Shown: positions 1-64,000 of the stretch, piece by piece
How the letters are laid out: each line of letters begins with the position of its first letter
Numbering within the stretch: the stretch's first letter is position 1
Notes under the pieces: generated by a model
What the model was told of the DNA's origin: nothing
What the model saw: the letters and a program-made list of their open reading frames with translations, nothing else
Database searches by the model: none
Made by a program: the position numbers and the translations under genes
From: Verrucomicrobium sp.
GTDB taxonomy: Bacteria > Verrucomicrobiota > Verrucomicrobiia > Methylacidiphilales > UBA1321
Reading direction: 5' to 3'
NCBI GenBank assembly: GCA_017849585.1
Contig: JAFIGT010000017.1
Location: forward strand, 124,001 to 188,000
Length of the DNA stretch: 64,000 nt

Positions 1-1802
1 ACCGTCGTGGGCACGAGAAACGCCACCTGCTTGCCGTCCATCACCGCCTTGAACGTCGCGCGGATTGCCACCTCCGTCTTGCCGAAACCGACATCGCCGC
101 AAATCAGACGATCCATCGGCTTGCGCTTTTCCATGTCGCGCTTCGCATCAGCAATGGCAGTCAGCTGATCACGTGTCTCCTCGTAGAAGAACGCTTCCTC
201 GAATTCATTCTGCCACGGCGTGTCCGGATTGAACGCATGGCCGGGCACGCTCTCGCGTTCGGCCTGCACGCGGAGGAGTTCCGCCGCGTAGTCCATCACG
301 GCTTTGCGCGCCGACGATTTCGCCCGTTCCCAACGCGCGCCACCGAGCACGTCGAGCGGCGGATTCTTCTTTCCGACACCAATATACTTTGAGACGAGAT
401 AAGCCTGCTCGACCGGCACGTAGAGCCGACTCTGCTCGGCGAACTCGAGAACAAGCACCTCGACCGGTTCCGCCGGGGCGCTCGTGGGAGCCGCGTCGGC
501 CGTGCGGCCCAGCGACTCCGCAGGCAGGGTCTGCAGTCCGCGATAAAACGCGATGCCATGGTGCAGGTGCACGACGTAATCGCCTTCCTGAATGTCACTG
601 AAATCGAGCGCCTGCGAGCGGCCCCGCATCGCGACGAGCCGCTCCTGCTTGCGCAGCGCGCGCATGGTCTGGTAGCGGCCGAAGATCTCCGCATCGCTGA
701 GAATGACGAGTTTTCCAGCGGGCCAGACGAATCCGCGCAGAAGCGGACGCAGGACAAAACGGAGTGGTTCGGTGGGGAGATTTTCCTCCTGGATAATCTC
801 GATCAGCCGCTTTTGTTCGCCCTCGTTATTGCAGAAAACCGCGATCTCCCACTTTTCCGAAAGCCAGTCGCGCAAATGATCGAGGAACAAATCGCGGCGC
901 TGTTCCTGCAGGATGAAATCGCCGATCGGCGCATGCAAAAAGTCGTGCGCGAAACATTCCAGATCGACCACGGCCACGTCGTCTTTGACCGGGTCCGCAG
1001 TGGCTTGCACGCTGTCATCATCGAGCGCGAAGCGCACCGTTCCCTTCGGCAAATAATCGGCCAGCGTGGCCGATCCGCCCGAGGCGGCCTGCAGCGGCGC
1101 GAGGCTCACCGTCACCTCCAACAAGTCGCGAACCGAGCGTTGCGCCACGGCGTCGAATTCCCGCAATGAGACAATCTCGTCCCCCATCCACTCGCTGCGC
1201 ACCGGCAGGGGCGCGTGCCACGAGAAGAAGTCAACCACCGCGCCGCGGACGCTGAAGGTCCCGCGCATCGTCACTTCCGCTTCGCGCTGGTAACCCGCCT
1301 CGCCGAGCTGGGCGAGCCACTTTTCGCGGTTCAGCTCCTGATGTACCGCGAGGGTCAGGCGCGATTCGGAGAGCACCTCCGGCTTTGGGATCGGCTGCGC
1401 GACGGCGGTGGCGGTGGAAAGGATCAGCCCGGCATAGGCACCGTTGAGTTTTTCCAATACGGCGAGTCGCTCGGCGGCGATTTCCTCGTCGGGCAAGGCC
1501 TCGCCCACGACTGGCTCGGTCTGGGGAAAAAAGAGGAAGGGGACGCCCCACGCTTCGAGGTCGTTGGCCAGTTCCTCCTGCGCGCGGACATTTTTGACCA
1601 CGACCAGCTTCGGCACCTTGGCCAGCGAGCGGTCGCAATTGGCGGCGGCAAGAACGAACGCCTGCGCGGCAGCGGGAATTCCGGCGAGGGAATAGAGATC
1701 GCAGGCAGTGCCGGTCCACACTCCACGCGTCCACCATGACGCACAGAGGCGGTCGAAAGCATCGGAAGGAGCAGCTCGTTTTTTACCCACAGCAACCAGC
1801 AT
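1..1802 (-). CDS. mfd: Transcription-repair coupling factor Mfd (5' part, runs off the window)
   Basis: Mfd is a DNA translocase that removes RNA polymerase stalled at lesions and recruits UvrA for nucleotide excision repair. The first 600 codons are present; the C-terminal part lies beyond base 1. The ATG at 1802 gives a UvrB-like N-terminal module. A CarD-like RNA-polymerase-interacting segment (GDYVVHLHHGIAFYRG) follows around residues 400-430. The translocase Walker A motif GDVGFGKTE sits at residues 569-577, preceded by MDRLICG. The position of Walker A fits the family. uvrA, its partner in the pathway, is also in this window at 20.7-23.6 kb but is not linked. Identity is very secure; only the exact start is inferred. 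Confidence 0.96.
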   Translation of the reverse strand, partial: MLVAVGKKRAAPSDAFDRLCASWWTRGVWTGTACDLYSLAGIPAAAQAFVLAAANCDRSLAKVPKLVVVKNVRAQEELANDLEAWGVPFLFFPQTEPVVGEALPDEEIAAERLAVLEKLNGAYAGLILSTATAVAQPIPKPEVLSESRLTLAVHQELNREKWLAQLGEAGYQREAEVTMRGTFSVRGAVVDFFSWHAPLPVRSEWMGDEIVSLREFDAVAQRSVRDLLEVTVSLAPLQAASGGSATLADYLPKGTVRFALDDDSVQATADPVKDDVAVVDLECFAHDFLHAPIGDFILQEQRRDLFLDHLRDWLSEKWEIAVFCNNEGEQKRLIEIIQEENLPTEPLRFVLRPLLRGFVWPAGKLVILSDAEIFGRYQTMRALRKQERLVAMRGRSQALDFSDIQEGDYVVHLHHGIAFYRGLQTLPAESLGRTADAAPTSAPAEPVEVLVLEFAEQSRLYVPVEQAYLVSKYIGVGKKNPPLDVLGGARWERAKSSARKAVMDYAAELLRVQAERESVPGHAFNPDTPWQNEFEEAFFYEETRDQLTAIADAKRDMEKRKPMDRLICGDVGFGKTEVAIRATFKAVMDGKQVAFLVPTT

Positions 1803-1899
1803 GACGCTGAATCTTCAGGCTAGCGCAGGTGTAGGGGGTTGTCGAGTGGACAGGGCGCGAGGCGAGAAGCCACCACTCCCAAAGACTTACAGATCTCTT

Positions 1900-1966
1900 G
1901 TAGGACGGGACTGTGCCCCGTCGCGGCAATGCCGTGCGCTAACACTTCACAGAACCGCCACAACGC
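1900..1966 (+). repeat. Dispersed repeat family B, copy 1
   Basis: This roughly 67-bp stretch just upstream of mfd recurs in inverted orientation at 54779-54845. Shared blocks include CGGGAC, ATGCCGTG, GCTAACACTTCAC and ACAACGC, in the same order. It contains short GC-rich complementary stretches (gggac/gtcc-type) that could form a hairpin. No coding function is evident. Confidence 0.65.
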
Positions 1967-1988
1967 AGAGACCTCAAGAAGGGTGTTC

Positions 1989-2282
1989 TTAACTTACCCA
2001 CGACTCCATGAAGGCCTGACGCTTGACCGGGTTGAACTCGATGAAGCGGTAGGTGGCCACGCCGTTGAGCTTGTACGGATCTTGATCGACGAAGGCCTGG
2101 ACCGCTTCGAGCGATTCCGCGCGGGCGATCAAAACGCCGCCGACGCGGGGGTTTTGCGGGCCGGACATCAGGAGCAGACCTGAGTCATAGCCGCCCTGGA
2201 GGAATTCGCGGTGCGCCGGAACCACCGGTTCAACCTTTTCAAAGGGCACGCTGAAGAGGATCTCGACGACAAAATGTTTCAT
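1989..2282 (-). CDS. YciI-like protein
   Basis: A 97-residue protein of the YciI/YCII (dimeric alpha+beta barrel) type. Visible features are an N-terminal strand MKHFVVEILF, His24 in the PAHREFL segment, SGP at 40-42 followed by a GG turn, and a DPY motif at 69-71 leading into a final YRFIEF strand. His and Asp form the putative active site in family members, but the substrate is unknown in most. The ATG at 2282 begins exactly at the domain; an upstream in-frame ATG at 2333 would only add a 17-residue extension of poor quality. It stands alone, between mfd and a small ORF. Confidence 0.8.
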   Translation of the reverse strand: MKHFVVEILFSVPFEKVEPVVPAHREFLQGGYDSGLLLMSGPQNPRVGGVLIARAESLEAVQAFVDQDPYKLNGVATYRFIEFNPVKRQAFMESWVS

Positions 2283-2433
2283 AGTGCCATCACTCTGTAA
2301 AAATTTGCCGCTGGAAACAATCTTTTGTCGCATGAACGCGGAAATCGGGCGTCTATTTGAGGTAGAAAACTCCGCTCAAAAATAAATCGCAAAACTCACT
2401 TCAGAGCTATCATCCCGAGACGATAAATTAGGC

Positions 2434-2595
2434 ATGGAAACGAATGTGCTACTCGCCGCGGTCCTCGTCCCGGCCGCCCTTTCTGCCACGGCCTACGGCG
2501 TCCAGCTCAGCTGGCATGCGCTGACGGACAGCCCCGAGGAGAAATGGCGCAAGCGGTACATGAAATCCCTCATTCGACTTTATACCAATTACTAA
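2434..2595 (+). CDS. Small single-pass membrane protein, 53 aa
   Basis: A 53-residue ORF starting METNVLLAAVLVPAALSATA. A hydrophobic stretch at about residues 4-24 is followed by a charged segment (EEKWRKRYMK) and a short tyrosine-rich tail. It looks like a one-helix membrane protein. I do not recognise a family. Support comes from a strong intrinsic terminator 45 bases after the stop and from the membrane-protein-like composition. There is no clear Shine-Dalgarno sequence. Confidence 0.5.
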   Translation: METNVLLAAVLVPAALSATAYGVQLSWHALTDSPEEKWRKRYMKSLIRLYTNY

Positions 2596-2639
2596 ACCAT
2601 CGAACTTACAAAAGATACTTTCCGAACGCGTCGGATCCT

Positions 2640-2684
2640 GCGCAGGGGCTGTTTCCTGGTTTCCAGCCCCTGCGCTCTTTTTTT
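2640..2684 (+). terminator. Intrinsic terminator after the 53-aa gene
   Basis: A perfect 12-bp stem (GCGCAGGGGCTG at 2640-2651 with CAGCCCCTGCGC at 2664-2675) is followed by TCTTTTTTT. The geometry is classical for a rho-independent terminator of plus-strand transcripts. Confidence 0.85.
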
Positions 2685-3045
2685 GCACTGTAACGCTGCA
2701 TCCACAAGACGGCCCCCCCCATGAAGCGGTTCGCGTGAGAAGCTGCGGGACATTTTCTCCGGTTTAGGGCATCATCGAGGCTGCGACAGGGCCTCCAATT
2801 GCGCCGGTTTATGAGTTATTGGCATTCCGACACCAATAACCTGTGAACAACGGATGATAATTTCTTCATAAACGGCACTTCTTTCCGAAACTGGGGAGTT
2901 ATTAGACGGTTAATGAAGATTTATTTATTTAACAACCTATTCTATTTAGAACGAGTTAGACTCGATCGGCTGAGTTACTCACACGAATAAGAAGATGAAT
3001 TAAACGGTTGTTTTTTTAGAAAATAACTATAACTATCCATTCCGT
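2685..3045. other. AT-rich non-coding region upstream of dnaN
   Basis: This 361-base gap has no convincing gene. It starts with a one-armed piece of repeat family A (2691-2704). An 8-bp inverted repeat follows (GTTATTGG 2815-2822 / CCAATAAC 2833-2840), then a run of AT-rich sequence from about 2860. A DnaA-box-like 9-mer, TTGTTCACA on the minus strand (2842-2850), has one mismatch to TTWTNCACA. A TATAAC hexamer at 3028-3033 lies 12 bases before the dnaN ATG and may be its -10 box. An origin function is possible but not shown. Confidence 0.5.
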
Positions 3046-4140
3046 ATGAAATGCGTCCTCGGAAAAGAAGCGCTGTTGAACGGTCTTCAACTCGTTCAAA
3101 ACGTTGTAACCACCCGTACTACGCTCCCGATCTTGAGTAATGCCCTGCTCACCGCGAGCGATGGCAAACTCGTCATCTCGACCACCGATCTTGATACCGG
3201 CATCCGAGCCACGATTGAAGCTGAGGTACTCAAGGCCGGTTCCACGACCATTCCTGCGCGCCGACTTTTCAGCATCATCCGTGAACTTCCGGCCAGCGAA
3301 CTGGTTCTCGATGTCGATGCGAAACACAGCGCCACGATTACATCCGGTCCCTCTTTCTTCCGCGTCATGGGCTTGCCCGAGGAAGATTTCCCTGCTTTCC
3401 CCAAGGCGGAAGGTGCCAAGCTCTTCAAGCTGACTCAGGGTTCCTTCAAGGAAATGCTGAAGCGCACGGCTTATGCGATTTCCACGGATGAAAGCCGCTA
3501 TGTGCTCAACGGCGTGTTGCTCTCCTTCAAGGATGGCAAGCTCGTTGTCGTCGCGACCGATGGCCGCCGTCTGGCGCTCGTCGAACAGGAACTCGAATTT
3601 CCCAAGAGCAGCGAAGCTGAAGTCATCCTACCCACAAAAGCGGTGCAGGAACTTCTCCGCATTCTCAAGGGCGAAGAGCCGCTCCAGATCACCCTTTCCG
3701 ATAATCAGATCGGGTTCGACATGGGCAGCGTCTATCTCGTCTCCAAGCTCATCGAAGGCAACTACCCGAACTACAAGCAGGTGGTGCCGACGGAAGCGAA
3801 GGAACGGATCACCCTCGAGCGCGAGATTTTCCTCAATGCCGTCCATCGCGTGGCGTTGCTCTCGAGCGAAAAATCGAATTCCGTCAAACTGATCTTCGGC
3901 AAGAACACCCTCGACATCACGGCCAATACGCCGGAAGTCGGTGAAGCGAAGGAATCCCTCCCGATCAATTACAAGGGCAAGGAATTCACCATCGCGTTCA
4001 ACCCGAACTTCCTCATGGACCCGCTGCGCAACCTCGAGTCCGATACGATCTTCTTCGACTTCATCGACGAGCTCAGCCCCGGCGTCATCAAGTACAACAA
4101 GCCGTTCCTGTACGTGATCATGCCGATGCGCACCGCGTAA
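3046..4140 (+). CDS. dnaN: DNA polymerase III subunit beta (sliding clamp)
   Basis: The beta clamp encircles DNA and tethers polymerase III and repair partners. The 364-residue protein has the usual length and the three clamp domains. Recognisable signatures are TTLPILSN near the N-terminus, the central ATDGRRLA segment, EGNYPNY around residue 240, and the C-terminal YVIMPMR that closes the family. No dnaA or recF is adjacent, unlike the classical origin cluster. There is no Shine-Dalgarno sequence and a short leader is likely. A bidirectional terminator follows. Confidence 0.97.
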   Translation: MKCVLGKEALLNGLQLVQNVVTTRTTLPILSNALLTASDGKLVISTTDLDTGIRATIEAEVLKAGSTTIPARRLFSIIRELPASELVLDVDAKHSATITSGPSFFRVMGLPEEDFPAFPKAEGAKLFKLTQGSFKEMLKRTAYAISTDESRYVLNGVLLSFKDGKLVVVATDGRRLALVEQELEFPKSSEAEVILPTKAVQELLRILKGEEPLQITLSDNQIGFDMGSVYLVSKLIEGNYPNYKQVVPTEAKERITLEREIFLNAVHRVALLSSEKSNSVKLIFGKNTLDITANTPEVGEAKESLPINYKGKEFTIAFNPNFLMDPLRNLESDTIFFDFIDELSPGVIKYNKPFLYVIMPMRTA

Positions 4141-4170
4141 GCGGTGTGCGGCGGTAGTAGCAATCTTCGA

Positions 4171-4210
4171 AAATGAAACGGGCGGGAGTCATCTCCCGCC
4201 CGTTTCATTT
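4171..4210. terminator. Terminator after dnaN
   Basis: A perfect 18-bp inverted repeat (4171-4188 with 4193-4210) encloses a 4-base loop, TCAT. The stem is GC-rich in the middle and flanked by AAAT/ATTT, so it could end transcription in both directions. Confidence 0.85.
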
Positions 4211-4351
4211 TACGCGAAGGAATGGGCACACGTGGCATCGCGGAGACTTATCCGAAAGTGCGCGTCATGTGACCGAAAAGTCGGATTTGATCGGGCAGAT
4301 GTGAGGAAATGGCTTGCACTATTTTGAAAACCGTGTGCTCTAGGCGGCACT

Positions 4352-4456
4352 ATGGGACATTCTAAAGGCCGCGATAATGGTAAAAAACGTGCGAAACGTC
4401 GTCAAAAGGCGGAGCGCTTGTTGTTAGCGAAAATTGAAGCCAAGAAGACTGCGTAA
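4352..4456 (+). CDS. Tiny lysine/arginine-rich protein, 34 aa
   Basis: The ORF encodes 34 residues beginning MGHSKGRDNGKKRAKRRQKA. About 40% of residues are Lys or Arg, with a probable amphipathic helix in the second half (AERLLLAKIEAKK). The composition resembles small ribosome- or nucleic-acid-binding proteins such as the bacterial Thx type, but I cannot assign a family. It has its own terminator at 4521-4558, which supports a real short transcription unit. It is too short for routine gene callers. Confidence 0.6.
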   Translation: MGHSKGRDNGKKRAKRRQKAERLLLAKIEAKKTA

Positions 4457-4520
4457 TTTAACGCAGTAATGAGGCGTTGGGCTTCGGCGGTTCGCCGGGC
4501 TGCGCGTCCTCGGCTTCCGT

Positions 4521-4558
4521 AAAGGCGGCACATCTCACCGATGTGTCGCCTTTCTTTT
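4521..4558 (+). terminator. Intrinsic terminator after the 34-aa gene
   Basis: A 14-bp stem with one G-U pair (4521-4534 with 4540-4553) and a 5-base loop is followed by CTTTTG. It lies between the end of the 34-aa gene and the convergent MFS gene. Confidence 0.8.
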
Positions 4559-4569
4559 GTGCTACGAGA

Positions 4570-5868
4570 TCACGCGGGCTTTTTCACCTTCCACAGGACC
4601 AGAACGGCAAAGAGGGCGAGACAGACAGCGATAACGTAGAGTCCGCCGGAACTACTTTGAGTGGCGTCGGTGATGGCACCGATCATGTAGGGACTGACGA
4701 AGCCGGCGAGATTGCCGAAGGAGTTGATCACCGCGATGCCCGCAGCGGCGGCGGTGCCCCCGAGGAATGCGGTGGGTAGGGTCCAGAAGAGAGGCATCAT
4801 GGTGAGTACGCCGACGGTGGCAAGGGTGAGGGCGGCCATGCCGAAGACAACATTGTGGGCGAAGATGCCACAGAGGATTAATCCCGCACTTCCGGCGAAG
4901 GCGCTCGCGGCGAGGTAGCGACGATGAGTGCCGTTTTTGTCGGCAATTTTGCTAAAGAGCACCATGCTCACGGCGGCGATGCCGTAGGGGATCATGCTGA
5001 GTAGGCCGATATTGAAAACGTCTTTCACGCCAGTGTCCTTGATGATTTGCGGCAGCCAGAAGCTGATGCCATAGAGGCCCATGATGAAGAGGAAGTAGAG
5101 GAGGCTGAGAAACCAGATGCGGCGGTCGCCAAAGACCTGCATCGTGGTGAGGTGCACGTGCTGCTTCGCGCCTTCGGCGATGCGGTAATCGAGCAGCGCC
5201 TTTTCCTCGGCAGTAAGCCATTTTGCATCGTCTATGCGGTTATCGAGGCAGGCGAGCACGACCAAACCCATCACCACCGAGGGCATCCCCTCAAGCAGGA
5301 AGAGCCATTGCCAGCCGTTCCAGCCATTGACGTTGTGGAAATTCTGGATGATCCAGCCGGAGACCGGACTGCCGATGACGCCGGAGAGGGCAATGGCGGT
5401 CATGAAGAGCGCTCCGATCTGCGCCCGGATCTTCGGTGGGAACCAGTAGGTGAAATAGAGGATCACGCCGGGGAAGAATCCGGACTCCGCGATGCCTAGG
5501 AAGAAGCGCAGGACGTAAAATTCCATGGGCGTTTTCACGAACATGGTACAGACCGAGAGCAGACCCCAGATGATCATGATGGTGGCGATCCAGGGCCGGG
5601 CGCCGACCTTGTGCAGCATGATGTTGCTTGGGACTTCGAAGAGGAAATAACCGATGAAGAAGATACCCGCGCCCAGGCCGTAGATGGTGTCGCTCCACTG
5701 CAAATCGGAGAGCATCTGCAGTTTCGCAAAACCCACGTTCACGCGGTCGAGGTAGGCCACGACGTAGCAGAGAAAGATGACCGGGATGATGCGCCAGATC
5801 ACTTTCGCATAGACGAGGCGTTCGCGTTCCGCAGTGAATTCAGGATGGGGTGTTTGGCCGGTGGACAT
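4570..5868 (-). CDS. MFS transporter, anion:cation symporter family
   Basis: A 432-residue major facilitator with about 12 membrane helices. The N-terminal half carries YLDRVNVGFAKLQM, a hallmark of the ACS subfamily, which includes tartrate, phthalate, hexuronate and rhamnose-type carriers. A second feature is ESGFFPGVILYFTYWFP. These carriers take up organic anions, often sugar acids, with protons or sodium. The substrate cannot be read from sequence and no catabolic operon surrounds it. It converges with the 34-aa gene. Confidence 0.88.
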   Translation of the reverse strand: MSTGQTPHPEFTAERERLVYAKVIWRIIPVIFLCYVVAYLDRVNVGFAKLQMLSDLQWSDTIYGLGAGIFFIGYFLFEVPSNIMLHKVGARPWIATIMIIWGLLSVCTMFVKTPMEFYVLRFFLGIAESGFFPGVILYFTYWFPPKIRAQIGALFMTAIALSGVIGSPVSGWIIQNFHNVNGWNGWQWLFLLEGMPSVVMGLVVLACLDNRIDDAKWLTAEEKALLDYRIAEGAKQHVHLTTMQVFGDRRIWFLSLLYFLFIMGLYGISFWLPQIIKDTGVKDVFNIGLLSMIPYGIAAVSMVLFSKIADKNGTHRRYLAASAFAGSAGLILCGIFAHNVVFGMAALTLATVGVLTMMPLFWTLPTAFLGGTAAAAGIAVINSFGNLAGFVSPYMIGAITDATQSSSGGLYVIAVCLALFAVLVLWKVKKPA

Positions 5869-5943
5869 AATTTTATGGTTTGGATTGAAAAGTGCGGTGA
5901 CACGATACGGTCGCTATCCATCGGGGAATTTCAGGGTGTGCCG

Positions 5944-6228
5944 TTACGCATAGATGGGATGCGACGCGGCCACGGACCGGGTTCGTGCGGGCCGTAGAGA
6001 AGCACTATGGCTCATGATGGCGAAGAGTTCCAATACGGCTTGAGTGAGGTCCGGAGCATGGGATTGATCGGCCAGGGCGGCGAGATTGGCCAAGGTGCCG
6101 TAATTAATCCGCTGGGTGCGGGCCTCCTCCAGTGCAGAGAGAACGAGGGGGTGATCGGGAAAATAGCTTTGAAAGACGCCGAGGGTTTGGGGCGATACGG
6201 AGGGGGCGTAGCGATTCGAGGTTTCCAT
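5944..6228 (-). CDS. Hypothetical protein, 94 aa
   Basis: The reading frame starts with METSNRYAPS at an ATG preceded by an AGGA Shine-Dalgarno-like element. It encodes a mostly helical, soluble 94-residue protein with a basic tail. I do not recognise a family. The frame is open further upstream, but that part has low-quality composition and the ATG at 6228 is preferred. It lies upstream of the MFS gene on the same strand, with a 75-base gap. Confidence 0.5.
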   Translation of the reverse strand: METSNRYAPSVSPQTLGVFQSYFPDHPLVLSALEEARTQRINYGTLANLAALADQSHAPDLTQAVLELFAIMSHSASLRPARTRSVAASHPIYA

Positions 6229-6503
6229 GGGTTCCTGCAAGGTCTGGGGGTTAAAAGGAGTAATCGGAACGAACCGCTCAAAAAGTGAGAATCGGTCTGC
6301 AGCCAGCACCGGCGCTTGCGGAGGAATGTGGCTGGGGGGACTGCTCGATCGAATTACGAATGGGCAGGAAGGCAGGGGATCATCCACATGGAGGATGTTT
6401 CTCCCGGCAGTATGAGCCCATCCACGTTTTTTTCGTGGTGGCTCCGAGAAGAACTCCAACCGGAGTTCCACCCGTGGCGAAGTGGTGCAGGGAGATTGCT
6501 GGC

Positions 6504-7043
6504 TTATTGCGCGGGAAGCTTCGCAGCGATGATTTGGCTCACAGCCAACGGCTGGGCGGCATTGGCCGGATTGATTTTGACGTTTACCACCCACAGGGTG
6601 GGCGAAGGAGTCCCGGAAACCGATACGTTACCCATCACATTGACCCGCGCTTCGTTTTTAATGGAATCGATGGTGATGTCGCTCGGGTCGAGCTTCTTGA
6701 TCACAGCCAGGGTTTCCACATGGCCCGCCTTTGCCGCTTGGCAATGTTGGCGCAGTGTGTCGAAGTAGGTGACTTTGTCCTTCAGGAATTCCAGATTGCT
6801 CTCATCCCCGCTCTCGGTGGCGATGATGGCCGGGAGTACGGATCGGACGAACGTCTCGATCTGCTTGACCTGTCCGGAACGCTGGGAATTGCCCACGGTG
6901 ACGGGCGTACTGGCGGGGGCGGAGGTGGTGGTGGGGCTGGCTGGACTGGTGGACGTACCGGGCTGCTTCATGCCGCCGCCATTACCAGCCAGGCTGGTTG
7001 ATATTAAGATGATGAATAGAAAAGGGGATAAAACGACTTTCAT
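6504..7043 (-). CDS. Secreted/periplasmic hypothetical protein
   Basis: 179 residues. The N-terminal MKVVLSPFLFIILISTSLAG is a typical Sec signal peptide, cleaved after about residue 19. A Ser/Thr/Pro-rich linker follows (residues ~28-48), then a compact domain of about 130 residues ending in SQIIAAKLPAQ. No known domain is recognised. It is divergent from the HpnN-like exporter gene at 7154, with a 110-base shared intergenic region. Confidence 0.65.
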   Translation of the reverse strand: MKVVLSPFLFIILISTSLAGNGGGMKQPGTSTSPASPTTTSAPASTPVTVGNSQRSGQVKQIETFVRSVLPAIIATESGDESNLEFLKDKVTYFDTLRQHCQAAKAGHVETLAVIKKLDPSDITIDSIKNEARVNVMGNVSVSGTPSPTLWVVNVKINPANAAQPLAVSQIIAAKLPAQ

Positions 7044-7112
7044 GGACAGCCCTTAGGCATAGACCATGCCAACTATTAAAGCAAGCCAGCGCGAATAGTC
7101 TCGCTGCTTGGT

Positions 7113-7141
7113 GATTGCAAAGTTTGTAATACCGCTATAAT
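7113..7141 (+). promoter_or_regulatory. Probable promoter of the HpnN-like gene
   Basis: A perfect TATAAT at 7136-7141 lies 12 bases before the ATG at 7154. A weak -35 (GATTGC, 7113-7118) is spaced by 17 bases. Transcription would start within about 5 bases of the start codon, implying a leaderless or near-leaderless mRNA. Confidence 0.5.
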
Positions 7142-7153
7142 TCAAAGATTCGC

Positions 7154-9946
7154 ATGTTTTCGTTACGTAAAGGGATAGAAAAAGGTCTGGCTCTGGTTGT
7201 CGAGCTGGTATGTCGCTGGCCATTGACGATTTTGCTTTCGTCGATTGTCCTCGCAATTGCCAGCGGTTACATCGCCTACAAGGACTTCGCTGTCATCAAC
7301 AACACGGCACAGTTGCTGGAGCAGAATTCGGCCGTGAGCCGTAACTACGCCCAGCTCGAAAAGGAGTTCGGCACGGATGAACTCTACCTGATCCTGATCC
7401 AGTCACCCGACGTTCAGCGCAATCGCGAAGTGGCCAACAAGGTCGGCAAATACCTCGAAACGCTCAAGCCCTTCGTCGAGCGCAGCTACTACAAGATCGA
7501 TTTCTCCAAGCTGGACAACCGCTTCCTCTTCCTCCTGCCGATGGAAGACCTCCAGATGATGGAGCGTGAGCTCGCGACCCAGGCGCAGGCGCTGACCAAA
7601 GCTCCGCCCAAGCTCAATTTCAATGCGGCCTTGGAGGAGGCCAACCGCAGTTTCGATGACAAATATCTTCGCAAGTCCGAAAACTGGAAGGAATTCATCC
7701 CCTTCATCGAGCAGTTCAAAGACATCCTTAACCGACTCGCTGACCGCCTTGAAGGCGCCAAGAAACCCGCTCCCAAGCCTGCCGTTGCGACCGGTGGTAA
7801 AGCCTTCGACCAGTATCAGGATGTCAACGCCGCCCTGCAGGAGCATGAATATATCTCCTTCGATCAAGGTCGCTCGGTCCTTGTCCTCGGCATGCGCGGC
7901 CAGCTCGAAACGGATTCGGTCTCGCCTTTTTCCAATACGGTTAAAGCCATCCGCACCTATCTGGCGGAGCTCGGCAAGGAATACCCCGACGTCAAACTAG
8001 GCCTCACCGGTCAGCCGGTCCTCAGCGACGACGAACTCCAGACCTCCACGCATGATACCGAGGTGGCTTCCATCATCACCCTCGTCCTCATCGGCGGCCT
8101 CTTCTTCTTCAGCTACCGCAATCTCGAGCGCCCGCTCTACGCCCTCGCCGCCCTGGCCATCGCCATCATGTGGAGCCTCGCTTTCACCATGGTGGTCGTC
8201 GGTCACTTCAATATCATCTCCTTCGCCGTCATCCCCATGGTGCTGGGCATTGGCATCGATTTCGGCATCCAGCTTCTGAGTCGCTATGAGGAGGAACTCG
8301 GCCGCGAGGGCCTTCCCCGCAACGCCCTGCTACACTCGCTGCAAAACACCGGGGTGGCCATCATCACCGGTGGTACTACGACCGCCATCGCCTTCTACAC
8401 GCTTTGCTTCAACCAATTCGTCGGCCTGCGCGAACTCGGTGCCATTGCCGGCAGCAGCATCCTCTTCTGCATTGTGGCCACGCTGGTGGTTCTGCCCGCC
8501 ATTTTCTATCTCCGCGACCGCAACCGCCCCCGTGAAGTGCTTCTCACCCATGGCGTGAATTCCAACTGGGGTTCCTTTGCCAACGTCGACCGCGTGCTCA
8601 CCTCCCGGCCCCGCACGGTCCTCTGGGTTTCCGTGTTGCTGACCGCCTTGTCCATCTGGGGCATCTTCCACGTAAAGTTCGATTACAATCTGCTCAACCT
8701 GCAGAATCCCAAGCTCGATTCCGTGCGCGTGCTGCATGAAGTCTTCCGCGTCACGGACAACTCCACGCTCTACGCCTCCGTCGTCGCGAAGGATATCGAC
8801 GAAGCCCGCGAGCTGGAGAAGAAACTCACCGCTCTGCCGAGTGTCTCCCGTGTTGACTCCATCACGGCCCTGCTGCCCGTTGATCAGGAAGCCAAGATGC
8901 CAGTCATTCGCAAGATTGCCGCCACCATGGCTGCCGTGCAGGTGGCTCCTGTCAGTCAGGAGAAGATTGATCCCGTGCGCGTGAAGGTATCGCTCGAGCA
9001 ACTCCTCGAATCGTGCCGCGAAGGCGTCAAACAGGCCAAGAAATTCGAGAAAATTTCCAAGCGCGCGCGGCAGGCTTCCGAGGTTCTCGGCGGTCTCATT
9101 CCGCCGCTCGAGCGGGCCAGCAAAGCCATCGCTGGGCTCACTCCGGACCAACTCAACCGCCGCCTCAACCGGGCGCAGGACGAAGTCTTCGGCGCGATGC
9201 AGCGTAATCTGGTCTGGCTGAAAAAGCAGCAGGTGGATCGCCCCATCCAGATCACCGACCTGCCGGACACGGTCTTGCAGCAATTCGTTTCACCCTCGGG
9301 CAAGGTGTTGCTCCAGGTCTACGCCAAGAAGGATATCTGGGAGCGCGATGCCAATGTGGAGTTTGTCAACGAACTGCGCACCGTCGATCCCAACGTCACC
9401 GGCACGCCAGTGCAGAATTACGAATACATCGGCCTGCTGCGCGACAGCTTCCTCAGCGCCGCGGTCTGGGCTTTCGTGGCGATCAGCGTCATCATCTTCC
9501 TCCACTTCCAGAACGTGAAGTACACGGCGCTCGCCATCCTGCCGCTCGTGCTGGCCGTGGCGTGGCGTACGGGCATCATGGGCTGGTGGGATATCGAATT
9601 TAATCCTGCCAATATTGTGACATTGCCGCTCATCATCGGAATCGACGTCGCCTACGGGGTCTACATCGTCGAACGCTTCCGCGAGGATGGTCGCTTCCAG
9701 CTCTTCGAGACCAGCACGGGCAAGGCGATCATCATGACCGGACTCACCGCTTTCTTTGGCTTCGTCTCGCTCCTCGTCAGTCGCTATCGCGGGATGCATT
9801 CCATCGGTTTGCTGATGAGCATGGGCATCGCGATCGGCATGGTGACCACGATCATTGTGCTGCCACAAATACTGCGTCTCCTCGCTCAAAAACGGGGTCA
9901 ACACCCTGTCAACGGCACTGCCCCCCTCGAGCACGCGAAAGAATAG
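7154..9946 (+). CDS. RND/MMPL-family exporter, HpnN-like
   Basis: A 930-residue inner-membrane protein with the twofold RND plan: one N-terminal helix, a large periplasmic domain, a block of about five helices (residues ~300-450), a second periplasmic domain, and a second helix block (~770-920). The repeated motifs GIGIDFGI and IGIDVAYGVYIVERF mark the conserved fourth-helix positions. The overall design matches MMPL lipid exporters and HpnN, which moves hopanoids to the outer membrane. No hopanoid synthesis genes are in the window, so the substrate is open; lipid export is an inference from family. Confidence 0.85.
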   Translation: MFSLRKGIEKGLALVVELVCRWPLTILLSSIVLAIASGYIAYKDFAVINNTAQLLEQNSAVSRNYAQLEKEFGTDELYLILIQSPDVQRNREVANKVGKYLETLKPFVERSYYKIDFSKLDNRFLFLLPMEDLQMMERELATQAQALTKAPPKLNFNAALEEANRSFDDKYLRKSENWKEFIPFIEQFKDILNRLADRLEGAKKPAPKPAVATGGKAFDQYQDVNAALQEHEYISFDQGRSVLVLGMRGQLETDSVSPFSNTVKAIRTYLAELGKEYPDVKLGLTGQPVLSDDELQTSTHDTEVASIITLVLIGGLFFFSYRNLERPLYALAALAIAIMWSLAFTMVVVGHFNIISFAVIPMVLGIGIDFGIQLLSRYEEELGREGLPRNALLHSLQNTGVAIITGGTTTAIAFYTLCFNQFVGLRELGAIAGSSILFCIVATLVVLPAIFYLRDRNRPREVLLTHGVNSNWGSFANVDRVLTSRPRTVLWVSVLLTALSIWGIFHVKFDYNLLNLQNPKLDSVRVLHEVFRVTDNSTLYASVVAKDIDEARELEKKLTALPSVSRVDSITALLPVDQEAKMPVIRKIAATMAAVQVAPVSQEKIDPVRVKVSLEQLLESCREGVKQAKKFEKISKRARQASEVLGGLIPPLERASKAIAGLTPDQLNRRLNRAQDEVFGAMQRNLVWLKKQQVDRPIQITDLPDTVLQQFVSPSGKVLLQVYAKKDIWERDANVEFVNELRTVDPNVTGTPVQNYEYIGLLRDSFLSAAVWAFVAISVIIFLHFQNVKYTALAILPLVLAVAWRTGIMGWWDIEFNPANIVTLPLIIGIDVAYGVYIVERFREDGRFQLFETSTGKAIIMTGLTAFFGFVSLLVSRYRGMHSIGLLMSMGIAIGMVTTIIVLPQILRLLAQKRGQHPVNGTAPLEHAKE

Positions 9947-9953
9947 GGGAAGA

Positions 9954-10595
9954 CTACTTTCCCACGCACACAGGGCCGAAATGACCGGGATGGAGGGTGA
10001 CGACATCCCGAGCGCGCACGGCTTGCAGGCTTTGCTGAGCGAGTGTTGCGTTCTCGTGATAAAAGTGACCGGCACCGCTGCGCCGGAACGGAATCAGGCT
10101 GCCCCGGATTAAGTCGCCCACGATGGCTTCATGGCCGAGAAGGTAAGTCAGCGAACCCATCGTGTGGCCGGGCGTGAAGAGGACCTTGCCGGGAAATCCG
10201 AAGTCGCGGATGATCGGGGAGAGATCGTCATCGAGAATCACATCGGGCGTGAAGCCGGGGAAATGATGGACGAGAAAGGGGAGGGTAAACGGGGTCATCC
10301 ACGAGGCGGGTGTGAGCGGACCATTTTCACCGCGCTCGACACGGGCGAGTTCACCGCGATGCATGACGAGCGGGAGGTTGAATTCCTCGCGCAAGCGCTT
10401 GGAGTTGCCCGCGTGATCAGAATGCCCGTGCGTGTGCAGCACCGCTTTCAACTGACCGGGCTCCACGCCGAGCGCCCGGATCGCACGCAACAACCGGCCC
10501 CAATCGCGAGGCAATCCGCTGTCGATCAGCCATGCATTCGCCCCCTCGGTGACAAGATAGGCATTCGTGGTGAAGAGATGCAGGCGGTGAATCAT
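9954..10595 (-). CDS. Metallo-beta-lactamase-fold hydrolase
   Basis: 213 residues with the metal-binding motif H56-G-H58-S-D60-H61, then the TPGHT, GDLIRG and LHPGH elements that supply the remaining zinc ligands. This is the glyoxalase II/hydrolase branch of the fold. The substrate is unknown. The gene converges on the HpnN-like gene with only 7 bases between the two stop codons. A second, distinct member of the fold is at 43366-43995. Confidence 0.85.
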   Translation of the reverse strand: MIHRLHLFTTNAYLVTEGANAWLIDSGLPRDWGRLLRAIRALGVEPGQLKAVLHTHGHSDHAGNSKRLREEFNLPLVMHRGELARVERGENGPLTPASWMTPFTLPFLVHHFPGFTPDVILDDDLSPIIRDFGFPGKVLFTPGHTMGSLTYLLGHEAIVGDLIRGSLIPFRRSGAGHFYHENATLAQQSLQAVRARDVVTLHPGHFGPVCVGK

Positions 10596-10808
10596 GACAC
10601 GGACTCATTCCGCCGCGTTGTGTGGCGCGTTTCAAGTATTATCTCGGCGGTGTGGTGTTGGAGGGGAAAAATCAAACCCCTCTTTATAAGTTTCTTTGGA
10701 GCGATTTGGCGCAAGCGACGCGGATTCTAATAACTTCTGTGACTCGCATGTGCGGGCTCGCGGTTCACTGGGTTTCATCCTAAAAGAACAGACTCAATCG
10801 CTGTTCGT

Positions 10809-12455
10809 ATGTTGGAATTTCTTCCCATTGTTTTGGCGGGATTAGGCCTGTACTTCATGGGCGTGTCGGGCATTCGCGCAAGCCTGCAACAGGTGCCGGG
10901 CATCCGTTTTCGCGAAAGCATCGGGCGGGCGTCACGACATCCGGTGCTCGCGGCGGTGACCGGTTTTTTGTTGGGGACGGTGACGCAGACCTCGATCGGA
11001 GTCGCGGTGATTTTCGCGGGCTTGATTGCGCGGGGACTTTCCACCGTGCGACAGGCGCTGCCGGTGATCGCGTGGTCGAACATGGGTTTGGTCGTGCTGG
11101 TGTTCCTGAACAACCTGCCGGTGACGCAGGTGGCGCTATTTCTGATCGGCTTCGGCGGAATCTGCACGAACTTCGGTTTCGGCGGCCGTTTTCGCGGACT
11201 GATGCCACCGCTGTATTCGTTGGGGATGTTGCTGTACGGACTACGGTTGATGAAGGATGGGCTCTATCAGCTTTCCGAACATCCGCAGTTCGAATCGTTC
11301 ATGGCGCAGCTCCCTGCTTCGGAACTACTCGCATTTGCCTTCGGCGCCTTGTTGCGCATCCCGGTGCAATCGACCTCCGCCGTGGCACTGATCGGCATCA
11401 CGATGTACGAGGGCCGCATTTTCACGGAGCAGGAAACCATCATGCTCTTTTACGGCACGTCGCTGGGCACGGGTTTCGCGGCGTATTTTCTGACGTCGCA
11501 TTTGAAGGGGGAGATGCGGCAGGTGGCGTTGTTTGAAGCGATTGTGAATTTGTCCGCGGGCGTGCTGCTGCTGGGATTCTTTTATCTGGAAAAGCTGGGG
11601 CATTTCTCGTTGTTGGAAGGCCACGTGTATAACCTCACCGGCCATATCCAAAGCCGGCTTGCACTCGTCTTTTTCCTGCAGCAGAGCGTGTGCGTCGCGT
11701 TCGCCTATCTGTTGATGGGGCGGATGAGTGGCATTCTGGAGAAGCTGGCGCCGCGCACGGTGGAACAGGATCTGTCGCGGCCGCGTTTCATCCAGGACGA
11801 GGCAGTGTACGATATTGAAACCGGTTTGAGCTTGGCCAAGCAGGAGATCAAGGGGCTCGTGGCGCGGTTGCCGGATTACCTGCGCAGCGCGGGTTGCGAG
11901 AGCGCCGGAGGTCGGGCGGTGCCACCCGTGGCGGTGCAGCATCAATCGTTTCTCGCGGTGATCAACGAATTGCAATCCTTCCTTGCGGTGCTGTCGGACC
12001 GCCGGTTGAAGAATCATCTGACGTCGGTGAATCTGTTGCAGGTGCAGCGGCGGCTCGATTTGCTCTGCGGCATGGAGGAGGCGACGTTCCAGGTGGTGCA
12101 CCAATTGCAGGGACTGAAGCCGAGTCCGGCAGTGGCCACGATCCGGCACAATGTGATCGAGTCGCTCGATGCGCTGCTGCTCACCGCGCTGGATGCGTTC
12201 GGCGGTCAGCAGGAAGACATCGCCATTCTCGAGCGGCTCACCAGTTCCCCCGGCGAAGTTGCGCACCGGCTGCGGCAGGATTACATGAACGCGCACGAAG
12301 ACCTCGGCCACGAGGAACGCGCGGCGGTGGTCGCGATCATCACGCAACAGGAGCGGGTGATGTGGCTGCTGAATCAAATCAGCAAGACGCTCGAAGCTCA
12401 TTTGGCCCCCACTGATTCCGTGTGCAACACCCTCCCCGGAGAAAACCCCTCATGA
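10809..12455 (+). CDS. Na/Pi-cotransporter-family membrane protein with PhoU-like tail
   Basis: 548 residues. The N-terminal ~330 residues form eight or so helices with two inverted QTS-type motifs (TVTQTSIGVA and VQSTSAVALI), typical of the NptA/PNaS family. Residues ~340-548 are a soluble helical region of PhoU type. The family exchanges sodium with phosphate, but in this operon the gene overlaps a carbonic anhydrase, whose start ATG is inside its TGA (ATGA). That context makes the transported anion uncertain. Confidence 0.85.
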   Translation: MLEFLPIVLAGLGLYFMGVSGIRASLQQVPGIRFRESIGRASRHPVLAAVTGFLLGTVTQTSIGVAVIFAGLIARGLSTVRQALPVIAWSNMGLVVLVFLNNLPVTQVALFLIGFGGICTNFGFGGRFRGLMPPLYSLGMLLYGLRLMKDGLYQLSEHPQFESFMAQLPASELLAFAFGALLRIPVQSTSAVALIGITMYEGRIFTEQETIMLFYGTSLGTGFAAYFLTSHLKGEMRQVALFEAIVNLSAGVLLLGFFYLEKLGHFSLLEGHVYNLTGHIQSRLALVFFLQQSVCVAFAYLLMGRMSGILEKLAPRTVEQDLSRPRFIQDEAVYDIETGLSLAKQEIKGLVARLPDYLRSAGCESAGGRAVPPVAVQHQSFLAVINELQSFLAVLSDRRLKNHLTSVNLLQVQRRLDLLCGMEEATFQVVHQLQGLKPSPAVATIRHNVIESLDALLLTALDAFGGQQEDIAILERLTSSPGEVAHRLRQDYMNAHEDLGHEERAAVVAIITQQERVMWLLNQISKTLEAHLAPTDSVCNTLPGENPS

Positions 12456-13156
12456 ACCCGAACCCTCCTCTCGATCCTTCCCCGACGCCGCAGGTGGCAC
12501 TGCGGGAAGTCTTTTACGGCAACGACGTCTTTGTGCAGGCGCGGGACCCGCGTCAATTCGAGGCGTACGAGAAATCGCAACATCCGTCGGTGACGATGTT
12601 GACCTGCTGCGACGCGCGGTTGCACCAGCTCGTGTTCAACTTCGACCCGATCGACCGCACGTTCGTCGTGCAGAATATCGGCAACCAATTGCAACCGGCT
12701 TCGGGTTCGATCGATTACGGCATCCATCACCTGAAGACACCGCTCTTGCTGATCCTAGGTCATACCCGCTGCGGGGCGATCCGCGCGGCGATGTCCGATT
12801 ACCGCAGCGAATCGTGGGAGATCATCCGCGAGCTCAACGGCCTGCATCTGCCGCTGCTGCGTTGCGAGAAGCAGGAGGACATTGAAAAAGCGTGGCTCGA
12901 TGCGGTGGAACACAATGTCGATTATCAAGTCGATCTCGCCATGCGCCGCTACGGCGCGGTGGTGAACGCGGGCAAGCTGGCCATCGTGGGCGGCGTGTAC
13001 GACTTTGCCAATCTCTATGGCCGGGGTCGCGGTCGCATTGTCCTGCTCAATCTCAACGGCGTGGCGGGGCAGGAAGCGATCCGCGCGTTGCCCGTCTGGC
13101 AGGAATTTGACGAAGCCCTGAGTGACCTCGTTCTGCACGAAAGGAAATCACTATGA
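12452..13156 (+). CDS. Beta-class carbonic anhydrase
   Basis: 234 residues from the ATG that overlaps the previous stop. It catalyses CO2/bicarbonate interconversion. The zinc ligands and dyad are visible: C52-x-D54-x-R56 (CCDAR), then GH104TRC107GA. The NIGNQ segment precedes them as in the family. An upstream in-frame ATG at 12422 is less likely because of the tight ATGA coupling. It sits between a Na/Pi-type transporter and a STAS protein, so it probably supplies or consumes bicarbonate near that transporter (inference). Confidence 0.9.
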   Translation: MNPNPPLDPSPTPQVALREVFYGNDVFVQARDPRQFEAYEKSQHPSVTMLTCCDARLHQLVFNFDPIDRTFVVQNIGNQLQPASGSIDYGIHHLKTPLLLILGHTRCGAIRAAMSDYRSESWEIIRELNGLHLPLLRCEKQEDIEKAWLDAVEHNVDYQVDLAMRRYGAVVNAGKLAIVGGVYDFANLYGRGRGRIVLLNLNGVAGQEAIRALPVWQEFDEALSDLVLHERKSL

Positions 13157-13494
13157 CAATCGAATGCGAAAGCCGGGATGGCGTGGAAATCTTCCACCTG
13201 ACGGGACGGTTTGACGGCAGCAGCGCCAACGACGCGCAAAAAGTGCTCCTGTCGAAAGCGGATTTCACCCCGCTGCGAATTGTTCTGAATCTCGCGGGCA
13301 TCGAGGTGATCACCAGCGCCGGATTACGCGCGATTCTCGCCTTGGTGAAAAAGGTGGAGGCGAACTCGGGCAAGCTCGCAGTCACCGGGTTATCCACTTC
13401 CACACGCGAGATTTTCGAGATCTCCGGCTTCAACCGCATCATTCCGTTGCAAACCAATCTTGAGACGGCCGTGGCCGAGGTTGGAGCCATCTAG
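13153..13494 (+). CDS. STAS-domain protein (anti-sigma-factor antagonist type)
   Basis: 113 residues forming a single STAS domain. The NLAGIEVITSAGLRAIL segment aligns with the DLSG..xxDSSGL phosphorylation loop, with T54/S55 at the regulatory position. Known members are partner-switch antagonists (SpoIIAA, RsbV), or occur as the C-terminal domain of SulP anion transporters. It overlaps the carbonic anhydrase gene by ATGA. A role in regulating the operon's transporter is plausible, as is a link to the GAF-SpoIIE phosphatase at 31.9 kb. Confidence 0.88.
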   Translation: MTIECESRDGVEIFHLTGRFDGSSANDAQKVLLSKADFTPLRIVLNLAGIEVITSAGLRAILALVKKVEANSGKLAVTGLSTSTREIFEISGFNRIIPLQTNLETAVAEVGAI

Positions 13495-13868
13495 GAGAAT
13501 CTCCAGAGTAGCGGATAAGGCCGCATTCTTTGACGTATCACTTTTGATGCTAACTGGCTCGCGTGACTTTCTGAACAGGCGGGATCGTGTTAGGTTAGTC
13601 GCGGTTCCCCTACTACATGAACGCCTCCTGCGTGGCCATCGTCGGATTTAAATGTCTGCCGGAATCTCCGGACGAGGCACCGCCGTTGATTGGAGAAGTT
13701 CCACCGCCGCCCGAGACGAAATTCCCGGATGCTAAAGAACTCAAACCTTGGGGCCCGGTCCTCATGCCGTGGATCAGTCCGGTACCAGTGGTGTTCGGTT
13801 TACTACTTTCCAGCGAGTGGTTTCTTTCCCCGCTCGAATTATTTCCCGTGATTGTCTAAAGTGCGGGG
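13495..13868. other. Intergenic region, no convincing gene
   Basis: A 374-base gap. It contains an 80-codon open frame on the plus strand (13617-13859) that is proline-rich and without recognisable features; I could not support it as a gene. No terminator with a U-run was found. Confidence 0.4.
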
Positions 13869-15047
13869 ATGAAATCCTCCCGCCACGCTTCCGCTCCCCG
13901 TCCTCCCGCCAACGCCGACATCTGGGTGATGGCTGGTCAATCGAACATGGAGGGCTGCGGGTATCGCCGCGAGGCGTTGAAACCGGATCGCCGCGTCTGG
14001 TGCTTCGATCTGAAAAATCGCTGGGGCATCGCAAAAGATCCGATGCACGATTTGATCAACAGCACGGCGCCGGTGGATTGGAATTACCGCAAGGCGGGCG
14101 CGCCTCCCGAGATCAAGGCGAAGGGGGACAAGGCGATTCGCAAATATTGGGTCGATATGAACGCCAACGTCGGCGCGGGTCTTGGCATCGCGTTCGGAGC
14201 GGCCTATGCGACGGCGACGAAACGACCGGTGGGGCTGGTCGCCGCCGCGCATGGCGGGACGAGCCTGGAAGATTGGAATTCGAATCGGCTCGACCAAGGC
14301 TGGGAGAGTTTCTATGGCGCGATGATGGCGCGCATCCAACTCGCGGGCGGCAATCTGAAAGGCATCCTTTGGTATCAGGGAGAGTCGGACGCGAGCCCGG
14401 AACTCTCCGCGACCTACGCCGCGCGTTTCACGCAATGGGTGAAAGCGGTCCGCCGCGACACGGGGATTCCGAATCTCCCGGTCATCACGGTGCAACTCGG
14501 CGTGGTGACTGATTTCAATGCTTCGGTGGACGGCTGGAACGCGATGCGCCAGATTCAGCTCGATCTGCCCCGCAAGCTCGCGAACACGGCTGTCACTTCC
14601 GCGATTGATCTCCAGATCAACGACACCATCCACATCGACGCGCCCGGTCTCGCCCGACTGGGCCGCCGCATGGCGCGGCTCGCGCTCGGTCTGGTGACGA
14701 AGAAAAAGGCGCTGGCCGATGGCCCGCGGGTGGTGAAGGCAGTGGCTCACCTCAATGACCGCAACTTCGGCGAGACCGATCTGACCATTACCGGCGTGAC
14801 TGGCGCGTGGCAACCGGCCCGTGGCATCCATGGTTTTTCCGTGCTCGATGCCGCCGGAAAACCGCACCCGTCGATTGGCGTGACGACCGCCTTCCGCCAC
14901 CCGCGCAAACCCAACTCGATTGTCGTCCGCACCAATCTCCTCCCGAAACGCGGCGACCAGATTGCCTATGGCCAGGGTCTCTTCCCGATCTGCAACGCCG
15001 TGGACGAAGCGGATATGCCGCTGCCCGCGTTTCGGATCAAAATTTAG
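13869..15047 (+). CDS. SGNH-type esterase, sialate O-acetylesterase family
   Basis: 392 residues. The nucleophile block GQSNMEG (Ser25) is at the start of the domain. GLVAAAHGGTSLEDW and LWYQGESDA follow, then the catalytic HIDAPG region near residue 258. These are the signatures of the SASA family, which removes acetyl groups from sugars of glycans such as xylan or sialic acids. There is no clear signal peptide, so the enzyme may be cytoplasmic or use another route. A C-terminal beta-rich region follows the catalytic domain. No polysaccharide-utilisation cluster surrounds it. Confidence 0.82.
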   Translation: MKSSRHASAPRPPANADIWVMAGQSNMEGCGYRREALKPDRRVWCFDLKNRWGIAKDPMHDLINSTAPVDWNYRKAGAPPEIKAKGDKAIRKYWVDMNANVGAGLGIAFGAAYATATKRPVGLVAAAHGGTSLEDWNSNRLDQGWESFYGAMMARIQLAGGNLKGILWYQGESDASPELSATYAARFTQWVKAVRRDTGIPNLPVITVQLGVVTDFNASVDGWNAMRQIQLDLPRKLANTAVTSAIDLQINDTIHIDAPGLARLGRRMARLALGLVTKKKALADGPRVVKAVAHLNDRNFGETDLTITGVTGAWQPARGIHGFSVLDAAGKPHPSIGVTTAFRHPRKPNSIVVRTNLLPKRGDQIAYGQGLFPICNAVDEADMPLPAFRIKI

Positions 15048-15049
15048 TC

Positions 15050-15076
15050 ATAAGTAATTATATATTAATTACTTAT
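15050..15076. repeat. Perfect AT-rich inverted repeat
   Basis: The 11-bp arms ATAAGTAATTA (15050-15060) and TAATTACTTAT (15066-15076) enclose TATAT. The repeat sits immediately after the esterase stop and 2 bases before the next ATG. It could be an operator or a weak hairpin. Confidence 0.6.
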
Positions 15077-15078
15077 AA

Positions 15079-15609
15079 ATGAATAATTGGTTTAATTCGA
15101 AGATGCGGAGTTTTTTGCGACTTCCTCTTATAGAGTGGTATGAGCCGAAAGCCTTTGTTCGGTTCCTAGACGAGTATGAAGTACGTCAACAGGCGGTATG
15201 GGTGCGTCCCCTTACGGTAATCGGAGTTGCCGTGGTGTGTTCCGCGGTGATGTATGCCGATGCGGTGGTAAAGAATCGACCCCTTCCGGAATGGTGGGAG
15301 TTGACCGTGCTCCCGCTTCTGGTTGGACTTTTGAGTGGGTACTTTAGGGTTTGGTTCAAGGGATTTGGCATGAGCAGTGTGGCCATTTCTGACCGGGGAA
15401 TAAGCCGTCGTCGGAATCGTTGGAGCAGATCCATTTCCTTTCGGGATCTGTCCGATTATGAATGGATTGAGAATACGGAACGGGGTTTCTGGACGTTGAG
15501 CCTGCATCGTACTTCGGGAAGTCCGTTTTTGGTGGGAGTCCCCGATGTCGCCACCCGCGACCAGATCGAAGCGGTACTGCAAGAGGCTGGGTTGAAGCGA
15601 GCGGCTTGA
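15079..15609 (+). CDS. Membrane protein with PH-like domain, hypothetical
   Basis: 176 residues. Two probable transmembrane helices are at about residues 44-62 and 74-92. A C-terminal soluble part (~97-172) has the strand pattern of bacterial PH/YcxB-like domains (VAISDRGISRRRN, then WSLSLH-like and LVGVP strands). The domain assignment is tentative. The gene has no visible Shine-Dalgarno sequence and starts 2 bases after an AT-rich palindrome. It converges with the next gene, 1 base apart. Confidence 0.6.
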   Translation: MNNWFNSKMRSFLRLPLIEWYEPKAFVRFLDEYEVRQQAVWVRPLTVIGVAVVCSAVMYADAVVKNRPLPEWWELTVLPLLVGLLSGYFRVWFKGFGMSSVAISDRGISRRRNRWSRSISFRDLSDYEWIENTERGFWTLSLHRTSGSPFLVGVPDVATRDQIEAVLQEAGLKRAA

Positions 15610-15610
15610 G

Positions 15611-16528
15611 TCAGCGCGGAATATATCCCGCCGCGATCTGCCACGCGTTCCCCTTTTCGATATGCTCGAGCATGATTCGGCGCAGGCGGGTGTCGCGCGG
15701 CATGTCGGTGAGGTTGGCGGGGCGCTTCGGAATGTTGAAGATGAAGGACCAGAAGCTGTCGTCATTGGCGTTGTCCACGACAGCCGGTTGAAAGCGGTTC
15801 TGGAAGTGGATGAGGTTAGACTCCGGCGGCAGGTAAAGCGCCAGTTGCCGATCCATCATCCATGAGACGCAGATGAATGCCTTGTAGTTGTGCTCGGGAA
15901 AGTAGCGCGGGAAGAACTCGCGGGCCAAGGCGAAGGCGTGGTCGCAATCGGCCGGAGTCAACGCCCCCTTGGCCGGGATGTGGACGCTGATGACCGGATC
16001 GCCGGCCTGCAAAAGCGGTGTCGTGCCGGTCTTTTCCGGTAGATGGCAAAAGGCGGGGAAGGGAATGACCTCGAATCCGAGTCGACCCAGCGGAGCGAGC
16101 CGACCTTGCGCATAGACCGAAGACCAGTTGATCAGGTCGAAACCCCAAACCCCATGTTGCTCCCGGTAGCGGTGGAGCCAGCGGTCGAACTCGCCTGCCG
16201 TGATCTGAATTTGCGTTTCAGGGATCCCGCGGGCGAGCCATTGATTCCGCATGGTGGGAAGCGAGGCGAAGTGGACGAAGGCATAATAGAAAGACAGCGC
16301 CTCCGCCTCCGTGGGTCTGAACTTCTCGTAATCCGAGCAGGTGCGGTAATGGTGGCAATCCCGTGGGAAGCGTTCGGCCACGGCGGGATCGGCTTGAAGG
16401 GCTGGCAAGGCTTCCATCAGGAGACTCGTAAACTCGGGGGCCAACCCCATCCACTGGCACAGGGAGAACAGGACCTCCGGTTCGGGGAGGCGGTCGGTAG
16501 TGATCCGGTCGAAATCGGGCAGGGTCAT
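15611..16528 (-). CDS. Acyltransferase (NAT_N / GNAT_C type), probable
   Basis: 305 residues, soluble. The layout is a helical N-terminal half (LFSLCQWMGLAPEF..., FYYAFVHFASLP) and a C-terminal half containing SVHIPAKGALTP and the fold segment YKAFICVSWMMD. This resembles the two-part NAT_N/GNAT_C acyltransferase-like proteins of unknown substrate. The assignment is from memory of the family pattern, not from a search. The start codon overlaps the mnmG stop (ATGA at 16525-16528), so it is translationally coupled to mnmG. Confidence 0.55.
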   Translation of the reverse strand: MTLPDFDRITTDRLPEPEVLFSLCQWMGLAPEFTSLLMEALPALQADPAVAERFPRDCHHYRTCSDYEKFRPTEAEALSFYYAFVHFASLPTMRNQWLARGIPETQIQITAGEFDRWLHRYREQHGVWGFDLINWSSVYAQGRLAPLGRLGFEVIPFPAFCHLPEKTGTTPLLQAGDPVISVHIPAKGALTPADCDHAFALAREFFPRYFPEHNYKAFICVSWMMDRQLALYLPPESNLIHFQNRFQPAVVDNANDDSFWSFIFNIPKRPANLTDMPRDTRLRRIMLEHIEKGNAWQIAAGYIPR

Positions 16529-18438
16529 GGCGTCTGATCTTTTCTTGCTGCGGCCTCCCGCTTATCCTTTTCGGCGCGGTCATGCTGCTTGGCGTAGACC
16601 CGGAGCATGGCGATGTCGCTCGGGTTGATGCCGCTGATGCGGGCGGCTTGGCCGAAGGTCTGGGGCTGAATCCTCTTCAGCTTGGTCCGCGCTTCGAACT
16701 TGAGACCCTTGACCTCGTCATAGTTCATCCAGGCCGGAATCGGCTGATGTTCGGACTGGCGCGACTTCTCGATATGGGCGAGCTCGCGGTCGATATACCC
16801 GGCGTACTTGATCTCGGTTTCGACTTGGACGGCCACGTCGGGATTGACCGATTGGAACTGGGGCGGGAGATCCTTCCAGCCGTAGTCCGGGCGTTTGAGG
16901 TATTGGGCCAGGTTCTGACCGATGCCGGATTCGTGCTGGGTGGAGGTCAAAATCGTGCGGACTTCCGCCATGCTCGCTTGTTTGGCCCGGACCCGTTCGA
17001 GCCGCTCCGTGCTGGCCAGACCGACCTCATGGCCACGTTCGGTCAACCGGAGGTCCGCATTATCCTGCCGGAGCAGGAGGCGATACTCGGCTCGTGACGT
17101 GAACATCCGGTACGGTTCCTGGGTGCCCTTGGTCACGAGATCATCAATGAGGACACCGATATAGGCTTCATGCCGACCAAGGATGAGGGGAGGCTTCGAC
17201 TGGACCTGTAGCGAGGCATTGATCCCGGCGATGAGACCTTGCGCGGCGGCCTCCTCGTACCCGGAGGTGCCGTTGATCTGCCCGGCAAAGAAGAGTCCAC
17301 CCACCCGTTTGGTTTCCAAGGAAGGGAGGAGCTGAGTCGGGGGCGCGAAGTCGTACTCCACGGCATAGCCCGCCCGCATGATCTCGGCATTCTGAAGGCC
17401 GGGGATCGAACGGATGAACGCGTACTGGACCTCGAACGGCAAGCTGGTCGAGCAGCCGTTCACGTAATACTCATCGGTGTGGCGGCCTTCCGGTTCGAGG
17501 AAAATCTGATGCCGCTCCTTGTCCGCAAAGCGCACCACCTTGTCTTCAAGGGAAGGGCAGTAGCGCGGGCCGATGCCTTGGATCACGCCGCAATAAAGTG
17601 GTGATTTATCCAAATTTTGTTTAATGACCTCGTGCGTTTCGGTCGATGTATACGTTATGTAACAGGGCAGTTGTTCCACGTGGAACATTCCGCCCTTCCA
17701 TTCGTTTAACGTGAAAATATCATCCGGATTTGCCTTCAAATGATCAACCATGAAACTGAAAGCCGGCGGCGGTTCGTCTCCCGGTTGGATCGTACACTGA
17801 CTAAAATCGATGCTCTTTTTGAGCAGGCGCGGCGGAGTCCCCGTTTTGAGCCGCTGCAGGTCAAGACCCAGATTCTTCAGCGACGCGGACAGCCCGCTGG
17901 CTTGATCGCCCATGCGACCCCCAGCGACGCTGTTCATGCCGACGTGCAGTAGTCCTTGCAGAAACGTGCCGGTGGTGACGATCACGGTCCGCCCCCGGTA
18001 GCTGACCCCCAGATTCGTGGAGACGCCGATCACCCGGTCGTTCTCGACTAAAATCTCCGCGATGCTTCCTTGTTTCAGATCGAGTCGTTCTTGCCGTTCG
18101 ATCGTGGCCTTCATCCGAAATTGATACGCCTTCTTGTCGCATTGCGCGCGGGGAGCCCGGGTGCTGGGGCCCTTACTCGCATTGAGCATGCGAAATTGAA
18201 TTCCGGTCGCGTCGGTGTTGATTCCCATCTCGCCGCCAAGAGCGTCGATCTCGCGCACGAGATGACCCTTTGCCAAGCCGCCGATCGCGGGATTGCACGA
18301 CATCTGCCCGATGGTGTCGAGGTTCATGGTCAACAGCAACGTCTCGCACCCAATGCGCGCCGCCGCCAACGCCGCTTCGATGCCGGCGTGGCCCGCCCCA
18401 ATCACAATCACGTCGTAAGGCTTCGGGTAGGTAAACAT
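16525..18438 (-). CDS. mnmG: tRNA uridine-5-carboxymethylaminomethyl modification enzyme MnmG (GidA)
   Basis: MnmG, with MnmE, installs the cmnm5 group on the wobble uridine of several tRNAs using FAD, NADH and methylenetetrahydrofolate. At 637 residues it has the family length. The FAD motif GAGHAG is at residues 14-19, followed by CNPAIGGLAKGHLVREIDALGG. The later signature GIGPRYCPSLEDKVVRF and the C-terminal RISGINPSDI helical domain are also present. It lies downstream of hisI and upstream of an overlapping acyltransferase gene. Confidence 0.97.
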   Translation of the reverse strand: MFTYPKPYDVIVIGAGHAGIEAALAAARIGCETLLLTMNLDTIGQMSCNPAIGGLAKGHLVREIDALGGEMGINTDATGIQFRMLNASKGPSTRAPRAQCDKKAYQFRMKATIERQERLDLKQGSIAEILVENDRVIGVSTNLGVSYRGRTVIVTTGTFLQGLLHVGMNSVAGGRMGDQASGLSASLKNLGLDLQRLKTGTPPRLLKKSIDFSQCTIQPGDEPPPAFSFMVDHLKANPDDIFTLNEWKGGMFHVEQLPCYITYTSTETHEVIKQNLDKSPLYCGVIQGIGPRYCPSLEDKVVRFADKERHQIFLEPEGRHTDEYYVNGCSTSLPFEVQYAFIRSIPGLQNAEIMRAGYAVEYDFAPPTQLLPSLETKRVGGLFFAGQINGTSGYEEAAAQGLIAGINASLQVQSKPPLILGRHEAYIGVLIDDLVTKGTQEPYRMFTSRAEYRLLLRQDNADLRLTERGHEVGLASTERLERVRAKQASMAEVRTILTSTQHESGIGQNLAQYLKRPDYGWKDLPPQFQSVNPDVAVQVETEIKYAGYIDRELAHIEKSRQSEHQPIPAWMNYDEVKGLKFEARTKLKRIQPQTFGQAARISGINPSDIAMLRVYAKQHDRAEKDKREAAARKDQTP

Positions 18439-18446
18439 AGGTGAGT

Positions 18447-18516
18447 GGGGCTCTGCCCCAGACCCCGCTAAAGGGGGTCACCCCCTTGGCAGGAGGTTTG
18501 GAGGATGGAATCCTCC
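18447..18516. repeat. Cluster of three GC-rich hairpins between hisI and mnmG
   Basis: Three palindromes follow one another: GGGGCTCTGCCCC (18447-18459), AAGGGGGTCACCCCCTT (18471-18487) and GGAGGATGGAATCCTCC (18500-18516). The composition is like the dispersed extragenic elements seen in many bacterial genomes. The cluster lies in the mnmG 5' leader on the minus strand and could also act in mRNA processing. Confidence 0.6.
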
Positions 18517-18538
18517 AATATTGTTTATTATCAATGAC

Positions 18539-18955
18539 TTATATATGTTCCGGCAGAATCGTCAGTTGGTTTTGGTTCAGGGCGCGGTAATAGCAGGTGT
18601 GGCGGGTGTGACCGTGAGAGTCCTTGGTGTGGCAGACTCCGGCCTGGCGGGGGCGGACGAGATAGAGCAGGCTGTTTTGCTCGCAATTCACGCGCACTTC
18701 CACGAGGTCGAGGTAATCGCCGGAGGTATCCCCTTTGATCCAAAGTTTATTGCGCGAGGTGCTCCAGAAGCAGGCGACCTGACGTTTCAGGGTTTCCTGC
18801 AGGGCGACCTCGTTGGCGTAAGCGAGCACGAGCACTTCCTTCGTCTCGGCATGCTGGACGATGACGGGCAGGACGGGGATGCCGGTGGCGGCGATCTTTT
18901 GGAGCTTGGTAAAATCGAGCGTCAGCTCGGAGCCTTCTTCAAGGTGGGTGGACAT
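18539..18955 (-). CDS. hisI: Phosphoribosyl-AMP cyclohydrolase-like protein (HisI), variant metal site
   Basis: HisI opens the adenine ring of phosphoribosyl-AMP in histidine synthesis. 138 residues from the ATG at 18955. The conserved frame is present: VLAYAN, FWSTSRNKLWIKGDTSG, C108H and TC121YYR (zinc cysteines). The usual Mg-binding D-C-D-x-D is replaced by N90-C-E92-Q-N94, so catalysis needs checking. A 28-residue upstream extension is possible but lacks domain character. It is followed by mnmG on the same strand; no other his genes are nearby. Confidence 0.8.
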   Translation of the reverse strand: MSTHLEEGSELTLDFTKLQKIAATGIPVLPVIVQHAETKEVLVLAYANEVALQETLKRQVACFWSTSRNKLWIKGDTSGDYLDLVEVRVNCEQNSLLYLVRPRQAGVCHTKDSHGHTRHTCYYRALNQNQLTILPEHI

Positions 18956-19243
18956 GATCGTGATTCGTTTCCTGATTCCTGTTTCCTGAGGCGAAGAATC
19001 GTTCCGGTGGGTGCAGGGCCGAAACCGATTTTCGCGCAAGCCACCCAGTCTACTACAAAACAGGGCCGGGGTGAAGTCAGATCTCCAGTGAGATGCCGCA
19101 CTTCGATTATGGCGAGAATCAGTCGTCTGCCAAAGTCTTAAATATTGTCAAGCTATCGAAGTTTTGATTACCTCATTGGCACGGAGCACGAGGTCATTCA
19201 ACCGGTGAGTTGGAAGGGTCGGCTTTTATGGGGAGCATGAGTT

Positions 19244-19918
19244 ATGGACGAAGCAAGTAAAACGAAAGCCCTTTGGGGGCCGCTGGAACATCAAATTTTG
19301 CAGGGGAACGGCATTGATATTGGTTGCGGCCCCGACCCGATTCTGCCGAATGTCCGGCGGTTTGATGTGGAGGATGGAGACGCGAACTGCATTACCCAAT
19401 ATGTTCATGAGCAATTCGACTTTGTTTTTTCCTCGCATTGCCTCGAGCACATGTTCGATCCCCAAAAAACGATTTTAGAATGGTGGCAATTGGTCAAGCC
19501 CGGCGGGCACCTAGTCTTTATCGTGCCGGATGAAGATCTCTACGAACAGGGCAGATTCCCCAGTACGTTCAATATCGATCATAAAGCGACCTTTACCCTT
19601 TCCAAACACCGGAGCTGGTCTCCCGTCTCGCACAATGTGCTCGACTTGGCTAATTCCCTGCCGAAGGGAAAGCTGATTAAGTTGGAACTGCAGGATATCG
19701 GCTACGACCGGAGGCTTCTCACGTTCGGATCGCCGCACGTTACCAATCCGATTATGTGGCTTGTGCTCCGGGTGTACCGTTGTATCCGGAGAAGAGTTTT
19801 CAATTACAAATACCGACTCCAGATGTTTGAGAAGCGGGAACCTCTCTACTTTCGCTGCGACCAGACGGTCGGAAAAGCGATGGCCCAAATTCAGTGCATC
19901 GTCCAGAAGCAGGCGTAG
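19244..19918 (+). CDS. Class I SAM-dependent methyltransferase
   Basis: 224 residues. Motif I is GIDIGCGPDP (near residue 23). An FDFVFSSHCLEHM motif and the post-II block LVKPGGHLVFIVPDED follow, typical of Methyltransf_11-like enzymes. The C-terminal part is basic and may contact membranes or an acidic partner. The substrate is unknown. It is a single-gene unit closed by a strong terminator shared with the convergent gene. Confidence 0.82.
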   Translation: MDEASKTKALWGPLEHQILQGNGIDIGCGPDPILPNVRRFDVEDGDANCITQYVHEQFDFVFSSHCLEHMFDPQKTILEWWQLVKPGGHLVFIVPDEDLYEQGRFPSTFNIDHKATFTLSKHRSWSPVSHNVLDLANSLPKGKLIKLELQDIGYDRRLLTFGSPHVTNPIMWLVLRVYRCIRRRVFNYKYRLQMFEKREPLYFRCDQTVGKAMAQIQCIVQKQA

Positions 19919-19928
19919 CGGATTGCTG

Positions 19929-19959
19929 AAAGACTCGCGCAAGGTCAGCGCGAGTCTTT
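19929..19959. terminator. Bidirectional terminator between convergent genes
   Basis: A perfect 12-bp stem (AAAGACTCGCGC 19929-19940 with GCGCGAGTCTTT 19948-19959) has a 7-base loop. It is flanked by A-rich sequence on the left and T-rich sequence on the right, and sits between stops at 19918 and 19964. Confidence 0.85.
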
Positions 19960-19963
19960 GCTT

Positions 19964-20290
19964 TCACCAAACGCCGCCCCATTTGCTGGGGAGAAAAAGG
20001 CGCGGGAGAAAGTACCACCACAACGAGCCGAGAATTCCCAAGATGAGACTTTGGGAAGAGAAGAGGGTGCTCAGGGCGGGATGATTCCAGTGGTCGAGCC
20101 ATGCATTGTAACCGCTCCACCAATCGCCCGGAAAATAGGCCAGCAACCACACCGGAAAATCGACGATCACCAAGGGAATCCAGATCAATTCGCGCTGGGC
20201 ATCATAGGTGTGCACCAACTGGTCGATGGTCCAGAAATAAAGCATCCCGTGGAGCACCACGCAACCGAGCCCAATTTGTTTGCTGATCAT
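19964..20290 (-). CDS. Small integral membrane protein, hypothetical
   Basis: 108 residues with about three hydrophobic segments (LGCVVLHGMLYFW, WIPLVIVDFPVWLLAYF, LILGILGSLWWYFLPRLF) and many Trp residues. I do not recognise a family. It converges on the methyltransferase gene and is 33 bases downstream of the next hypothetical gene, possibly in one unit with it. Confidence 0.6.
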   Translation of the reverse strand: MISKQIGLGCVVLHGMLYFWTIDQLVHTYDAQRELIWIPLVIVDFPVWLLAYFPGDWWSGYNAWLDHWNHPALSTLFSSQSLILGILGSLWWYFLPRLFLPSKWGGVW

Positions 20291-20323
20291 CTTAGGAAGG
20301 AGAAAATCTGGTAAGATACGTTT

Positions 20324-20674
20324 TTAATCAGCTCGAGACTTGATTGTCCGTAATTTCTTCAACCCACGTTCAAGAATTGAAACGTCGGTGGGTACCTTTG
20401 ATTTTGCAGTCCAATTATCGATGTAGCCTTTTCGGCCAAGTTCGAAGCCTTCAGCGTTTAAGTCGCTTATGAATAGTTTGAAGTCGTCGTGAATGACTCC
20501 ATCAACTGGGGTAAGTGGTCGGGTAGTGAGCTTGTTTTGATCAAGCCATTGCGCAAGAGCAAGGAGAGCTTGCCGAATTTCGGATTCGCTAAACACATGA
20601 GGAAATCCCGCTCTCCTATGAATGTCTTCGAATTCCAGTCTCATTTTATATCCCGTCAGAACACTATCACTCAT
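20324..20674 (-). CDS. Hypothetical protein, 116 aa
   Basis: A soluble 116-residue protein (MSDSVLTGYK...). It is mostly helical, with a charged C-terminal third ending KKLRTIKSRAD. The codon and base composition is more AT-rich than neighbouring uvrA, which may indicate transfer. No motif is recognised. An internal ATG at 20644 (MRLEFED) is an alternative start. It lies just downstream of uvrA, on the same strand, 39 bases after its stop. Confidence 0.5.
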   Translation of the reverse strand: MSDSVLTGYKMRLEFEDIHRRAGFPHVFSESEIRQALLALAQWLDQNKLTTRPLTPVDGVIHDDFKLFISDLNAEGFELGRKGYIDNWTAKSKVPTDVSILERGLKKLRTIKSRAD

Positions 20675-20713
20675 GGTTTCCCCCGTGCTTCAAAAGAGAC
20701 TGCATTTTGAATC

Positions 20714-23569
20714 CTACCCTTTGAGCATCTTCTTCAAAAAGCCGCCGGTGTAGCTCGTGGGATGGGCGGCGATGGCTTCGGGCGTTCCGGTAGCGACGAC
20801 GGTACCGCCGCCGTCTCCGCCTTCGGGACCGAGGTCGATGACATGGTCGGCGCACTTGATGATATCGAGTTGGTGCTCGATGATGATGAGCGTGTTGCCA
20901 GCGTTGCGGAGGCGGGTGAGCACTTCGAGGAGTTGCTCGATGTCGCCAAAATGGAGACCGCTGGTTGGTTCGTCTAAAATGTAAACGGTGCGGCCGGTGG
21001 CGCGTTTCGCGAGCTCTGCGGCGAGCTTGATGCGTTGCGCTTCGCCGCCGGACAGCGTGGTCGCCTGCTGGCCGAGTTTCAGGTAGCCGAGACCGACGTT
21101 GGCGAGCGCTTCGAGTTTGTCGTGCACGCCGGGGATATTGCGGAAGAAGTTGAGGCCGTCGTCGACGGTCATTTCGAGAATGTCGGCAATGTTGCGGCCC
21201 TTGTAGGTGATCTCGAGCGTCTCGCGGTTGAAGCGGCGGCCATTGCAGAACTCGCATGTGACGTAGACCGGTGGGAGGAAATTCATCTCGATCTTGATCA
21301 CGCCATCGCCTTCGCAATGTTCGCAGCGGCCCCCCTTCACGTTCGCGCTGAAGCGGCCGGGACCGTAACCGCGCACGCGGGCGGCGGGGAGTTGCGCGAA
21401 GAGATCACGGATGCCGTTGAACGCGCCGGTGTAGGTCAGCGGATTCGAACGCGGTGTGCGACCGATCGGTGTCTGGTCGATGACGACCACCTTGTCGACG
21501 TCGTTCAAGCCGTCGATGCCGTCATGCAGACCGGGTTTTTCCTTGCTGCCGTAAAAATGCCGGAACAAGGCGCGGCAGAGCACATCGTTGACGAGCGTGC
21601 TTTTGCCGGAACCGCTCACGCCCGTCACGCAGGTCATGAGGCCGAGCGGAAAACCGACGGTGAGGTTTTTGAGATTATTTTCCCGCGCGCCTTTCACCCG
21701 CAGCCAGCCGTTTTCCGGTTCATGCCGCACCTTGGGCGTGCGGATTTTCATCGTGCCGTTGAGGTATTGACCCGTGAGCGACCGCTCGGTGGCGATGACT
21801 TCCGCCACGGTCCCGGCCGCGACGATATACCCGCCGCGCGCACCGGCTTGCGGACCGAGATCGATCAAATAATCCGCCTGGCGAATGGTGTCTTCGTCAT
21901 GTTCCACCACGACCACTGTGTTGCCGAGATCACGCAGTTCGCGCAGCGTGGAAAGCAGCCGGTCGTTGTCGCGCTGATGTAGGCCGATGCTCGGTTCATC
22001 AAGAATATAGAGCACGCCCGTGAGTTTCGATCCGATCTGCGTGGCGAGCCGGATGCGCTGCGCTTCACCACCCGACAAGGTGCCGCTCTCGCGATTGAGC
22101 GTGAGGTAGCCGAGACCGACTTCTTCGAGGAAGCCGAGCCGAGCGAGAATTTCGTGCCGGATTTCGCCGCCGATTTTCTCCTGCGTCGGCGTCATCGGCA
22201 GCGACTTCAACCATGCGCTTGCGGCGGCAATCGAGAGCTGGCAATACTGCGAAATATTGAGCGCGGGTCCGGGGGGCGACTCCAGCGTGACCGAGAGCAT
22301 CTCCGGTTTCAACCGCGCGCCGTTGCACGCCTTGCACGTCTCGCGCCCCATGAAGGTTTGCAGGCGGTGGCGGGTGAGTTCGCTTTTGCTCGATTCGAAC
22401 AAACGCGTGAGCTGCAGCAGCACGCCCTCGAACGGACGCTCGATCAGCGTCATCCCGCCCTTGCGCGCCACGGGCAGGGGAATGCGTTCATCGCCGGAAC
22501 CGAAAATCATCGTGTGGCGAAACGCCTCGGGACACTCGCCCCACGGCGTGGCCATTGAGACGCGATAATGGTCCGCGATGGACTGGATCGTCTTTTCGTA
22601 GAGCGCGGCGATGGCGGGGTTCGAGCGGCGCCACGGCGCGATGGGCATTTCGTTCAGCGGCACTTCCGGCTCGGGCACAATCAGGTCCGGGTCGAAGACT
22701 TGTTCCGTGCCGATGCCGTGACAGACCGGACACGCACCTTGCGGGCTGTTGAAGGAGAAATGACGCGGCGTGAGTTCGCCGAAACGAAAGCCGGTCTCGG
22801 GATCGAAGTTCTGATTGCTCAGCGTCCACTCGAACGAGTTGGCATCCTTGTCGGTGCCGTAGATGCGCACCACGCCGCCGCCCGTGCGCAGGGCGAGTTC
22901 GATGGAATCGCTGAGTCGCGTTTTGATCGACTCGTTGGTTTTCAGGCGGTCGACCACCGCTTCGATGGTGTGCGCCTTCGCCTTGTCGAGGCGGGTAATG
23001 GTTTCGAGTTCGACGATCTTGCCGTCGATGCGCGCGCGAACGAAACCTTCGCGTTTGATCTTCTCGAGAATGTCGCGGAATTCGCCCTTCTCCAGCGTGA
23101 TGATCGGCGCGAGGAGATGCACGGGCGTGCCTTCTGGCAACGAAAGCACTTTGTCCACCATCTGTTGCACGGAGAATCGTTGCAGCGGTTTTCCGGTCTT
23201 CGGATGATGCGGCACGCCGAGGTGCGCGAAGAGGAGGCGCAGCAGGTCGTACACTTCCGTGGTCGTGGCGATGGTCGAGCGCGGATTGCCGCCGGTGGTG
23301 CGTTGCTCGATCGCGATGGCAGGCGAGAGGCCGTCGATAAAGTCGACGTCCGGTTTTTCCATCTGCTCGAGGAATTGGCGCGCGTAGGTGGAGAGGCTCT
23401 CGACGTAACGGCGCTGGCCCTCGGCGTAGAGCGTGTCGAACGCGAGCGACGACTTGCCCGAGCCCGACAAGCCGGTGATGACGGTGAGCTTGTTGCGCGG
23501 GATCGAAACCGAAATATTCTTCAGGTTATGCTGCCGGGCACCCCCGATCCGGATTTCCTCCATGGCCAT
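20714..23569 (-). CDS. uvrA: Excinuclease ABC subunit UvrA
   Basis: UvrA is the ABC-type damage sensor of nucleotide excision repair. 951 residues from the ATG at 23569. Walker A 1 is GLSGSGKS (33-40). The first zinc module has CPVCHG and CKACNG, and the first ABC signature is [12 protein letters not shown]. The second half has GVSGSGKST, a zinc finger (CEHCEGDG...CEFCNGRR), [12 protein letters not shown] and a final Walker [12 protein letters not shown] start six codons further upstream (23587) is possible, but [10 protein letters not shown] matches family starts. Mfd, which delivers UvrA to stalled polymerase, is at the left edge of the window. Confidence 0.97.
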
Positions 23570-23667
23570 AACCCCCAAGCCTAGCACACGCGCCTAGCCC
23601 CCCGGCAAACTTTTACGTGGGAGGGAGATCTTATCGGATTGGGGTGGGGCGCCACGCTTTCAGGGCA

Positions 23668-23695
23668 CAAAAAAGGCGACCGGGAGAAGTCGCCT
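23668..23695 (-). terminator. Intrinsic terminator, minus strand
   Basis: The 7-bp stem AGGCGAC/GTCGCCT (23674-23680 with 23689-23695) is followed, read on the minus strand, by a run of six U. It lies 100 bases upstream of uvrA and downstream of menG, so it ends either a long menG 3' UTR or a separate small RNA. Confidence 0.75.
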
Positions 23696-23715
23696 GATTC
23701 GCCAGAAGCCGCAGC

Positions 23716-23790
23716 TCCTGAGAAAATGATGCGGGTGCTCGCCAAGGAGGTTGAGAGGTGGGGAGACCCCTCAGGAAACGAGCACCCGCA
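23716..23790 (-). ncRNA. Candidate structured RNA with pseudoknot-like pairing
   Basis: The uvrA-menG gap (23570-23965) has no solid gene but strong structure. A perfect 12-bp stem (23730-23741 with 23779-23790) interleaves with a 7-bp pairing TCCTGAG/CTCAGGA (23716-23722 with 23770-23776), an H-type pseudoknot order. An inner GC hairpin (GGGG...CCCC) lies near 23757-23770. Read on the minus strand, the block is followed by an intrinsic terminator, hence the strand choice; the plus strand cannot be excluded. It matches none of the RNA classes I know (SRP, tmRNA, RNase P, 6S). A 32-codon AT-rich frame at 23825-23923 (plus) is not convincing. Confidence 0.4.
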
Positions 23791-23965
23791 CGTGTGCCTT
23801 ATAGGAGTTAAGACACTACCCCTTATGAAAACGTTCAAAATCTTTTACGATTTTTGCAAGTCGAAGCCACAATTTCGTTTCAACTGGTTGGGTGTAATTT
23901 CTTCGAATTTTGCAAGTTATTGAAAATTAATGGAATACGGCGTAACACCGTGTTCAGGCAATCGG

Positions 23966-24658
23966 CTAGAGTGGAACTTGCCCCATATGCAGGGCCGCAA
24001 TGCCGAGCGTGAGATTCTGGTAGCGGACGGATTCGAATCCCGCCTCGCGCATCATTTCGGCGAGTTTTTCCTGCTGGGGGAAAGCCTCGATGCTTGTGCC
24101 GAGGTAATCATACGCGGCACATTCGGAGCCGAACCAGCCGGCAATCGTGGGGAGGATATGCCGCAGATACCAAAAGTAGGGGCGGTTCACGGGCCAGACC
24201 GGGTGGGAGAACTCCAGGATATAGACGCGACCGCCGGGGGCGAGCACGCGCCGCATCTCGCGCAGACCGGCGGCGCGATCCACGAGATTCCGCAGTCCAA
24301 AGGCGATGGTCAACGCGTCGAAACGTTGTTCGCCAAACGGCAGGCGCAGTCCGTCCGCCACGCAAAGAGGGCCGATCCCTTTTTTCTGCGCGACCTGCAA
24401 CATGGGCAGGCAAAAATCAGCGCCGAGACACGAGTGGGTGTAAGCCTTTCCTCGTTGGAGCGCGCGAAAGACGTCGCCGCTGCCGGTCGCGAGATCGAGG
24501 ACGCGAGCTGGTCGTTGCGCCCGCACGGCGCGGGTGAGTTGCCAGCGCCAATAAAGATCGTTCCCGCCGCTCAAAACCAAATTGAGCACGTCGTACCGCT
24601 CGGCGACTCGGCCAAACATACTTTGAATCGTCACAGCTTCCGGCGGCAGGGCACTCAT
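23966..24658 (-). CDS. menG: Demethylmenaquinone/ubiquinone methyltransferase MenG/UbiE
   Basis: This enzyme C-methylates the quinone ring in the last steps of menaquinone or ubiquinone synthesis. 230 residues from ATG 24658, which has a GGAG Shine-Dalgarno sequence. Signatures are FGRVAERYDVLN near the start, SAM motif VLDLATGSGDV, the NLVDRAAGLREMRRVLAPGG segment, and LEFSHP before a C-terminal helical lid. Which quinone is made cannot be told here. The gene is divergent from larE, and the gap contains repeat family A copy 1. Confidence 0.92.
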   Translation of the reverse strand: MSALPPEAVTIQSMFGRVAERYDVLNLVLSGGNDLYWRWQLTRAVRAQRPARVLDLATGSGDVFRALQRGKAYTHSCLGADFCLPMLQVAQKKGIGPLCVADGLRLPFGEQRFDALTIAFGLRNLVDRAAGLREMRRVLAPGGRVYILEFSHPVWPVNRPYFWYLRHILPTIAGWFGSECAAYDYLGTSIEAFPQQEKLAEMMREAGFESVRYQNLTLGIAALHMGQVPL

Positions 24659-24701
24659 ATCAACTCTCCCACCTTGGCCACTCTTTCTCCAACATTCAAG
24701 G

Positions 24702-24776
24702 CAACGTGACGTTGCATCCAGTACGCTCACGCGGAAAACCGGATATTTTTCGGCAACAATATTGGGTCCAGCGTCA
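24702..24776 (+). repeat. Dispersed repeat family A, copy 1
   Basis: This 75-bp element is about 85-90% identical to 41281-41355. It begins CAACGTGACGTTGCATCCA and ends TGGGTCCAGCGTCA, imperfect inverted ends like a miniature transposable or REP-type element. Its internal CGGCAACAATATTGGG block is conserved in both copies. It lies in the intergenic region between divergent menG and larE. Confidence 0.75.
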
Positions 24777-24831
24777 TCCTGGCTCCCAATAATCTAGCAC
24801 ATGGGCGCGAGATGTGAGATAATGGGAAGCG

Positions 24832-25626
24832 ATGCAACTCGAAGAAAAAGCGCGGGTCTTGCGGGCGGAACTGGAGTCGTTATCGTCATTGGTGGTGGCC
24901 TATTCCGGGGGTGTCGACAGCGCCTATTTGCTGCACGTGGCGCATGAGGTTTTGGGCGAGCGCGTGCATGGGATTTTGGCGGATTCGCCGAGTTTGCCCC
25001 GGCACGAACACGATGCCGCGATTGCCTTGGCGGCGGCCCGGGGGTGGCCCTTGAAAGTGATTGTCACGCACGAGTTGGAAAATCCCCTCTACGTCGCCAA
25101 CCCGGCCAACCGTTGCTACTACTGCAAGCAGGAGCTTTTCGACCGGCTGGACGACTACGCGCGTGAGCATCACGTGGCACGGTTGGCGTATGGTGAAAAT
25201 GCCGACGACGCGGGCGAATTTCGACCGGGCCAGATGGCTGCGAAGGAACTCGCCGTGCTCGCCCCTTTGCGCGATGCCGGGTTGACCAAGGCGGACATAC
25301 GCGAGCTCAGCCGCCGCGCCGGATTGCCCACGGCGGACAAAGCGGCGCAACCCTGTCTGTCGTCGCGCCTGCCGACGGGGCAATCGGTCACGCGCGAGGC
25401 CTTGGCACTGATCGAGGCCGGGGAAAAAGTGTTGCGCGAATCGGGCTTCCGCGTCTATCGGTTGCGGCATCTGGGCAATACGGCGCGCGTGCAGGTCGCA
25501 CCGGAGGAATTACCCCGGTTGAATGACGGCGCGTTGCGGCAATCGCTCGCGGCGGAGTTGAGCGCCCTAGGTTTTACCCAGGTGGAGTTTGACCCTGAAG
25601 GTTACCGCGGCGCGTCTCTGCGTTAG
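24832..25626 (+). CDS. larE: ATP-dependent sacrificial sulfur transferase LarE
   Basis: LarE donates sulfur from its own cysteine (or a cluster-bound sulfide in other variants) to build the nickel-pincer nucleotide cofactor of lactate racemase. 264 residues. The PP-loop SGGVDS is at residues 25-30. NRC95YYC98K follows, and PC175LSSR matches the position of the sacrificial Cys176 of Lactobacillus plantarum LarE. LarA, LarB and LarC are not in the window, so the cofactor's client enzyme is unknown. Confidence 0.92.
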   Translation: MQLEEKARVLRAELESLSSLVVAYSGGVDSAYLLHVAHEVLGERVHGILADSPSLPRHEHDAAIALAAARGWPLKVIVTHELENPLYVANPANRCYYCKQELFDRLDDYAREHHVARLAYGENADDAGEFRPGQMAAKELAVLAPLRDAGLTKADIRELSRRAGLPTADKAAQPCLSSRLPTGQSVTREALALIEAGEKVLRESGFRVYRLRHLGNTARVQVAPEELPRLNDGALRQSLAAELSALGFTQVEFDPEGYRGASLR

Positions 25627-25857
25627 GCGATCCGCGTGACGCTGACGCCTTCACAGATCGGCCTTTAGCTGATCCACAGTAAGCCAGAGACAATGATTCC
25701 GGGTTTGGGATCCGTTCTTCTTCTGGCTCCGTCACAAAAAAGTCACCTTTTTGACGAACTGTGCACGCATTTTGCTGCGATAGAAAACAGCAGCCCCTAT
25801 GGGCTGTGAGAACAGGAACACCAACCACGGAAAAACAAACCAGAAAGGAAACCGGCC

Positions 25858-26046
25858 ATGAGCTCAAACTACGCTCCCCAGTCCATCCCCACCCGTGTAC
25901 ACGAAAGTTGGATCCGACCGAATCCCTCCTCGGTCATGACCTATATCTCCACCGTCGATCCGGTCGTCCAGAACGAGGCCATGCAGCAAGCGGAACAACC
26001 CGCGCAAAACACGGCCGATCCGACCGATCAATCCCCCTGGTCCTGA
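25858..26046 (+). CDS. Small hypothetical protein, 62 aa
   Basis: 62 residues (MSSNYAPQSI...), hydrophilic and probably disordered, rich in Gln, Pro and Ser. An AAAGGAAACC element lies just upstream of the ATG and supports translation. A hairpin CAGCCC-CTAT-GGGCTG is in the leader near 25790-25806, and a GCCGGG/CCCGGC hairpin follows the stop (26059-26076). No family is recognised. It may be part of the same regulatory neighbourhood as the chemoreceptor gene 210 bases downstream. Confidence 0.5.
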   Translation: MSSNYAPQSIPTRVHESWIRPNPSSVMTYISTVDPVVQNEAMQQAEQPAQNTADPTDQSPWS

Positions 26047-26149
26047 TGCCCTCCTGGAGCCGGGCGTCATCCCGGCCCCTGTCTTTGCACGCCCCTTTCA
26101 GCGTGCCGGAAGTAACGTCGCTTTTTCTTTTCGATTTCTTTCGAATTCA

Positions 26150-26166
26150 ACGACGTACTACGTCGT
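26150..26166. promoter_or_regulatory. Palindrome upstream of the hemerythrin chemoreceptor gene
   Basis: The 17-bp perfect palindrome ACGACGTAcTACGTCGT is centred at 26158, about 92 bases before the ATG at 26258. Its size and symmetry suit a dimeric repressor or activator site; the regulator is unknown. Confidence 0.4.
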
Positions 26167-26257
26167 GATACGTTCCGTCTCATTATTTGGTGCGGCTGCA
26201 CCGATATTTTTCTTACTGTCGGTGCGATTCCCGTATCCGATCCAGCACTCCTACGCC

Positions 26258-27199
26258 ATGAAATCAATTCAGGAAGGTCTCGACGCCAACGACGCGATGA
26301 ACAAGGCAGTGGAGCACATCAAGAGCACCGGTGCCCAAATGTCGACCGCGATCCAAAAATTGATCGAGGCCAACCACGCCATTTCCACGATTACGCGCGA
26401 CCTGAATGAGATCAGTCTCCAGACCAAAATCCTCGCGCTCAATGCCGGAGTTGAAGCCGCCCATGTCGGTGCGCAGGGAGCCACTTTTGCCGTCGTGGCG
26501 GACCAGATCAAGGAAATCGCCGAGCGCTGCAAAAAAGCGTCCGAAAGCACTGCCGCCATCATCCGGCAATCCGTCATCACCAGCGAATCGGCGATTCAGG
26601 CCGGCAAGCAAATCGAGGACGATATTCAGGACATCGTTTATCAACAGTACGAAATTTCCGAGGTGTTGAATGGTTTTGCCGCGCAGAATCAACAGACCGG
26701 CACTGCGGCGGTCGCGGCAGTGGATCACGAGGCGAGCGCGGCCGTTTCCACTGACGCCACGGCTACACCGGCCACCAACGGCTCGGGCAAACCGAAGCTT
26801 GCGTTTGACCCGGCCACGATGGCCACGGGCCACGACGCGGTGGATCAGCAGCACCGTAATTTGATCGACATGGTCAACCAGCTTGAGGAAGCGGTCGAAC
26901 AGGGGCGAGGTCGCGAAGGGGTCGACCGCCTCCTCAATTTTTTGGGCGACTACGCCGCCAAACATTTTTCCATGGAGGAGAAAATCATGACGGCCACGCA
27001 TTGTCCCGCCGCGGAGAAAAATCGCGAGGCGCACAAGGCGATGTTCGAGACCTACAAAAAATGGCGCTCGAATTACGATCAACACGGCTTCGACCCCAAG
27101 CTTGTCATCGAGCTGAAGAACATTCTCAGCGAGTGGCTCGTCCAGCATATCTGCAAGATCGACTGCACGCTGCGCCAGCAGAACGCCGTGGCGTCCTGA
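26258..27199 (+). CDS. Soluble methyl-accepting-type transducer fused to bacteriohemerythrin
   Basis: 313 residues without a membrane segment. Residues ~15-140 are a coiled-coil signalling domain; the tip LQTKILALNAGVEAAHVGAQGATFAVVAD resembles the CheA/CheW-binding hairpin of chemoreceptors. A linker rich in Ala and Thr (150-180) leads to a hemerythrin domain (185-313) with H199, H236-x3-E240, H259 and H297-x4-D302. The ligand equivalent to the first His of the HxxxH pair is N255. Hemerythrins bind O2 or NO at a di-iron site, so this looks like a cytoplasmic oxygen or redox sensor. The ATG at 26258 is preferred to the longer frame, which adds a spurious hydrophobic leader. Confidence 0.85.
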   Translation: MKSIQEGLDANDAMNKAVEHIKSTGAQMSTAIQKLIEANHAISTITRDLNEISLQTKILALNAGVEAAHVGAQGATFAVVADQIKEIAERCKKASESTAAIIRQSVITSESAIQAGKQIEDDIQDIVYQQYEISEVLNGFAAQNQQTGTAAVAAVDHEASAAVSTDATATPATNGSGKPKLAFDPATMATGHDAVDQQHRNLIDMVNQLEEAVEQGRGREGVDRLLNFLGDYAAKHFSMEEKIMTATHCPAAEKNREAHKAMFETYKKWRSNYDQHGFDPKLVIELKNILSEWLVQHICKIDCTLRQQNAVAS

Positions 27200-27283
27200 T
27201 TCGCTGCGCAATTTCATTGGATTCTGGTCGCGGGCCCTCCTATCATGATCGGACGCGAGCCGTCGCGCCTCGAACTCTCGATC

Positions 27284-29791
27284 ATGAATACGAACCGACT
27301 TTTCTGCAGCCTCGCCTGCCTGCTTGTCCTGTCCTGTGCCGCCTCACTGCACGCCGTGCCACCCACGAAGGAGGAAACGACGGCCTTCGAACTCGGCAAA
27401 CGCTCTTTTACGGATGGGTTGTTTGAGGTAACGGAGCAACGGCTCGGAGCCTTTGCCACGAAGTTTCCTGCCAGTGAACTCAGAACCGAGGCGCAGCTCC
27501 TGCGCGGACAGGCGCTCTACTATCTCGGTCGCTACGAACCGGCCCTCGCGCAATTTGACACCGTCGTCAAAGGCGGCTCCGATCCGGCGCTTTTCTGGCA
27601 GGCGGAAACGCTCAACGCATTGCAGCGGTGGGCTCCAGCCGAGGCGGCCTATCGCGCCTTCATCGAAAAATTGCCGCAGGATAAAAACGTGCCCGCAGCG
27701 CAACTCGGCCTCGCTTGGTCCTTGCTGCGCCAGGACAAGGAAAAGGATGCGCGCGAGATACTGGCCAAACTGTCGGAAAATAACCCGAAGAGCGAGGCAG
27801 GTCAGAGCGCGGCGCTCATGCTGGCAAAGAACCTGATTAGTAAAAAACAAGTCAAGGAAGCGAACGACGAGTTGGAAAAACTGATTGCCCAGCTTCCGAA
27901 GCCCAAGATTTTCTTCGAGGCGTCTTATCTGCTCGGTGAACTCGACTACCTCGGCAACCGCTCCGGAGATTCGATCGAGCATTATCAGAAAGTCACTGGT
28001 AATCCGAAGGCCTTCCCCAAGTCGCTTGTCGCGCAGGCGTGGTTCGGCCAGGGCCGCGCCTTCAACGCGATCAACCAACCCGAGAAAGCGATGGCGGCGT
28101 TCGAGCAGGCTTACATCCTCGGCGATGTGGAGCAGTTGAAGATGGCTGCGTTCAAGCACTACCTGCAGTCCGCGCGCACGCTCAAGCGATTGCCGGAAGC
28201 CACGACGAAGCTGCAGGAATTCAGCAAGAAGAATCCCGAGAATCCCAACGCCGCCGCCGCGCTCTTTGCCATCGGTCAGTCGCTCGCGGAAAACAAGGAA
28301 GGCGAAAAAGCGATTGGCGTGCTCGAATCGCTCCTCGTGGCTTATCCGAAATCGGTCTGGCGCGCGCCCACGAATTTCCTCCTCGGCACGCTCTACAAAC
28401 AATCCGGCAAGGCCGAGAGCGCGCTCAACGCATTCAACCAGTGCATCGAGATTTCCGACAACACCGAGCTGACCCGCAAGGCTCAGATCGAGGCGGGCCG
28501 GGTCGCGTTCGAGCAAAAGGATTATGCGAAGGCCATCGCCTATTTCGACAAGGTGCAGGGAGTGAAGGATGAGCTTGGCGAAGAAGCCGCCTACAATCTG
28601 CTCCTCTCCGTCTCGCAGCTCGACAAGCCGGAGGAATTTCACAAGGCGATGGAGAAATTCCTCGCTGCGTACCCGAAGAGCAGTCACGCCAGCGAGCTGC
28701 CCTTATTGCAGGGGCGGCAACTCGAACGGCTCGGGCAGGTGGATCAAGCCCGCGCGATTTACGAGAAGGCCATTGCCGCCACCACGGGCGAGGAGAAGGC
28801 CCAGCTCACGATTCGCCTCGGCGACCTGCTCGCCTTCGCGGGCAAGAACGAAGAGGCCTGGCAGATCTATGATCAATTTCCCGCTGCGTTTCCAAATGAC
28901 CCCGCGCTGCCTGATGTGGCGCGAAAGGGAATTATCACAGGGCTTGCCGCGCAGAAAATTCCCGAAGATCAGGCTGTGCAGGCGTTGCAGGCGCTGCTTG
29001 CGAAATATCCGAAGGATCCGCATGCCGCCGAGATTTTGTTCCACCTTGGCGAGTTGTACTGGAATCGACAGGACTATGTGAACGCGCAGAGCCGCTTTGA
29101 GCAGGTGGCGAAGGATTATTCGAAAAGCGCGCTGCTGGACGACTCCCTTTTCTGGGCAGGCAAAGCCGCCGCCGCGCATGCAGCCTATGCCGATGCCATA
29201 GCCATTCTCGAAAAGGTGCCCGACACCTCGCCGCTCAAACCCGAGGCGCGATTGCTGCAAGGGAAGATTTTCCACCAGCAATTGAAGTTCGACAACGCGC
29301 TCAAGCTCTATGACGCCGTGCTCGACACAGAGAAGAGCGGGCCACGTTATGTTGAAGCCACGCTAGGTCGCGGCAATGTCCTCTTCGCACTCGGCGAGAA
29401 AGATTACACGAAATATGAGCAGGCTGCCGCTGCGTATGGACTCATCCTCAACGGCAACCAGGGCAATTTCCTGCAGCGCAACGAATCCGGTTATCGTCGC
29501 GGCAAATGTCTGGAAATGCTCAAGCGCAAGGACGACGCGATGGCGCTCTATCTCGACGTGTTGAATGGCCGCTTCCTCGTCACGCCCGATGGCCAGCCTG
29601 CCACGCCGCCACCGGAATTCATCTGGCAGATCAAGGCTGGGCTCGACGCCGCGCGCATCAAGGAAGACGCGAAGGATTGGCGCGGCGCGATCACGGTGTA
29701 CCGCAAGCTCGAGCAGCTCGGCGGTCCGAACCAGCAGGAATTCCGCGACAACATCAACCGCATCCGCCGCGATAACTATCTGTACGAGTAG
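27284..29791 (+). CDS. Large exported TPR-repeat protein
   Basis: 835 residues. A signal peptide (NRLFCSLACLLVLSCAASLHA) is followed by almost continuous tetratricopeptide-like helical hairpins, with recurring patterns such as AQLLRGQALYYLGRYEPALAQF and AEILFHLGELYWNRQDYVNAQ. This is a periplasmic or outer-membrane-associated scaffold of the kind linked to Tol-Pal, BamD or polysaccharide export systems; no specific partner is visible here. The ATG at 27284 places the signal peptide at the N-terminus. It follows the hemerythrin gene by 84 bases, probably as a separate unit. Confidence 0.8.
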   Translation: MNTNRLFCSLACLLVLSCAASLHAVPPTKEETTAFELGKRSFTDGLFEVTEQRLGAFATKFPASELRTEAQLLRGQALYYLGRYEPALAQFDTVVKGGSDPALFWQAETLNALQRWAPAEAAYRAFIEKLPQDKNVPAAQLGLAWSLLRQDKEKDAREILAKLSENNPKSEAGQSAALMLAKNLISKKQVKEANDELEKLIAQLPKPKIFFEASYLLGELDYLGNRSGDSIEHYQKVTGNPKAFPKSLVAQAWFGQGRAFNAINQPEKAMAAFEQAYILGDVEQLKMAAFKHYLQSARTLKRLPEATTKLQEFSKKNPENPNAAAALFAIGQSLAENKEGEKAIGVLESLLVAYPKSVWRAPTNFLLGTLYKQSGKAESALNAFNQCIEISDNTELTRKAQIEAGRVAFEQKDYAKAIAYFDKVQGVKDELGEEAAYNLLLSVSQLDKPEEFHKAMEKFLAAYPKSSHASELPLLQGRQLERLGQVDQARAIYEKAIAATTGEEKAQLTIRLGDLLAFAGKNEEAWQIYDQFPAAFPNDPALPDVARKGIITGLAAQKIPEDQAVQALQALLAKYPKDPHAAEILFHLGELYWNRQDYVNAQSRFEQVAKDYSKSALLDDSLFWAGKAAAAHAAYADAIAILEKVPDTSPLKPEARLLQGKIFHQQLKFDNALKLYDAVLDTEKSGPRYVEATLGRGNVLFALGEKDYTKYEQAAAAYGLILNGNQGNFLQRNESGYRRGKCLEMLKRKDDAMALYLDVLNGRFLVTPDGQPATPPPEFIWQIKAGLDAARIKEDAKDWRGAITVYRKLEQLGGPNQQEFRDNINRIRRDNYLYE

Positions 29792-30006
29792 CGAGCTCGT
29801 CGGCAATCCGGCATCGGGGCAGAGAGAGGAATCAGGTAAGAACCTGAATCTTCTTCGCTCTTACTTGGAGCCGGACAGCTCCTCGATCTCATTCCCTACC
29901 CAATAAAAGAGCTCACATCTCACCAGCGGTATCAGTTACAATTATTAGTATTTTGGGTTACTCTCCAGAGATTGACTCGTCTTAGCCATCATCTATTATT
30001 AAGGGA

Positions 30007-30525
30007 GTGGAAACTTCGAAAATTTTAGTCGCCCGTAAGGACGAGCTGGCCGTCATTCAGATTTGCGGCCGGGGCTCCTTCCAGAATGCCGGGGCGGTTA
30101 AGTCATTCTACCAAGAGCTGTTGCAACAGGGCGTCAGCCGCTTTGTGGTGGACTTGAATGAGTGTACCTATCTCGACAGTACCTTTCTCGGAACCCTGAC
30201 TGGACTCGGCATGCGCCTGAAGGACAAATCTTCCGGCAAGGGCAAACTCCACATTGTCAACGTCAACGCCCGCAACGTCGAGCTGTTACGCAACCTCGGG
30301 CTCGACCGTCTCTTCAACATCGACGTCACCCCCCGCGATCTCACGCAAGCAGTTCCGGTTCCGCTGAAGGAAGTCAAACCCGAGCCGGTCGACAAGACTG
30401 AATCCGCCGAGCAAATGCTCGAAGCCCACGAGAATCTCATGTCGTGGGACCCGCGCAACGTCCCGAAGTTCAAGGACGTTGTCACCTACCTGAAGGAAGA
30501 CCTCGGTCTCTCTACTTCGGATTAA
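30007..30525 (+). CDS. STAS-domain anti-sigma-factor antagonist
   Basis: 172 residues. The STAS domain occupies ~5-105 with the phosphorylation loop DLNECTYLDSTFLGTL (Ser58). A C-terminal extension of about 60 residues is rich in Pro and Glu. Start is GTG at 30007; an in-frame stop lies shortly upstream and the AAGGGA element directly abuts the GTG. The gene overlaps the 3' end of the convergent oxidoreductase by 14 bases. The GAF-SpoIIE phosphatase at 31865 is a likely partner for dephosphorylation in a partner-switch pathway (inference). Confidence 0.85.
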   Translation: METSKILVARKDELAVIQICGRGSFQNAGAVKSFYQELLQQGVSRFVVDLNECTYLDSTFLGTLTGLGMRLKDKSSGKGKLHIVNVNARNVELLRNLGLDRLFNIDVTPRDLTQAVPVPLKEVKPEPVDKTESAEQMLEAHENLMSWDPRNVPKFKDVVTYLKEDLGLSTSD

Positions 30526-31675
30526 TCCCCGCCTGACGCCACAGTGGATGCAAATCCACGATGCGTCCCTCGTCCAGCGCCTGATCGATTCCGAACGCCG
30601 CCACGCACGCGCGCACCCCGTCCTCCACCGTCGCGGCGGGGGGAGTGCCTTCCAGTAAGGTCCGGCCCAACTCCACCGCCATCGCCTCGTCGCCGCCGAC
30701 GTGACCGCCCGCCGGGCCCGCGAGGACTTCCTCGAGTTTCGTCTCATGCCCGATGCGCCGCCACTCGACCTTGCCTGTGATCGCATTCGCGCGGATCGCC
30801 CCTTCCGTGCCGCAGAGATAAAAGCGCCGCTCGGGAATCGCCGTGTTGCAGTTCGTATGGAACGTACCGCGCACACCGTTCGCATATTCGAGGATCGCCA
30901 CCTGATTATCCACGATGTCGGCACCCTCGGAAAAAGGATTCACCCCGTGCGGGTCTGGCCACACGCGATACGCCGGTCTCCCCTGCGCATCAGGACCGAG
31001 GCGCGCCATGTGCCGCGCATTCTTCGGCACGAAGAAATCCTTGCCCCCGAAGCTCGCCGCCCGCATCGGCAGACTGCCGGTAATCCAGTTCGCGAGGTCG
31101 ATATCGTGACAGCATTTCTCCAGCAGATGCGTTCCTGCCAGCGCGGTCTGCCGTCGCCAGTTTCCGAAGATGTAGCCGCCGTGATTGAATTCCAGCGTCT
31201 CGTTGAACTCGAACGAAATCAGCTCGCCCAAGACTCCCGCCGCGATGAGCTCGCGGACTTTCTGATAGATCGGCGCATAGCGCAGCACCAACCCGAACGC
31301 GAAGGGACGTCCACTCGTGCGCACGGCATTTTGCACGGCGAGGCAATCCTCCAACCGGGTCGCCAGCGGCTTTTCGCAAAAAACCGCCTTGCCCGCTTGC
31401 AGTGCGGCGATCGCCTGCTGGCTGTGCAGATGGTTGAATGAGCCGATGAACACCCAGTCGAGACCGGGGGTCGAGACCAGCGCCGGAACGGAATCAAACG
31501 CCGGAATCTCACGGCCGAACTCGGCTTGCGCCGCTTCTACCGAAAGCGGGTCCGGATCGTGAATCGCCCCCACCCGGATACCGGGATGGGCCGAGGTCAG
31601 GTTTTTCACCACCGTACGCAGACGGGCTCCGGCGCCGATCAAGCCGATTGTCACCACTTTCGAGGAAGTCTCCAT
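30512..31675 (-). CDS. Gfo/Idh/MocA-family oxidoreductase
   Basis: 387 residues from ATG 31675. The N-terminal Rossmann fold has GLIGAGARL. The family signature CEKPLA supplies the catalytic lysine region, and GNWRRQTALAGTHLLEKCCHDIDLANW is a typical active-site stretch. Such enzymes oxidise or reduce sugars or cyclitols with NAD(P). The substrate is unknown. The longer upstream frame (to 31795) has no homologous character and was rejected as a start. Confidence 0.88.
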   Translation of the reverse strand: METSSKVVTIGLIGAGARLRTVVKNLTSAHPGIRVGAIHDPDPLSVEAAQAEFGREIPAFDSVPALVSTPGLDWVFIGSFNHLHSQQAIAALQAGKAVFCEKPLATRLEDCLAVQNAVRTSGRPFAFGLVLRYAPIYQKVRELIAAGVLGELISFEFNETLEFNHGGYIFGNWRRQTALAGTHLLEKCCHDIDLANWITGSLPMRAASFGGKDFFVPKNARHMARLGPDAQGRPAYRVWPDPHGVNPFSEGADIVDNQVAILEYANGVRGTFHTNCNTAIPERRFYLCGTEGAIRANAITGKVEWRRIGHETKLEEVLAGPAGGHVGGDEAMAVELGRTLLEGTPPAATVEDGVRACVAAFGIDQALDEGRIVDLHPLWRQAGINPK

Positions 31676-31864
31676 GCGAACGATCCTCCCAAAGACGACT
31701 CGCATAATCCATGGCTGAATCGACCGAACTTTTAACCGAATCGATCCTGCCACCCAGCCGGAAAAGCGCGGCCCTGTGCGGCAAACCCGCCCCACAACTG
31801 TATGCTGGCATAGTCCGGCCGCTTATGTAGGATGCAAGACGGTCGGCTTGAGCCGATTCCACGC

Positions 31865-33319
31865 ATGAAATGGTTCTTTCTGTTACTGGCAATTGGCTTG
31901 GGCTGGGTGGTCTTCACCCTGCGTCGCAAGCTCCGGGTGGCTCGTGCCCGCATGCTGCTGCTCGAGCAGGAACGAACCGCCCTGCAGGAAGAGAAGAAGA
32001 TCGTCTTTGATTTCCTCCATGATCTGGGAGAAGCGTTTACCGAGGAAAACATCGACCGCGCCCAGATGCTCGGCGTCATCCTCCGCTGCGCCCGCCGGGT
32101 GTGCGATGCCCGGGGCGGCGCGATTTATCTCTGGGATGCCGGCCGCAAGAAGCTCAAGGCCGAGGCCGTGATCGGTCTTTTCCCGCCGCCCTTTCCCGTG
32201 CCGGAGGCCGTGGCGGACAAGATTGCCACGCGCGAAGAGTACCTCGAGACGATGCTCAAGAACGAACCTGTTCCGGCCAATTCCACCTCCGTGCTGGCGC
32301 AAGTGGCCCGCGAACGGCAGCCGATGCTCGTCGAGTTTGCCGAAGGCGACGAACGCTTCCCTGCCTTCCACGAACCCTCCCTCTGTACGCACAGCTATAT
32401 CGCCGTGCCGCTGCACTACCGGGGCGACGATCTTGGGGTCATGGCCTTGGCCAATCGCGAGGACGGGAAATCGTTCGAACTCTCCGATCTGGAAGTGACC
32501 AAGACCGTGGCCGATCAGGCGTCCTACTCACTGCACCACGCGCAGATTTACAGCCAGCTCGCCGACAAGCGCAAAATGGATCACGACCTCAAGCTCGCCC
32601 GCGAAATCCAGCGCATCCTGCTCCCTGCCGAAGCGCCCCGCGCCGACCATTACGAATTCGCCGCGCTCAATTTGCCTGCGCAGCAGGTCAGCGGCGACTA
32701 CTACGATTTCATTCCCGTCGATGAGAACATTTGGGGCGTCGCCATCGCCGACGTCTCCGGCAAGGGCATTCCCGCCTCCCTCATCATGGCCATGTGCCGC
32801 AGCGTCTTGCGCAGTAAGGCCACCGGCTGCCACTCCCCCGCCAAGGTGTTGTGCGAGGTGAACCGCCTGCTCTATCCCGACATTCAGGAAGACATGTTCA
32901 TCACCATGGTCTACTTGGTAATCAATACCAAGACCAACGAGTTGCGCGTCGCCCGCGCCGGGCACGAAGCCCCGATGATCTGCACGAACAATTTTGAATC
33001 GGTCGAACTCATCAACCCCCCCGGCATGGCCCTCGGCATCGACAGTGGATCCGTTTTTGACGAACTCATCCAGGATGCTATTATACCCATGCAGCCACGT
33101 GATACCGTGGTGATCTACACGGACGGCGTCAATGAAGCCATTGACGAACGGGGCGAAGAGTTTGGCAAAGAGCATTTAAAGGAAGCTTTGCGAGCCGCCG
33201 CCCCCCGCGGCGTCGACGTCCTGGTCAAAAATATTGTGGAACGCGTGGAGCGTTTCAGCAGTGGCCAGGCTCAGAACGACGATATCACTCTGGCCGCAAT
33301 ACAACGTAAGGAAGTATGA
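31865..33319 (+). CDS. GAF-domain SpoIIE/RsbU-type serine phosphatase, membrane-anchored
   Basis: 484 residues. One N-terminal helix (2-20) is followed by a short coiled coil, a GAF sensor domain (~45-215) and a PP2C/SpoIIE domain (~245-484). The metal-binding motifs are complete: VSGDYYDF, ADVSGKGIPASL, YTDGVNEA and NDDIT. These enzymes dephosphorylate STAS antagonists and thereby release a sigma factor. Two STAS proteins are in this window. The stop overlaps the grpE start (ATGA at 33316-33319), coupling it to a heat-shock chaperone operon, which suggests stress signalling. Confidence 0.9.
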   Translation: MKWFFLLLAIGLGWVVFTLRRKLRVARARMLLLEQERTALQEEKKIVFDFLHDLGEAFTEENIDRAQMLGVILRCARRVCDARGGAIYLWDAGRKKLKAEAVIGLFPPPFPVPEAVADKIATREEYLETMLKNEPVPANSTSVLAQVARERQPMLVEFAEGDERFPAFHEPSLCTHSYIAVPLHYRGDDLGVMALANREDGKSFELSDLEVTKTVADQASYSLHHAQIYSQLADKRKMDHDLKLAREIQRILLPAEAPRADHYEFAALNLPAQQVSGDYYDFIPVDENIWGVAIADVSGKGIPASLIMAMCRSVLRSKATGCHSPAKVLCEVNRLLYPDIQEDMFITMVYLVINTKTNELRVARAGHEAPMICTNNFESVELINPPGMALGIDSGSVFDELIQDAIIPMQPRDTVVIYTDGVNEAIDERGEEFGKEHLKEALRAAAPRGVDVLVKNIVERVERFSSGQAQNDDITLAAIQRKEV

Positions 33320-33951
33320 AGCATCACGAAGAACATCACGCCAAACATGCGGCGCACGCTGCTCACGAAGCGGCCGCCGCCCCTGCCACTCCCGCTGACG
33401 CGCCTGCCGCACCCGGCGCCGCGACGGACATTCCCGTCTCGGAAGCGAAGCCCAGCGAACCCGTCACCCTCACCGCCGACGATTTCAAGAAACTTCAGGA
33501 CGCCGCCGCCCAGGCCGAAGCCTTGCGCGACCGCCTACTGCGCACGCAAGCCGATTGGGATAACTACCGCAAGCGCGCGATCCGCGAAAAGGAAGAAGCC
33601 GTCCGCTACGCCGCGGAAGGCGTGATGGAAAAATTGCTCCCCATCCTCGACAGCTTCGAGATGGGCCTGCAAGCCGCCAAGACCGCGACCGAGGCGGCCG
33701 CCATCGCGCAGGGAATGCAGATGATTTACACCCAGTTCCAAAATCTGCTCAAGGATGTGGGCGTGGAAACCATCGACGCGATCGGTCATCCGTTCGACCC
33801 ACATCGTCACGAGGCTTTAGGTCATCAGGAATCCGCCGAGCACGAGGAAGGCACCGTTGTCGGCCAGATGCGCAAGGGCTACAAATTGAAGGACCGCCTG
33901 CTGCGACCCGCCTCCGTCTTCGTGGCGAAAAAGTCCGAGGGTCAACCCTAG
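33316..33951 (+). CDS. grpE: Nucleotide exchange factor GrpE
   Basis: GrpE exchanges nucleotide on DnaK. 211 residues. The N-terminal 45 residues are His/Ala/Pro-rich and disordered, beginning MKHHEEHHAKHAAHAAHEAA. A coiled coil (LQDAAAQAEALRDRLLRTQADWDNYRKR) and the beta domain with FDPHRHEALGH and GYKLKDRLLRPASV follow, which are diagnostic. The gene overlaps the phosphatase gene upstream. dnaJ begins 48 bases downstream; dnaK is not in the window. Confidence 0.96.
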   Translation: MKHHEEHHAKHAAHAAHEAAAAPATPADAPAAPGAATDIPVSEAKPSEPVTLTADDFKKLQDAAAQAEALRDRLLRTQADWDNYRKRAIREKEEAVRYAAEGVMEKLLPILDSFEMGLQAAKTATEAAAIAQGMQMIYTQFQNLLKDVGVETIDAIGHPFDPHRHEALGHQESAEHEEGTVVGQMRKGYKLKDRLLRPASVFVAKKSEGQP

Positions 33952-33999
33952 CGCCGGGGTGCGTGCTGCTACTCATCTTGTTTCCGAAATCGCTGACCT

Positions 34000-35154
34000 A
34001 TGCGCCACTCGCATTCCTCCAATAAACGCGACTACTACGAGCTTCTCGCCATCGAGCGCACCGCCACGCCCGATGAAATCAAGAAGGCGTACCGCAAGCT
34101 CGCGGTCAAGTTTCACCCGGACAAAAATCCCGGCGACAAAACCGCCGAGGAGAAGTTCAAGGAAATCGGTGAAGCCTACGAAGTATTGAGCGACGAGAAC
34201 AAGCGCGCCGCTTACGACCGCTACGGCCACGCCGCCTTTTCCCAAGGCATGGGCGGCGGTGCGGGGGCGGGTGGACACGATCCCTTCGAAGTCTTTCGCG
34301 AAGTCTTCGGGCAGGGTGGCGGCGGCATTTTCGGCAGTATTTTTGAAGACGCCTTTTCCGGCAACGAACGCTCCAGCCGCGGTCGTGGTGCCGATCTGCG
34401 CTACGACATGCAGATTTCCTTCGAAGAAGCCGCGCGCGGTTGCGAAAAGGAAATTTCCGTCACCAAGATGGAGACCTGCGAGCATTGCTCCGGCTCCGGC
34501 GCGGCGGCGGGTTCCTCCGCCACGACGTGCTCGACCTGCCGTGGCGCGGGTCAGGTTTACGTCACGCGCGGATTTTTCAGTGTCGCGCAGGCTTGCCCCC
34601 GCTGTCATGGCGCGGGTCAGATGATCGAAAAACCGTGCCCCACCTGTCACGGTGCCGGGCGTCAGGAAAAGGCCAGCAAGATCAAAATCAAGATTCCCGC
34701 CGGGATCGAGGACGGCTCCCGTCTGCGCTCCACCGGTCAGGGCGAGGGCGGCTCGCGCGGCGGCACCCCCGGCGATCTCTACATCGTCGTCCATGTCGAA
34801 CCGCACGATATTTTCCAACGCGACGGCCAGGATCTCTACTGCGAGATTCCCATCAGCTTCGCCAAGGCCGCGCTCGGTGGCGAAATCAAGGTGCCCACGC
34901 TCGAAGGCGAAGCGCACGTGAAGATCCCCGCCGGCACCGCCTCGGGCAAGGTCTTCCGCCTGCGCGGCAAGGGCGTCACCGCGCTCAACGGCCGCTCCAT
35001 GGGCGACCTGCACGTCAAGGTTTACGTCGAAGTTCCCGCCAAGCTCACCGCCGACCAGCGGGCCAAGCTCCAGGCCTTCGCCGACAGTTGCAATGAAGAA
35101 ACCCACCCGGAAGAGCAAAGCTTCTTCCGCAAAGCGAAGGAATTTTTCCGATGA
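34000..35154 (+). CDS. dnaJ: Chaperone protein DnaJ
   Basis: DnaJ stimulates DnaK ATPase and presents substrates. 384 residues: J domain (~10-72, HPD at 39-41), Gly/Phe-rich region (~80-125), and four zinc CxxCxGxG-type repeats ([32 protein letters not shown]). Two C-terminal beta domains follow, ending in a Phe-rich tail. All type I DnaJ features are present. It overlaps rsmE by ATGA at 35151-35154. Confidence 0.96.
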
Positions 35155-35882
35155 AACGATACTACTGCCCCAATCCTGAAATCGGTCGCCTCGGCCCCGA
35201 AGAATCTCACCACTGTCTCACCGTCATGCGCCAAAAGGAAGGCGACTACTGCAGCGTCTTTGACGGCAAAGGACTCGAACTCAAGGTCAAGATCACCGGC
35301 ACCGACAAGAAGATCGTCCACTTCGAAAAAGTCAGCCAGAACCGCACGAACCGCTCCGAAGATGTGATCTGCCTCGCGCAAGCGTTGACGAAAGCAAAGT
35401 CGATGGACCTCATCATCCAGAAGGCCACCGAGCTCGGCATCAGCGAAATCGTCCCCCTCCAGTCCGATCGCAGCGTCGCCCAAGTCGACAGCGAATCCGC
35501 CGAAGCCAAGACCGAGAAATGGCGCCAGATCACGATCGATGCCGCCAAGCAATCCGGCCAGAACTGGGTGCCCACCGTGCTCACCCCGCAAAAGCCCAAG
35601 GCGTTCGTCGACTCCCTGCCGCGCACCGCGATCAAGATCATCGGCTCGCTCCAATCCGAAGCGCGTCCGCTGAAAAAGATTCTGCAGGAAACCATCGGCT
35701 CCACCAAAGGCCCGCGCAAGGTCGTCCTCATGATCGGACCCGAGGGCGATTTCACCCCGGCCGAAATCGGTGAAGCCCGCGCCGCCGGATTTCTTCCCGT
35801 CTCACTCGGCCCGACCGTCCTCCGCTCCGAAACCGCCGCGATCTACACCCTCAGCACGATCCTGTACGAGCTGCAGAGCTAA
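35151..35882 (+). CDS. rsmE: 16S rRNA (uracil1498-N3)-methyltransferase RsmE
   Basis: RsmE methylates U1498 of 16S rRNA in the small subunit. 243 residues: an N-terminal PUA-like region ([15 protein letters not shown]) and a C-terminal SPOUT knot with [13 protein letters not shown] and [13 protein letters not shown], both diagnostic. It is the last gene of the phosphatase-grpE-dnaJ-rsmE set, and a strong terminator follows 27 bases after the stop. Confidence 0.95.
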
Positions 35883-35909
35883 CCGCGCGACGCATTCATT
35901 TGCACATCA

Positions 35910-35939
35910 AAAGGCCGACATGAAAGTGTCGGCCTTTTG
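35910..35939 (+). terminator. Intrinsic terminator after rsmE
   Basis: A perfect 12-bp stem (AAAAGGCCGACA 35910-35921 with TGTCGGCCTTTT 35928-35939) has the loop TGAAAG. The stem itself ends in TTTT. Confidence 0.9.
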
Positions 35940-35975
35940 CATTGAGTCTCGTCGCTACGACTCCTGAAACAACCA

Positions 35976-36111
35976 AACCGATCCTTCGACAAGGATGACG
36001 GATTGGGGAGGCAGTCTCGCGTGATAGCGAAGAGTTCTTGTGAGAGTAGAAGCCTACCCTCAGACATTACCTTCATTCTACGTCATCCTGAGCTTGTCGA
36101 AGGATCGGTTG
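35976..36111. repeat. Inverted pair of a short dispersed extragenic repeat
   Basis: The left arm (35976-36000) contains CGATCCTTCGACAAG then GATGACG. The right arm (36081-36111) is its reverse complement, with five extra bases (CTCAG in the left-arm orientation) after GACAAG. The two arms could pair in a transcript. The right-arm type, with TCGACAAGCTCAGGATGACG on the other strand, is a widespread extragenic repeat in bacterial genomes. Together with the REP-like elements this gap (35940-36229) is repeat-rich and non-coding. Confidence 0.7.
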
Positions 36112-36163
36112 ACTTGCTCCAAAAGTATTAGCGTCAGGGAAAAGTCACCTTTTATCTTTCCTC

Positions 36164-36200
36164 AATCAAGAAATCAAGGGACTGACCCCTTTCCTTTCTC
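36164..36200 (+). repeat. REP-like repeat, left copy
   Basis: The sequence AATCAAGAAATCAAGGGACTGACCCC continues into a CT-rich tail. It is the near reverse complement of 36820-36854. The GGGGTCAG core (on the other strand) is typical of REP sequences linked to REP-associated transposases. Confidence 0.7.
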
Positions 36201-36229
36201 TCTTCTCTTACTTTCTCGCTATTTCGATC

Positions 36230-36808
36230 TCATTTTGACTGCCATACAAAAACTTTCCCATCGGATTTTCTAATAGCAATTCCCGAAGAAAAATCTGTTA
36301 TGTTGCGTGTACTCGTTCCGCCAGAAAAAACATAATAATCGGTGAGCTCAACCGCAACACTTGGCCACTTAGCCATATTAATACTCCGATTTAAGTACGA
36401 AAATGCCGCCCGCCTATCGTTAGGAGGGTTTTTTGTCCACGATTCTGCCATTTCTGCATGAGGAAGCTTTTCTGTAATAATTTTTGACACTTCTTCGCCC
36501 CGACCATCTAGCCACTGAATTTGATTGCCTAATTCCGTGCCTAAAGGGTGGCCAACTGCAACGCTGGAATTAGTTGAGTTGGAATCGATACTCTCATGTA
36601 ATGGTTTTTTGGGGGGCGTATGGGAGGCGGACATGGCATTTATACTTTTATTTTTTTGAACAGACTGCTCTACATTATTCCCGCTTGAAACGTCAGACTT
36701 TTTGAATAAAAAGCACACTCCCAGCCCAATCAGAACTATGCATACAAAAATAATGGCAACCTGCCATACTTTACAAAATAATCGGTTAGTCTCGGTCATC
36801 ATTGTCAT
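36230..36808 (-). CDS. Low-GC membrane-anchored hypothetical protein
   Basis: 192 residues. One membrane helix (~16-35) follows a short cytoplasmic N-terminus. A Ser/Asn/Lys-rich linker (37-95) and a C-terminal domain of about 95 residues (PHAEMAESWTKNPPND..., ending GKVFVWQSK) complete it. No family is recognised. Its base composition is much lower in GC than all neighbours, and it is bracketed by inverted REP-like repeats, which points to horizontal acquisition. Confidence 0.65.
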   Translation of the reverse strand: MTMMTETNRLFCKVWQVAIIFVCIVLIGLGVCFLFKKSDVSSGNNVEQSVQKNKSINAMSASHTPPKKPLHESIDSNSTNSSVAVGHPLGTELGNQIQWLDGRGEEVSKIITEKLPHAEMAESWTKNPPNDRRAAFSYLNRSINMAKWPSVAVELTDYYVFSGGTSTRNITDFSSGIAIRKSDGKVFVWQSK

Positions 36809-36819
36809 CTGAAAGTGAA

Positions 36820-36854
36820 AGAGGAAAGGGGTCAGTTCCTTGATTACTTGATTT
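36820..36854 (-). repeat. REP-like repeat, right copy
   Basis: GAGGAAAGGGGTCAGTTCCTTGATTACTTGATT on this stretch mirrors the left copy at 36164-36200 with about three mismatches. It overlaps the stop codon of the transposase remnant to its right. Confidence 0.7.
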
Positions 36855-36990
36855 TACTAAGCACCGTTGAAAGGGAGTTCGTTGTACCCATTTGAAGACG
36901 CTGGGCTATCCAGCTGACTGTCACGGTCGTTTCCCTTCGGAGTCGTTGTGCCACCTTGATCTTATCCTTGTCGTTTTTGCGGCTCGCAAT
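36844..36990 (-). pseudogene. 3' remnant of a REP-associated tyrosine transposase (RAYT, IS200-like)
   Basis: A 48-codon minus-strand frame ends in TAA at 36844. It reads ...KIKVAQRLRRETTVTVSW then IAQRLQMGTTNSL and a short basic tail. This is the typical C-terminal helix-turn-helix-like end of REP-associated transposases (RLRxxTTxxxxWIAxRLxMG). The catalytic HUH part is absent; the thiS stop codon lies just upstream in another frame. The fragment abuts a REP-like repeat, as expected for this family. Confidence 0.7.
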
Positions 36991-36994
36991 CCAA

Positions 36995-37213
36995 CTACCC
37001 ACCCGCGACGACTTTGATGAATTCGACGCGGTCGCCGTGGGAGAGAATTTTGCTGGGCCACTCGTCGCGCAGGAGGGCGGTGCCGTTCAGTTCCACGAGC
37101 ACCATTTGGTGCGGCAGGTTGAACGACGTGGCAAGCGCGCCGAGGGTGGTCGCGCCGTCGACTTGCTTGGCTTGGCCGTTGGCGAAGACAGTGATTTTCT
37201 GTTGGGCGATCAT
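36995..37213 (-). CDS. thiS: Sulfur carrier protein ThiS
   Basis: ThiS carries sulfur as a C-terminal thiocarboxylate for thiazole synthesis in thiamine production. 72 residues with the ubiquitin-like pattern: ITVFANGQ at the start, VLVELNG in the middle, DRVEFIKVVAGG at the end. The terminal Gly-Gly is intact. It is 6 bases downstream of thiH; thiG and thiF are not in the window. Confidence 0.92.
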   Translation of the reverse strand: MIAQQKITVFANGQAKQVDGATTLGALATSFNLPHQMVLVELNGTALLRDEWPSKILSHGDRVEFIKVVAGG

Positions 37214-37219
37214 GGTCGC

Positions 37220-38362
37220 TTATTTTGCCAGAGTGACTTCTTCGTTCTGAATCGACTGATCCCAATCTTTCCAGACCGGTTCGAGACCCATCTCGCGCAG
37301 GCGGGCCACCACTTCCGGCACGGTGCGGCTGTCGGCGATGTGGAATTGTTCCTCGGCGTTCATGTCGGGGGTGACGTCCTTGATCGCTTCGCCGCGAATG
37401 CCTTTTTTCGTCTGATGCAATTGATCGCGGCCCGCGCCGGTGTACCCGCCCGGTTCGGTGCGCGAGGCGGCGCTGATCGTCGTCACGCCGAGCTGCATGA
37501 GCGCGTCCCGGAATTCCGGCCGTTCGCGCGTGGACTGCGTGATGCCGATTTGCGGGAAGCAGATGCGCAGGGCGCAGATGACCTGCGTCATGTCGCGATC
37601 AGTGAATTCGTAGCGTGGTTGGAAACCGCCCGCCGCTGGCCGCAGTCGCGGGAGCGTGACGTGGACGAGCGCCTTCCAGCAATGCTTCAGTAAATACTGC
37701 GTGTGCATCGCCAGCGCGATGGCTTCTTCGCGCCACGGGGCGAGGCCGAACAACGCGCCGATGCCAAGCCGACGAAAGCCCGCCGCGTAGCCGCGCTCGG
37801 GACAATCCATACGCCAAGCGTAGTCCTTCTTCGGGCCGAAAACGTGCATGTCCTCGTACACCACCGGGTCGTACGTTTCCTGAAAAACGATGAGGTATTC
37901 CGCGCCAGCTTTGACGATGGGAATGTAGCCTTCGGTTTCCATCGGACCGACTTCGATGCCGATCGAGGGTGTGAACGGGCGGATTTTTTCGACGCACTTT
38001 ACCAGGTAATCTTCCGAGACGAATTTCGGATGTTCGCCCGCGACGAGCAGGATGCTGCGGAAGCCTTGGTTCGCGAGGAATTTTGCCTCAGTCTCGACCT
38101 GATCCACGGTCAGCGTGACGCGCAGGATCGGGTTATCGCGCGAGAAGCCGCAGTACTTGCAGTTGTTGATGCACTCATTCGACAGATAGACCGGTCCGAA
38201 CATGCGGATGGTGCGGCCGAAATGTTGGCGGGTCAGCCGGTTGGCTTCCTGCGCCATCGCTTCCAGTTCCGGTCCCGTTTTTGGTTCCAAGAGTTGGGCG
38301 AATCGCGCCACGGCACCGGTGAGGGGACCATGACGATGGATGAATTCGGACGAGAAAGACAT
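37220..38362 (-). CDS. thiH: 2-iminoacetate synthase ThiH (radical SAM tyrosine lyase)
   Basis: ThiH cleaves tyrosine to dehydroglycine for the thiazole ring of thiamine, by a radical SAM mechanism. 380 residues from ATG 38362; starts at 38371 or 38392 are also possible. The cluster motif C64-x3-C68-x2-C71 (ECINNCKYCGF) is intact. The C-terminal segments SRTEPGGYTG and FHIADSRTVPEV are typical of ThiH rather than of the cofactor F420 homologues CofG/H. It forms an operon with thiS, which confirms the assignment. Confidence 0.94.
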   Translation of the reverse strand: MSFSSEFIHRHGPLTGAVARFAQLLEPKTGPELEAMAQEANRLTRQHFGRTIRMFGPVYLSNECINNCKYCGFSRDNPILRVTLTVDQVETEAKFLANQGFRSILLVAGEHPKFVSEDYLVKCVEKIRPFTPSIGIEVGPMETEGYIPIVKAGAEYLIVFQETYDPVVYEDMHVFGPKKDYAWRMDCPERGYAAGFRRLGIGALFGLAPWREEAIALAMHTQYLLKHCWKALVHVTLPRLRPAAGGFQPRYEFTDRDMTQVICALRICFPQIGITQSTRERPEFRDALMQLGVTTISAASRTEPGGYTGAGRDQLHQTKKGIRGEAIKDVTPDMNAEEQFHIADSRTVPEVVARLREMGLEPVWKDWDQSIQNEEVTLAK

Positions 38363-38436
38363 GATTCCCATAGCATAGACCGGTCTCCCCATTCTGCAAC
38401 AACGGAGGCTCGGTGCTTGGCTTCCGCGTCCGGGGA

Positions 38437-39993
38437 TTACGCTGGCTTGATGGCTTCCGCGTAGGTCTGGGAGGGATTATCGCCGAGGTAATCGATGGCG
38501 ATGCGGTCGGGCTCACCGGTGAAATCGATATGGTACAACCCGAAGCGCGGGGTGTAGGAGCCCCACTCGTAATTATCGAAAAGCGACCAGTGCAGATAGC
38601 CGATAAGGGGACAGCCTTCGTTCACCAACTCCTTCACGATGCGCACGTGTTCGCGAAGATAGACACTCCGCGCGAATTGATCGCGGCGGCGGAACGCGGT
38701 GTTGTCGGTGCGGCGGCGCTGGGCCATGCCGTTCTCGGCGATGAGCAGCGGCAGGCCGCGCTTGGCCAGTTGATGCGCGAAGAAGGAAAGTCCCTCCGGC
38801 AGGACACGCCAATCCCACCATTTGCTGGCGACGGCCTCGAGCAGCCAGTCGCGCAGCGAGCGGCGGCGGGGTTCGTAGTCGCCGAAGTGCGGCCAGCGCA
38901 GGGCATGCGCGATAAATGGATCGTAATAATCGAACGCGATGTAATCGATCAACGGTTCGTCGTTCTGGTAGATCAGGTTGATCACGCGCTGCCACGCGGG
39001 CGTGCGCAGGGGTGCGGCCCCGATGGATTCATGCCAGCGTTTGATCCATTGCCCGATGTGATAGCGCGGGCTGTGGTTCGGCATGAGCTTCTCCGCCGCG
39101 AAAGCGCGATTGAACTCGAGCATCTTGTGGTGCAGATGCGCATGCACATCGCGACGCGCCACGCCACGCGCGCGGCAGAGAAACAGATCGGTCAGCGCGA
39201 CGTCCATCCAGTACAGGTCGCTGGAGTAGTTGTTGAACGTGATCGCGGGCCGCTTCGCGTTGTGCGCGGCATAAGTCTCGCGGATGGCCCGACAGGCGCG
39301 GGCGTGTGCTTCGAGCAAATGACCGAGACAAAGTGCCGCTTTGCCAATCCCGCCACCCACGCTGCTGGGAAAAGCGCGGGAGATGTAGTGATTGATGCAA
39401 AGCATGTTCGGCTCGTTGACCGTGATGTAGAAATGCGGCGGTTCGCACTGGAATTCTTCCGGCAGCACGCGTAACAGGTAGTCGATGGTGTGCCGGACGT
39501 AATCGACAAAGTGGGTGATGGTCTCGGGATTCAGCCATGCGTCCATCCCGAGCCACGCGGGATGGGTGAAGTGGTGCAGCGTGACGATCGGCTCCTGTCC
39601 GGCGCGGCGGCAGGTGGCAAGCATTTGGGCGTAGTGATGGAGCGCTTCGTCATCGAACGGCGGCGGCGGCAACATCGCGCGGCGGTCCGTGGGCAACTCG
39701 CGTGTGGGTTGGATGCGGCTCCATTCCAAGCTCAGCCGAAAGGCGTTGAGGCCGAGATTTTGGCAGAGATCGAAATCAGCGGGATAGCGGTGCCAGAAAT
39801 CGGCGCTGCGTCCGCTGGCGGGAACGTCGCCGGAACTTTCGGCCCAGACCCAGTTGTTCAACGGCTGGCCGGTGCCGTTGTAACCGCCCTCGGCCTGATA
39901 GCCGGAGGTGGCTACGCCCCACATGAAATGACGGCGTCTCGTTTCCGCTGTTCCCGCGCATTCTGGCTGAAGGAGGGAATCGGAATGGCTCAT
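38437..39993 (-). CDS. Glycoside hydrolase family 1 beta-glycosidase
   Basis: 518 residues, a (beta/alpha)8 retaining glycosidase. The acid/base is E194 in TVNEPN and the nucleophile E420 in IAENGM. WSRIQP and HWSLFDNYEW are further GH1 landmarks. There is no signal peptide. The start codon overlaps the stop of the GT28-type glycosyltransferase gene (ATGA at 39990-39993). GH1 includes cytosolic beta-glucosidases and also the plant glycolipid enzyme SFR2, so a glycolipid substrate is possible from context. Confidence 0.92.
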   Translation of the reverse strand: MSHSDSLLQPECAGTAETRRRHFMWGVATSGYQAEGGYNGTGQPLNNWVWAESSGDVPASGRSADFWHRYPADFDLCQNLGLNAFRLSLEWSRIQPTRELPTDRRAMLPPPPFDDEALHHYAQMLATCRRAGQEPIVTLHHFTHPAWLGMDAWLNPETITHFVDYVRHTIDYLLRVLPEEFQCEPPHFYITVNEPNMLCINHYISRAFPSSVGGGIGKAALCLGHLLEAHARACRAIRETYAAHNAKRPAITFNNYSSDLYWMDVALTDLFLCRARGVARRDVHAHLHHKMLEFNRAFAAEKLMPNHSPRYHIGQWIKRWHESIGAAPLRTPAWQRVINLIYQNDEPLIDYIAFDYYDPFIAHALRWPHFGDYEPRRRSLRDWLLEAVASKWWDWRVLPEGLSFFAHQLAKRGLPLLIAENGMAQRRRTDNTAFRRRDQFARSVYLREHVRIVKELVNEGCPLIGYLHWSLFDNYEWGSYTPRFGLYHIDFTGEPDRIAIDYLGDNPSQTYAEAIKPA

Positions 39994-41192
39994 GATTTCT
40001 TGCCGAGGGTGGCGACTTTTTGCATCTCCGCCTGCTGTTCTTCCGGCACGGCGATGGGTTCTTGCGACGACGGCTCCTGCAGCAGCACGCGAGCGATTTC
40101 ACGGGCGGCGTGGGGACGACCATAGCGGCGGGCTTGGGCTCGCATCCGTTCTATAGCGGCTGGATTCTCCAAAAGTTGCGTGATTTTGTAGGCGAGCGTG
40201 GTGAATTCGTTGCACTTGATGGCCATGCCTTTTTCGAGGAGATGATCGCTGTTGCGTTCCTCCTGTCCGGGAATGGGCGAGACGATGACCATGGGCAATT
40301 CCATGGCGAGCGCTTCGGCGGTGGTGAGTCCGCCGGGTTTGCCGATGAAGAGATCGGCGGCGGCCATCCACTTGTGCATCTCGGTGGTGAAGCCGAGCAG
40401 TTTCACGCGTACATGAGGCGAGGCGGCGCGCTCGACGCGTTCCGCGAGCCGGGCCTTGAGTTCCTCATTCTTGCCGCAAACGATGACGACTTGCGCGGGC
40501 CGTTGGAGGCGGAAGAGGCCTTCGATCACGCCTTCGGCCGGACTGACCCCCATGGCTCCGGCGGAGACGAGAAAGAGCGGGATGTTGGGATCGAGCCCCG
40601 CCTCGATGCGAATGGCGGCGCGGTCCCACGGCTCATTGAAAACGGGGTCGATCGGAATGCCGCTGACGGTCACGCGCTCGGCAGGCAGACCGAGATTTTC
40701 GAGATGGACCTTGGTCTCGTCGAGCGCGACGAAGTAACGATGGAAGAGGCTACACAGCCACATGGCGTGCATGTCGAAATCGGTGACGACGATGGAGAGG
40801 CGCGTGTCCAATTTCTTTTTCGCCATGAGATAGGCGATGATTTCGGCGGGGAGAAAATGGGTGCAGACGACGATGTCGGGATTGAACTCGGAGATGAATT
40901 TGATGAGTGGCCGGGTGTTGAGCCGGTCGAGCATGAGGCGCATCTTGTCGGTCTTCCACGGTTCGTCGCTGGTCTTGTACAACCAGCCGAGCATGGTGGG
41001 GGCGTCCTGCACCATCTTGATGTAGAGCTTCGAGTAGAAGTCGCGGAAGAGTTTGTTCGTGTAGACGAGCGCGTCGAAGTGGACGACCTCGGCGGCGGGG
41101 TCTTCGAGACGAAACGCTTTTTCCAACGCTTGCGCGGCCCGCACGTGGCCGGTGCCCGCGCTGACGGAGAGAATGAGGACTTTTTTGGACAT
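39990..41192 (-). CDS. GT28-type glycosyltransferase, MGDG synthase-like
   Basis: 400 residues from ATG 41192. The N-terminal SVSAGTGHVRAAQAL motif is typical of the MGDG/diglucosyldiacylglycerol synthase and MurG-like group. The C-terminal nucleotide-sugar site GKPGGLTTAEALAMELP with PIPGQEERN is conserved. Such enzymes move a hexose from a UDP-sugar to diacylglycerol at the membrane. The last codons overlap the GH1 gene, so the pair is probably expressed together. Confidence 0.88.
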   Translation of the reverse strand: MSKKVLILSVSAGTGHVRAAQALEKAFRLEDPAAEVVHFDALVYTNKLFRDFYSKLYIKMVQDAPTMLGWLYKTSDEPWKTDKMRLMLDRLNTRPLIKFISEFNPDIVVCTHFLPAEIIAYLMAKKKLDTRLSIVVTDFDMHAMWLCSLFHRYFVALDETKVHLENLGLPAERVTVSGIPIDPVFNEPWDRAAIRIEAGLDPNIPLFLVSAGAMGVSPAEGVIEGLFRLQRPAQVVIVCGKNEELKARLAERVERAASPHVRVKLLGFTTEMHKWMAAADLFIGKPGGLTTAEALAMELPMVIVSPIPGQEERNSDHLLEKGMAIKCNEFTTLAYKITQLLENPAAIERMRAQARRYGRPHAAREIARVLLQEPSSQEPIAVPEEQQAEMQKVATLGKKS

Positions 41193-41277
41193 GTTCTCAG
41201 GAAGGCTGTCTGCGGACGTCATTTTAGTCCGTTGCGGTGGAAAGCCAGCGCAAAATGCAGCGTCACCAGATTGTCAC

Positions 41278-41356
41278 CAGCGTGACGTTGCATCCACTAC
41301 GCTTACGCGGAAACCGAAATTCTTTCGGCAACAATATTGGGTCCAGCGTCACGTTG
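41278..41356 (+). repeat. Dispersed repeat family A, copy 2
   Basis: A 79-bp copy of the element at 24702-24776. It contains ACGTTGCATCCA near the left end, TTCGGCAACAATATTGG in the middle and TCCAGCGTCACGTTG at the right end. The ends form an imperfect inverted repeat. It fills the gap between the FHA gene and the GT28 gene. Confidence 0.78.
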
Positions 41357-41357
41357 C

Positions 41358-42020
41358 CTACTTCTTCACGCCGCCGATGAAGAGACAATGGACGCCGCCG
41401 AACTGGATGCTGTCCTGCACGCTGAGCCAGCGTTCCTTCACCTGCTGACCCGCCACGTAGGTGCCGTTGGTCGAGCCGAGATCTTTCAGGAAAACGCCGT
41501 TGCGGGAATATTCGATCGACGCGTGGCGTTGGGAAATCGTGGCATCGGGGACAACGATGTCGTTGGTCGACGCCCGGCCAATGTAAGCGAGGCCGGGACG
41601 AATCGGGAAGGTCTTGATCTCGGTGCCGAGGGTGATGCGCAAATAGGGATTCGTGGGCGAAAGCCGGATCGGTTGCGTCTCGGTCGATTCATCGCCGCTC
41701 TCGTCCTTGATGCGGGCCGCTTCGCAGAGTACCTGCACGTAGGGCATGGTGATCGTCTGTCGCTTGGGCCGCTCGCCGACGATGAACTCGGTCTGGGGAT
41801 CGCGGAGATTGATGAGGGCGATGGCCGCTTCCAGGCCGGAGCGCAGGCCGAATTGCGCGTCGACAATTTCGCCATCGACGAGATTGATGCGCGCGGGCGC
41901 GGGAACATTGGTGATGTAGATTTCGCCCGTTTTGTTGCTCAAGGCAAATGCCTGAATCTGTTCGGCTATGCTGAGCAGATTCCCGAGTCGTACCGTATCG
42001 CGGCGCAGGTCAGAATTCAT
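41358..42020 (-). CDS. DUF4388-FHA two-domain signalling protein
   Basis: 220 residues. The N-terminal ~120 residues match the DUF4388/PatA-N pattern (LLSIAEQIQAFALSNKTGEIYI, INLVDGEIVDAQFG). The C-terminal FHA domain (~135-215) has GRASTND, ISQRHASIEY and LGSTNGTYV, which are the phosphothreonine-binding residues. It likely reads a Ser/Thr kinase signal; no kinase is adjacent. A second DUF4388 protein is at 62353-63585. Confidence 0.85.
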   Translation of the reverse strand: MNSDLRRDTVRLGNLLSIAEQIQAFALSNKTGEIYITNVPAPARINLVDGEIVDAQFGLRSGLEAAIALINLRDPQTEFIVGERPKRQTITMPYVQVLCEAARIKDESGDESTETQPIRLSPTNPYLRITLGTEIKTFPIRPGLAYIGRASTNDIVVPDATISQRHASIEYSRNGVFLKDLGSTNGTYVAGQQVKERWLSVQDSIQFGGVHCLFIGGVKK

Positions 42021-42219
42021 CCAGGCGCATAGTATAGAACGGAATACCTCCTAGGTCTAGCGTCGTATTGCTTAAATCAGGTGCACCAATGATGCAGGCG
42101 AACCACCTACAACGGGGCAAATTTTGCCTTCCTATAGTTCATGGACGGGATACGGCAGGGAACGGTCGCCACTGCTTTTGCCTTGTCAGGGCGCAAGCGA
42201 GCCGAAATGATCTCCTCCC

Positions 42220-43167
42220 ATGGCCACCGCCGCATCCGCCCCACTCCTCTCCATTGTGGTCTCCGTCTACAAGGAGGAGGGCAACATCTCTCCCTTCCTC
42301 ACCCGCATGGTTCCGTTGCTCGCAGCGCTCTCTCCCGACTTTGAAATTATCTTTGCGCTTGATCCTTGCCCCGACCGGACCGAGGAAATCATTCTTGAAC
42401 ACCGCAATCACGATCCCCGGATCAAGCTCCTGAAGTTTTCCCGTCGCTTCGGTCAACCCATGGCCACTCTGGCGGGGTTGCAATATGCAAGCGGGCAGGC
42501 CGTGATCGTCATGGATGTGGATTTGCAAGATCCGCCGGAGCTGATTCCGCAGATGGTGGCGAAATGGCGTGAGGGGTTTGACGTGGTCTACGCGCAACGC
42601 CGCAATCGCGATGGCGAGACGCTGATCAAGAAAGTCGTCTCTGCCGTCGGCTACAAGATCATCAACCGCATTGCGGAAGTCGAAATCCCCCCGAACACCG
42701 GCGACTTCCGCCTGATGAGCCGCCGCGTGGTGGACGAAATCAACAAGCTCAAGGAAGTCCACGGATTCCTGCGCGGACTCGTCGCGTTGGTGGGCTTCAA
42801 GCAGACGTCCATCCTGTTCGACCGTCCGGCGCGCCATTCCGGCGCGGGCAATTACAACCGCTTTCTTGGGTCATTACGCATCGGCCTGAACGGCATGATC
42901 TGTTTTTCCAGCACGTTGCTGTCGATCAGTTCCATGGTTGGCTTTGCACTCATCGGCTTGAGCCTGCTGTGGGCGTTGCTTGTGGCGGTCATTCTACTGG
43001 CGGGAGGTTGTCTGCCGCTGGGGCTCAGCGTCCTCGCATTTTTGATCACACTCTTTGGCGGAATCCAACTCGTTGCCATCGGCATTCTTGGCGAATACCT
43101 CTCGCGTATTTACGATGAGGTGAAACAACGCCCGAAATTCATCGTCGATCAAAAATTCGGACTTTAA
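42220..43167 (+). CDS. Family 2 glycosyltransferase, polyprenyl-phosphate type
   Basis: 315 residues. The GT-A domain has SVYKEEGNI at the start and MDVDLQDPPE (DxD-type). Two C-terminal membrane helices (~225-250 and 260-285) are typical of DPM1/GtrB/ArnC-like enzymes that charge undecaprenyl phosphate with a sugar. The closing LGEYLSRIYDEVKQRPKFIV is a hallmark of this subgroup. The acceptor and sugar are unknown. It stands alone on the plus strand. Confidence 0.9.
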   Translation: MATAASAPLLSIVVSVYKEEGNISPFLTRMVPLLAALSPDFEIIFALDPCPDRTEEIILEHRNHDPRIKLLKFSRRFGQPMATLAGLQYASGQAVIVMDVDLQDPPELIPQMVAKWREGFDVVYAQRRNRDGETLIKKVVSAVGYKIINRIAEVEIPPNTGDFRLMSRRVVDEINKLKEVHGFLRGLVALVGFKQTSILFDRPARHSGAGNYNRFLGSLRIGLNGMICFSSTLLSISSMVGFALIGLSLLWALLVAVILLAGGCLPLGLSVLAFLITLFGGIQLVAIGILGEYLSRIYDEVKQRPKFIVDQKFGL

Positions 43168-43292
43168 CAGCTCTGAGTTCTGCGACAGCCACGACTACGG
43201 CGCGGGATAACCACATCCCAGCTTGGCCTGATTCTTGCGACATCACCTCTCATGATCGACTCCACCACAGCGGCGAGCACCGCGAGCCAGCT

Positions 43293-43313
43293 ATTGGGTG
43301 CAGCGTCACGCTG
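43293..43313 (-). repeat. Fragment of dispersed repeat family A (one end)
   Basis: ATTGGGTGCAGCGTCACGCTG matches the right end of the 24.7 and 41.3 kb copies. Only this end is present. It lies in the 198-base gap between the GT2 and metallo-beta-lactamase-fold genes. Confidence 0.5.
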
Positions 43314-43365
43314 CGCTGGAAGTTCACGAGAGATGATGTATAGGTATTAATAGCAACGCATTCCC

Positions 43366-43995
43366 ATGATTACACCCTCGACCTTTACCGGTGGCGACCT
43401 CGCCACGAACGCTTATCTTTTACCTGTTGAAGGAGGCGTTCTCTGCTTCGACGCTCCGGAAGGTCTCGCCGCGGCGTTGCGCAAAAAGGATATCACCGTC
43501 CGCGCCCTCATCCTCACCCATGGCCACTTCGATCACATCTGGGACGCGGCGCTCATTCAGGCCGATCACAAATGCCCCGTCTACGCCCATGCCGATGATG
43601 CCGGCATGATTCGCGACCCCAGCATCTTCGCGCGATTTGGCGTGCGCGAAGTCATCGCGCCCGTGAACGACCTGCAATTGATCGACGTGCCCCAACTCGG
43701 AGCCGCCCCTTTCACCGTGGCGGGTGAAACCTTCCAGGCGTTTCACATCCCCGGTCATTCGCTGGGCAGCCTCGCCTTTTATCACGCGCCATGGAGCCTC
43801 GTCATTGGTGGCGACATTCTTTTCGCTGGTGGCGTCGGTCGCTGGGATTTGCCCGGCGGCAATCACGACACGCTCATTGCCGGAATCCGCCAGCATTTAC
43901 TCGTCCTGCCCGAAGAGACCCGCGTCTATCCCGGCCACGGCGGACCCACCAGCATCGGTGAGGAAAAAGAGACCAATCCCTTTTTAGCGGAATAA
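43366..43995 (+). CDS. Metallo-beta-lactamase-fold hydrolase, glyoxalase II-like
   Basis: 209 residues. Metal motif T-H52-G-H54-F-D56-H57. Other ligands come from IPGHSLGSL, GGDILFAGGVGRWDLPGG and VYPGHGGPTSIGEEK. The GRxDLPGG block is typical of hydroxyacylglutathione hydrolase-like or YcbL-type proteins. It could hydrolyse glutathione-type or other thioesters. It converges with the next gene, 6 bases between stops. Confidence 0.88.
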   Translation: MITPSTFTGGDLATNAYLLPVEGGVLCFDAPEGLAAALRKKDITVRALILTHGHFDHIWDAALIQADHKCPVYAHADDAGMIRDPSIFARFGVREVIAPVNDLQLIDVPQLGAAPFTVAGETFQAFHIPGHSLGSLAFYHAPWSLVIGGDILFAGGVGRWDLPGGNHDTLIAGIRQHLLVLPEETRVYPGHGGPTSIGEEKETNPFLAE

Positions 43996-44001
43996 CTGCC
44001 G

Positions 44002-45576
44002 CTATTTCGAGGGCAGTAATCCACCCGGTGGATTGAAATTCGGTTTAGGATCGCGCGGAATGGTAAACCGCATGGTCGCATCAATTTGGCCCTGAACCAC
44101 GATAGGCACCTTTTTCAAGGTGGTGGAAGGGTTGATCCGGGTCGGATGCCGCCCCTGCGAGTGCCATTCCGTAGAGACCAAAATGCCGCGCCGGATGAGA
44201 TCGGGATCACTGAACAAAATGAAGGGGGCCGCCCGCAGGAATGGTTGGGTATAAATTCCCGCCAATTGCAACTCCGTATCCTTCAGGCCCGACTCCATGA
44301 TCTGCGCCTTCAGTTCCGCATACCGCTGCAGCAAAATCGTGTTGAGCCGGAAAACGCGAATCTCGCAGTAAATCAATGCGACGCTGGTCACGCCGATCAA
44401 CACCCAGTTCGAAATCACGAAAAGGCGATTGAAGCCGAAACGCCGCGACGGCTTCCGATCCTGCACCCATCGCAACACGACAAGCGGGCCCACCACCCCC
44501 GTCACAAAAGTAAGGCCCGAGTACACGGTGAGAATTCGCTGTGGCCACCACCAGATCAATTCATTATCCATCTTCGACCAGAAAAAGAGCAGCCCGGCCA
44601 ACGTGCCAAACGCAAAGAACAGGCGTTGTCCCGGTTTGTCCCGCGAAATCCAAAAAGCCAGTGGCGAAAATACAAAGCCGATCAGATGCACCAAACCCAG
44701 TGCGTAGAAATAAATCCGCAATGGCAGTGGATCAATGCCTAAGAGATAGGTCGTCGCCTCCCCATTCCACTGGAACAGATCATGGAGTCGTTCCCCCGCT
44801 TGTTCGGGATACCACCCGAATAATCGCGACAGGATTGGACCGGGAATCGGCTCCGGGCTCTCGTTGCGAATGACGACATGGTAGAGCAACAGCAGACCGA
44901 TTCCCACGAGACTATTGAGTCGTCGTTGTGGAATGAAAATCAACCGTACCCCATAGAGCAGCAAACCAAACGGCACCATGAAGGGATGACTCAAGACCGA
45001 GGCGAGAATCAACAACAGGATCAGCCCCGACCAGTTTTTCTCCGGCCGATCGGCCTCTTTGATGCTCAAATAAATCGCCCACGCCCCGAGCACGGCCCCC
45101 AGCGAAAAAGCCAGCGGCCCCCCCCAGAGAAATTGCCCATCCCAGAACGACAAAGCGCCCACCACCAGCGCCCCGTTGCGCACATGCGGATTCGTAATGA
45201 AACGTCGCAACAGAAACCAACCGATCAGGAAATAGGACAGCGCATGGATCAAATAAAACAGCATCACCTGATACGGCACCGCCAAGCCCAGATCCACGCA
45301 CAGCCGCGAAATGATCACGGGCAAAATATAGGTGAGCTGCAAGAGATAATAGTGATCCGGCCCATAGGAAAGCGAAGGGGGATAACTATTCACCGACGAG
45401 TAGGCGATAAAGTCGGTAAACGGCAACCACGGTCCGTAGCAAAAAGCGGGAATGAGAATGATCGCCAGAGCGATCAGGGGGCCGACAGCCTCCAGCGGCA
45501 AACGCCACTGCCGCCAGTCGCGCAACGCGCACACGGCCTCCGGGAAATTCTTACAGGCAGATCGCCCTTGTTCCAT
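44002..45576 (-). CDS. Multi-pass membrane protein, hypothetical
   Basis: 524 residues from ATG 45576 (MEQGRSACKN). Ten or more hydrophobic helices alternate with short loops, and a soluble C-terminal ~110 residues follow. The shape is like that of GT-C-fold membrane glycosyltransferases or lipid-linked sugar enzymes, but no catalytic motif can be pinned down. It is divergent from another large membrane protein at 45817. Confidence 0.6.
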   Translation of the reverse strand: MEQGRSACKNFPEAVCALRDWRQWRLPLEAVGPLIALAIILIPAFCYGPWLPFTDFIAYSSVNSYPPSLSYGPDHYYLLQLTYILPVIISRLCVDLGLAVPYQVMLFYLIHALSYFLIGWFLLRRFITNPHVRNGALVVGALSFWDGQFLWGGPLAFSLGAVLGAWAIYLSIKEADRPEKNWSGLILLLILASVLSHPFMVPFGLLLYGVRLIFIPQRRLNSLVGIGLLLLYHVVIRNESPEPIPGPILSRLFGWYPEQAGERLHDLFQWNGEATTYLLGIDPLPLRIYFYALGLVHLIGFVFSPLAFWISRDKPGQRLFFAFGTLAGLLFFWSKMDNELIWWWPQRILTVYSGLTFVTGVVGPLVVLRWVQDRKPSRRFGFNRLFVISNWVLIGVTSVALIYCEIRVFRLNTILLQRYAELKAQIMESGLKDTELQLAGIYTQPFLRAAPFILFSDPDLIRRGILVSTEWHSQGRHPTRINPSTTLKKVPIVVQGQIDATMRFTIPRDPKPNFNPPGGLLPSK

Positions 45577-45816
45577 AAAATGTATTTGGACCGTATCGGC
45601 CCATGACGCCGAGGTCAAAACGATAATCCCTTTCTTGCTCGGTGCAGATGGGTGTGTCCGCCCGACCACTCCGAAGAAACGCGCGTCTATCCGGTCGCGG
45701 TGGTTTACCGCATCGGCGCGGAAAGAGATTAATCCGATTTTAAGCGATTGATTTTTCCATCTCTCACGCGCAGATTCTGGATCTAACCGCTTCCTTCGAG
45801 GTTGGAAGGGGAAACT

Positions 45817-47325
45817 ATGATGGATTTCGGGAAGAAATTTCTAGGGCGTTTACCCTATCCGCTATATCTGGCCCTCAGCGCCTTTTTGATTTCCGTCGTA
45901 ATTATATACTTTTACAGCCCCCGCTTTGTCACCTGGCAGGGACTCCATATCCCGCCATCTTTTTTCAATCCGGAAGTCAACCGCGGCAATGATGCGCTGA
46001 AGCAACTTGCCAATCCGTTTGAAACCAATTTTCGTCCAAACAATAGCATCATTCGCTGGCGTTTACTTTTCCCTCTCGTCGGGCATGCACTTCATTTCCC
46101 CGATAAACTCTATTTGAGTATGCCCTATGTCGGGGCACTGCTGGTCTTTGCCTTTATGGCGCATGTAGCTGTTCGCGAGACGAAGGATCGACTTGTCGCC
46201 TTGCTGATTGCCCTCCTTAGCGGGACGACCTCCTGGTTTTTTGTCTCGAGCGGATGGCTGGGCTACTTTGATTCCTGGTATGTGTTAGCCCTTCTGCTGA
46301 TTGCCTTTTCACCCTCAAGACGGCTTTTGCTCGCTGCCTGCCTGCTGGGTCCGTGGGTGGACGAACGCTTTATTCTCGCGTTGCCCGTGGTCTTGTTTGT
46401 GCGTCGATTCTATTTTCACAATGAGAGTTCCTACGACTGGAAAAAGTGGAAAGACGAAACGCTTTTCGTCATCATCTCCATAGCACCTTACATCTTGATT
46501 CGATTGGCAATCATTAAAATGGGAGGAGATCAGAGCGAGAGTGTCAAAAATTTTGGTATTGCCTTAAACACACCCAACCTGTTTCTTCATCTGCTTCTCG
46601 GAATCTGGAATAGCTTTCGCGGTCTCTGGTTCTTTGTCGGCCTGTTATTCTGGATCATGTATCGCTACTACTATCGTATCGCGTCCATTATCCTTGGCTT
46701 GGTGATGCTCACCATTTTCGCCGGCAGCCTTTATGTGGCGGGTGACGTTACCCGCTCTCTCTCCATGTTCTTATCGGTTCCGTTACTCGGCATTTTCTAT
46801 GGATACCGGCATCGTCCGCAATGGATGAGCGCCGCTGTGCCACTCATCGTGTTCTTTAACTTGGTTGCGCCTGCCAGTCATGTCATGACGGCCTTCACTG
46901 TTCCGATCTTCGATCTGCGCTATGAGCTTTCGCACCTTCGCAATCCCCCCATGGAGGTCAGCCCGTTGACCTACACGACCCGCGCGGAAGAGCTGATCAA
47001 GGAAAAGAAATTCGATGATGCCCTGACGATGCTTGGTTACGCAACTCGGCTGAAACCGGATTTTGCCCGCGCCTACTTCAATATTGGCTATATCAAATAC
47101 ACCAAGGGCCAGTACGAAGATGCCCTGACCGATTTTACCTTCTCGATTCGGTACGATACCCGGCATGCCAATACCTATTACTACCGCGGGCTATGTTACC
47201 TGCAGTTGAAGAATACGGAGAACGCTGCCTCTGAATTTACCTACGCCCTGCGCGTCGCTCCCCCCGATTGGCCATTGCGCGTGGAAACCAATAACCGGCT
47301 GCAAGCGATACCGAAAGCGCCATGA
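45817..47325 (+). CDS. Membrane protein with C-terminal TPR repeats
   Basis: 502 residues. About nine hydrophobic helices (residues ~18-370) are followed by three TPR units (~385-490; e.g. ARAYFNIGYIKYTKGQYEDAL and HANTYYYRGLCYLQLKNTENA). An AAGGGG element precedes the double ATG at 45817/45820. The function is unknown; the helix-plus-TPR design recalls O-antigen or oligosaccharide membrane enzymes. It overlaps the DUF2238 gene by ATGA. Confidence 0.7.
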   Translation: MMDFGKKFLGRLPYPLYLALSAFLISVVIIYFYSPRFVTWQGLHIPPSFFNPEVNRGNDALKQLANPFETNFRPNNSIIRWRLLFPLVGHALHFPDKLYLSMPYVGALLVFAFMAHVAVRETKDRLVALLIALLSGTTSWFFVSSGWLGYFDSWYVLALLLIAFSPSRRLLLAACLLGPWVDERFILALPVVLFVRRFYFHNESSYDWKKWKDETLFVIISIAPYILIRLAIIKMGGDQSESVKNFGIALNTPNLFLHLLLGIWNSFRGLWFFVGLLFWIMYRYYYRIASIILGLVMLTIFAGSLYVAGDVTRSLSMFLSVPLLGIFYGYRHRPQWMSAAVPLIVFFNLVAPASHVMTAFTVPIFDLRYELSHLRNPPMEVSPLTYTTRAEELIKEKKFDDALTMLGYATRLKPDFARAYFNIGYIKYTKGQYEDALTDFTFSIRYDTRHANTYYYRGLCYLQLKNTENAASEFTYALRVAPPDWPLRVETNNRLQAIPKAP

Positions 47326-47957
47326 GGAGTACTCGCCGTCTTACCTGCGATCTGGCGTTACTGGCCCTCGTCTTGATCGTGCTCACGTGGTCGGCCATTG
47401 GACCGTTCGACCGCGCGACGTGGTGGATGGAAGTCATCCCGGCACTGATTGGTATCGTGACGTTGGTGGCGCTTTATCCGCGCTTTCGCTTTTCCGAGCT
47501 GGTCTGCGTTTTTCTCGCGCTGCACATGATTATTCTCATGGTCGGCGGTCATTACAGCTATGCGCGGGTGCCGTTGTTCGATTATTGCAAGGACTGGTTC
47601 GGTTGGACGCGCAATCATTTCGATCGCGTGGGTCATTTTGCCCAAGGCTTCGTCCCCGCCCTCATCGCGCGCGAAGTGCTCTTGCGGCAGGGCGTGATCG
47701 CGCGCCGGGGCTGGTTGCCCTTTCTCGTCGTCTGCATTTGCCTCGCCATCAGCGCGTCGTATGAATTTCTGGAATGGGGCGCAGCGCTCTGGCTCGGGCA
47801 GGGGGCGGATGAATTCCTCGGCACCCAGGGCGATGTCTGGGACACGCAAACCGATATGTTCCTGGCGATGATCGGGGCAGTTTGCGCCATGCTCTTTTTC
47901 AGCCGCTGGCAGGATCATTCGCTTCGGCAGGTTGCGCCGGGGCTTGCGGGGAAGTGA
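47322..47957 (+). CDS. DUF2238/YjdF-family membrane protein
   Basis: 211 residues with five or six helices. The family landmarks HYSYARVPLFD, RNHFDRVGHFAQGFVPAL and the acidic ASYEFLEWGAAL segment are clear, as is GDVWDTQTDM near the end. The family is an inner-membrane protein of unknown function. It overlaps the preceding TPR membrane protein gene. Confidence 0.88.
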   Translation: MRSTRRLTCDLALLALVLIVLTWSAIGPFDRATWWMEVIPALIGIVTLVALYPRFRFSELVCVFLALHMIILMVGGHYSYARVPLFDYCKDWFGWTRNHFDRVGHFAQGFVPALIAREVLLRQGVIARRGWLPFLVVCICLAISASYEFLEWGAALWLGQGADEFLGTQGDVWDTQTDMFLAMIGAVCAMLFFSRWQDHSLRQVAPGLAGK

Positions 47958-47978
47958 TTTTCGCGCTTCAGTATAGGT

Positions 47979-48419
47979 ATGGCCAACGCACGTTCCCGTT
48001 TTGCCGTTTCGCTGGGCGCCGTTGTACTCGCCCTCATGGTTTGCACCGGATGTTCCACCCCGGAATCGCGTATTGAAAAAGATCCCGCGCTCTACGCCAG
48101 CTTTCCGCCCGATGTCCAGGCCAGCGTCAAGCAGGGCAAGATCGATATTGGTTTCACCCAGAACATGGTTTATGTCGCCTGGGGCAAGCCGGATACGAAG
48201 AAGGATGTCATCGATGAAAAGGGCAAGCGCGAGGTGTGGATTTATCTCGGTTCGCGCCAGGTTTTCGATGGCTACGACATGGTGGAAGTGCCTCGGCTGG
48301 CTGGCAATGGACAGGTTGCCGGCGTCTACATGGAACAACGTCCCCGCTTCCGCACCGCTTATTATGAGCGCGCCACCGTGACCTTCACCAACGGCAAGGT
48401 CAGCAAGATCGTCCAGTAA
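47979..48419 (+). CDS. Lipoprotein, SmpA/BamE-like domain
   Basis: 146 residues. A signal peptide ends at a lipobox CTGC, with lipidated Cys25. The mature part has IDIGFTQNMVYVAWGKPD, the helix-turn pattern shared with SmpA/BamE small lipoproteins, then KREVWIYLG and a closing strand pair. The domain assignment is by pattern only. BamE helps fold outer-membrane proteins, but no bam genes are nearby. It follows the DUF2238 gene by 21 bases. Confidence 0.65.
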   Translation: MANARSRFAVSLGAVVLALMVCTGCSTPESRIEKDPALYASFPPDVQASVKQGKIDIGFTQNMVYVAWGKPDTKKDVIDEKGKREVWIYLGSRQVFDGYDMVEVPRLAGNGQVAGVYMEQRPRFRTAYYERATVTFTNGKVSKIVQ

Positions 48420-48757
48420 ACAGCCCTTGGGTACGAAAATGTCGCACACGCAGCGCACCTAACCAACCTAAGCCTAACGCATGCGCCCTTTTCGTGCTTA
48501 AATGGGGGCATGAACGGGAAATTCTCGGAATACCAGTCCGGCGCGGGACCGTCTCAGGACCAGGGAAGGGGTGGTGACGTTGGGAGCGGTTCGGCGCTCG
48601 CACTCCTAAAATTGCGAGGAGCCTGACCCCGCGATCGGCAAAAAAGTCCGCTCGTCTGCCGCGCCGGTAATTTCTTCCTACCGCCAGATCCACAGCCACT
48701 TAGCTGATCCCTTCCGATCGCTCCTGCCTCTTGGCTGCCAACCGGACCAGTTCTGGC
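48420..48757. other. Intergenic region before the flagellar cluster
   Basis: A 338-base gap. It holds a 38-codon frame at 48510-48626 (MNGKFSEYQSG...), Gly/Ser-rich, with a weak purine stretch in front. I rate it as possible but unsupported. The rest shows short GC hairpins and no recognisable RNA gene. Confidence 0.35.
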
Positions 48758-48784
48758 TAAAGCCCTTGGCAGGCAGGTCGATAA
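48758..48784 (+). promoter_or_regulatory. Sigma-28 (FliA) promoter of the fliD operon
   Basis: TAAA (48758-48761), exactly 15 bases, then GTCGATAA (48777-48784). The consensus is TAAA-N15-GCCGATAA; only one base differs. The fliD ATG is 27 bases downstream. Sigma-28 drives late flagellar genes, which fits fliD and fliS. Confidence 0.85.
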
Positions 48785-48811
48785 AACGAGTGGGGACGAT
48801 GGATTACGTCT

Positions 48812-50530
48812 ATGAGCACAACCACTAGCGCCAGCAGTCTGGGTACGGTTACCATGAGCGGCTTTTACAGCGGCATGGACACCGAATCCATTCTCACCAA
48901 GATCAAGGCCGCCTCCGAGATTCCCATTACCAATCTGGAATCCCAGAGCGAGGTGCTCACCAACCAAAAGAGCGCCTACGGCTTCATCAGTTCCAGCCTC
49001 AGCACGCTGTTAACCAAGCTCGACGCCCTGAAGGACCCCCAGCTTTACCGTGGCCACACCGCCTCGGTGACCACCAGCACGGTCGGTACCGCCTCTGCCG
49101 ACGAGACGGCATCGAACGGCACCTACGATATCAGCATCACCCAGGTGGCCACCTCTTCCTCCCTGCGCAGCGGCACCGGTGCCAACACCCAAATGGGCGC
49201 CATCCCCGCCGCCACAGCGACCATCGGCAGCGTCAACGGGATGGATGTCAGCAACAAAACTTTCACCATCAACGGCAAGACAATCACGCTGACCGGCAGC
49301 GAAGCCATTGACGACGGCACTGCCGGTTCCGTCATCGGCAAAATCAACGCTTCCGGCGCGGGTGTCACCGCCTCCTACAACGCGACGACCGGCAAGTTCA
49401 GCCTCACCTCCGCCTCCACCATCGTTCTCGGCACCGGGGCCGACACGAGCAATTTCCTCCGTCAGGCCCAGCTCTTCAACAACGGTACCAGCTCCGTGGA
49501 AAGCACGCTCGGCATCGCCCGCGTCAACGCCACCGCGAGCCTCAATACGGCCGGGTTTGCCACCACGCCGACTACTGGCAATTTCTACGTCAACGGAACC
49601 GCCATCACCTATAATAGCGGCGACTCCCTCAACGACATCCTCACCAAGATCACCAACAGCGGGGCGGGGGTGGTCGCCACCTACGATTCCTACACCGACC
49701 GGATCACGCTCACTTCGTCCAAGCGCGGTGCGCAAGGCATCACCGTCACCGACGGCACCAGTAACCTGGCCTCCGCCATGCGGCTGACCTCTTCCGACAG
49801 CACCTTCGCCATTGGCAAGTCGACCAAGTTCACCGTTGGCAACGATCCCACCGTCCGCCAGAGCGAGGACGAAACGCTCACCGCCGACGAGCTTGGCATC
49901 AAGGGTGTCTCGATGACAGTCATCGGCTCCGGCTCCACCCAGATCACCGTGGGCTCCGACGTCACCGCCGTTCAGACCGCCATCAACGACTTCATCTCCC
50001 AGTACAACTCGTCCCAGAACGTGGTCGCCAGCTACATCAAGGTCGACACTGACGACACCGAGAACAGCGGCATTCTCTCCACCGATTCCACGCTCACCTT
50101 CCTCCCGAGCGACCTGCGAGGCGTCCTCAGCACCGTCATGGACGGCAACAGCTCGATCAAGATGCTCTCCGATCTTGGCATCGAGACCAACAGTTCCGAC
50201 AACACCATCACCTCCGTCGATGCCACCAAGCTGAAGAACGCCATGACCAATAACCTCGAGGATATTGTCACGCTCTTCACCGATTCGAGCAGCGGTCTCG
50301 TCGCCCAGATGCAGGACCGCGTCAACACTTACGCCGACAGCACCAAGGGCAGCATTGTCCTGCGCACCAACAACATCACTTCCCAGCAGAAAACCATCGC
50401 CGACAATATCACCCAGATGCAGGCCCGCGTGGATGCGGAAATCGCTTTCCTGCGCAGTGAGTTTGCCGACATGGAAGCGGCCTATAACTCGTCCCAGAAC
50501 GTGCTCAGTACCCTGCTCAACAACCTGTAA
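48812..50530 (+). CDS. fliD: Flagellar hook-associated protein 2 (filament cap) FliD
   Basis: FliD forms the cap under which flagellin polymerises. 572 residues. The N-terminal region VTMSGFYSGMDTESILTKI is the export and coiled-coil start of the family. A Thr/Ser/Asn-rich variable middle follows. The C-terminal coiled coil (LVAQMQDRVNTYADSTKGSI... DAEIAFLRSEFADMEAAYN) ends in STLLNNL, typical of FliD. It is the first gene of a cluster with fliS and is preceded by a sigma-28 promoter. Confidence 0.94.
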   Translation: MSTTTSASSLGTVTMSGFYSGMDTESILTKIKAASEIPITNLESQSEVLTNQKSAYGFISSSLSTLLTKLDALKDPQLYRGHTASVTTSTVGTASADETASNGTYDISITQVATSSSLRSGTGANTQMGAIPAATATIGSVNGMDVSNKTFTINGKTITLTGSEAIDDGTAGSVIGKINASGAGVTASYNATTGKFSLTSASTIVLGTGADTSNFLRQAQLFNNGTSSVESTLGIARVNATASLNTAGFATTPTTGNFYVNGTAITYNSGDSLNDILTKITNSGAGVVATYDSYTDRITLTSSKRGAQGITVTDGTSNLASAMRLTSSDSTFAIGKSTKFTVGNDPTVRQSEDETLTADELGIKGVSMTVIGSGSTQITVGSDVTAVQTAINDFISQYNSSQNVVASYIKVDTDDTENSGILSTDSTLTFLPSDLRGVLSTVMDGNSSIKMLSDLGIETNSSDNTITSVDATKLKNAMTNNLEDIVTLFTDSSSGLVAQMQDRVNTYADSTKGSIVLRTNNITSQQKTIADNITQMQARVDAEIAFLRSEFADMEAAYNSSQNVLSTLLNNL

Positions 50531-50560
50531 TCCCGTCGTAAAACCAGACCAGAAACCAGC

Positions 50561-51169
50561 ATGAAACTCATCATCGATTCAACTCCCGTGGAGATTCCCG
50601 CCGCGGAATCCCAATCCTTTCGCGAACTCTGCGCCGGTGTCATGAACTGGCTGCTGCCACGCAAGCGGTCCATTGCCACCTGCAAGTTCGACGGCCATGT
50701 GATCCACTCCGTCGAGGAGGCCGACTCCATCCTGTCCTCCTCCCGCACCTGCGAAATCGAATCGGTCCCCTTTGATATTGCCCTGCAATCGGCCCTGGCG
50801 CTGCAATGCAATTACCTCGGCGAGATTGAGCAACAATGCGACAAGCTCGTCACCGAGAGCCTCCTCGCGGATCCGCAGGACATTGTCAAACTCTGGCGCG
50901 AGATTTGCGAGAATCTCAAGCAACAGATTTCCTTCATCCCCCAGCTCGGCAACATCCTCAGCGAATCCCAGGTCGATCACCTCATCACCAGCCGCATGGA
51001 GGATTTCAACGAGATCATGAAGAGCGCCGCTGCCGCGCTCTCCACGGCCGACGTGGTCCAGTTTTCCGATGTTCTCGAACTCAGGCTCGTCCCCTGGCTG
51101 CAACAGTACCGCGAGTTTCTGCTGCAACACGTCGACGACCTGGGTCGTGCCAATAAGAATGCCGTATAA
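50561..51169 (+). CDS. Unknown protein between fliD and fliS
   Basis: 202 residues, soluble and helical. The first ~70 residues are strand-rich (MKLIIDSTPVEIP, KFDGHVIHSVEEAD), and the rest is long helices (EIEQQCDKLVTESLLADPQDIVKLWREICENLKQQ). No family is recognised. Its place, 30 bases after fliD and 3 bases before fliS, suggests a filament-assembly accessory or chaperone (inference). Confidence 0.75.
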   Translation: MKLIIDSTPVEIPAAESQSFRELCAGVMNWLLPRKRSIATCKFDGHVIHSVEEADSILSSSRTCEIESVPFDIALQSALALQCNYLGEIEQQCDKLVTESLLADPQDIVKLWREICENLKQQISFIPQLGNILSESQVDHLITSRMEDFNEIMKSAAAALSTADVVQFSDVLELRLVPWLQQYREFLLQHVDDLGRANKNAV

Positions 51170-51172
51170 ATT

Positions 51173-51580
51173 ATGATGAATGCCTCACGTTCGTACCTCG
51201 TTGCTCAAATTCAATCCGCCACTCCGGGGGGGTTAATCGTGCTGCTCTACGATGGGCTGCTGCGATTTGCCCAAGAGGCAGAAGAAAAACTGGCAAGCAA
51301 AGATCCCACGACAGTGAAACTGGCGGCCGAAGCGGTCCAGCGCGCCACCGATATCCTCACGGAACTCGCCTCCTCCCTGCGCGAGGATCAGAATCCGGAG
51401 TTGTGCGCCAACCTCTCGCAACTCTACTCCTTCTTTACCACCGAGCTTTCCCGCGCCCTTCACACCCGCGATGCCGCCATCATCACGAGTCTCCTCCCGC
51501 TCATCACCCAGCTACGCGATACATGGCAGGAGGCCGAAGGCCTCGCGTATCAACGCACCGACGCCGCCGCCACGGGTTAA
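51173..51580 (+). CDS. fliS: Flagellin export chaperone FliS
   Basis: FliS binds the flagellin C-terminus and prevents premature polymerisation in the cytoplasm. 135 residues. The diagnostic N-terminal segment YLVAQIQSATPGGLIVLLYDGLLRFAQEA is present, and the remainder is a four-helix bundle with an Ala-rich tail. It sits immediately after the unknown protein gene, 3 bases between them. Confidence 0.92.
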   Translation: MMNASRSYLVAQIQSATPGGLIVLLYDGLLRFAQEAEEKLASKDPTTVKLAAEAVQRATDILTELASSLREDQNPELCANLSQLYSFFTTELSRALHTRDAAIITSLLPLITQLRDTWQEAEGLAYQRTDAAATG

Positions 51581-51597
51581 GCCCCGTCAAAATCGCC

Positions 51598-52926
51598 ATG
51601 TCTTCCCCCTTTGCCAGCCCACTCCACACGGAAACCCCCACCGTCGTCTTTGTCGAATCCCGCCATGGCGTGGAATCGCTCTTCACCCGCCTCCTGCGCC
51701 ACGGTGCCCGTCAGGCCGGATGGAAATATCGCGTCGTTACTCTCCGCGATGGCCAGGGCCGCCGCCTGCTCGATGGCGAATTACGCGATGCGATTTGCGC
51801 CGGCTCGGTGGACCTCATCGCCTTCCTCATGGATGCCCCGCTTGGATCGTCCGGTCTCTGGAAGTCGGCCCACCTCCACGACATCCCGAAAATCTCGCTC
51901 TGGTACGACGATTATCTCCGCAGCCCCGACACGCTTGCCCATCCCGATATCTGGCGCCATTGGCAACAAAACGACCACGTCACCACCTTCATTTGGGACG
52001 GCCACTGGCGCACGCAGTGGGAGAATTTCACGCATCATCCCGCGTTACCGATTCATCTTTCCGCCGACCCCGAACAATTCTCGCCCGATACCGTTTCCGT
52101 CTTTCCCGAGTTGCATGCGCACGCGGTTTTCACCGGCACCATCCCGGCGCTCGCCGCCCTCAACGACGAGGCCCATGCGTTGCCGGTCCCCGTTCGCAAC
52201 TATCTGAACACGTGCGTGGCCACCCTTGAAAAATCCGCCTGGCCGCTGCAACCCTACGAAGTGGCTGCCGCGGAACGCGCGGCCCTCGCTCCCAAGCTCT
52301 CCGCCGTCATCGATCAATGGCTGGTCAATCCCGCTCATCAGGCGCTCTTCAATCATCAGGTCTGGCACTGGAGCAAACGCATTGCGCGTCTGCGCGGCCT
52401 CGCCGCCGTGATGAAGAGCGGACCCGTCGCGGTCGTCAGCGGTCACCACACCGCACGCTTCGCGGGCGAGGCTGAACTACGCGCCGCGCTCCATGCGGAC
52501 GAGTCCTTCCAATTCCGCAACACCACCGATATCGAACCCAAGCATTGGGCCGGTATCTTCCGCAGTGGCCGCTTCCAATTGCAATTCACCGATCCCCAAT
52601 CGGTGCAGGGCGGGCTGCCCTTCCGCGTTTTCGAATGCGCCGCCTCCGGCTCGGCGTTGCTCTCCGACACCCGGCCCGAACTCGCCGCGGAGTTCAAGCA
52701 CGACGAGGAAATCGTCCTCGCCACCGATGAGGCCGATCTCACCCGCCGCGCGCACGATCTTTTCCACGCCGACGACGACATGCTCGTCTCCATCGGCGCC
52801 GCTGCGCTCGACAAATTCCGTCAGAAACACACCTGTGGCCAGCGCTGGCGCGAGATCGTTTTGAAACATCATGAGTCCCTCCAACACGCGGCCGCACGAC
52901 ACGCCGCACCACCTGCTCTGGCCTAA
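51598..52926 (+). CDS. CgeB/Glyco_trans_1_2-like glycosyltransferase in the flagellar cluster
   Basis: 442 residues from ATG 51598. An N-terminal Rossmann-like half (PTVVFVESRHGVESLF) and a C-terminal GT-B half are present. The latter includes GLPFRVFECAASGSALLSDTRPELAAEF, which matches the end region of CgeB-type spore or flagellar glycosyltransferases. The position 17 bases after fliS suggests glycosylation of flagellin or of another filament protein (inference). A possible 47-codon gene overlaps its 3' end. Confidence 0.8.
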   Translation: MSSPFASPLHTETPTVVFVESRHGVESLFTRLLRHGARQAGWKYRVVTLRDGQGRRLLDGELRDAICAGSVDLIAFLMDAPLGSSGLWKSAHLHDIPKISLWYDDYLRSPDTLAHPDIWRHWQQNDHVTTFIWDGHWRTQWENFTHHPALPIHLSADPEQFSPDTVSVFPELHAHAVFTGTIPALAALNDEAHALPVPVRNYLNTCVATLEKSAWPLQPYEVAAAERAALAPKLSAVIDQWLVNPAHQALFNHQVWHWSKRIARLRGLAAVMKSGPVAVVSGHHTARFAGEAELRAALHADESFQFRNTTDIEPKHWAGIFRSGRFQLQFTDPQSVQGGLPFRVFECAASGSALLSDTRPELAAEFKHDEEIVLATDEADLTRRAHDLFHADDDMLVSIGAAALDKFRQKHTCGQRWREIVLKHHESLQHAAARHAAPPALA

Positions 52927-53014
52927 CTGGTGGCAACACCACGACGAGCGAGATACCGCTCCCAGCATTTGGCGCGCCTTGCTCGCTTTTCTCGGAATTC
53001 GTAAATCCGAATAA
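52871..53014 (+). CDS. Possible small protein, 47 aa
   Basis: The ORF MSPSNTRPHDTPHHLLWPNW... ends in a hydrophobic helix (WRALLAFLGIRKSE). It overlaps the last 56 bases of the glycosyltransferase gene in another frame and ends just before the promoter of the GspG-like cassette. No family is recognised, and the His/Trp-rich composition is unusual. Confidence 0.35.
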   Translation: MSPSNTRPHDTPHHLLWPNWWQHHDERDTAPSIWRALLAFLGIRKSE

Positions 53015-53027
53015 TCGCCACGCTGCC

Positions 53028-53056
53028 TTGACAGCGTCCCCGACCACACCGAACAT
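53028..53056 (+). promoter_or_regulatory. Promoter of GspG-like/SMR cassette 1
   Basis: A consensus -35 TTGACA (53028-53033), 17 bases, and GAACAT (53051-53056) as a poor -10. The ATG follows 9 bases later. The same arrangement precedes cassette 2, so the element was duplicated with the genes. The leader would be about zero bases long. Confidence 0.6.
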
Positions 53057-53065
53057 GATTCCCTC

Positions 53066-53533
53066 ATGCTCTACTCGTGGTGGCAGGTTTTGCAGAAACT
53101 GAAGTTCGTCAAGATGCTCGCCGTCCTGGGCATCCTCGGTCTCCTCTTTCTCATTCTCGGCCTTTGCGGTTACCTTTCCTCGCCGAGCGTGGAGACCGAC
53201 TCCCAAAAGAAATGGCGCATCGTCGCCGCGCTCAATGCCGATCAACTCGCCGTCGGCTGCGATGCCTACAAAAAACAATACGGCCATTTTCCCAGCACGG
53301 CTGAGAACGCCCCACTCTACGCCATTCTCCACAGCAACCAGCCCAGCCCGGACAATCAGCAGGGCATCCGCTTCGCCGATATCGGACCCAAATACATTGA
53401 CCCGAACGGCGTCGTCCTCGACCCATGGAAAACACCCTATCGCATCGTCTTCGACGATCAGGGCGTGACTGTCACCTCCGCTGGTGCCGACAAACTTTTC
53501 GACACTCCCGACGACCTCACCAAACGCCGATGA
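53066..53533 (+). CDS. Membrane-anchored GspG-like C-terminal domain protein, copy 1
   Basis: 155 residues. One helix (~16-37, MLAVLGILGLLFLILGLCGYL), then a domain like the C-terminal part of the type II secretion pseudopilin GspG: KKQYGHFPSTAEN, DPWKTPYRIVFDD, and SAGADKLFDTPDDL, which resembles the calcium-binding loop. It lacks the prepilin peptidase site (G-F-T-L-x-E) and so is not a normal pseudopilin. The stop overlaps the start of SMR gene 1 (ATGA at 53530-53533), coupling the two. Function is unknown. Confidence 0.8.
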   Translation: MLYSWWQVLQKLKFVKMLAVLGILGLLFLILGLCGYLSSPSVETDSQKKWRIVAALNADQLAVGCDAYKKQYGHFPSTAENAPLYAILHSNQPSPDNQQGIRFADIGPKYIDPNGVVLDPWKTPYRIVFDDQGVTVTSAGADKLFDTPDDLTKRR

Positions 53534-53868
53534 CTAAAGCCTACCTCTACCTCCTCATTGCCATCGTCGCCGAGGTGATCGCCACCACCTTCCTCAAAAA
53601 GAGCGACGGCTTCACCCGCTTCTGGCCCAGCACCGTCAGCACGGTCGGCTACATCATCACCTTCTACTTCCTCTCGCTCTCGTTGCGCACCCTCAATGTC
53701 GGCGTCGCCTATGGCATCTGGTGCGGCCTCGGTATCATCTTCATCTCCCTGCTCGCCTTCTTTATCTACGGCGAAAAGCTCGACCTCGCCGCCATCGTCG
53801 GCCTCGGCTTCATCATCGCCGGAGTCGTGATCATCAACGTTCTCTCCAAGACGGTCAGCCACTCGTAG
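53530..53868 (+). CDS. Small multidrug resistance (SMR) transporter, EmrE-like, copy 1
   Basis: 112 residues and four membrane helices, like EmrE. The essential proton- and drug-binding glutamate is E15 in LLIAIVAEVIATT. IWCGLGIIFISLLAFF and GEKLDLAAIVGLGFIIAGVVIIN match helices 3-4 of the family. It exports lipophilic cations or related compounds by proton antiport. It is translationally coupled to the GspG-like gene upstream. A paralogue lies 538 bases downstream. Confidence 0.93.
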   Translation: MTKAYLYLLIAIVAEVIATTFLKKSDGFTRFWPSTVSTVGYIITFYFLSLSLRTLNVGVAYGIWCGLGIIFISLLAFFIYGEKLDLAAIVGLGFIIAGVVIINVLSKTVSHS

Positions 53869-53882
53869 ACTCTGTGTGAGTC

Positions 53883-53912
53883 TTGACACCACCCCGCCCC
53901 TGCGCCGAACAT
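53883..53912 (+). promoter_or_regulatory. Promoter of GspG-like/SMR cassette 2
   Basis: TTGACA (53883-53888), 18 bases, GAACAT (53907-53912), and 9 bases to the ATG at 53922. The short segment between GAACAT and ATG is also alike in both cassettes (ATTCC then TC before the ATG). Confidence 0.6.
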
Positions 53913-53921
53913 CATTCCATC

Positions 53922-54410
53922 ATGGGCGCGGAACCAAATCCGATGCAGGGGCAGGACACGCCACCGAAACCGAAACGATCCTGGCTGTGGTGGCCAACGC
54001 GGATTCTATTGGTATTTCTGCTTCTCGTAATACTCGACGCGCTTCTCTTTCCATTGAGTGGAAACCGTACACTCACTGCGGCAAAAAAGGCCATGACCCA
54101 TACCATGACCACGCAAATCACGATCGCTAGCACTTTGTTCAAAGAAGAGTACGGCCACTATCCGCCCACCACGGATAATGCAAAATTGCAGCAACTCTTG
54201 GATGGCAACACGGTCGAAGGCGAGAACCCCCGCCGCATCCAATTCATGAGCTTCAACAAGAAAGACAATAATTCCAAAGGCGAAATCTGCGATCCATGGA
54301 AAACGCCTTACCTCATTACCTACGACGACAAAGGACCGCTCATTATCTCCGCCGGGCCAGATAAGAAGTTCGGCACGAAAGACGACATCACCAATCGCGA
54401 CTCCCGATGA
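53922..54410 (+). CDS. Membrane-anchored GspG-like C-terminal domain protein, copy 2
   Basis: 162 residues from ATG 53922. A Pro/Lys-rich cytoplasmic leader and one helix (WWPTRILLVFLLLVILDALLF) precede the GspG-like domain: EEYGHYPPTTDN, DPWKTPYLITYDD, and SAGPDKKFGTKDDI. The last matches the calcium loop of T2SS pseudopilins more closely than in copy 1. There is no prepilin cleavage motif. The TGA overlaps the ATG of SMR gene 2 (54407-54410). An upstream TTG start (53883) would lie inside the putative -35 box and is less likely. Confidence 0.8.
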   Translation: MGAEPNPMQGQDTPPKPKRSWLWWPTRILLVFLLLVILDALLFPLSGNRTLTAAKKAMTHTMTTQITIASTLFKEEYGHYPPTTDNAKLQQLLDGNTVEGENPRRIQFMSFNKKDNNSKGEICDPWKTPYLITYDDKGPLIISAGPDKKFGTKDDITNRDSR

Positions 54411-54745
54411 CCAAAGCCTATCTCTATCTCCTCATTGCGATTCTCGCGGAAGCGGCGGCGACCACACTTCTGAAAAAGAGTGATGGCTTCACCCGTTGGC
54501 TGCCGAGTGCGGGTAGCATCGTGGGCTACCTCGTTACGTTCTATTTCCTGTCGCTCACGTTGTGTGTGATGAACGTCGGCATCGCGAACGCGATCTGGGC
54601 GGGATTGAGCATCATCCTCGTCTGCATCCTCGCCGCGATTTTCTACGGGGAACGTCTCGACGCCCCCGCCATCATCGGCATTGCCATGATCATGGGCGGC
54701 ATCGTCCTCATCCATTTTTATTCGAAGACCGTCACCAACGGGTGA
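54407..54745 (+). CDS. Small multidrug resistance (SMR) transporter, EmrE-like, copy 2
   Basis: 112 residues, four helices. The first nine residues MTKAYLYLL are identical to copy 1; E15 is kept (LAEAAATT). Helices 3-4 read AIWAGLSIILVCILAAIF and GERLDAPAIIGIAMIMGGIVL. Copies 1 and 2 are clear paralogues but have diverged in the membrane, as in SMR pairs that work as heterodimers. A family B repeat follows 33 bases after the stop. Confidence 0.93.
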   Translation: MTKAYLYLLIAILAEAAATTLLKKSDGFTRWLPSAGSIVGYLVTFYFLSLTLCVMNVGIANAIWAGLSIILVCILAAIFYGERLDAPAIIGIAMIMGGIVLIHFYSKTVTNG

Positions 54746-54778
54746 GCGGTCTATTGGCTCGAACTGGAAATTCTTTCG

Positions 54779-54845
54779 CGTTGTAGGGCGCTTCGGTGAA
54801 GTGTTAGCACACGGCATAGCCATGGCGGGACACCGTCCCGCCGTA
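54779..54845 (-). repeat. Dispersed repeat family B, copy 2 (inverted)
   Basis: This is the reverse complement of the 1900-1966 element. Matching blocks include GTGAAGTGTTAGC, CACGGCAT and GGCGGGAC. It is in the gap between the second SMR gene and purB. Confidence 0.68.
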
Positions 54846-54878
54846 CAGAAGCCATGCGCGGAGAAATTCCCGCGTCGC

Positions 54879-56171
54879 TTACAGCCCCACTTGCTTGAAC
54901 TTGCGCTTGATGTGCTGGAAGTGGCGCTTGGTCGAGCAGAGTTCGGTGATCTGCTTTTTCGTGAGGAACTTGGCGATCGCTTCGGATTCCTTCAGGTACT
55001 CGCCGAGTTGCTTGTCGCCACGCCAACAGGCCATGGCGCACGATTGCACCGCTTCGTACGCATCGCGGCGAGCCATGCCGGCATCGGTCAGGGCGAGGAG
55101 CACGCTCTGCGAATAGTAGAGACCCTTCGACAAGTCCATATTGCGTTGCATGTTCTCGGGATAGACGATCTGGTTCTCGACGAGCTTGGCGGTGAGCACG
55201 AGCATGTAGTCGAGGAGGATGGTGCTATCGGGGAAAATGATGCGCTCGACGGACGAGTGCGAGATGTCGCGTTCGTGCCAGAGGGCGATGTTCTCCATCG
55301 CGGCGACGGAATTGCCGCGCAGGATGCGGGCGAGACCGCTGAGCTTTTCGCCCGTGATCGGGTTGCGCTTGTGCGGCATGGCGCTGCTGCCCTTTTGACC
55401 CTTGGCAAAGAATTCTTCGACTTCCAACACTTCGGTGCGTTGGAGGTGACGGAATTCCGTGGCCCAACGGTCAATGCTGGAACCGATGATGGCGAGGGTG
55501 GCCATGAATTGCGCATGGCGGTCGCGCTGCACGACCTGCGTGGAGAGCGGATCGACGCCGAGGCCGAGGTGCTTGCACACGTATTGTTCGACGCGCGGAT
55601 CGAGGTGCGCGTTCGTGCCGACGGCGCCGGACAATTTACCGACGTTGATTTCCTGGCGCGATTGCTCGAGGCGCGTGACGGCGCGGCGGAATTCGTCGTA
55701 CATGAGGGCGAGCTTCAGACCGTAGCTGATCGGCTCGGCGTGAATGCCGTGCGAGCGGCCAATCATGGGGACGAATTGGTACTGCTTGGCTTTCTTGCCG
55801 ATGACCTTGAGCAACGCCTTGAGGTCGGCGAGGAGGAGATCCGCGCTGGCGCGCAATTGCAGTGCGAGCGTGGTGTCGAGCAAGTCAGAGGAGGTTAACC
55901 CGCGGTGAATGAAACGGCCCGAGGGTCCGACGTGGACGGCGACTTCTTCGAGGAAGGCGAGCACGTCGTGTTGCGTGCGCTTTTCGTTTTCGTTGACGTT
56001 AGCGATGCGGAACTTGGCGCGCTGGCGGATAATCTTGGCATCCTTCTTGGGGATGATGCCGCAGAGGGCCATGCCTTCGCAGGCGAGAATTTCAATTTCG
56101 AGCCAATGATTGAGTTTGGCTTCGTCGGTCCAAAGGGCGGCCATTTCCTGGCGCGAATAACGTGGGATCAT
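54879..56171 (-). CDS. purB: Adenylosuccinate lyase
   Basis: PurB catalyses two fumarate-releasing steps of purine synthesis. 430 residues. The fumarase/aspartase-superfamily signature SSAMPHKRNP is intact. RSHGIHAEPISYGLKLA and TSSDLLDTTLALQL carry the other conserved residues, and the N-terminal MIPRYSRQEMAALW is the standard start. The gene stands alone on the minus strand. Confidence 0.97.
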   Translation of the reverse strand: MIPRYSRQEMAALWTDEAKLNHWLEIEILACEGMALCGIIPKKDAKIIRQRAKFRIANVNENEKRTQHDVLAFLEEVAVHVGPSGRFIHRGLTSSDLLDTTLALQLRASADLLLADLKALLKVIGKKAKQYQFVPMIGRSHGIHAEPISYGLKLALMYDEFRRAVTRLEQSRQEINVGKLSGAVGTNAHLDPRVEQYVCKHLGLGVDPLSTQVVQRDRHAQFMATLAIIGSSIDRWATEFRHLQRTEVLEVEEFFAKGQKGSSAMPHKRNPITGEKLSGLARILRGNSVAAMENIALWHERDISHSSVERIIFPDSTILLDYMLVLTAKLVENQIVYPENMQRNMDLSKGLYYSQSVLLALTDAGMARRDAYEAVQSCAMACWRGDKQLGEYLKESEAIAKFLTKKQITELCSTKRHFQHIKRKFKQVGL

Positions 56172-56245
56172 CCGGGGACATTAGAGAGTCCCCGGCAAAT
56201 ACTCAAGAGCACTCGACGAGAAATGCGCGCCGTCCGCGTGCGGTG

Positions 56246-57334
56246 TCACGCGGGATCGAAAAAACCGAGATCCCACGAATCCTGCCACGCGATGACGGGT
56301 TGATCCTCTCGGAACTGGATGGGCAACCAGACGTAGCGTCCGTCGATGGCATTTTCCGGACGCCAGCGGTCGGCGAGGAACACATAGGCATCCGGCTTTC
56401 CCGCGACGGGCAGCAAGTAAGTCGACTGCGATTCGAACGTGCTCTCTTTTTGCGCGTCCGTGCCGACGCAGGGATTTCCCAGTTCCGCCCACGGCCCCCA
56501 GATTGTGCGGGCCTTGAACAAACGGGCCGGATTGGGTGTCCAACCGGTACAGCCGGAGGTGATGAGAAAGTAGATGCCGCGGCGTTTCATCAGGGCCGGA
56601 GCTTCATTAAAGTGACCCGGGAAAAGCCGGACATATTCGCCCGTGGTATCGAGAAAATCATCACTCAGACGGGACAGATGCAGAGTCCCATTATCCTCGG
56701 ATGCGGCGAGATGATAGGCAGTGCCATCATCATCCACAAAGAGGGTCATGTCGCGCGACATCTGACCGTTTTCAAAATCACGGCGATAAAGTAAATCGGT
56801 TGGGTAATTCTGCACAGGACCGCCCGGCAGGACCAGCTCCTTGACGCAGGCGCGTTCGTCGGCATTGAGCGGTTGTTTGAATTGGGGGGCGACGTTCTGC
56901 GGCCAGTGCCTGGCATTCGGTCGCACGCTCTTGAGGTAAGTGTACGGACCTGTTGCGACATCCGCCACGGCGACGCCGCAACGCGCGCTCGAGTAACCCG
57001 CGCCGGCGATTTCGAGATGAAACCACATGACGAACTTGCCCGTGCGGGGGTTGTGTATGACCTTTGGCCGTTCGAGAATGCAACCCCGCGCGATTTCACT
57101 TAGCGGATCGTCCTCCACGGCAAGGGCGATGCCTTCATCCTTCCACGTGAGTAGGTCGGTGGAAGAGTAGGCATGCACGCCGACTTGGGCGAGATTGCCC
57201 GCCTCGCCCTCCACCTTGTGCTCACCAAACCAGTAGTAGACGCCGTCGTGGCGCACGATTCCACCACCGTGCGCATTGATGGGAAGGCCGTTGGTATCGC
57301 GCCAGATTTCGCCGGGATGGAACGCGGGGGTCAT
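56246..57334 (-). CDS. Glycoside hydrolase family 43-like protein
   Basis: 362 residues from ATG 57334 (MTPAFHPGEI). A five-bladed beta-propeller pattern is visible: INAHGGGIVRHDGVYYWFGEHK, HAYSSTDLLTWKDEG, MTLFVDDDGTAYHL, FNEAPALMKRRGIYFLITSG. These are typical of GH43/clan GH-F enzymes acting on arabinose- or galactose-containing glycans. No signal peptide. The gene starts 4 bases after the malic enzyme stop, so the two are probably cotranscribed. An earlier ATG (57361) would overlap the upstream gene. Confidence 0.8.
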   Translation of the reverse strand: MTPAFHPGEIWRDTNGLPINAHGGGIVRHDGVYYWFGEHKVEGEAGNLAQVGVHAYSSTDLLTWKDEGIALAVEDDPLSEIARGCILERPKVIHNPRTGKFVMWFHLEIAGAGYSSARCGVAVADVATGPYTYLKSVRPNARHWPQNVAPQFKQPLNADERACVKELVLPGGPVQNYPTDLLYRRDFENGQMSRDMTLFVDDDGTAYHLAASEDNGTLHLSRLSDDFLDTTGEYVRLFPGHFNEAPALMKRRGIYFLITSGCTGWTPNPARLFKARTIWGPWAELGNPCVGTDAQKESTFESQSTYLLPVAGKPDAYVFLADRWRPENAIDGRYVWLPIQFREDQPVIAWQDSWDLGFFDPA

Positions 57335-57338
57335 GCAA

Positions 57339-58733
57339 TCAGGCCGGAACGCAGGCTTCAACCGCCGCGGTGACGCGCTTGACTACCTCGCGGTTGAACA
57401 CGCTCGGCACGATGAACTCGGGGTTCAGTTCGCTGTCGGACACGCACGAGGCGATGGCTTTTGCGGCGGCGACTTTCATTTCCTCGGTGATCTGTTTCGC
57501 GCGGCGGTTGAGTGCTCCACGGAAAATGCCGGGGAAGGCGAGCACGTTATTGATTTGGTTCGGGTAATCACTGCGGCCCGTGGCCATGACGAACACCTTG
57601 CCCACGACTTCCTCCGGCATGATCTCCGGGTTCGGGTTGGCCATCGCGAACACAAGCGGGCGGGCTGCCATGTTGTCGATGTCCTCGGCGTGGATCAGGC
57701 CAGGGCCGGAGACGCCGATGAAAACATCCGCGCCTTTGAGGACTTCCTTGATCGAACCCGAGCGCTGATGCGGATTCGTATTATTGGCGAGCCAGACCTT
57801 GCTATCGTTCAGATCGGTGCGGCCCTTGTGGATCGCTCCCTTGCGGTCGCACAGCGTGATGTCGGTGGCTCCGGCGGATTGCAAAATCTTACAGATCGCG
57901 ACACCTGCAGCCCCCGCTCCAGCCATCACGATGCGCAGCGCGGCAATCGAGCCGCCGCGCAATTTCACGGCATTGTAGAGAGCCGCGAGCGTCACCACGG
58001 CCGTGCCGTGCTGGTCATCGTGGAATACCGGAATGTCGAGCCGGGCCTTGAGCGCCTCCTCGATTTCAAAACAACGCGGGGCCGAGATGTCTTCGAGGTT
58101 AATGCCGCCGAAACCGGGGGCGAGGTACGCCACCGCTTCGATGATCTGCTGCGGGTCCTTCGTGTTCAGGCAAATCGGGTAGGCGTCGATGCCGGCCATT
58201 TCCTTGAAGAGCATCGCCTTGCCTTCCATCACGGGCATGGCCGCTTCCGGACCGATATCACCGAGTCCGAGCACGGCGGTGCCATCGCTGACAACGGCGA
58301 CCGAGTTACCCTTGATCGTCAAATCATAGGCGCGGGCGGGATTCGCATGCACCATCTCGCACACACGCGCCACACCGGGCGTATAGGCAAGCGAAAGCGC
58401 ATCGCGCGAATCGAGCGGAATTTTATTTTGGATCGAAATTTTGCCACCACGATGCAGGTCCACCACGCGGTCATGTACATTGCCGATTTCCACGCCCTCG
58501 ATTTGCTGGAGAGCCTTGACGATTTCGAGTTCGTGCGCTTCGTTGCGCGCCCGGATGCCGACATCGCGCGTAATCGTGTGACGGTTCGACGTCACGATTA
58601 CCACGGCATCGAGATCGCCGCCGGCATCGCTGATTTTTTGCGCAATGCGCACAAAAGCGCCAATGCGATTGGCATAGGTTAGACGGACACAAAAGGCATA
58701 GGAAATCGAGGTGGATTCAACAACCGTGCTCAT
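57339..58733 (-). CDS. NAD(P)-dependent malic enzyme with N-terminal ACT-like domain
   Basis: Malic enzyme converts malate to pyruvate and CO2. 464 residues. An ACT-like domain (~10-85) precedes the catalytic part. Motifs are [24 protein letters not shown] (malate/metal site), [18 protein letters not shown] and the Rossmann segment [15 protein letters not shown]. The small bacterial form with the ACT extension is common in several phyla. It is upstream of the GH43-like gene. Confidence 0.94.
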
Positions 58734-58924
58734 AAGTATTATTTATGATGCATTTACTGATATATAAGTAAAGATTACAAAGTGAAAATTGGATAAATTG
58801 TTAATTGGAAAAGGGATAAGTATAGAAAGCCTGCCAACGCGGAGTATCGTTTGTGCGAATGTCGAAATTGTCCTGACCTCGTCCAAAATGTGCTAAATCC
58901 TGCGGATGGCCGTCAGCACTACGT

Positions 58925-60802
58925 TCACGCTTTCGCCATTAAACGGTTCAAAATGGACACCACTTTTTCGCAAGTGAATGGCTTGGCGAGTGCGCTGCGA
59001 AAGCCCAATTCCTGCCAGTCGGCCATCACTCCGGAGTGACTATAACCACTCATGATGACAGCGCAGACATTGGGGTCGGCGCGGCGCAGGAGTTCGAGCG
59101 CTTCCGCGCCCCCTTTGCCTCCGGAGATGGTGGCGTCGATGAGCACTACATCGAAGCGTTTTCCCGCGCGTAGCGCTTTGCGATATTGCGTGAATCCGGT
59201 TTCGCCCTTGTCGGCGAGTGTGACTTGGTATCCGCTCAAGCTGAGCATCTCGGAAAGGGCATGGCGCAGACTCAAGTCATCTTCGATGATCAGGATGCGC
59301 CCGTCGCCGCTGGTCTTAATGGAGTTGCGGGTCTTCTCGTTGGCGGGGGCTGCCATCTCGGTCGCGGTTGGCAGCAGAATGGTAAATGTGGTGCCTTTAC
59401 CCAATTCGGAGGCGACCGTGATGGAACCGCCATGACGTCGCACTGTGGAAAAGCAGGTGGCGAGTCCGATGCCCGAGCCGGATGGCTTTGTCGTGAAGTA
59501 GGGATCGAAAATGCGACCCATATTTTCCCGGGAAATGCCGCAGCCTTCGTCACGGACTTCGAGTTTGAGATAAGAGCCGGGGGAAAGCAGGGGGGCGTCG
59601 CCGGACTGTACTTGAACGGGGGAGAGGCTTATGTAGAGAGAGCCACCCTTGGGCGTGGCATCGCGGGCATTGATCACGAGATGATCGATGACTTGGGTCA
59701 ATTGTCCCTGATCGCCCAGGACTGGTGGCAGTCCGGGAGCAAATTCGAACACCGGCTTCAGATTGGAACCGGTCAACGAAAGCGCGAGAGCGGAGCGGAT
59801 CACTTCCTCCAAATTCAGCCGTGTGAGCACCGGGTCGCCGCCTTTGGCGAAGGTAAGCAGTCGCTTGGAAAGATCGCTGGCGCGGACGACATTGCGCAAG
59901 GCATCGCTGATGCGCTCCTGGTCTACCGCGCCGCGGCTGGCTTGCAGGCGGATCAATTCCAGGTTGAGGCTGATGCACATCATGATGTTATTCAGATCGT
60001 GCGCGATGCCGCCCGCCAACACGCCCAGCGCTTCCAGTTTGGCGGCATTGAGGTGTTCCTCATGCTGCAAACGCGGGGCGGTGATATCACGACTTTCAAA
60101 GATCAGGTAAGTCACCGTCCCTTGCGCGTCGCATTGGGGCTTGATTGAAATATCGAGCGTGACGATCTGTCCGTGCCGGTTTCGCACCTCGTCATTGAAG
60201 CGGACGAATTCACCGCGTTGGGCGCGGGCCATGTAATTTTTTAATTTTTGCTGACTGGCGATACTATGCTTTCGCGCCGGGTTTTCCCAGAGCGGCCTGC
60301 CCACCAGTTCTTCACGCGGTACCCCGCAAAATTCCAGTGCAGCCTGGTTGACTTCCAGCACGACGCCCTCGGGGCTGAGCAAGCCGATGAACTGGAAGGT
60401 GGCGTTGAAGATGGCGTGGAATCGCTCCTCGGCTTCCTTGCGTTCGGTGATGTCGCGGCCTACGGATTGAATTTCAACGAGTGCGCCGTCCGGGCCAAAA
60501 AAACCACGGTTGGTAAATTGAGCCCAACGGATGCGCCCGTCATCCAGAACGACGCGGTTCTCGATCATGACTACGGGATTCTCGGGAGTGAGGGCGGACA
60601 GCTCCTGCTGGATCCGCGGGACATCGTCCGGGTAGGCGCGAGGTTGCCAGGTGCGGCCGATCAAGTCCTCGGCGCTGAGGCCAAAGTAACGGCAATAGAC
60701 CTCATTGACGTAAAGAAAGGTGCCATCGGCTTTGAGGCGGCTGATGAACTCGGTCTGATCTTTCAAGATCGACCGCTGAAGGTCCTTGGATGGGGAAGGC
60801 AT
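58925..60802 (-). CDS. PAS-PAS hybrid histidine kinase with C-terminal receiver
   Basis: 625 residues, soluble. Two PAS domains (~15-115 and 125-235) are followed by a His-kinase core with the H-box GVLAGGIAHDLNN and ATPase boxes (DEGCGISRENMGRIFDPYFTTK, GSGIGLATCFSTVRRHGG). A receiver domain (~505-625) has Asp in VVLIDATISGG. It senses an intracellular signal. No cognate response regulator is adjacent, so it is an orphan hybrid kinase. No membrane helix is seen. Confidence 0.92.
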   Translation of the reverse strand: MPSPSKDLQRSILKDQTEFISRLKADGTFLYVNEVYCRYFGLSAEDLIGRTWQPRAYPDDVPRIQQELSALTPENPVVMIENRVVLDDGRIRWAQFTNRGFFGPDGALVEIQSVGRDITERKEAEERFHAIFNATFQFIGLLSPEGVVLEVNQAALEFCGVPREELVGRPLWENPARKHSIASQQKLKNYMARAQRGEFVRFNDEVRNRHGQIVTLDISIKPQCDAQGTVTYLIFESRDITAPRLQHEEHLNAAKLEALGVLAGGIAHDLNNIMMCISLNLELIRLQASRGAVDQERISDALRNVVRASDLSKRLLTFAKGGDPVLTRLNLEEVIRSALALSLTGSNLKPVFEFAPGLPPVLGDQGQLTQVIDHLVINARDATPKGGSLYISLSPVQVQSGDAPLLSPGSYLKLEVRDEGCGISRENMGRIFDPYFTTKPSGSGIGLATCFSTVRRHGGSITVASELGKGTTFTILLPTATEMAAPANEKTRNSIKTSGDGRILIIEDDLSLRHALSEMLSLSGYQVTLADKGETGFTQYRKALRAGKRFDVVLIDATISGGKGGAEALELLRRADPNVCAVIMSGYSHSGVMADWQELGFRSALAKPFTCEKVVSILNRLMAKA

Positions 60803-60832
60803 AGAGAAGGTCCGTAGCGCGGACCCTGCAGG

Positions 60833-61819
60833 CTAAAATTCGTTCGGATCCGGGATCGTGCGATTTGGGGGGATGGAGTTTTTCAGCGTGCTCGCCTTGG
60901 GTCGGGTGTCAACAACCGGTGGCGGTGTGATCTTGGGTTCCGGCGCTTTGGCGCGTACCTGATTCTTGTCGTAAAAATCCTGCATGTTGGGTGCCTGCTG
61001 GGGCAGAAGAGCCGCGCGCTCGCGCTCCTTCACGTTCGCCAGCCAATCGTCCACGGAGAGGCGGGAAGTCGGGCTCGGAGTCCGTTCAAGTTTGACTGAG
61101 GCCAGAGGATCGATGATCGGTGAACGGATCTTGGTGGCATCACTTGCGGCGGTTAGCGGATCGTCCGGCACGAATGTGGGCTTGTGATTCACCCCGTCGA
61201 TACTGAGGGGATCGATGGGCTCGCTCGCTTGCTTCATGGCATCCATGCCGCTCAGAGTATAGCGCGAGTAGACACCTAGACCGGAATTGAAGGGCGAGGA
61301 AAATGTGGTGCTGGCCGTGGGATCGGTTTTATCATTCTTCTTTTTATCGGCCGTCTCTGAGGCTTTAGCGGGCTTGAGCGGATCTTCCGCAAACTCCTTT
61401 TTTCTCGGATCGTTCTCGGCTTTTTCCCGCTCGTCCATCAGCTTTTGTTGCTCCTCAATTCCTTTGAGCAGCCAGTCGGCATCCTTGTTTTTGACATTGG
61501 CATCGATCCGCCGGACAGGGCGTGGCTGCTGCGGTTGTTGCGGCTGTAGTACTTCAGGAGGTGGGGCGTCGAAAATGGGATTTTGCAAGGGGTTGATATC
61601 GAGTACGCGGGAAATGTCGGCCTCCTTTTTACCGGTGATAACGGCGGCGGGTCCTGAGGCGGGAGCAGGATTGGTGGGGGTGGGAGTGACACCGAAAGCC
61701 TTTGAGGCTTCGAGGCGCGAAACGGTCTCAGCTGGGATGGAATTATCCTGCGCTCCGAGGGAAAACGCGAGAAAGGGCGTTGTCACCAGAGCGAGAAGAA
61801 GCGATGGATTCGCCTTCAT
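60833..61819 (-). CDS. Exported proline-rich hypothetical protein
   Basis: 328 residues. A signal peptide (MKANPSLLLALVTTPFLAFSLGA) is followed by a low-complexity, Pro/Gln/Lys-rich sequence with a QPQQPQQPRP run near residue 93. No known domain is recognised. Likely a periplasmic or surface protein with disordered regions. It lies upstream of the histidine kinase on the same strand, 30 bases away. Confidence 0.7.
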   Translation of the reverse strand: MKANPSLLLALVTTPFLAFSLGAQDNSIPAETVSRLEASKAFGVTPTPTNPAPASGPAAVITGKKEADISRVLDINPLQNPIFDAPPPEVLQPQQPQQPRPVRRIDANVKNKDADWLLKGIEEQQKLMDEREKAENDPRKKEFAEDPLKPAKASETADKKKNDKTDPTASTTFSSPFNSGLGVYSRYTLSGMDAMKQASEPIDPLSIDGVNHKPTFVPDDPLTAASDATKIRSPIIDPLASVKLERTPSPTSRLSVDDWLANVKERERAALLPQQAPNMQDFYDKNQVRAKAPEPKITPPPVVDTRPKASTLKNSIPPNRTIPDPNEF

Positions 61820-61947
61820 AATGTCAATTTAGAGGGGGAATGAGAGGGCGTCAATGCTGCAGCCGTCGACATTTCAGAGGGGTTTCCCTCTCAAATTCTC
61901 TAAAAAAAAGATTTACCAGAGGGAAACGAACGGCTAGCACCAACTTC

Positions 61948-62223
61948 ATGGCAACTAAAAAGAAATCCGCCCGTAAGCCGAATGCAGCGTTCCTGAAACC
62001 GGTCCAACCCGACGAAGATCTCGCCGTGATTGTCGGTTCCAAGCCGCTGCCTCGGACTGAACTGACGAAAAAGATCTGGGCCTACATCAAAAAGAACGGG
62101 CTCCAGGACAAGAAGAACAAGCGCAACATCAATGCCGACGACAACCTGAAGGTTCTCTTCAAGGGTAAGAAGCAGGTCTCGATGTTCGAATTGACGAAGA
62201 TTGTCAGCAATCACGTCAGCTAG
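61948..62223 (+). CDS. SWIB/MDM2-domain protein
   Basis: 91 residues from ATG 61948. The basic N-terminus (ATKKKSARKPN) is followed by a SWIB domain: LAVIVGSKPLPRTELTKKIWAYIKKNGLQDKKNKRNINADD then LKVLF and FELTKIVSNHVS. SWIB domains are best known in eukaryotic chromatin remodellers; among bacteria they are typical of Chlamydiae and Verrucomicrobia, where they are thought to act on DNA. It is a single-gene unit with a strong terminator. Confidence 0.93.
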   Translation: MATKKKSARKPNAAFLKPVQPDEDLAVIVGSKPLPRTELTKKIWAYIKKNGLQDKKNKRNINADDNLKVLFKGKKQVSMFELTKIVSNHVS

Positions 62224-62240
62224 TTCTGATTCGATTCATT

Positions 62241-62290
62241 AACACCCTGTCTCGCTGTCGTGATGACAACCGGGACAGGGTGTTTTTCTT
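62241..62290 (+). terminator. Intrinsic terminator after the SWIB gene
   Basis: An 11-bp stem (AACACCCTGTC 62241-62251 with GACAGGGTGTT 62274-62284) precedes a TTTCTTTTT tract. The loop of about 22 bases can form an additional small hairpin. Confidence 0.8.
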
Positions 62291-62352
62291 TTTAGCGGCA
62301 TCGCCGCTCTACGCTCTCGTTCTGGGGGCCCGTCTGGCAAACATCGCGCGGC

Positions 62353-63585
62353 TCAGACAATTTCCAGCACATCATCCTCATCCGCGGTGGACTCGTCGAG
62401 TTCACTGACCGCATCCATGAGCAAGCCCATCGGATCGGAGCCGGGGATGCTGGTTTCCGTCGCGGCAATCTCGTAGCTGAAGAGGAAGTTGCCCTTTTCG
62501 ATCGCAAGCAACTCCCGCAGCGCGGGACGCCCGCTCTGGCCATTGGCGAGCGCGTGGACGATCAGACCCTTGTCGAGGTAGATCACGCCGCTGCGGCCAT
62601 CCTGCTGCACGAGGGTGAGCTCTCCGGTCTTGCGGCTCTGCACGAGCATCTGGGCGAGATCGATCACCGAGAACTCGCCGAGGTCGCCGCTGAAATTGCG
62701 CTGTGAGGCATCCATCTTCTGCAACGCATCGGTGAGGCGCAGGATGGAGATGATGATTTGCTTCGTCGCGTGATCGACTTCGCATGAGACCTCGCAGCCC
62801 ACGTTTTGGCCGTCGTTCTTGATGAGGTTCAGGAAATAGGTAAAGCGGCGGTCGGCGAATTCCGCGCGCATCTTCTTGAAATCCTCCAGCATCGTCACGA
62901 TGCCACCCGCAAAGAGCGTTTCCGTGTTCGTGTTCTGCTCACTGAGCGCATCGGGGGCGTGACCGCTGATCTTGATGAAACGCGCGTTGGCCTTGAGGAA
63001 GCGGTGCATGTCGTCGAAAACCACGATGGGAATCGAGCAGTTTTCGAAGAACGATTTGAACTGCGACTGGCTTTTGTCGAGGCTCATATGGGCCTCGAAC
63101 AACTCCTGGTTCTTTTGCGCGAGCGCGGCCTGTTGCTTTTGCAGCGAGCGGTTCTGCTCGAGAATGGTCTCCATCTGGCGGACGATGAGCCGCTTCACCG
63201 AAGCGAGTCCGAGGAAGGCCCCTTGGTCGTGGACGATGATATCGTCGTAAAACTGGTTGCTGTGCTGCCGCTCGTTGAGCAGGTGCGTGACGAGTTCCGG
63301 GACAGATGTGGCCGCGTCGACCATAAGTGGGCTTTCCGTCATCACCTTGAGGATCGGCTTGTCCGCGAGGACGGAGAAGCCATATTTGTTGGAGGCGATG
63401 CGGGCGTTGAGATTCTCCCGGCCCACGAGTCCGGCGATACCGTTGGGGTCGAACACAGCGGCAAATTCGCTGAATGGATGTTCCTTGAACCACGCCACCA
63501 GATCGCGCACGAGCATGCTCTCCTCCAAACAGGCGTTGGAGTTGATCAGATCGCGGACGGTAAAGGTGGTGGTCGTGGGGGCCAT
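62353..63585 (-). CDS. CBS-PAS-DUF4388 signalling protein
   Basis: 410 residues. CBS-like repeats (~10-130), a coiled coil (RQMETILEQNRSLQKQQAALAQKNQEL), a PAS-like domain (~175-285) and a C-terminal DUF4388/PatA-N domain (~293-395, with FSVIDLAQMLVQSRKTGELTLV and GVIYLDKGLIVHA). No output enzyme is present, so it probably acts by protein-protein contact. It is downstream of pstB and of a 55-aa basic gene, 6 bases from the latter, suggesting a link with phosphate status (inference). Confidence 0.82.
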   Translation of the reverse strand: MAPTTTTFTVRDLINSNACLEESMLVRDLVAWFKEHPFSEFAAVFDPNGIAGLVGRENLNARIASNKYGFSVLADKPILKVMTESPLMVDAATSVPELVTHLLNERQHSNQFYDDIIVHDQGAFLGLASVKRLIVRQMETILEQNRSLQKQQAALAQKNQELFEAHMSLDKSQSQFKSFFENCSIPIVVFDDMHRFLKANARFIKISGHAPDALSEQNTNTETLFAGGIVTMLEDFKKMRAEFADRRFTYFLNLIKNDGQNVGCEVSCEVDHATKQIIISILRLTDALQKMDASQRNFSGDLGEFSVIDLAQMLVQSRKTGELTLVQQDGRSGVIYLDKGLIVHALANGQSGRPALRELLAIEKGNFLFSYEIAATETSIPGSDPMGLLMDAVSELDESTADEDDVLEIV

Positions 63586-63591
63586 CGAGCG

Positions 63592-63759
63592 TTAGTTGTC
63601 GAATGAGATTTTGGGCCGGGAGTCGTCCGAGGCGGGACGCATCCGGCGGCGTTTTTTCTTCAAGGCATCGATCTCTGAAGCCAGTCGCATGGTGATTTGC
63701 CAGCGATAGAGGGCGACACTGCGGTGGGTGCGTTGGTGCTTTTTCAGGGGTTTGATCAT
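63592..63759 (-). CDS. Small basic protein, 55 aa
   Basis: 55 residues from ATG 63759 (MIKPLKKHQRTHRSVALYRW...), rich in Lys and Arg, with a KKKRRRMRP cluster near residue 35 and a soluble acidic end. No family is recognised. It lies between pstB (46-base gap) and the CBS-PAS-DUF4388 gene (6 bases). Confidence 0.55.
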   Translation of the reverse strand: MIKPLKKHQRTHRSVALYRWQITMRLASEIDALKKKRRRMRPASDDSRPKISFDN

Positions 63760-63805
63760 ATCAGTTTATTGTTTGAGAAAGAGAGGTGCCATGGCGGCGC
63801 GCTGG

Positions 63806-64000
63806 TTAGCCGAATCGACCGTTGATGTACGCCTCCGTGGCTTCCGCCGCGGGCTGGCCGAAGATGTTTTCCGTCGCGTCGAATTCGATGAGCTGGCCCA
63901 TGTAAAAGAACGCCGTGTAATCCGAGCACCGGCCCGCCTGCTGCAGATTGTGTGTGACGATCACGATGGTGTAATCCTCCTTGAGCTGGAGAATCAACTC
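63806..64000 (-). CDS. pstB: Phosphate ABC transporter ATP-binding protein PstB (3' end)
   Basis: PstB is the ATPase of the high-affinity phosphate importer PstSCAB. Only the last 64 codons are in the window. They contain the H-loop [28 protein letters not shown] and the end segment [19 protein letters not shown], which are diagnostic of PstB. The 5' part and the rest of the pst operon lie beyond base 64000. Confidence 0.96.

Follow-up and report, generated by a model that had tools for sequence, protein, structure and literature searches.

A two-gene operon, joining a gene for a membrane-anchored, pilin-head-like protein (G) to one for an SMR exporter (S), may have been duplicated in tandem in one genus of Verrucomicrobiota to give an exporter (S1), a specialised paralogue (S2) and G proteins that act as envelope-side accessories; from the sequence we would give this account about an even chance of being right. 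Plain in the sequence are the duplicated layout, the stop-to-start coupling of the genes within each unit, the conservation of the locus in two species and the loss, in S2 only, of the tyrosine switch and the fulcrum glycine. Against the account stands the narrow occurrence of the G-SMR pairing, which is confined to these two species within a single genus.

The two units, G1-S1 and G2-S2, lie consecutively in the window (the whole stretch of 64,000 nucleotides that was analysed), and each consists of a single-helix GspG-like gene followed by an SMR gene:

53028 to 53065, + strand: promoter-like element of unit 1, TTGACA-N17-GAACAT-N9-ATG, common to unit 2 and to the equivalent place in the congener
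53066 to 53533, + strand: G1, a single-helix, leaderless GspG/pilin-head-like protein of 155 amino acids
53530 to 53868, + strand: S1, a predicted Qac-type SMR exporter of 112 amino acids with all hallmark residues, starting within the G1 stop codon (ATGA)
53883 to 53921, + strand: promoter-like element of unit 2, TTGACA-N18-GAACAT, intact in the congener too
53922 to 54410, + strand: G2, a second leaderless GspG/pilin-head-like protein, of 162 amino acids
54407 to 54745, + strand: S2, a diverged SMR paralogue of 112 amino acids that has Asn in place of Tyr60 and Ser in place of Gly67 (EmrE numbering), starting within the G2 stop codon (ATGA)

The reading frames bear out the duplicated arrangement of GspG-like and SMR genes that a first-pass annotation had described, with an ATGA overlap joining the stop codon of G to the start codon of the SMR gene in both units. 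No SMR genes besides S1 and S2 were found in the 4.8 Mb genome. As an Rfam search of positions 52800-55000 at the gathering threshold returned no match, no known guanidinium riboswitch lies near the locus. The upstream neighbours, at 48812-52926 of the window, are flagellar genes (a FliD-like frame recognised by eye and FliS by Pfam), followed by a gene for a glycosyltransferase-like protein (PF13524).

Both units are preceded by TTGACA-N17/18-GAACAT-N9/10-ATG, an arrangement kept in both species. Genome-wide there are four TTGACA-N15-19-GAACAT sites, two of them at this locus, and the reversed control gave none. The TTGACA-type promoters proposed earlier stand as far as the TTGACA itself, which is present before both units; a sigma-70 consensus scan called no complete promoter before either. 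In the congener, an insertion carrying a palindrome with 26-base arms (L032:1066-1117) separates S1 from the unit-2 element and leaves that element intact, which fits separate expression of the two units. After S2 in our window, near 54785-54850, tgtagggcg and then cgtacag resemble the congener's palindromic repeat.

That congener is a second species of the genus, the MAG Verrucomicrobia bacterium Tous-C9LFEB (G002/L086), in which purB is preceded by the same double unit and the proteins are 92-97% identical to those studied here. Between the two species, dN and dS (NG86) are 0.046 and 0.267 for G1 (ratio ~0.17), 0.018 and 0.154 for S1 (~0.12), 0.026 and 0.126 for G2 (~0.21) and 0.012 and 0.146 for S2 (~0.08); with ratios well below 1, all four genes are constrained. 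A third congener (G001, assembly ~79% complete) has a single, canonical SMR that is 77% identical to S1 and is encoded elsewhere, without a G gene. In a tree of SMR proteins this protein forms one clade with S1 and S2 (support 100/99), and since the S2 stem is longer than that of S1 (0.58 versus 0.13), the two paralogues appear to have diverged asymmetrically after duplication. The tree does not order the duplication relative to the split from the third congener (support 91/55).

The G proteins are ~35% identical to one another and have YGH[FY]P, DPWKTPY and SAGxDKxFxTxDD in common. The prepilin motif [FY]TLxE, the leader/peptidase site with Glu5, is absent from both; these shared motifs and the missing prepilin peptidase site had been noted before, and the sequence agrees on each count. 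The description of the proteins as GspG-like needs tempering. G1 matches NCBIfam GspG at 6e-6 and Pfam T2SSG at 0.0026, in each case below the curated cut-off, and the two G proteins score 26 and 23 bits against TIGR01710 (cut-off 88.9) and 18 and 20 bits against PF08334 (cut-off 21), so that the GspG/T2SSG resemblance is weak and lies under the curated cut-offs. A profile built from G1 and G2 together with related leaderless proteins matches GspG structures (best 5wda, 1.9e-6) in an alignment that spans helix and head, and it matches local true prepilins at 99% probability; G2 also has IQFMSFNKKD in common with one true prepilin elsewhere in the same genome. AlphaFold models built for the two G proteins from four-sequence alignments were of low confidence (pLDDT 57 and 48), too poor for a fold search, and a tree of head proteins gave no resolution on G1 and G2 as sisters. 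Positive residues ahead of the helix lead us to infer that the proteins are anchored in the inner membrane, with the head in the periplasm. Tandem pairs of prepilin-type genes occur elsewhere in this genome, at G000:C33 (L050:3934-5056) and G000:C34 (L051:2770-3932).

G1 and G2 belong to a group of leaderless pilin-head proteins that is widespread in Verrucomicrobiota. With the G-group profile we fetched 29 loci outside the window; a DUF1501 gene lies in the same stretch in 21, and the prepilin motif is absent from all of the best profile matches. The association of head and DUF1501 genes recurs in many Verrucomicrobiota (L186-L210), examples being L091:2646-4591, where the two are also joined by an ATGA overlap, and L093:2639-4652. 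Two head loci that were examined have the order DUF1800-DUF1501-head, and loci of this composition look like an undescribed envelope gene set.

Pairing of such a gene with an SMR gene is far more restricted. Among ~100 other Verrucomicrobiota genomes, the third congener included, no G-like gene adjoins an SMR gene, a few of these loci lying near contig ends with an incomplete upstream side; the sample comprised ~30 relatives up to order level, 51 genomes phylum-wide and ~20 further class-level genomes. Nor did the matches listed in two phylum-wide searches, their positions compared by eye, include a close G-SMR pair outside this locus. The first-pass annotation had proposed to look for GspG-like genes upstream of SMR genes in other genomes; the pairing proves to be conserved in two species and absent at the SMR loci of ~100 other genomes, a result that comes close to refuting a general coupling. 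As two congeners have the pair and ~100 other genomes are without it, the coupling is, within the sampled genomes, a genus-level association, and the canonical SMR of the third congener, which occurs without G, indicates that SMR function does not require G as a rule. Open-licence papers, represented mostly by their titles and abstracts, yielded no mention of a coupling between SMR transporters and pseudopilins.

This distribution lends some credit to an incidental adjacency, in which SMR genes came by capture to lie behind a lineage-specific pilin-head gene and a block duplication then copied the pair, with expression in common and function not. The phylum has many pilin-head proteins encoded beside unrelated genes, for the most part DUF1501 as at the loci above, ~100 SMR loci are without a pilin-head gene, and the third congener's SMR does without G. 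However, the exact four-base overlap has been kept in both units and in both species despite divergence to 61% (S) and ~35% (G) identity, and all four genes are under purifying selection, which together with the overlap speaks for shared retention rather than contact between the proteins. We regard incidental adjacency as a serious alternative, if a somewhat doubtful one.

Both S proteins match PF00893 well above its cut-off of 23.7 bits (S1 at 97 bits, S2 at 84) and are 61% identical over 112 amino acids. Their N-termini, previously said to share nine residues, are indeed identical, and the match runs to 12. The closest solved relative of S1 is EmrE (2e-29), and S1 keeps E14, Y60, W63 and GXG. 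In S2, Glu14, Trp63 and the TM4 glycines are kept, and both proteins have Thr18 and Tyr40, marks of the Qac type (PMC9000954). The S2 of both species carries Asn60 in place of the EmrE Tyr60 'switch' and Ser67 in place of Gly67 of the GXG fulcrum in TM3. In a survey of 106 distinct sequences, made up of EmrE and Verrucomicrobiota SMRs with near-duplicates removed, none of the other ~105 has this combination; Gly67 is invariant apart from S2, and Tyr60 is otherwise lost once, to Asp in an SMR of G609 (L161:1495-1929) that keeps Gly67 and has no adjoining pilin-head gene. The SMR tyrosine is nearly perfectly conserved and is essential in every subtype tested (PMC9574504), and neither EmrE Y60F nor the equivalent Gdx-Clo mutant gives a current (PMC9000954). 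Family knowledge makes an ordinary proton-coupled, Qac-type exporter the best reading of S1. S2 is a family member by sequence, with its standard mechanism in doubt; going by the published mutants, it is best read as a specialised, switch-less paralogue that would be unable to run the standard cycle alone.

A further alternative takes S1 and S2 as the two subunits of a paired SMR heterodimer, each with a G protein of its own. It gains from the presence of two paralogues in one locus, and from an S2 that is without residues needed for homodimer transport and yet keeps Glu14, Trp63 and the TM4 glycines. Adjacent SMR pairs, however, have opposite charge bias in >95% of cases, with paired SMRs centred near +4 and -4 (PMC9574504), whereas in Arg/Lys bias S1 stands at -1 and S2 at -2 or -1, both slightly negative, and EmrE at -2 by the same count. 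This equality argues against fixed-topology heterodimers; S1 and S2 fit the pattern of dual-topology proteins, and a mixed S1-S2 dimer is possible. Nor are the two genes adjacent within 100 bp; a separate upstream element precedes each unit, and an insertion lies between the units in the congener. We therefore consider a paired heterodimer unlikely. The first-pass annotation had read the two as paired SMRs from differences in their helices, a reading that finds no support in biases of the same sign and in the presence of G2 and a promoter-like element between S1 and S2; the telling differences are instead those that S2 shows at Tyr60 and Gly67.

Neither an error of assembly nor simple decay is a likely source of the S2 residues, given the agreement of two assemblies and the constraint on S2. 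A decaying duplicate heading for loss would explain the disappearance of two nearly or fully invariant residues and a branch longer than that of S1, but between the two species the dN/dS of S2 is ~0.08, which does not exceed the S1 ratio, and the open frame, overlap, Glu14 and Trp63 are intact in both. We consider such a fate highly improbable.

The account that we prefer, a duplicated operon with a specialised S2, would work as follows. An operon that paired the gene of a non-polymerising pilin-head protein tethered to the membrane (G) with that of a Qac-type SMR exporter (S) would have been duplicated in tandem. S1 would form an antiparallel homodimer and, like EmrE, move hydrophobic cations out in exchange for protons. 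With the proton/substrate glutamate, the binding-site tryptophan and the TM4 glycines in place, S2 should still dimerise and bind, and it should not perform the standard transport cycle alone. Because it is predicted to dimerise and bind but not to cycle by itself, S2 was most likely retained for a specialised role, either to bias the conformation of S1 as its partner or to transport by way of an altered gate. G would be produced along with its SMR partner and held in the inner membrane, its head facing the periplasm, and the coupling of the genes suggests that it is most likely an envelope-side accessory; the first-pass annotation had offered a periplasmic adaptor or gate as its possible role.

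A more specific module can be imagined, in which the membrane-tethered pilin-head protein is the periplasmic partner of the SMR exporter and the switch-less SMR either biases its canonical twin in a mixed dimer or gates without tyrosine; we think this distinctly improbable. In the latter case, the switch-less SMR would have a gate that does not depend on a tyrosine regarded as indispensable throughout the family. Work on dual-topology membrane proteins and on alternating access uses SMR transporters as a model, and every subtype tested is held to require the tyrosine switch. With S2, a conserved exception occurs naturally beside a canonical sister, and the requirement for the switch can be tested in this variant. 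The locus also draws attention to a large and apparently undescribed group of leaderless pilin-head proteins that are coupled to various envelope genes in Verrucomicrobiota.

Among known systems, S1 and S2 are closest to EmrE and the Qac subtype: they match PF00893 and EmrE best, keep Glu14, Trp63, Thr18, Tyr40 and the TM4 glycines, and have a similar, slightly negative Arg/Lys bias. They differ in that S2 is without the tyrosine switch and Gly67 and in that both are encoded behind a pilin-head gene. With paired SMRs such as EbrAB, MdtIJ and similar systems they share the presence of two SMR paralogues in one locus, but they are without opposite bias, are not adjacent and have separate upstream elements. 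G1 and G2 resemble GspG of type II secretion and the type IV pilin-like proteins of Verrucomicrobiota in having an N-terminal helix and a head with a C-terminal, GspG-like Asp-rich loop; unlike GspG, they are without the prepilin peptidase motif, fall under the curated GspG cut-offs and lie outside any secretion operon. Finally, the leaderless heads found beside DUF1501 and DUF1800 share the domain architecture of G1 and G2, and in L091 the ATGA overlap as well, but there the head gene lies downstream of DUF1501, whereas G1 and G2 lie upstream of their SMR partners.
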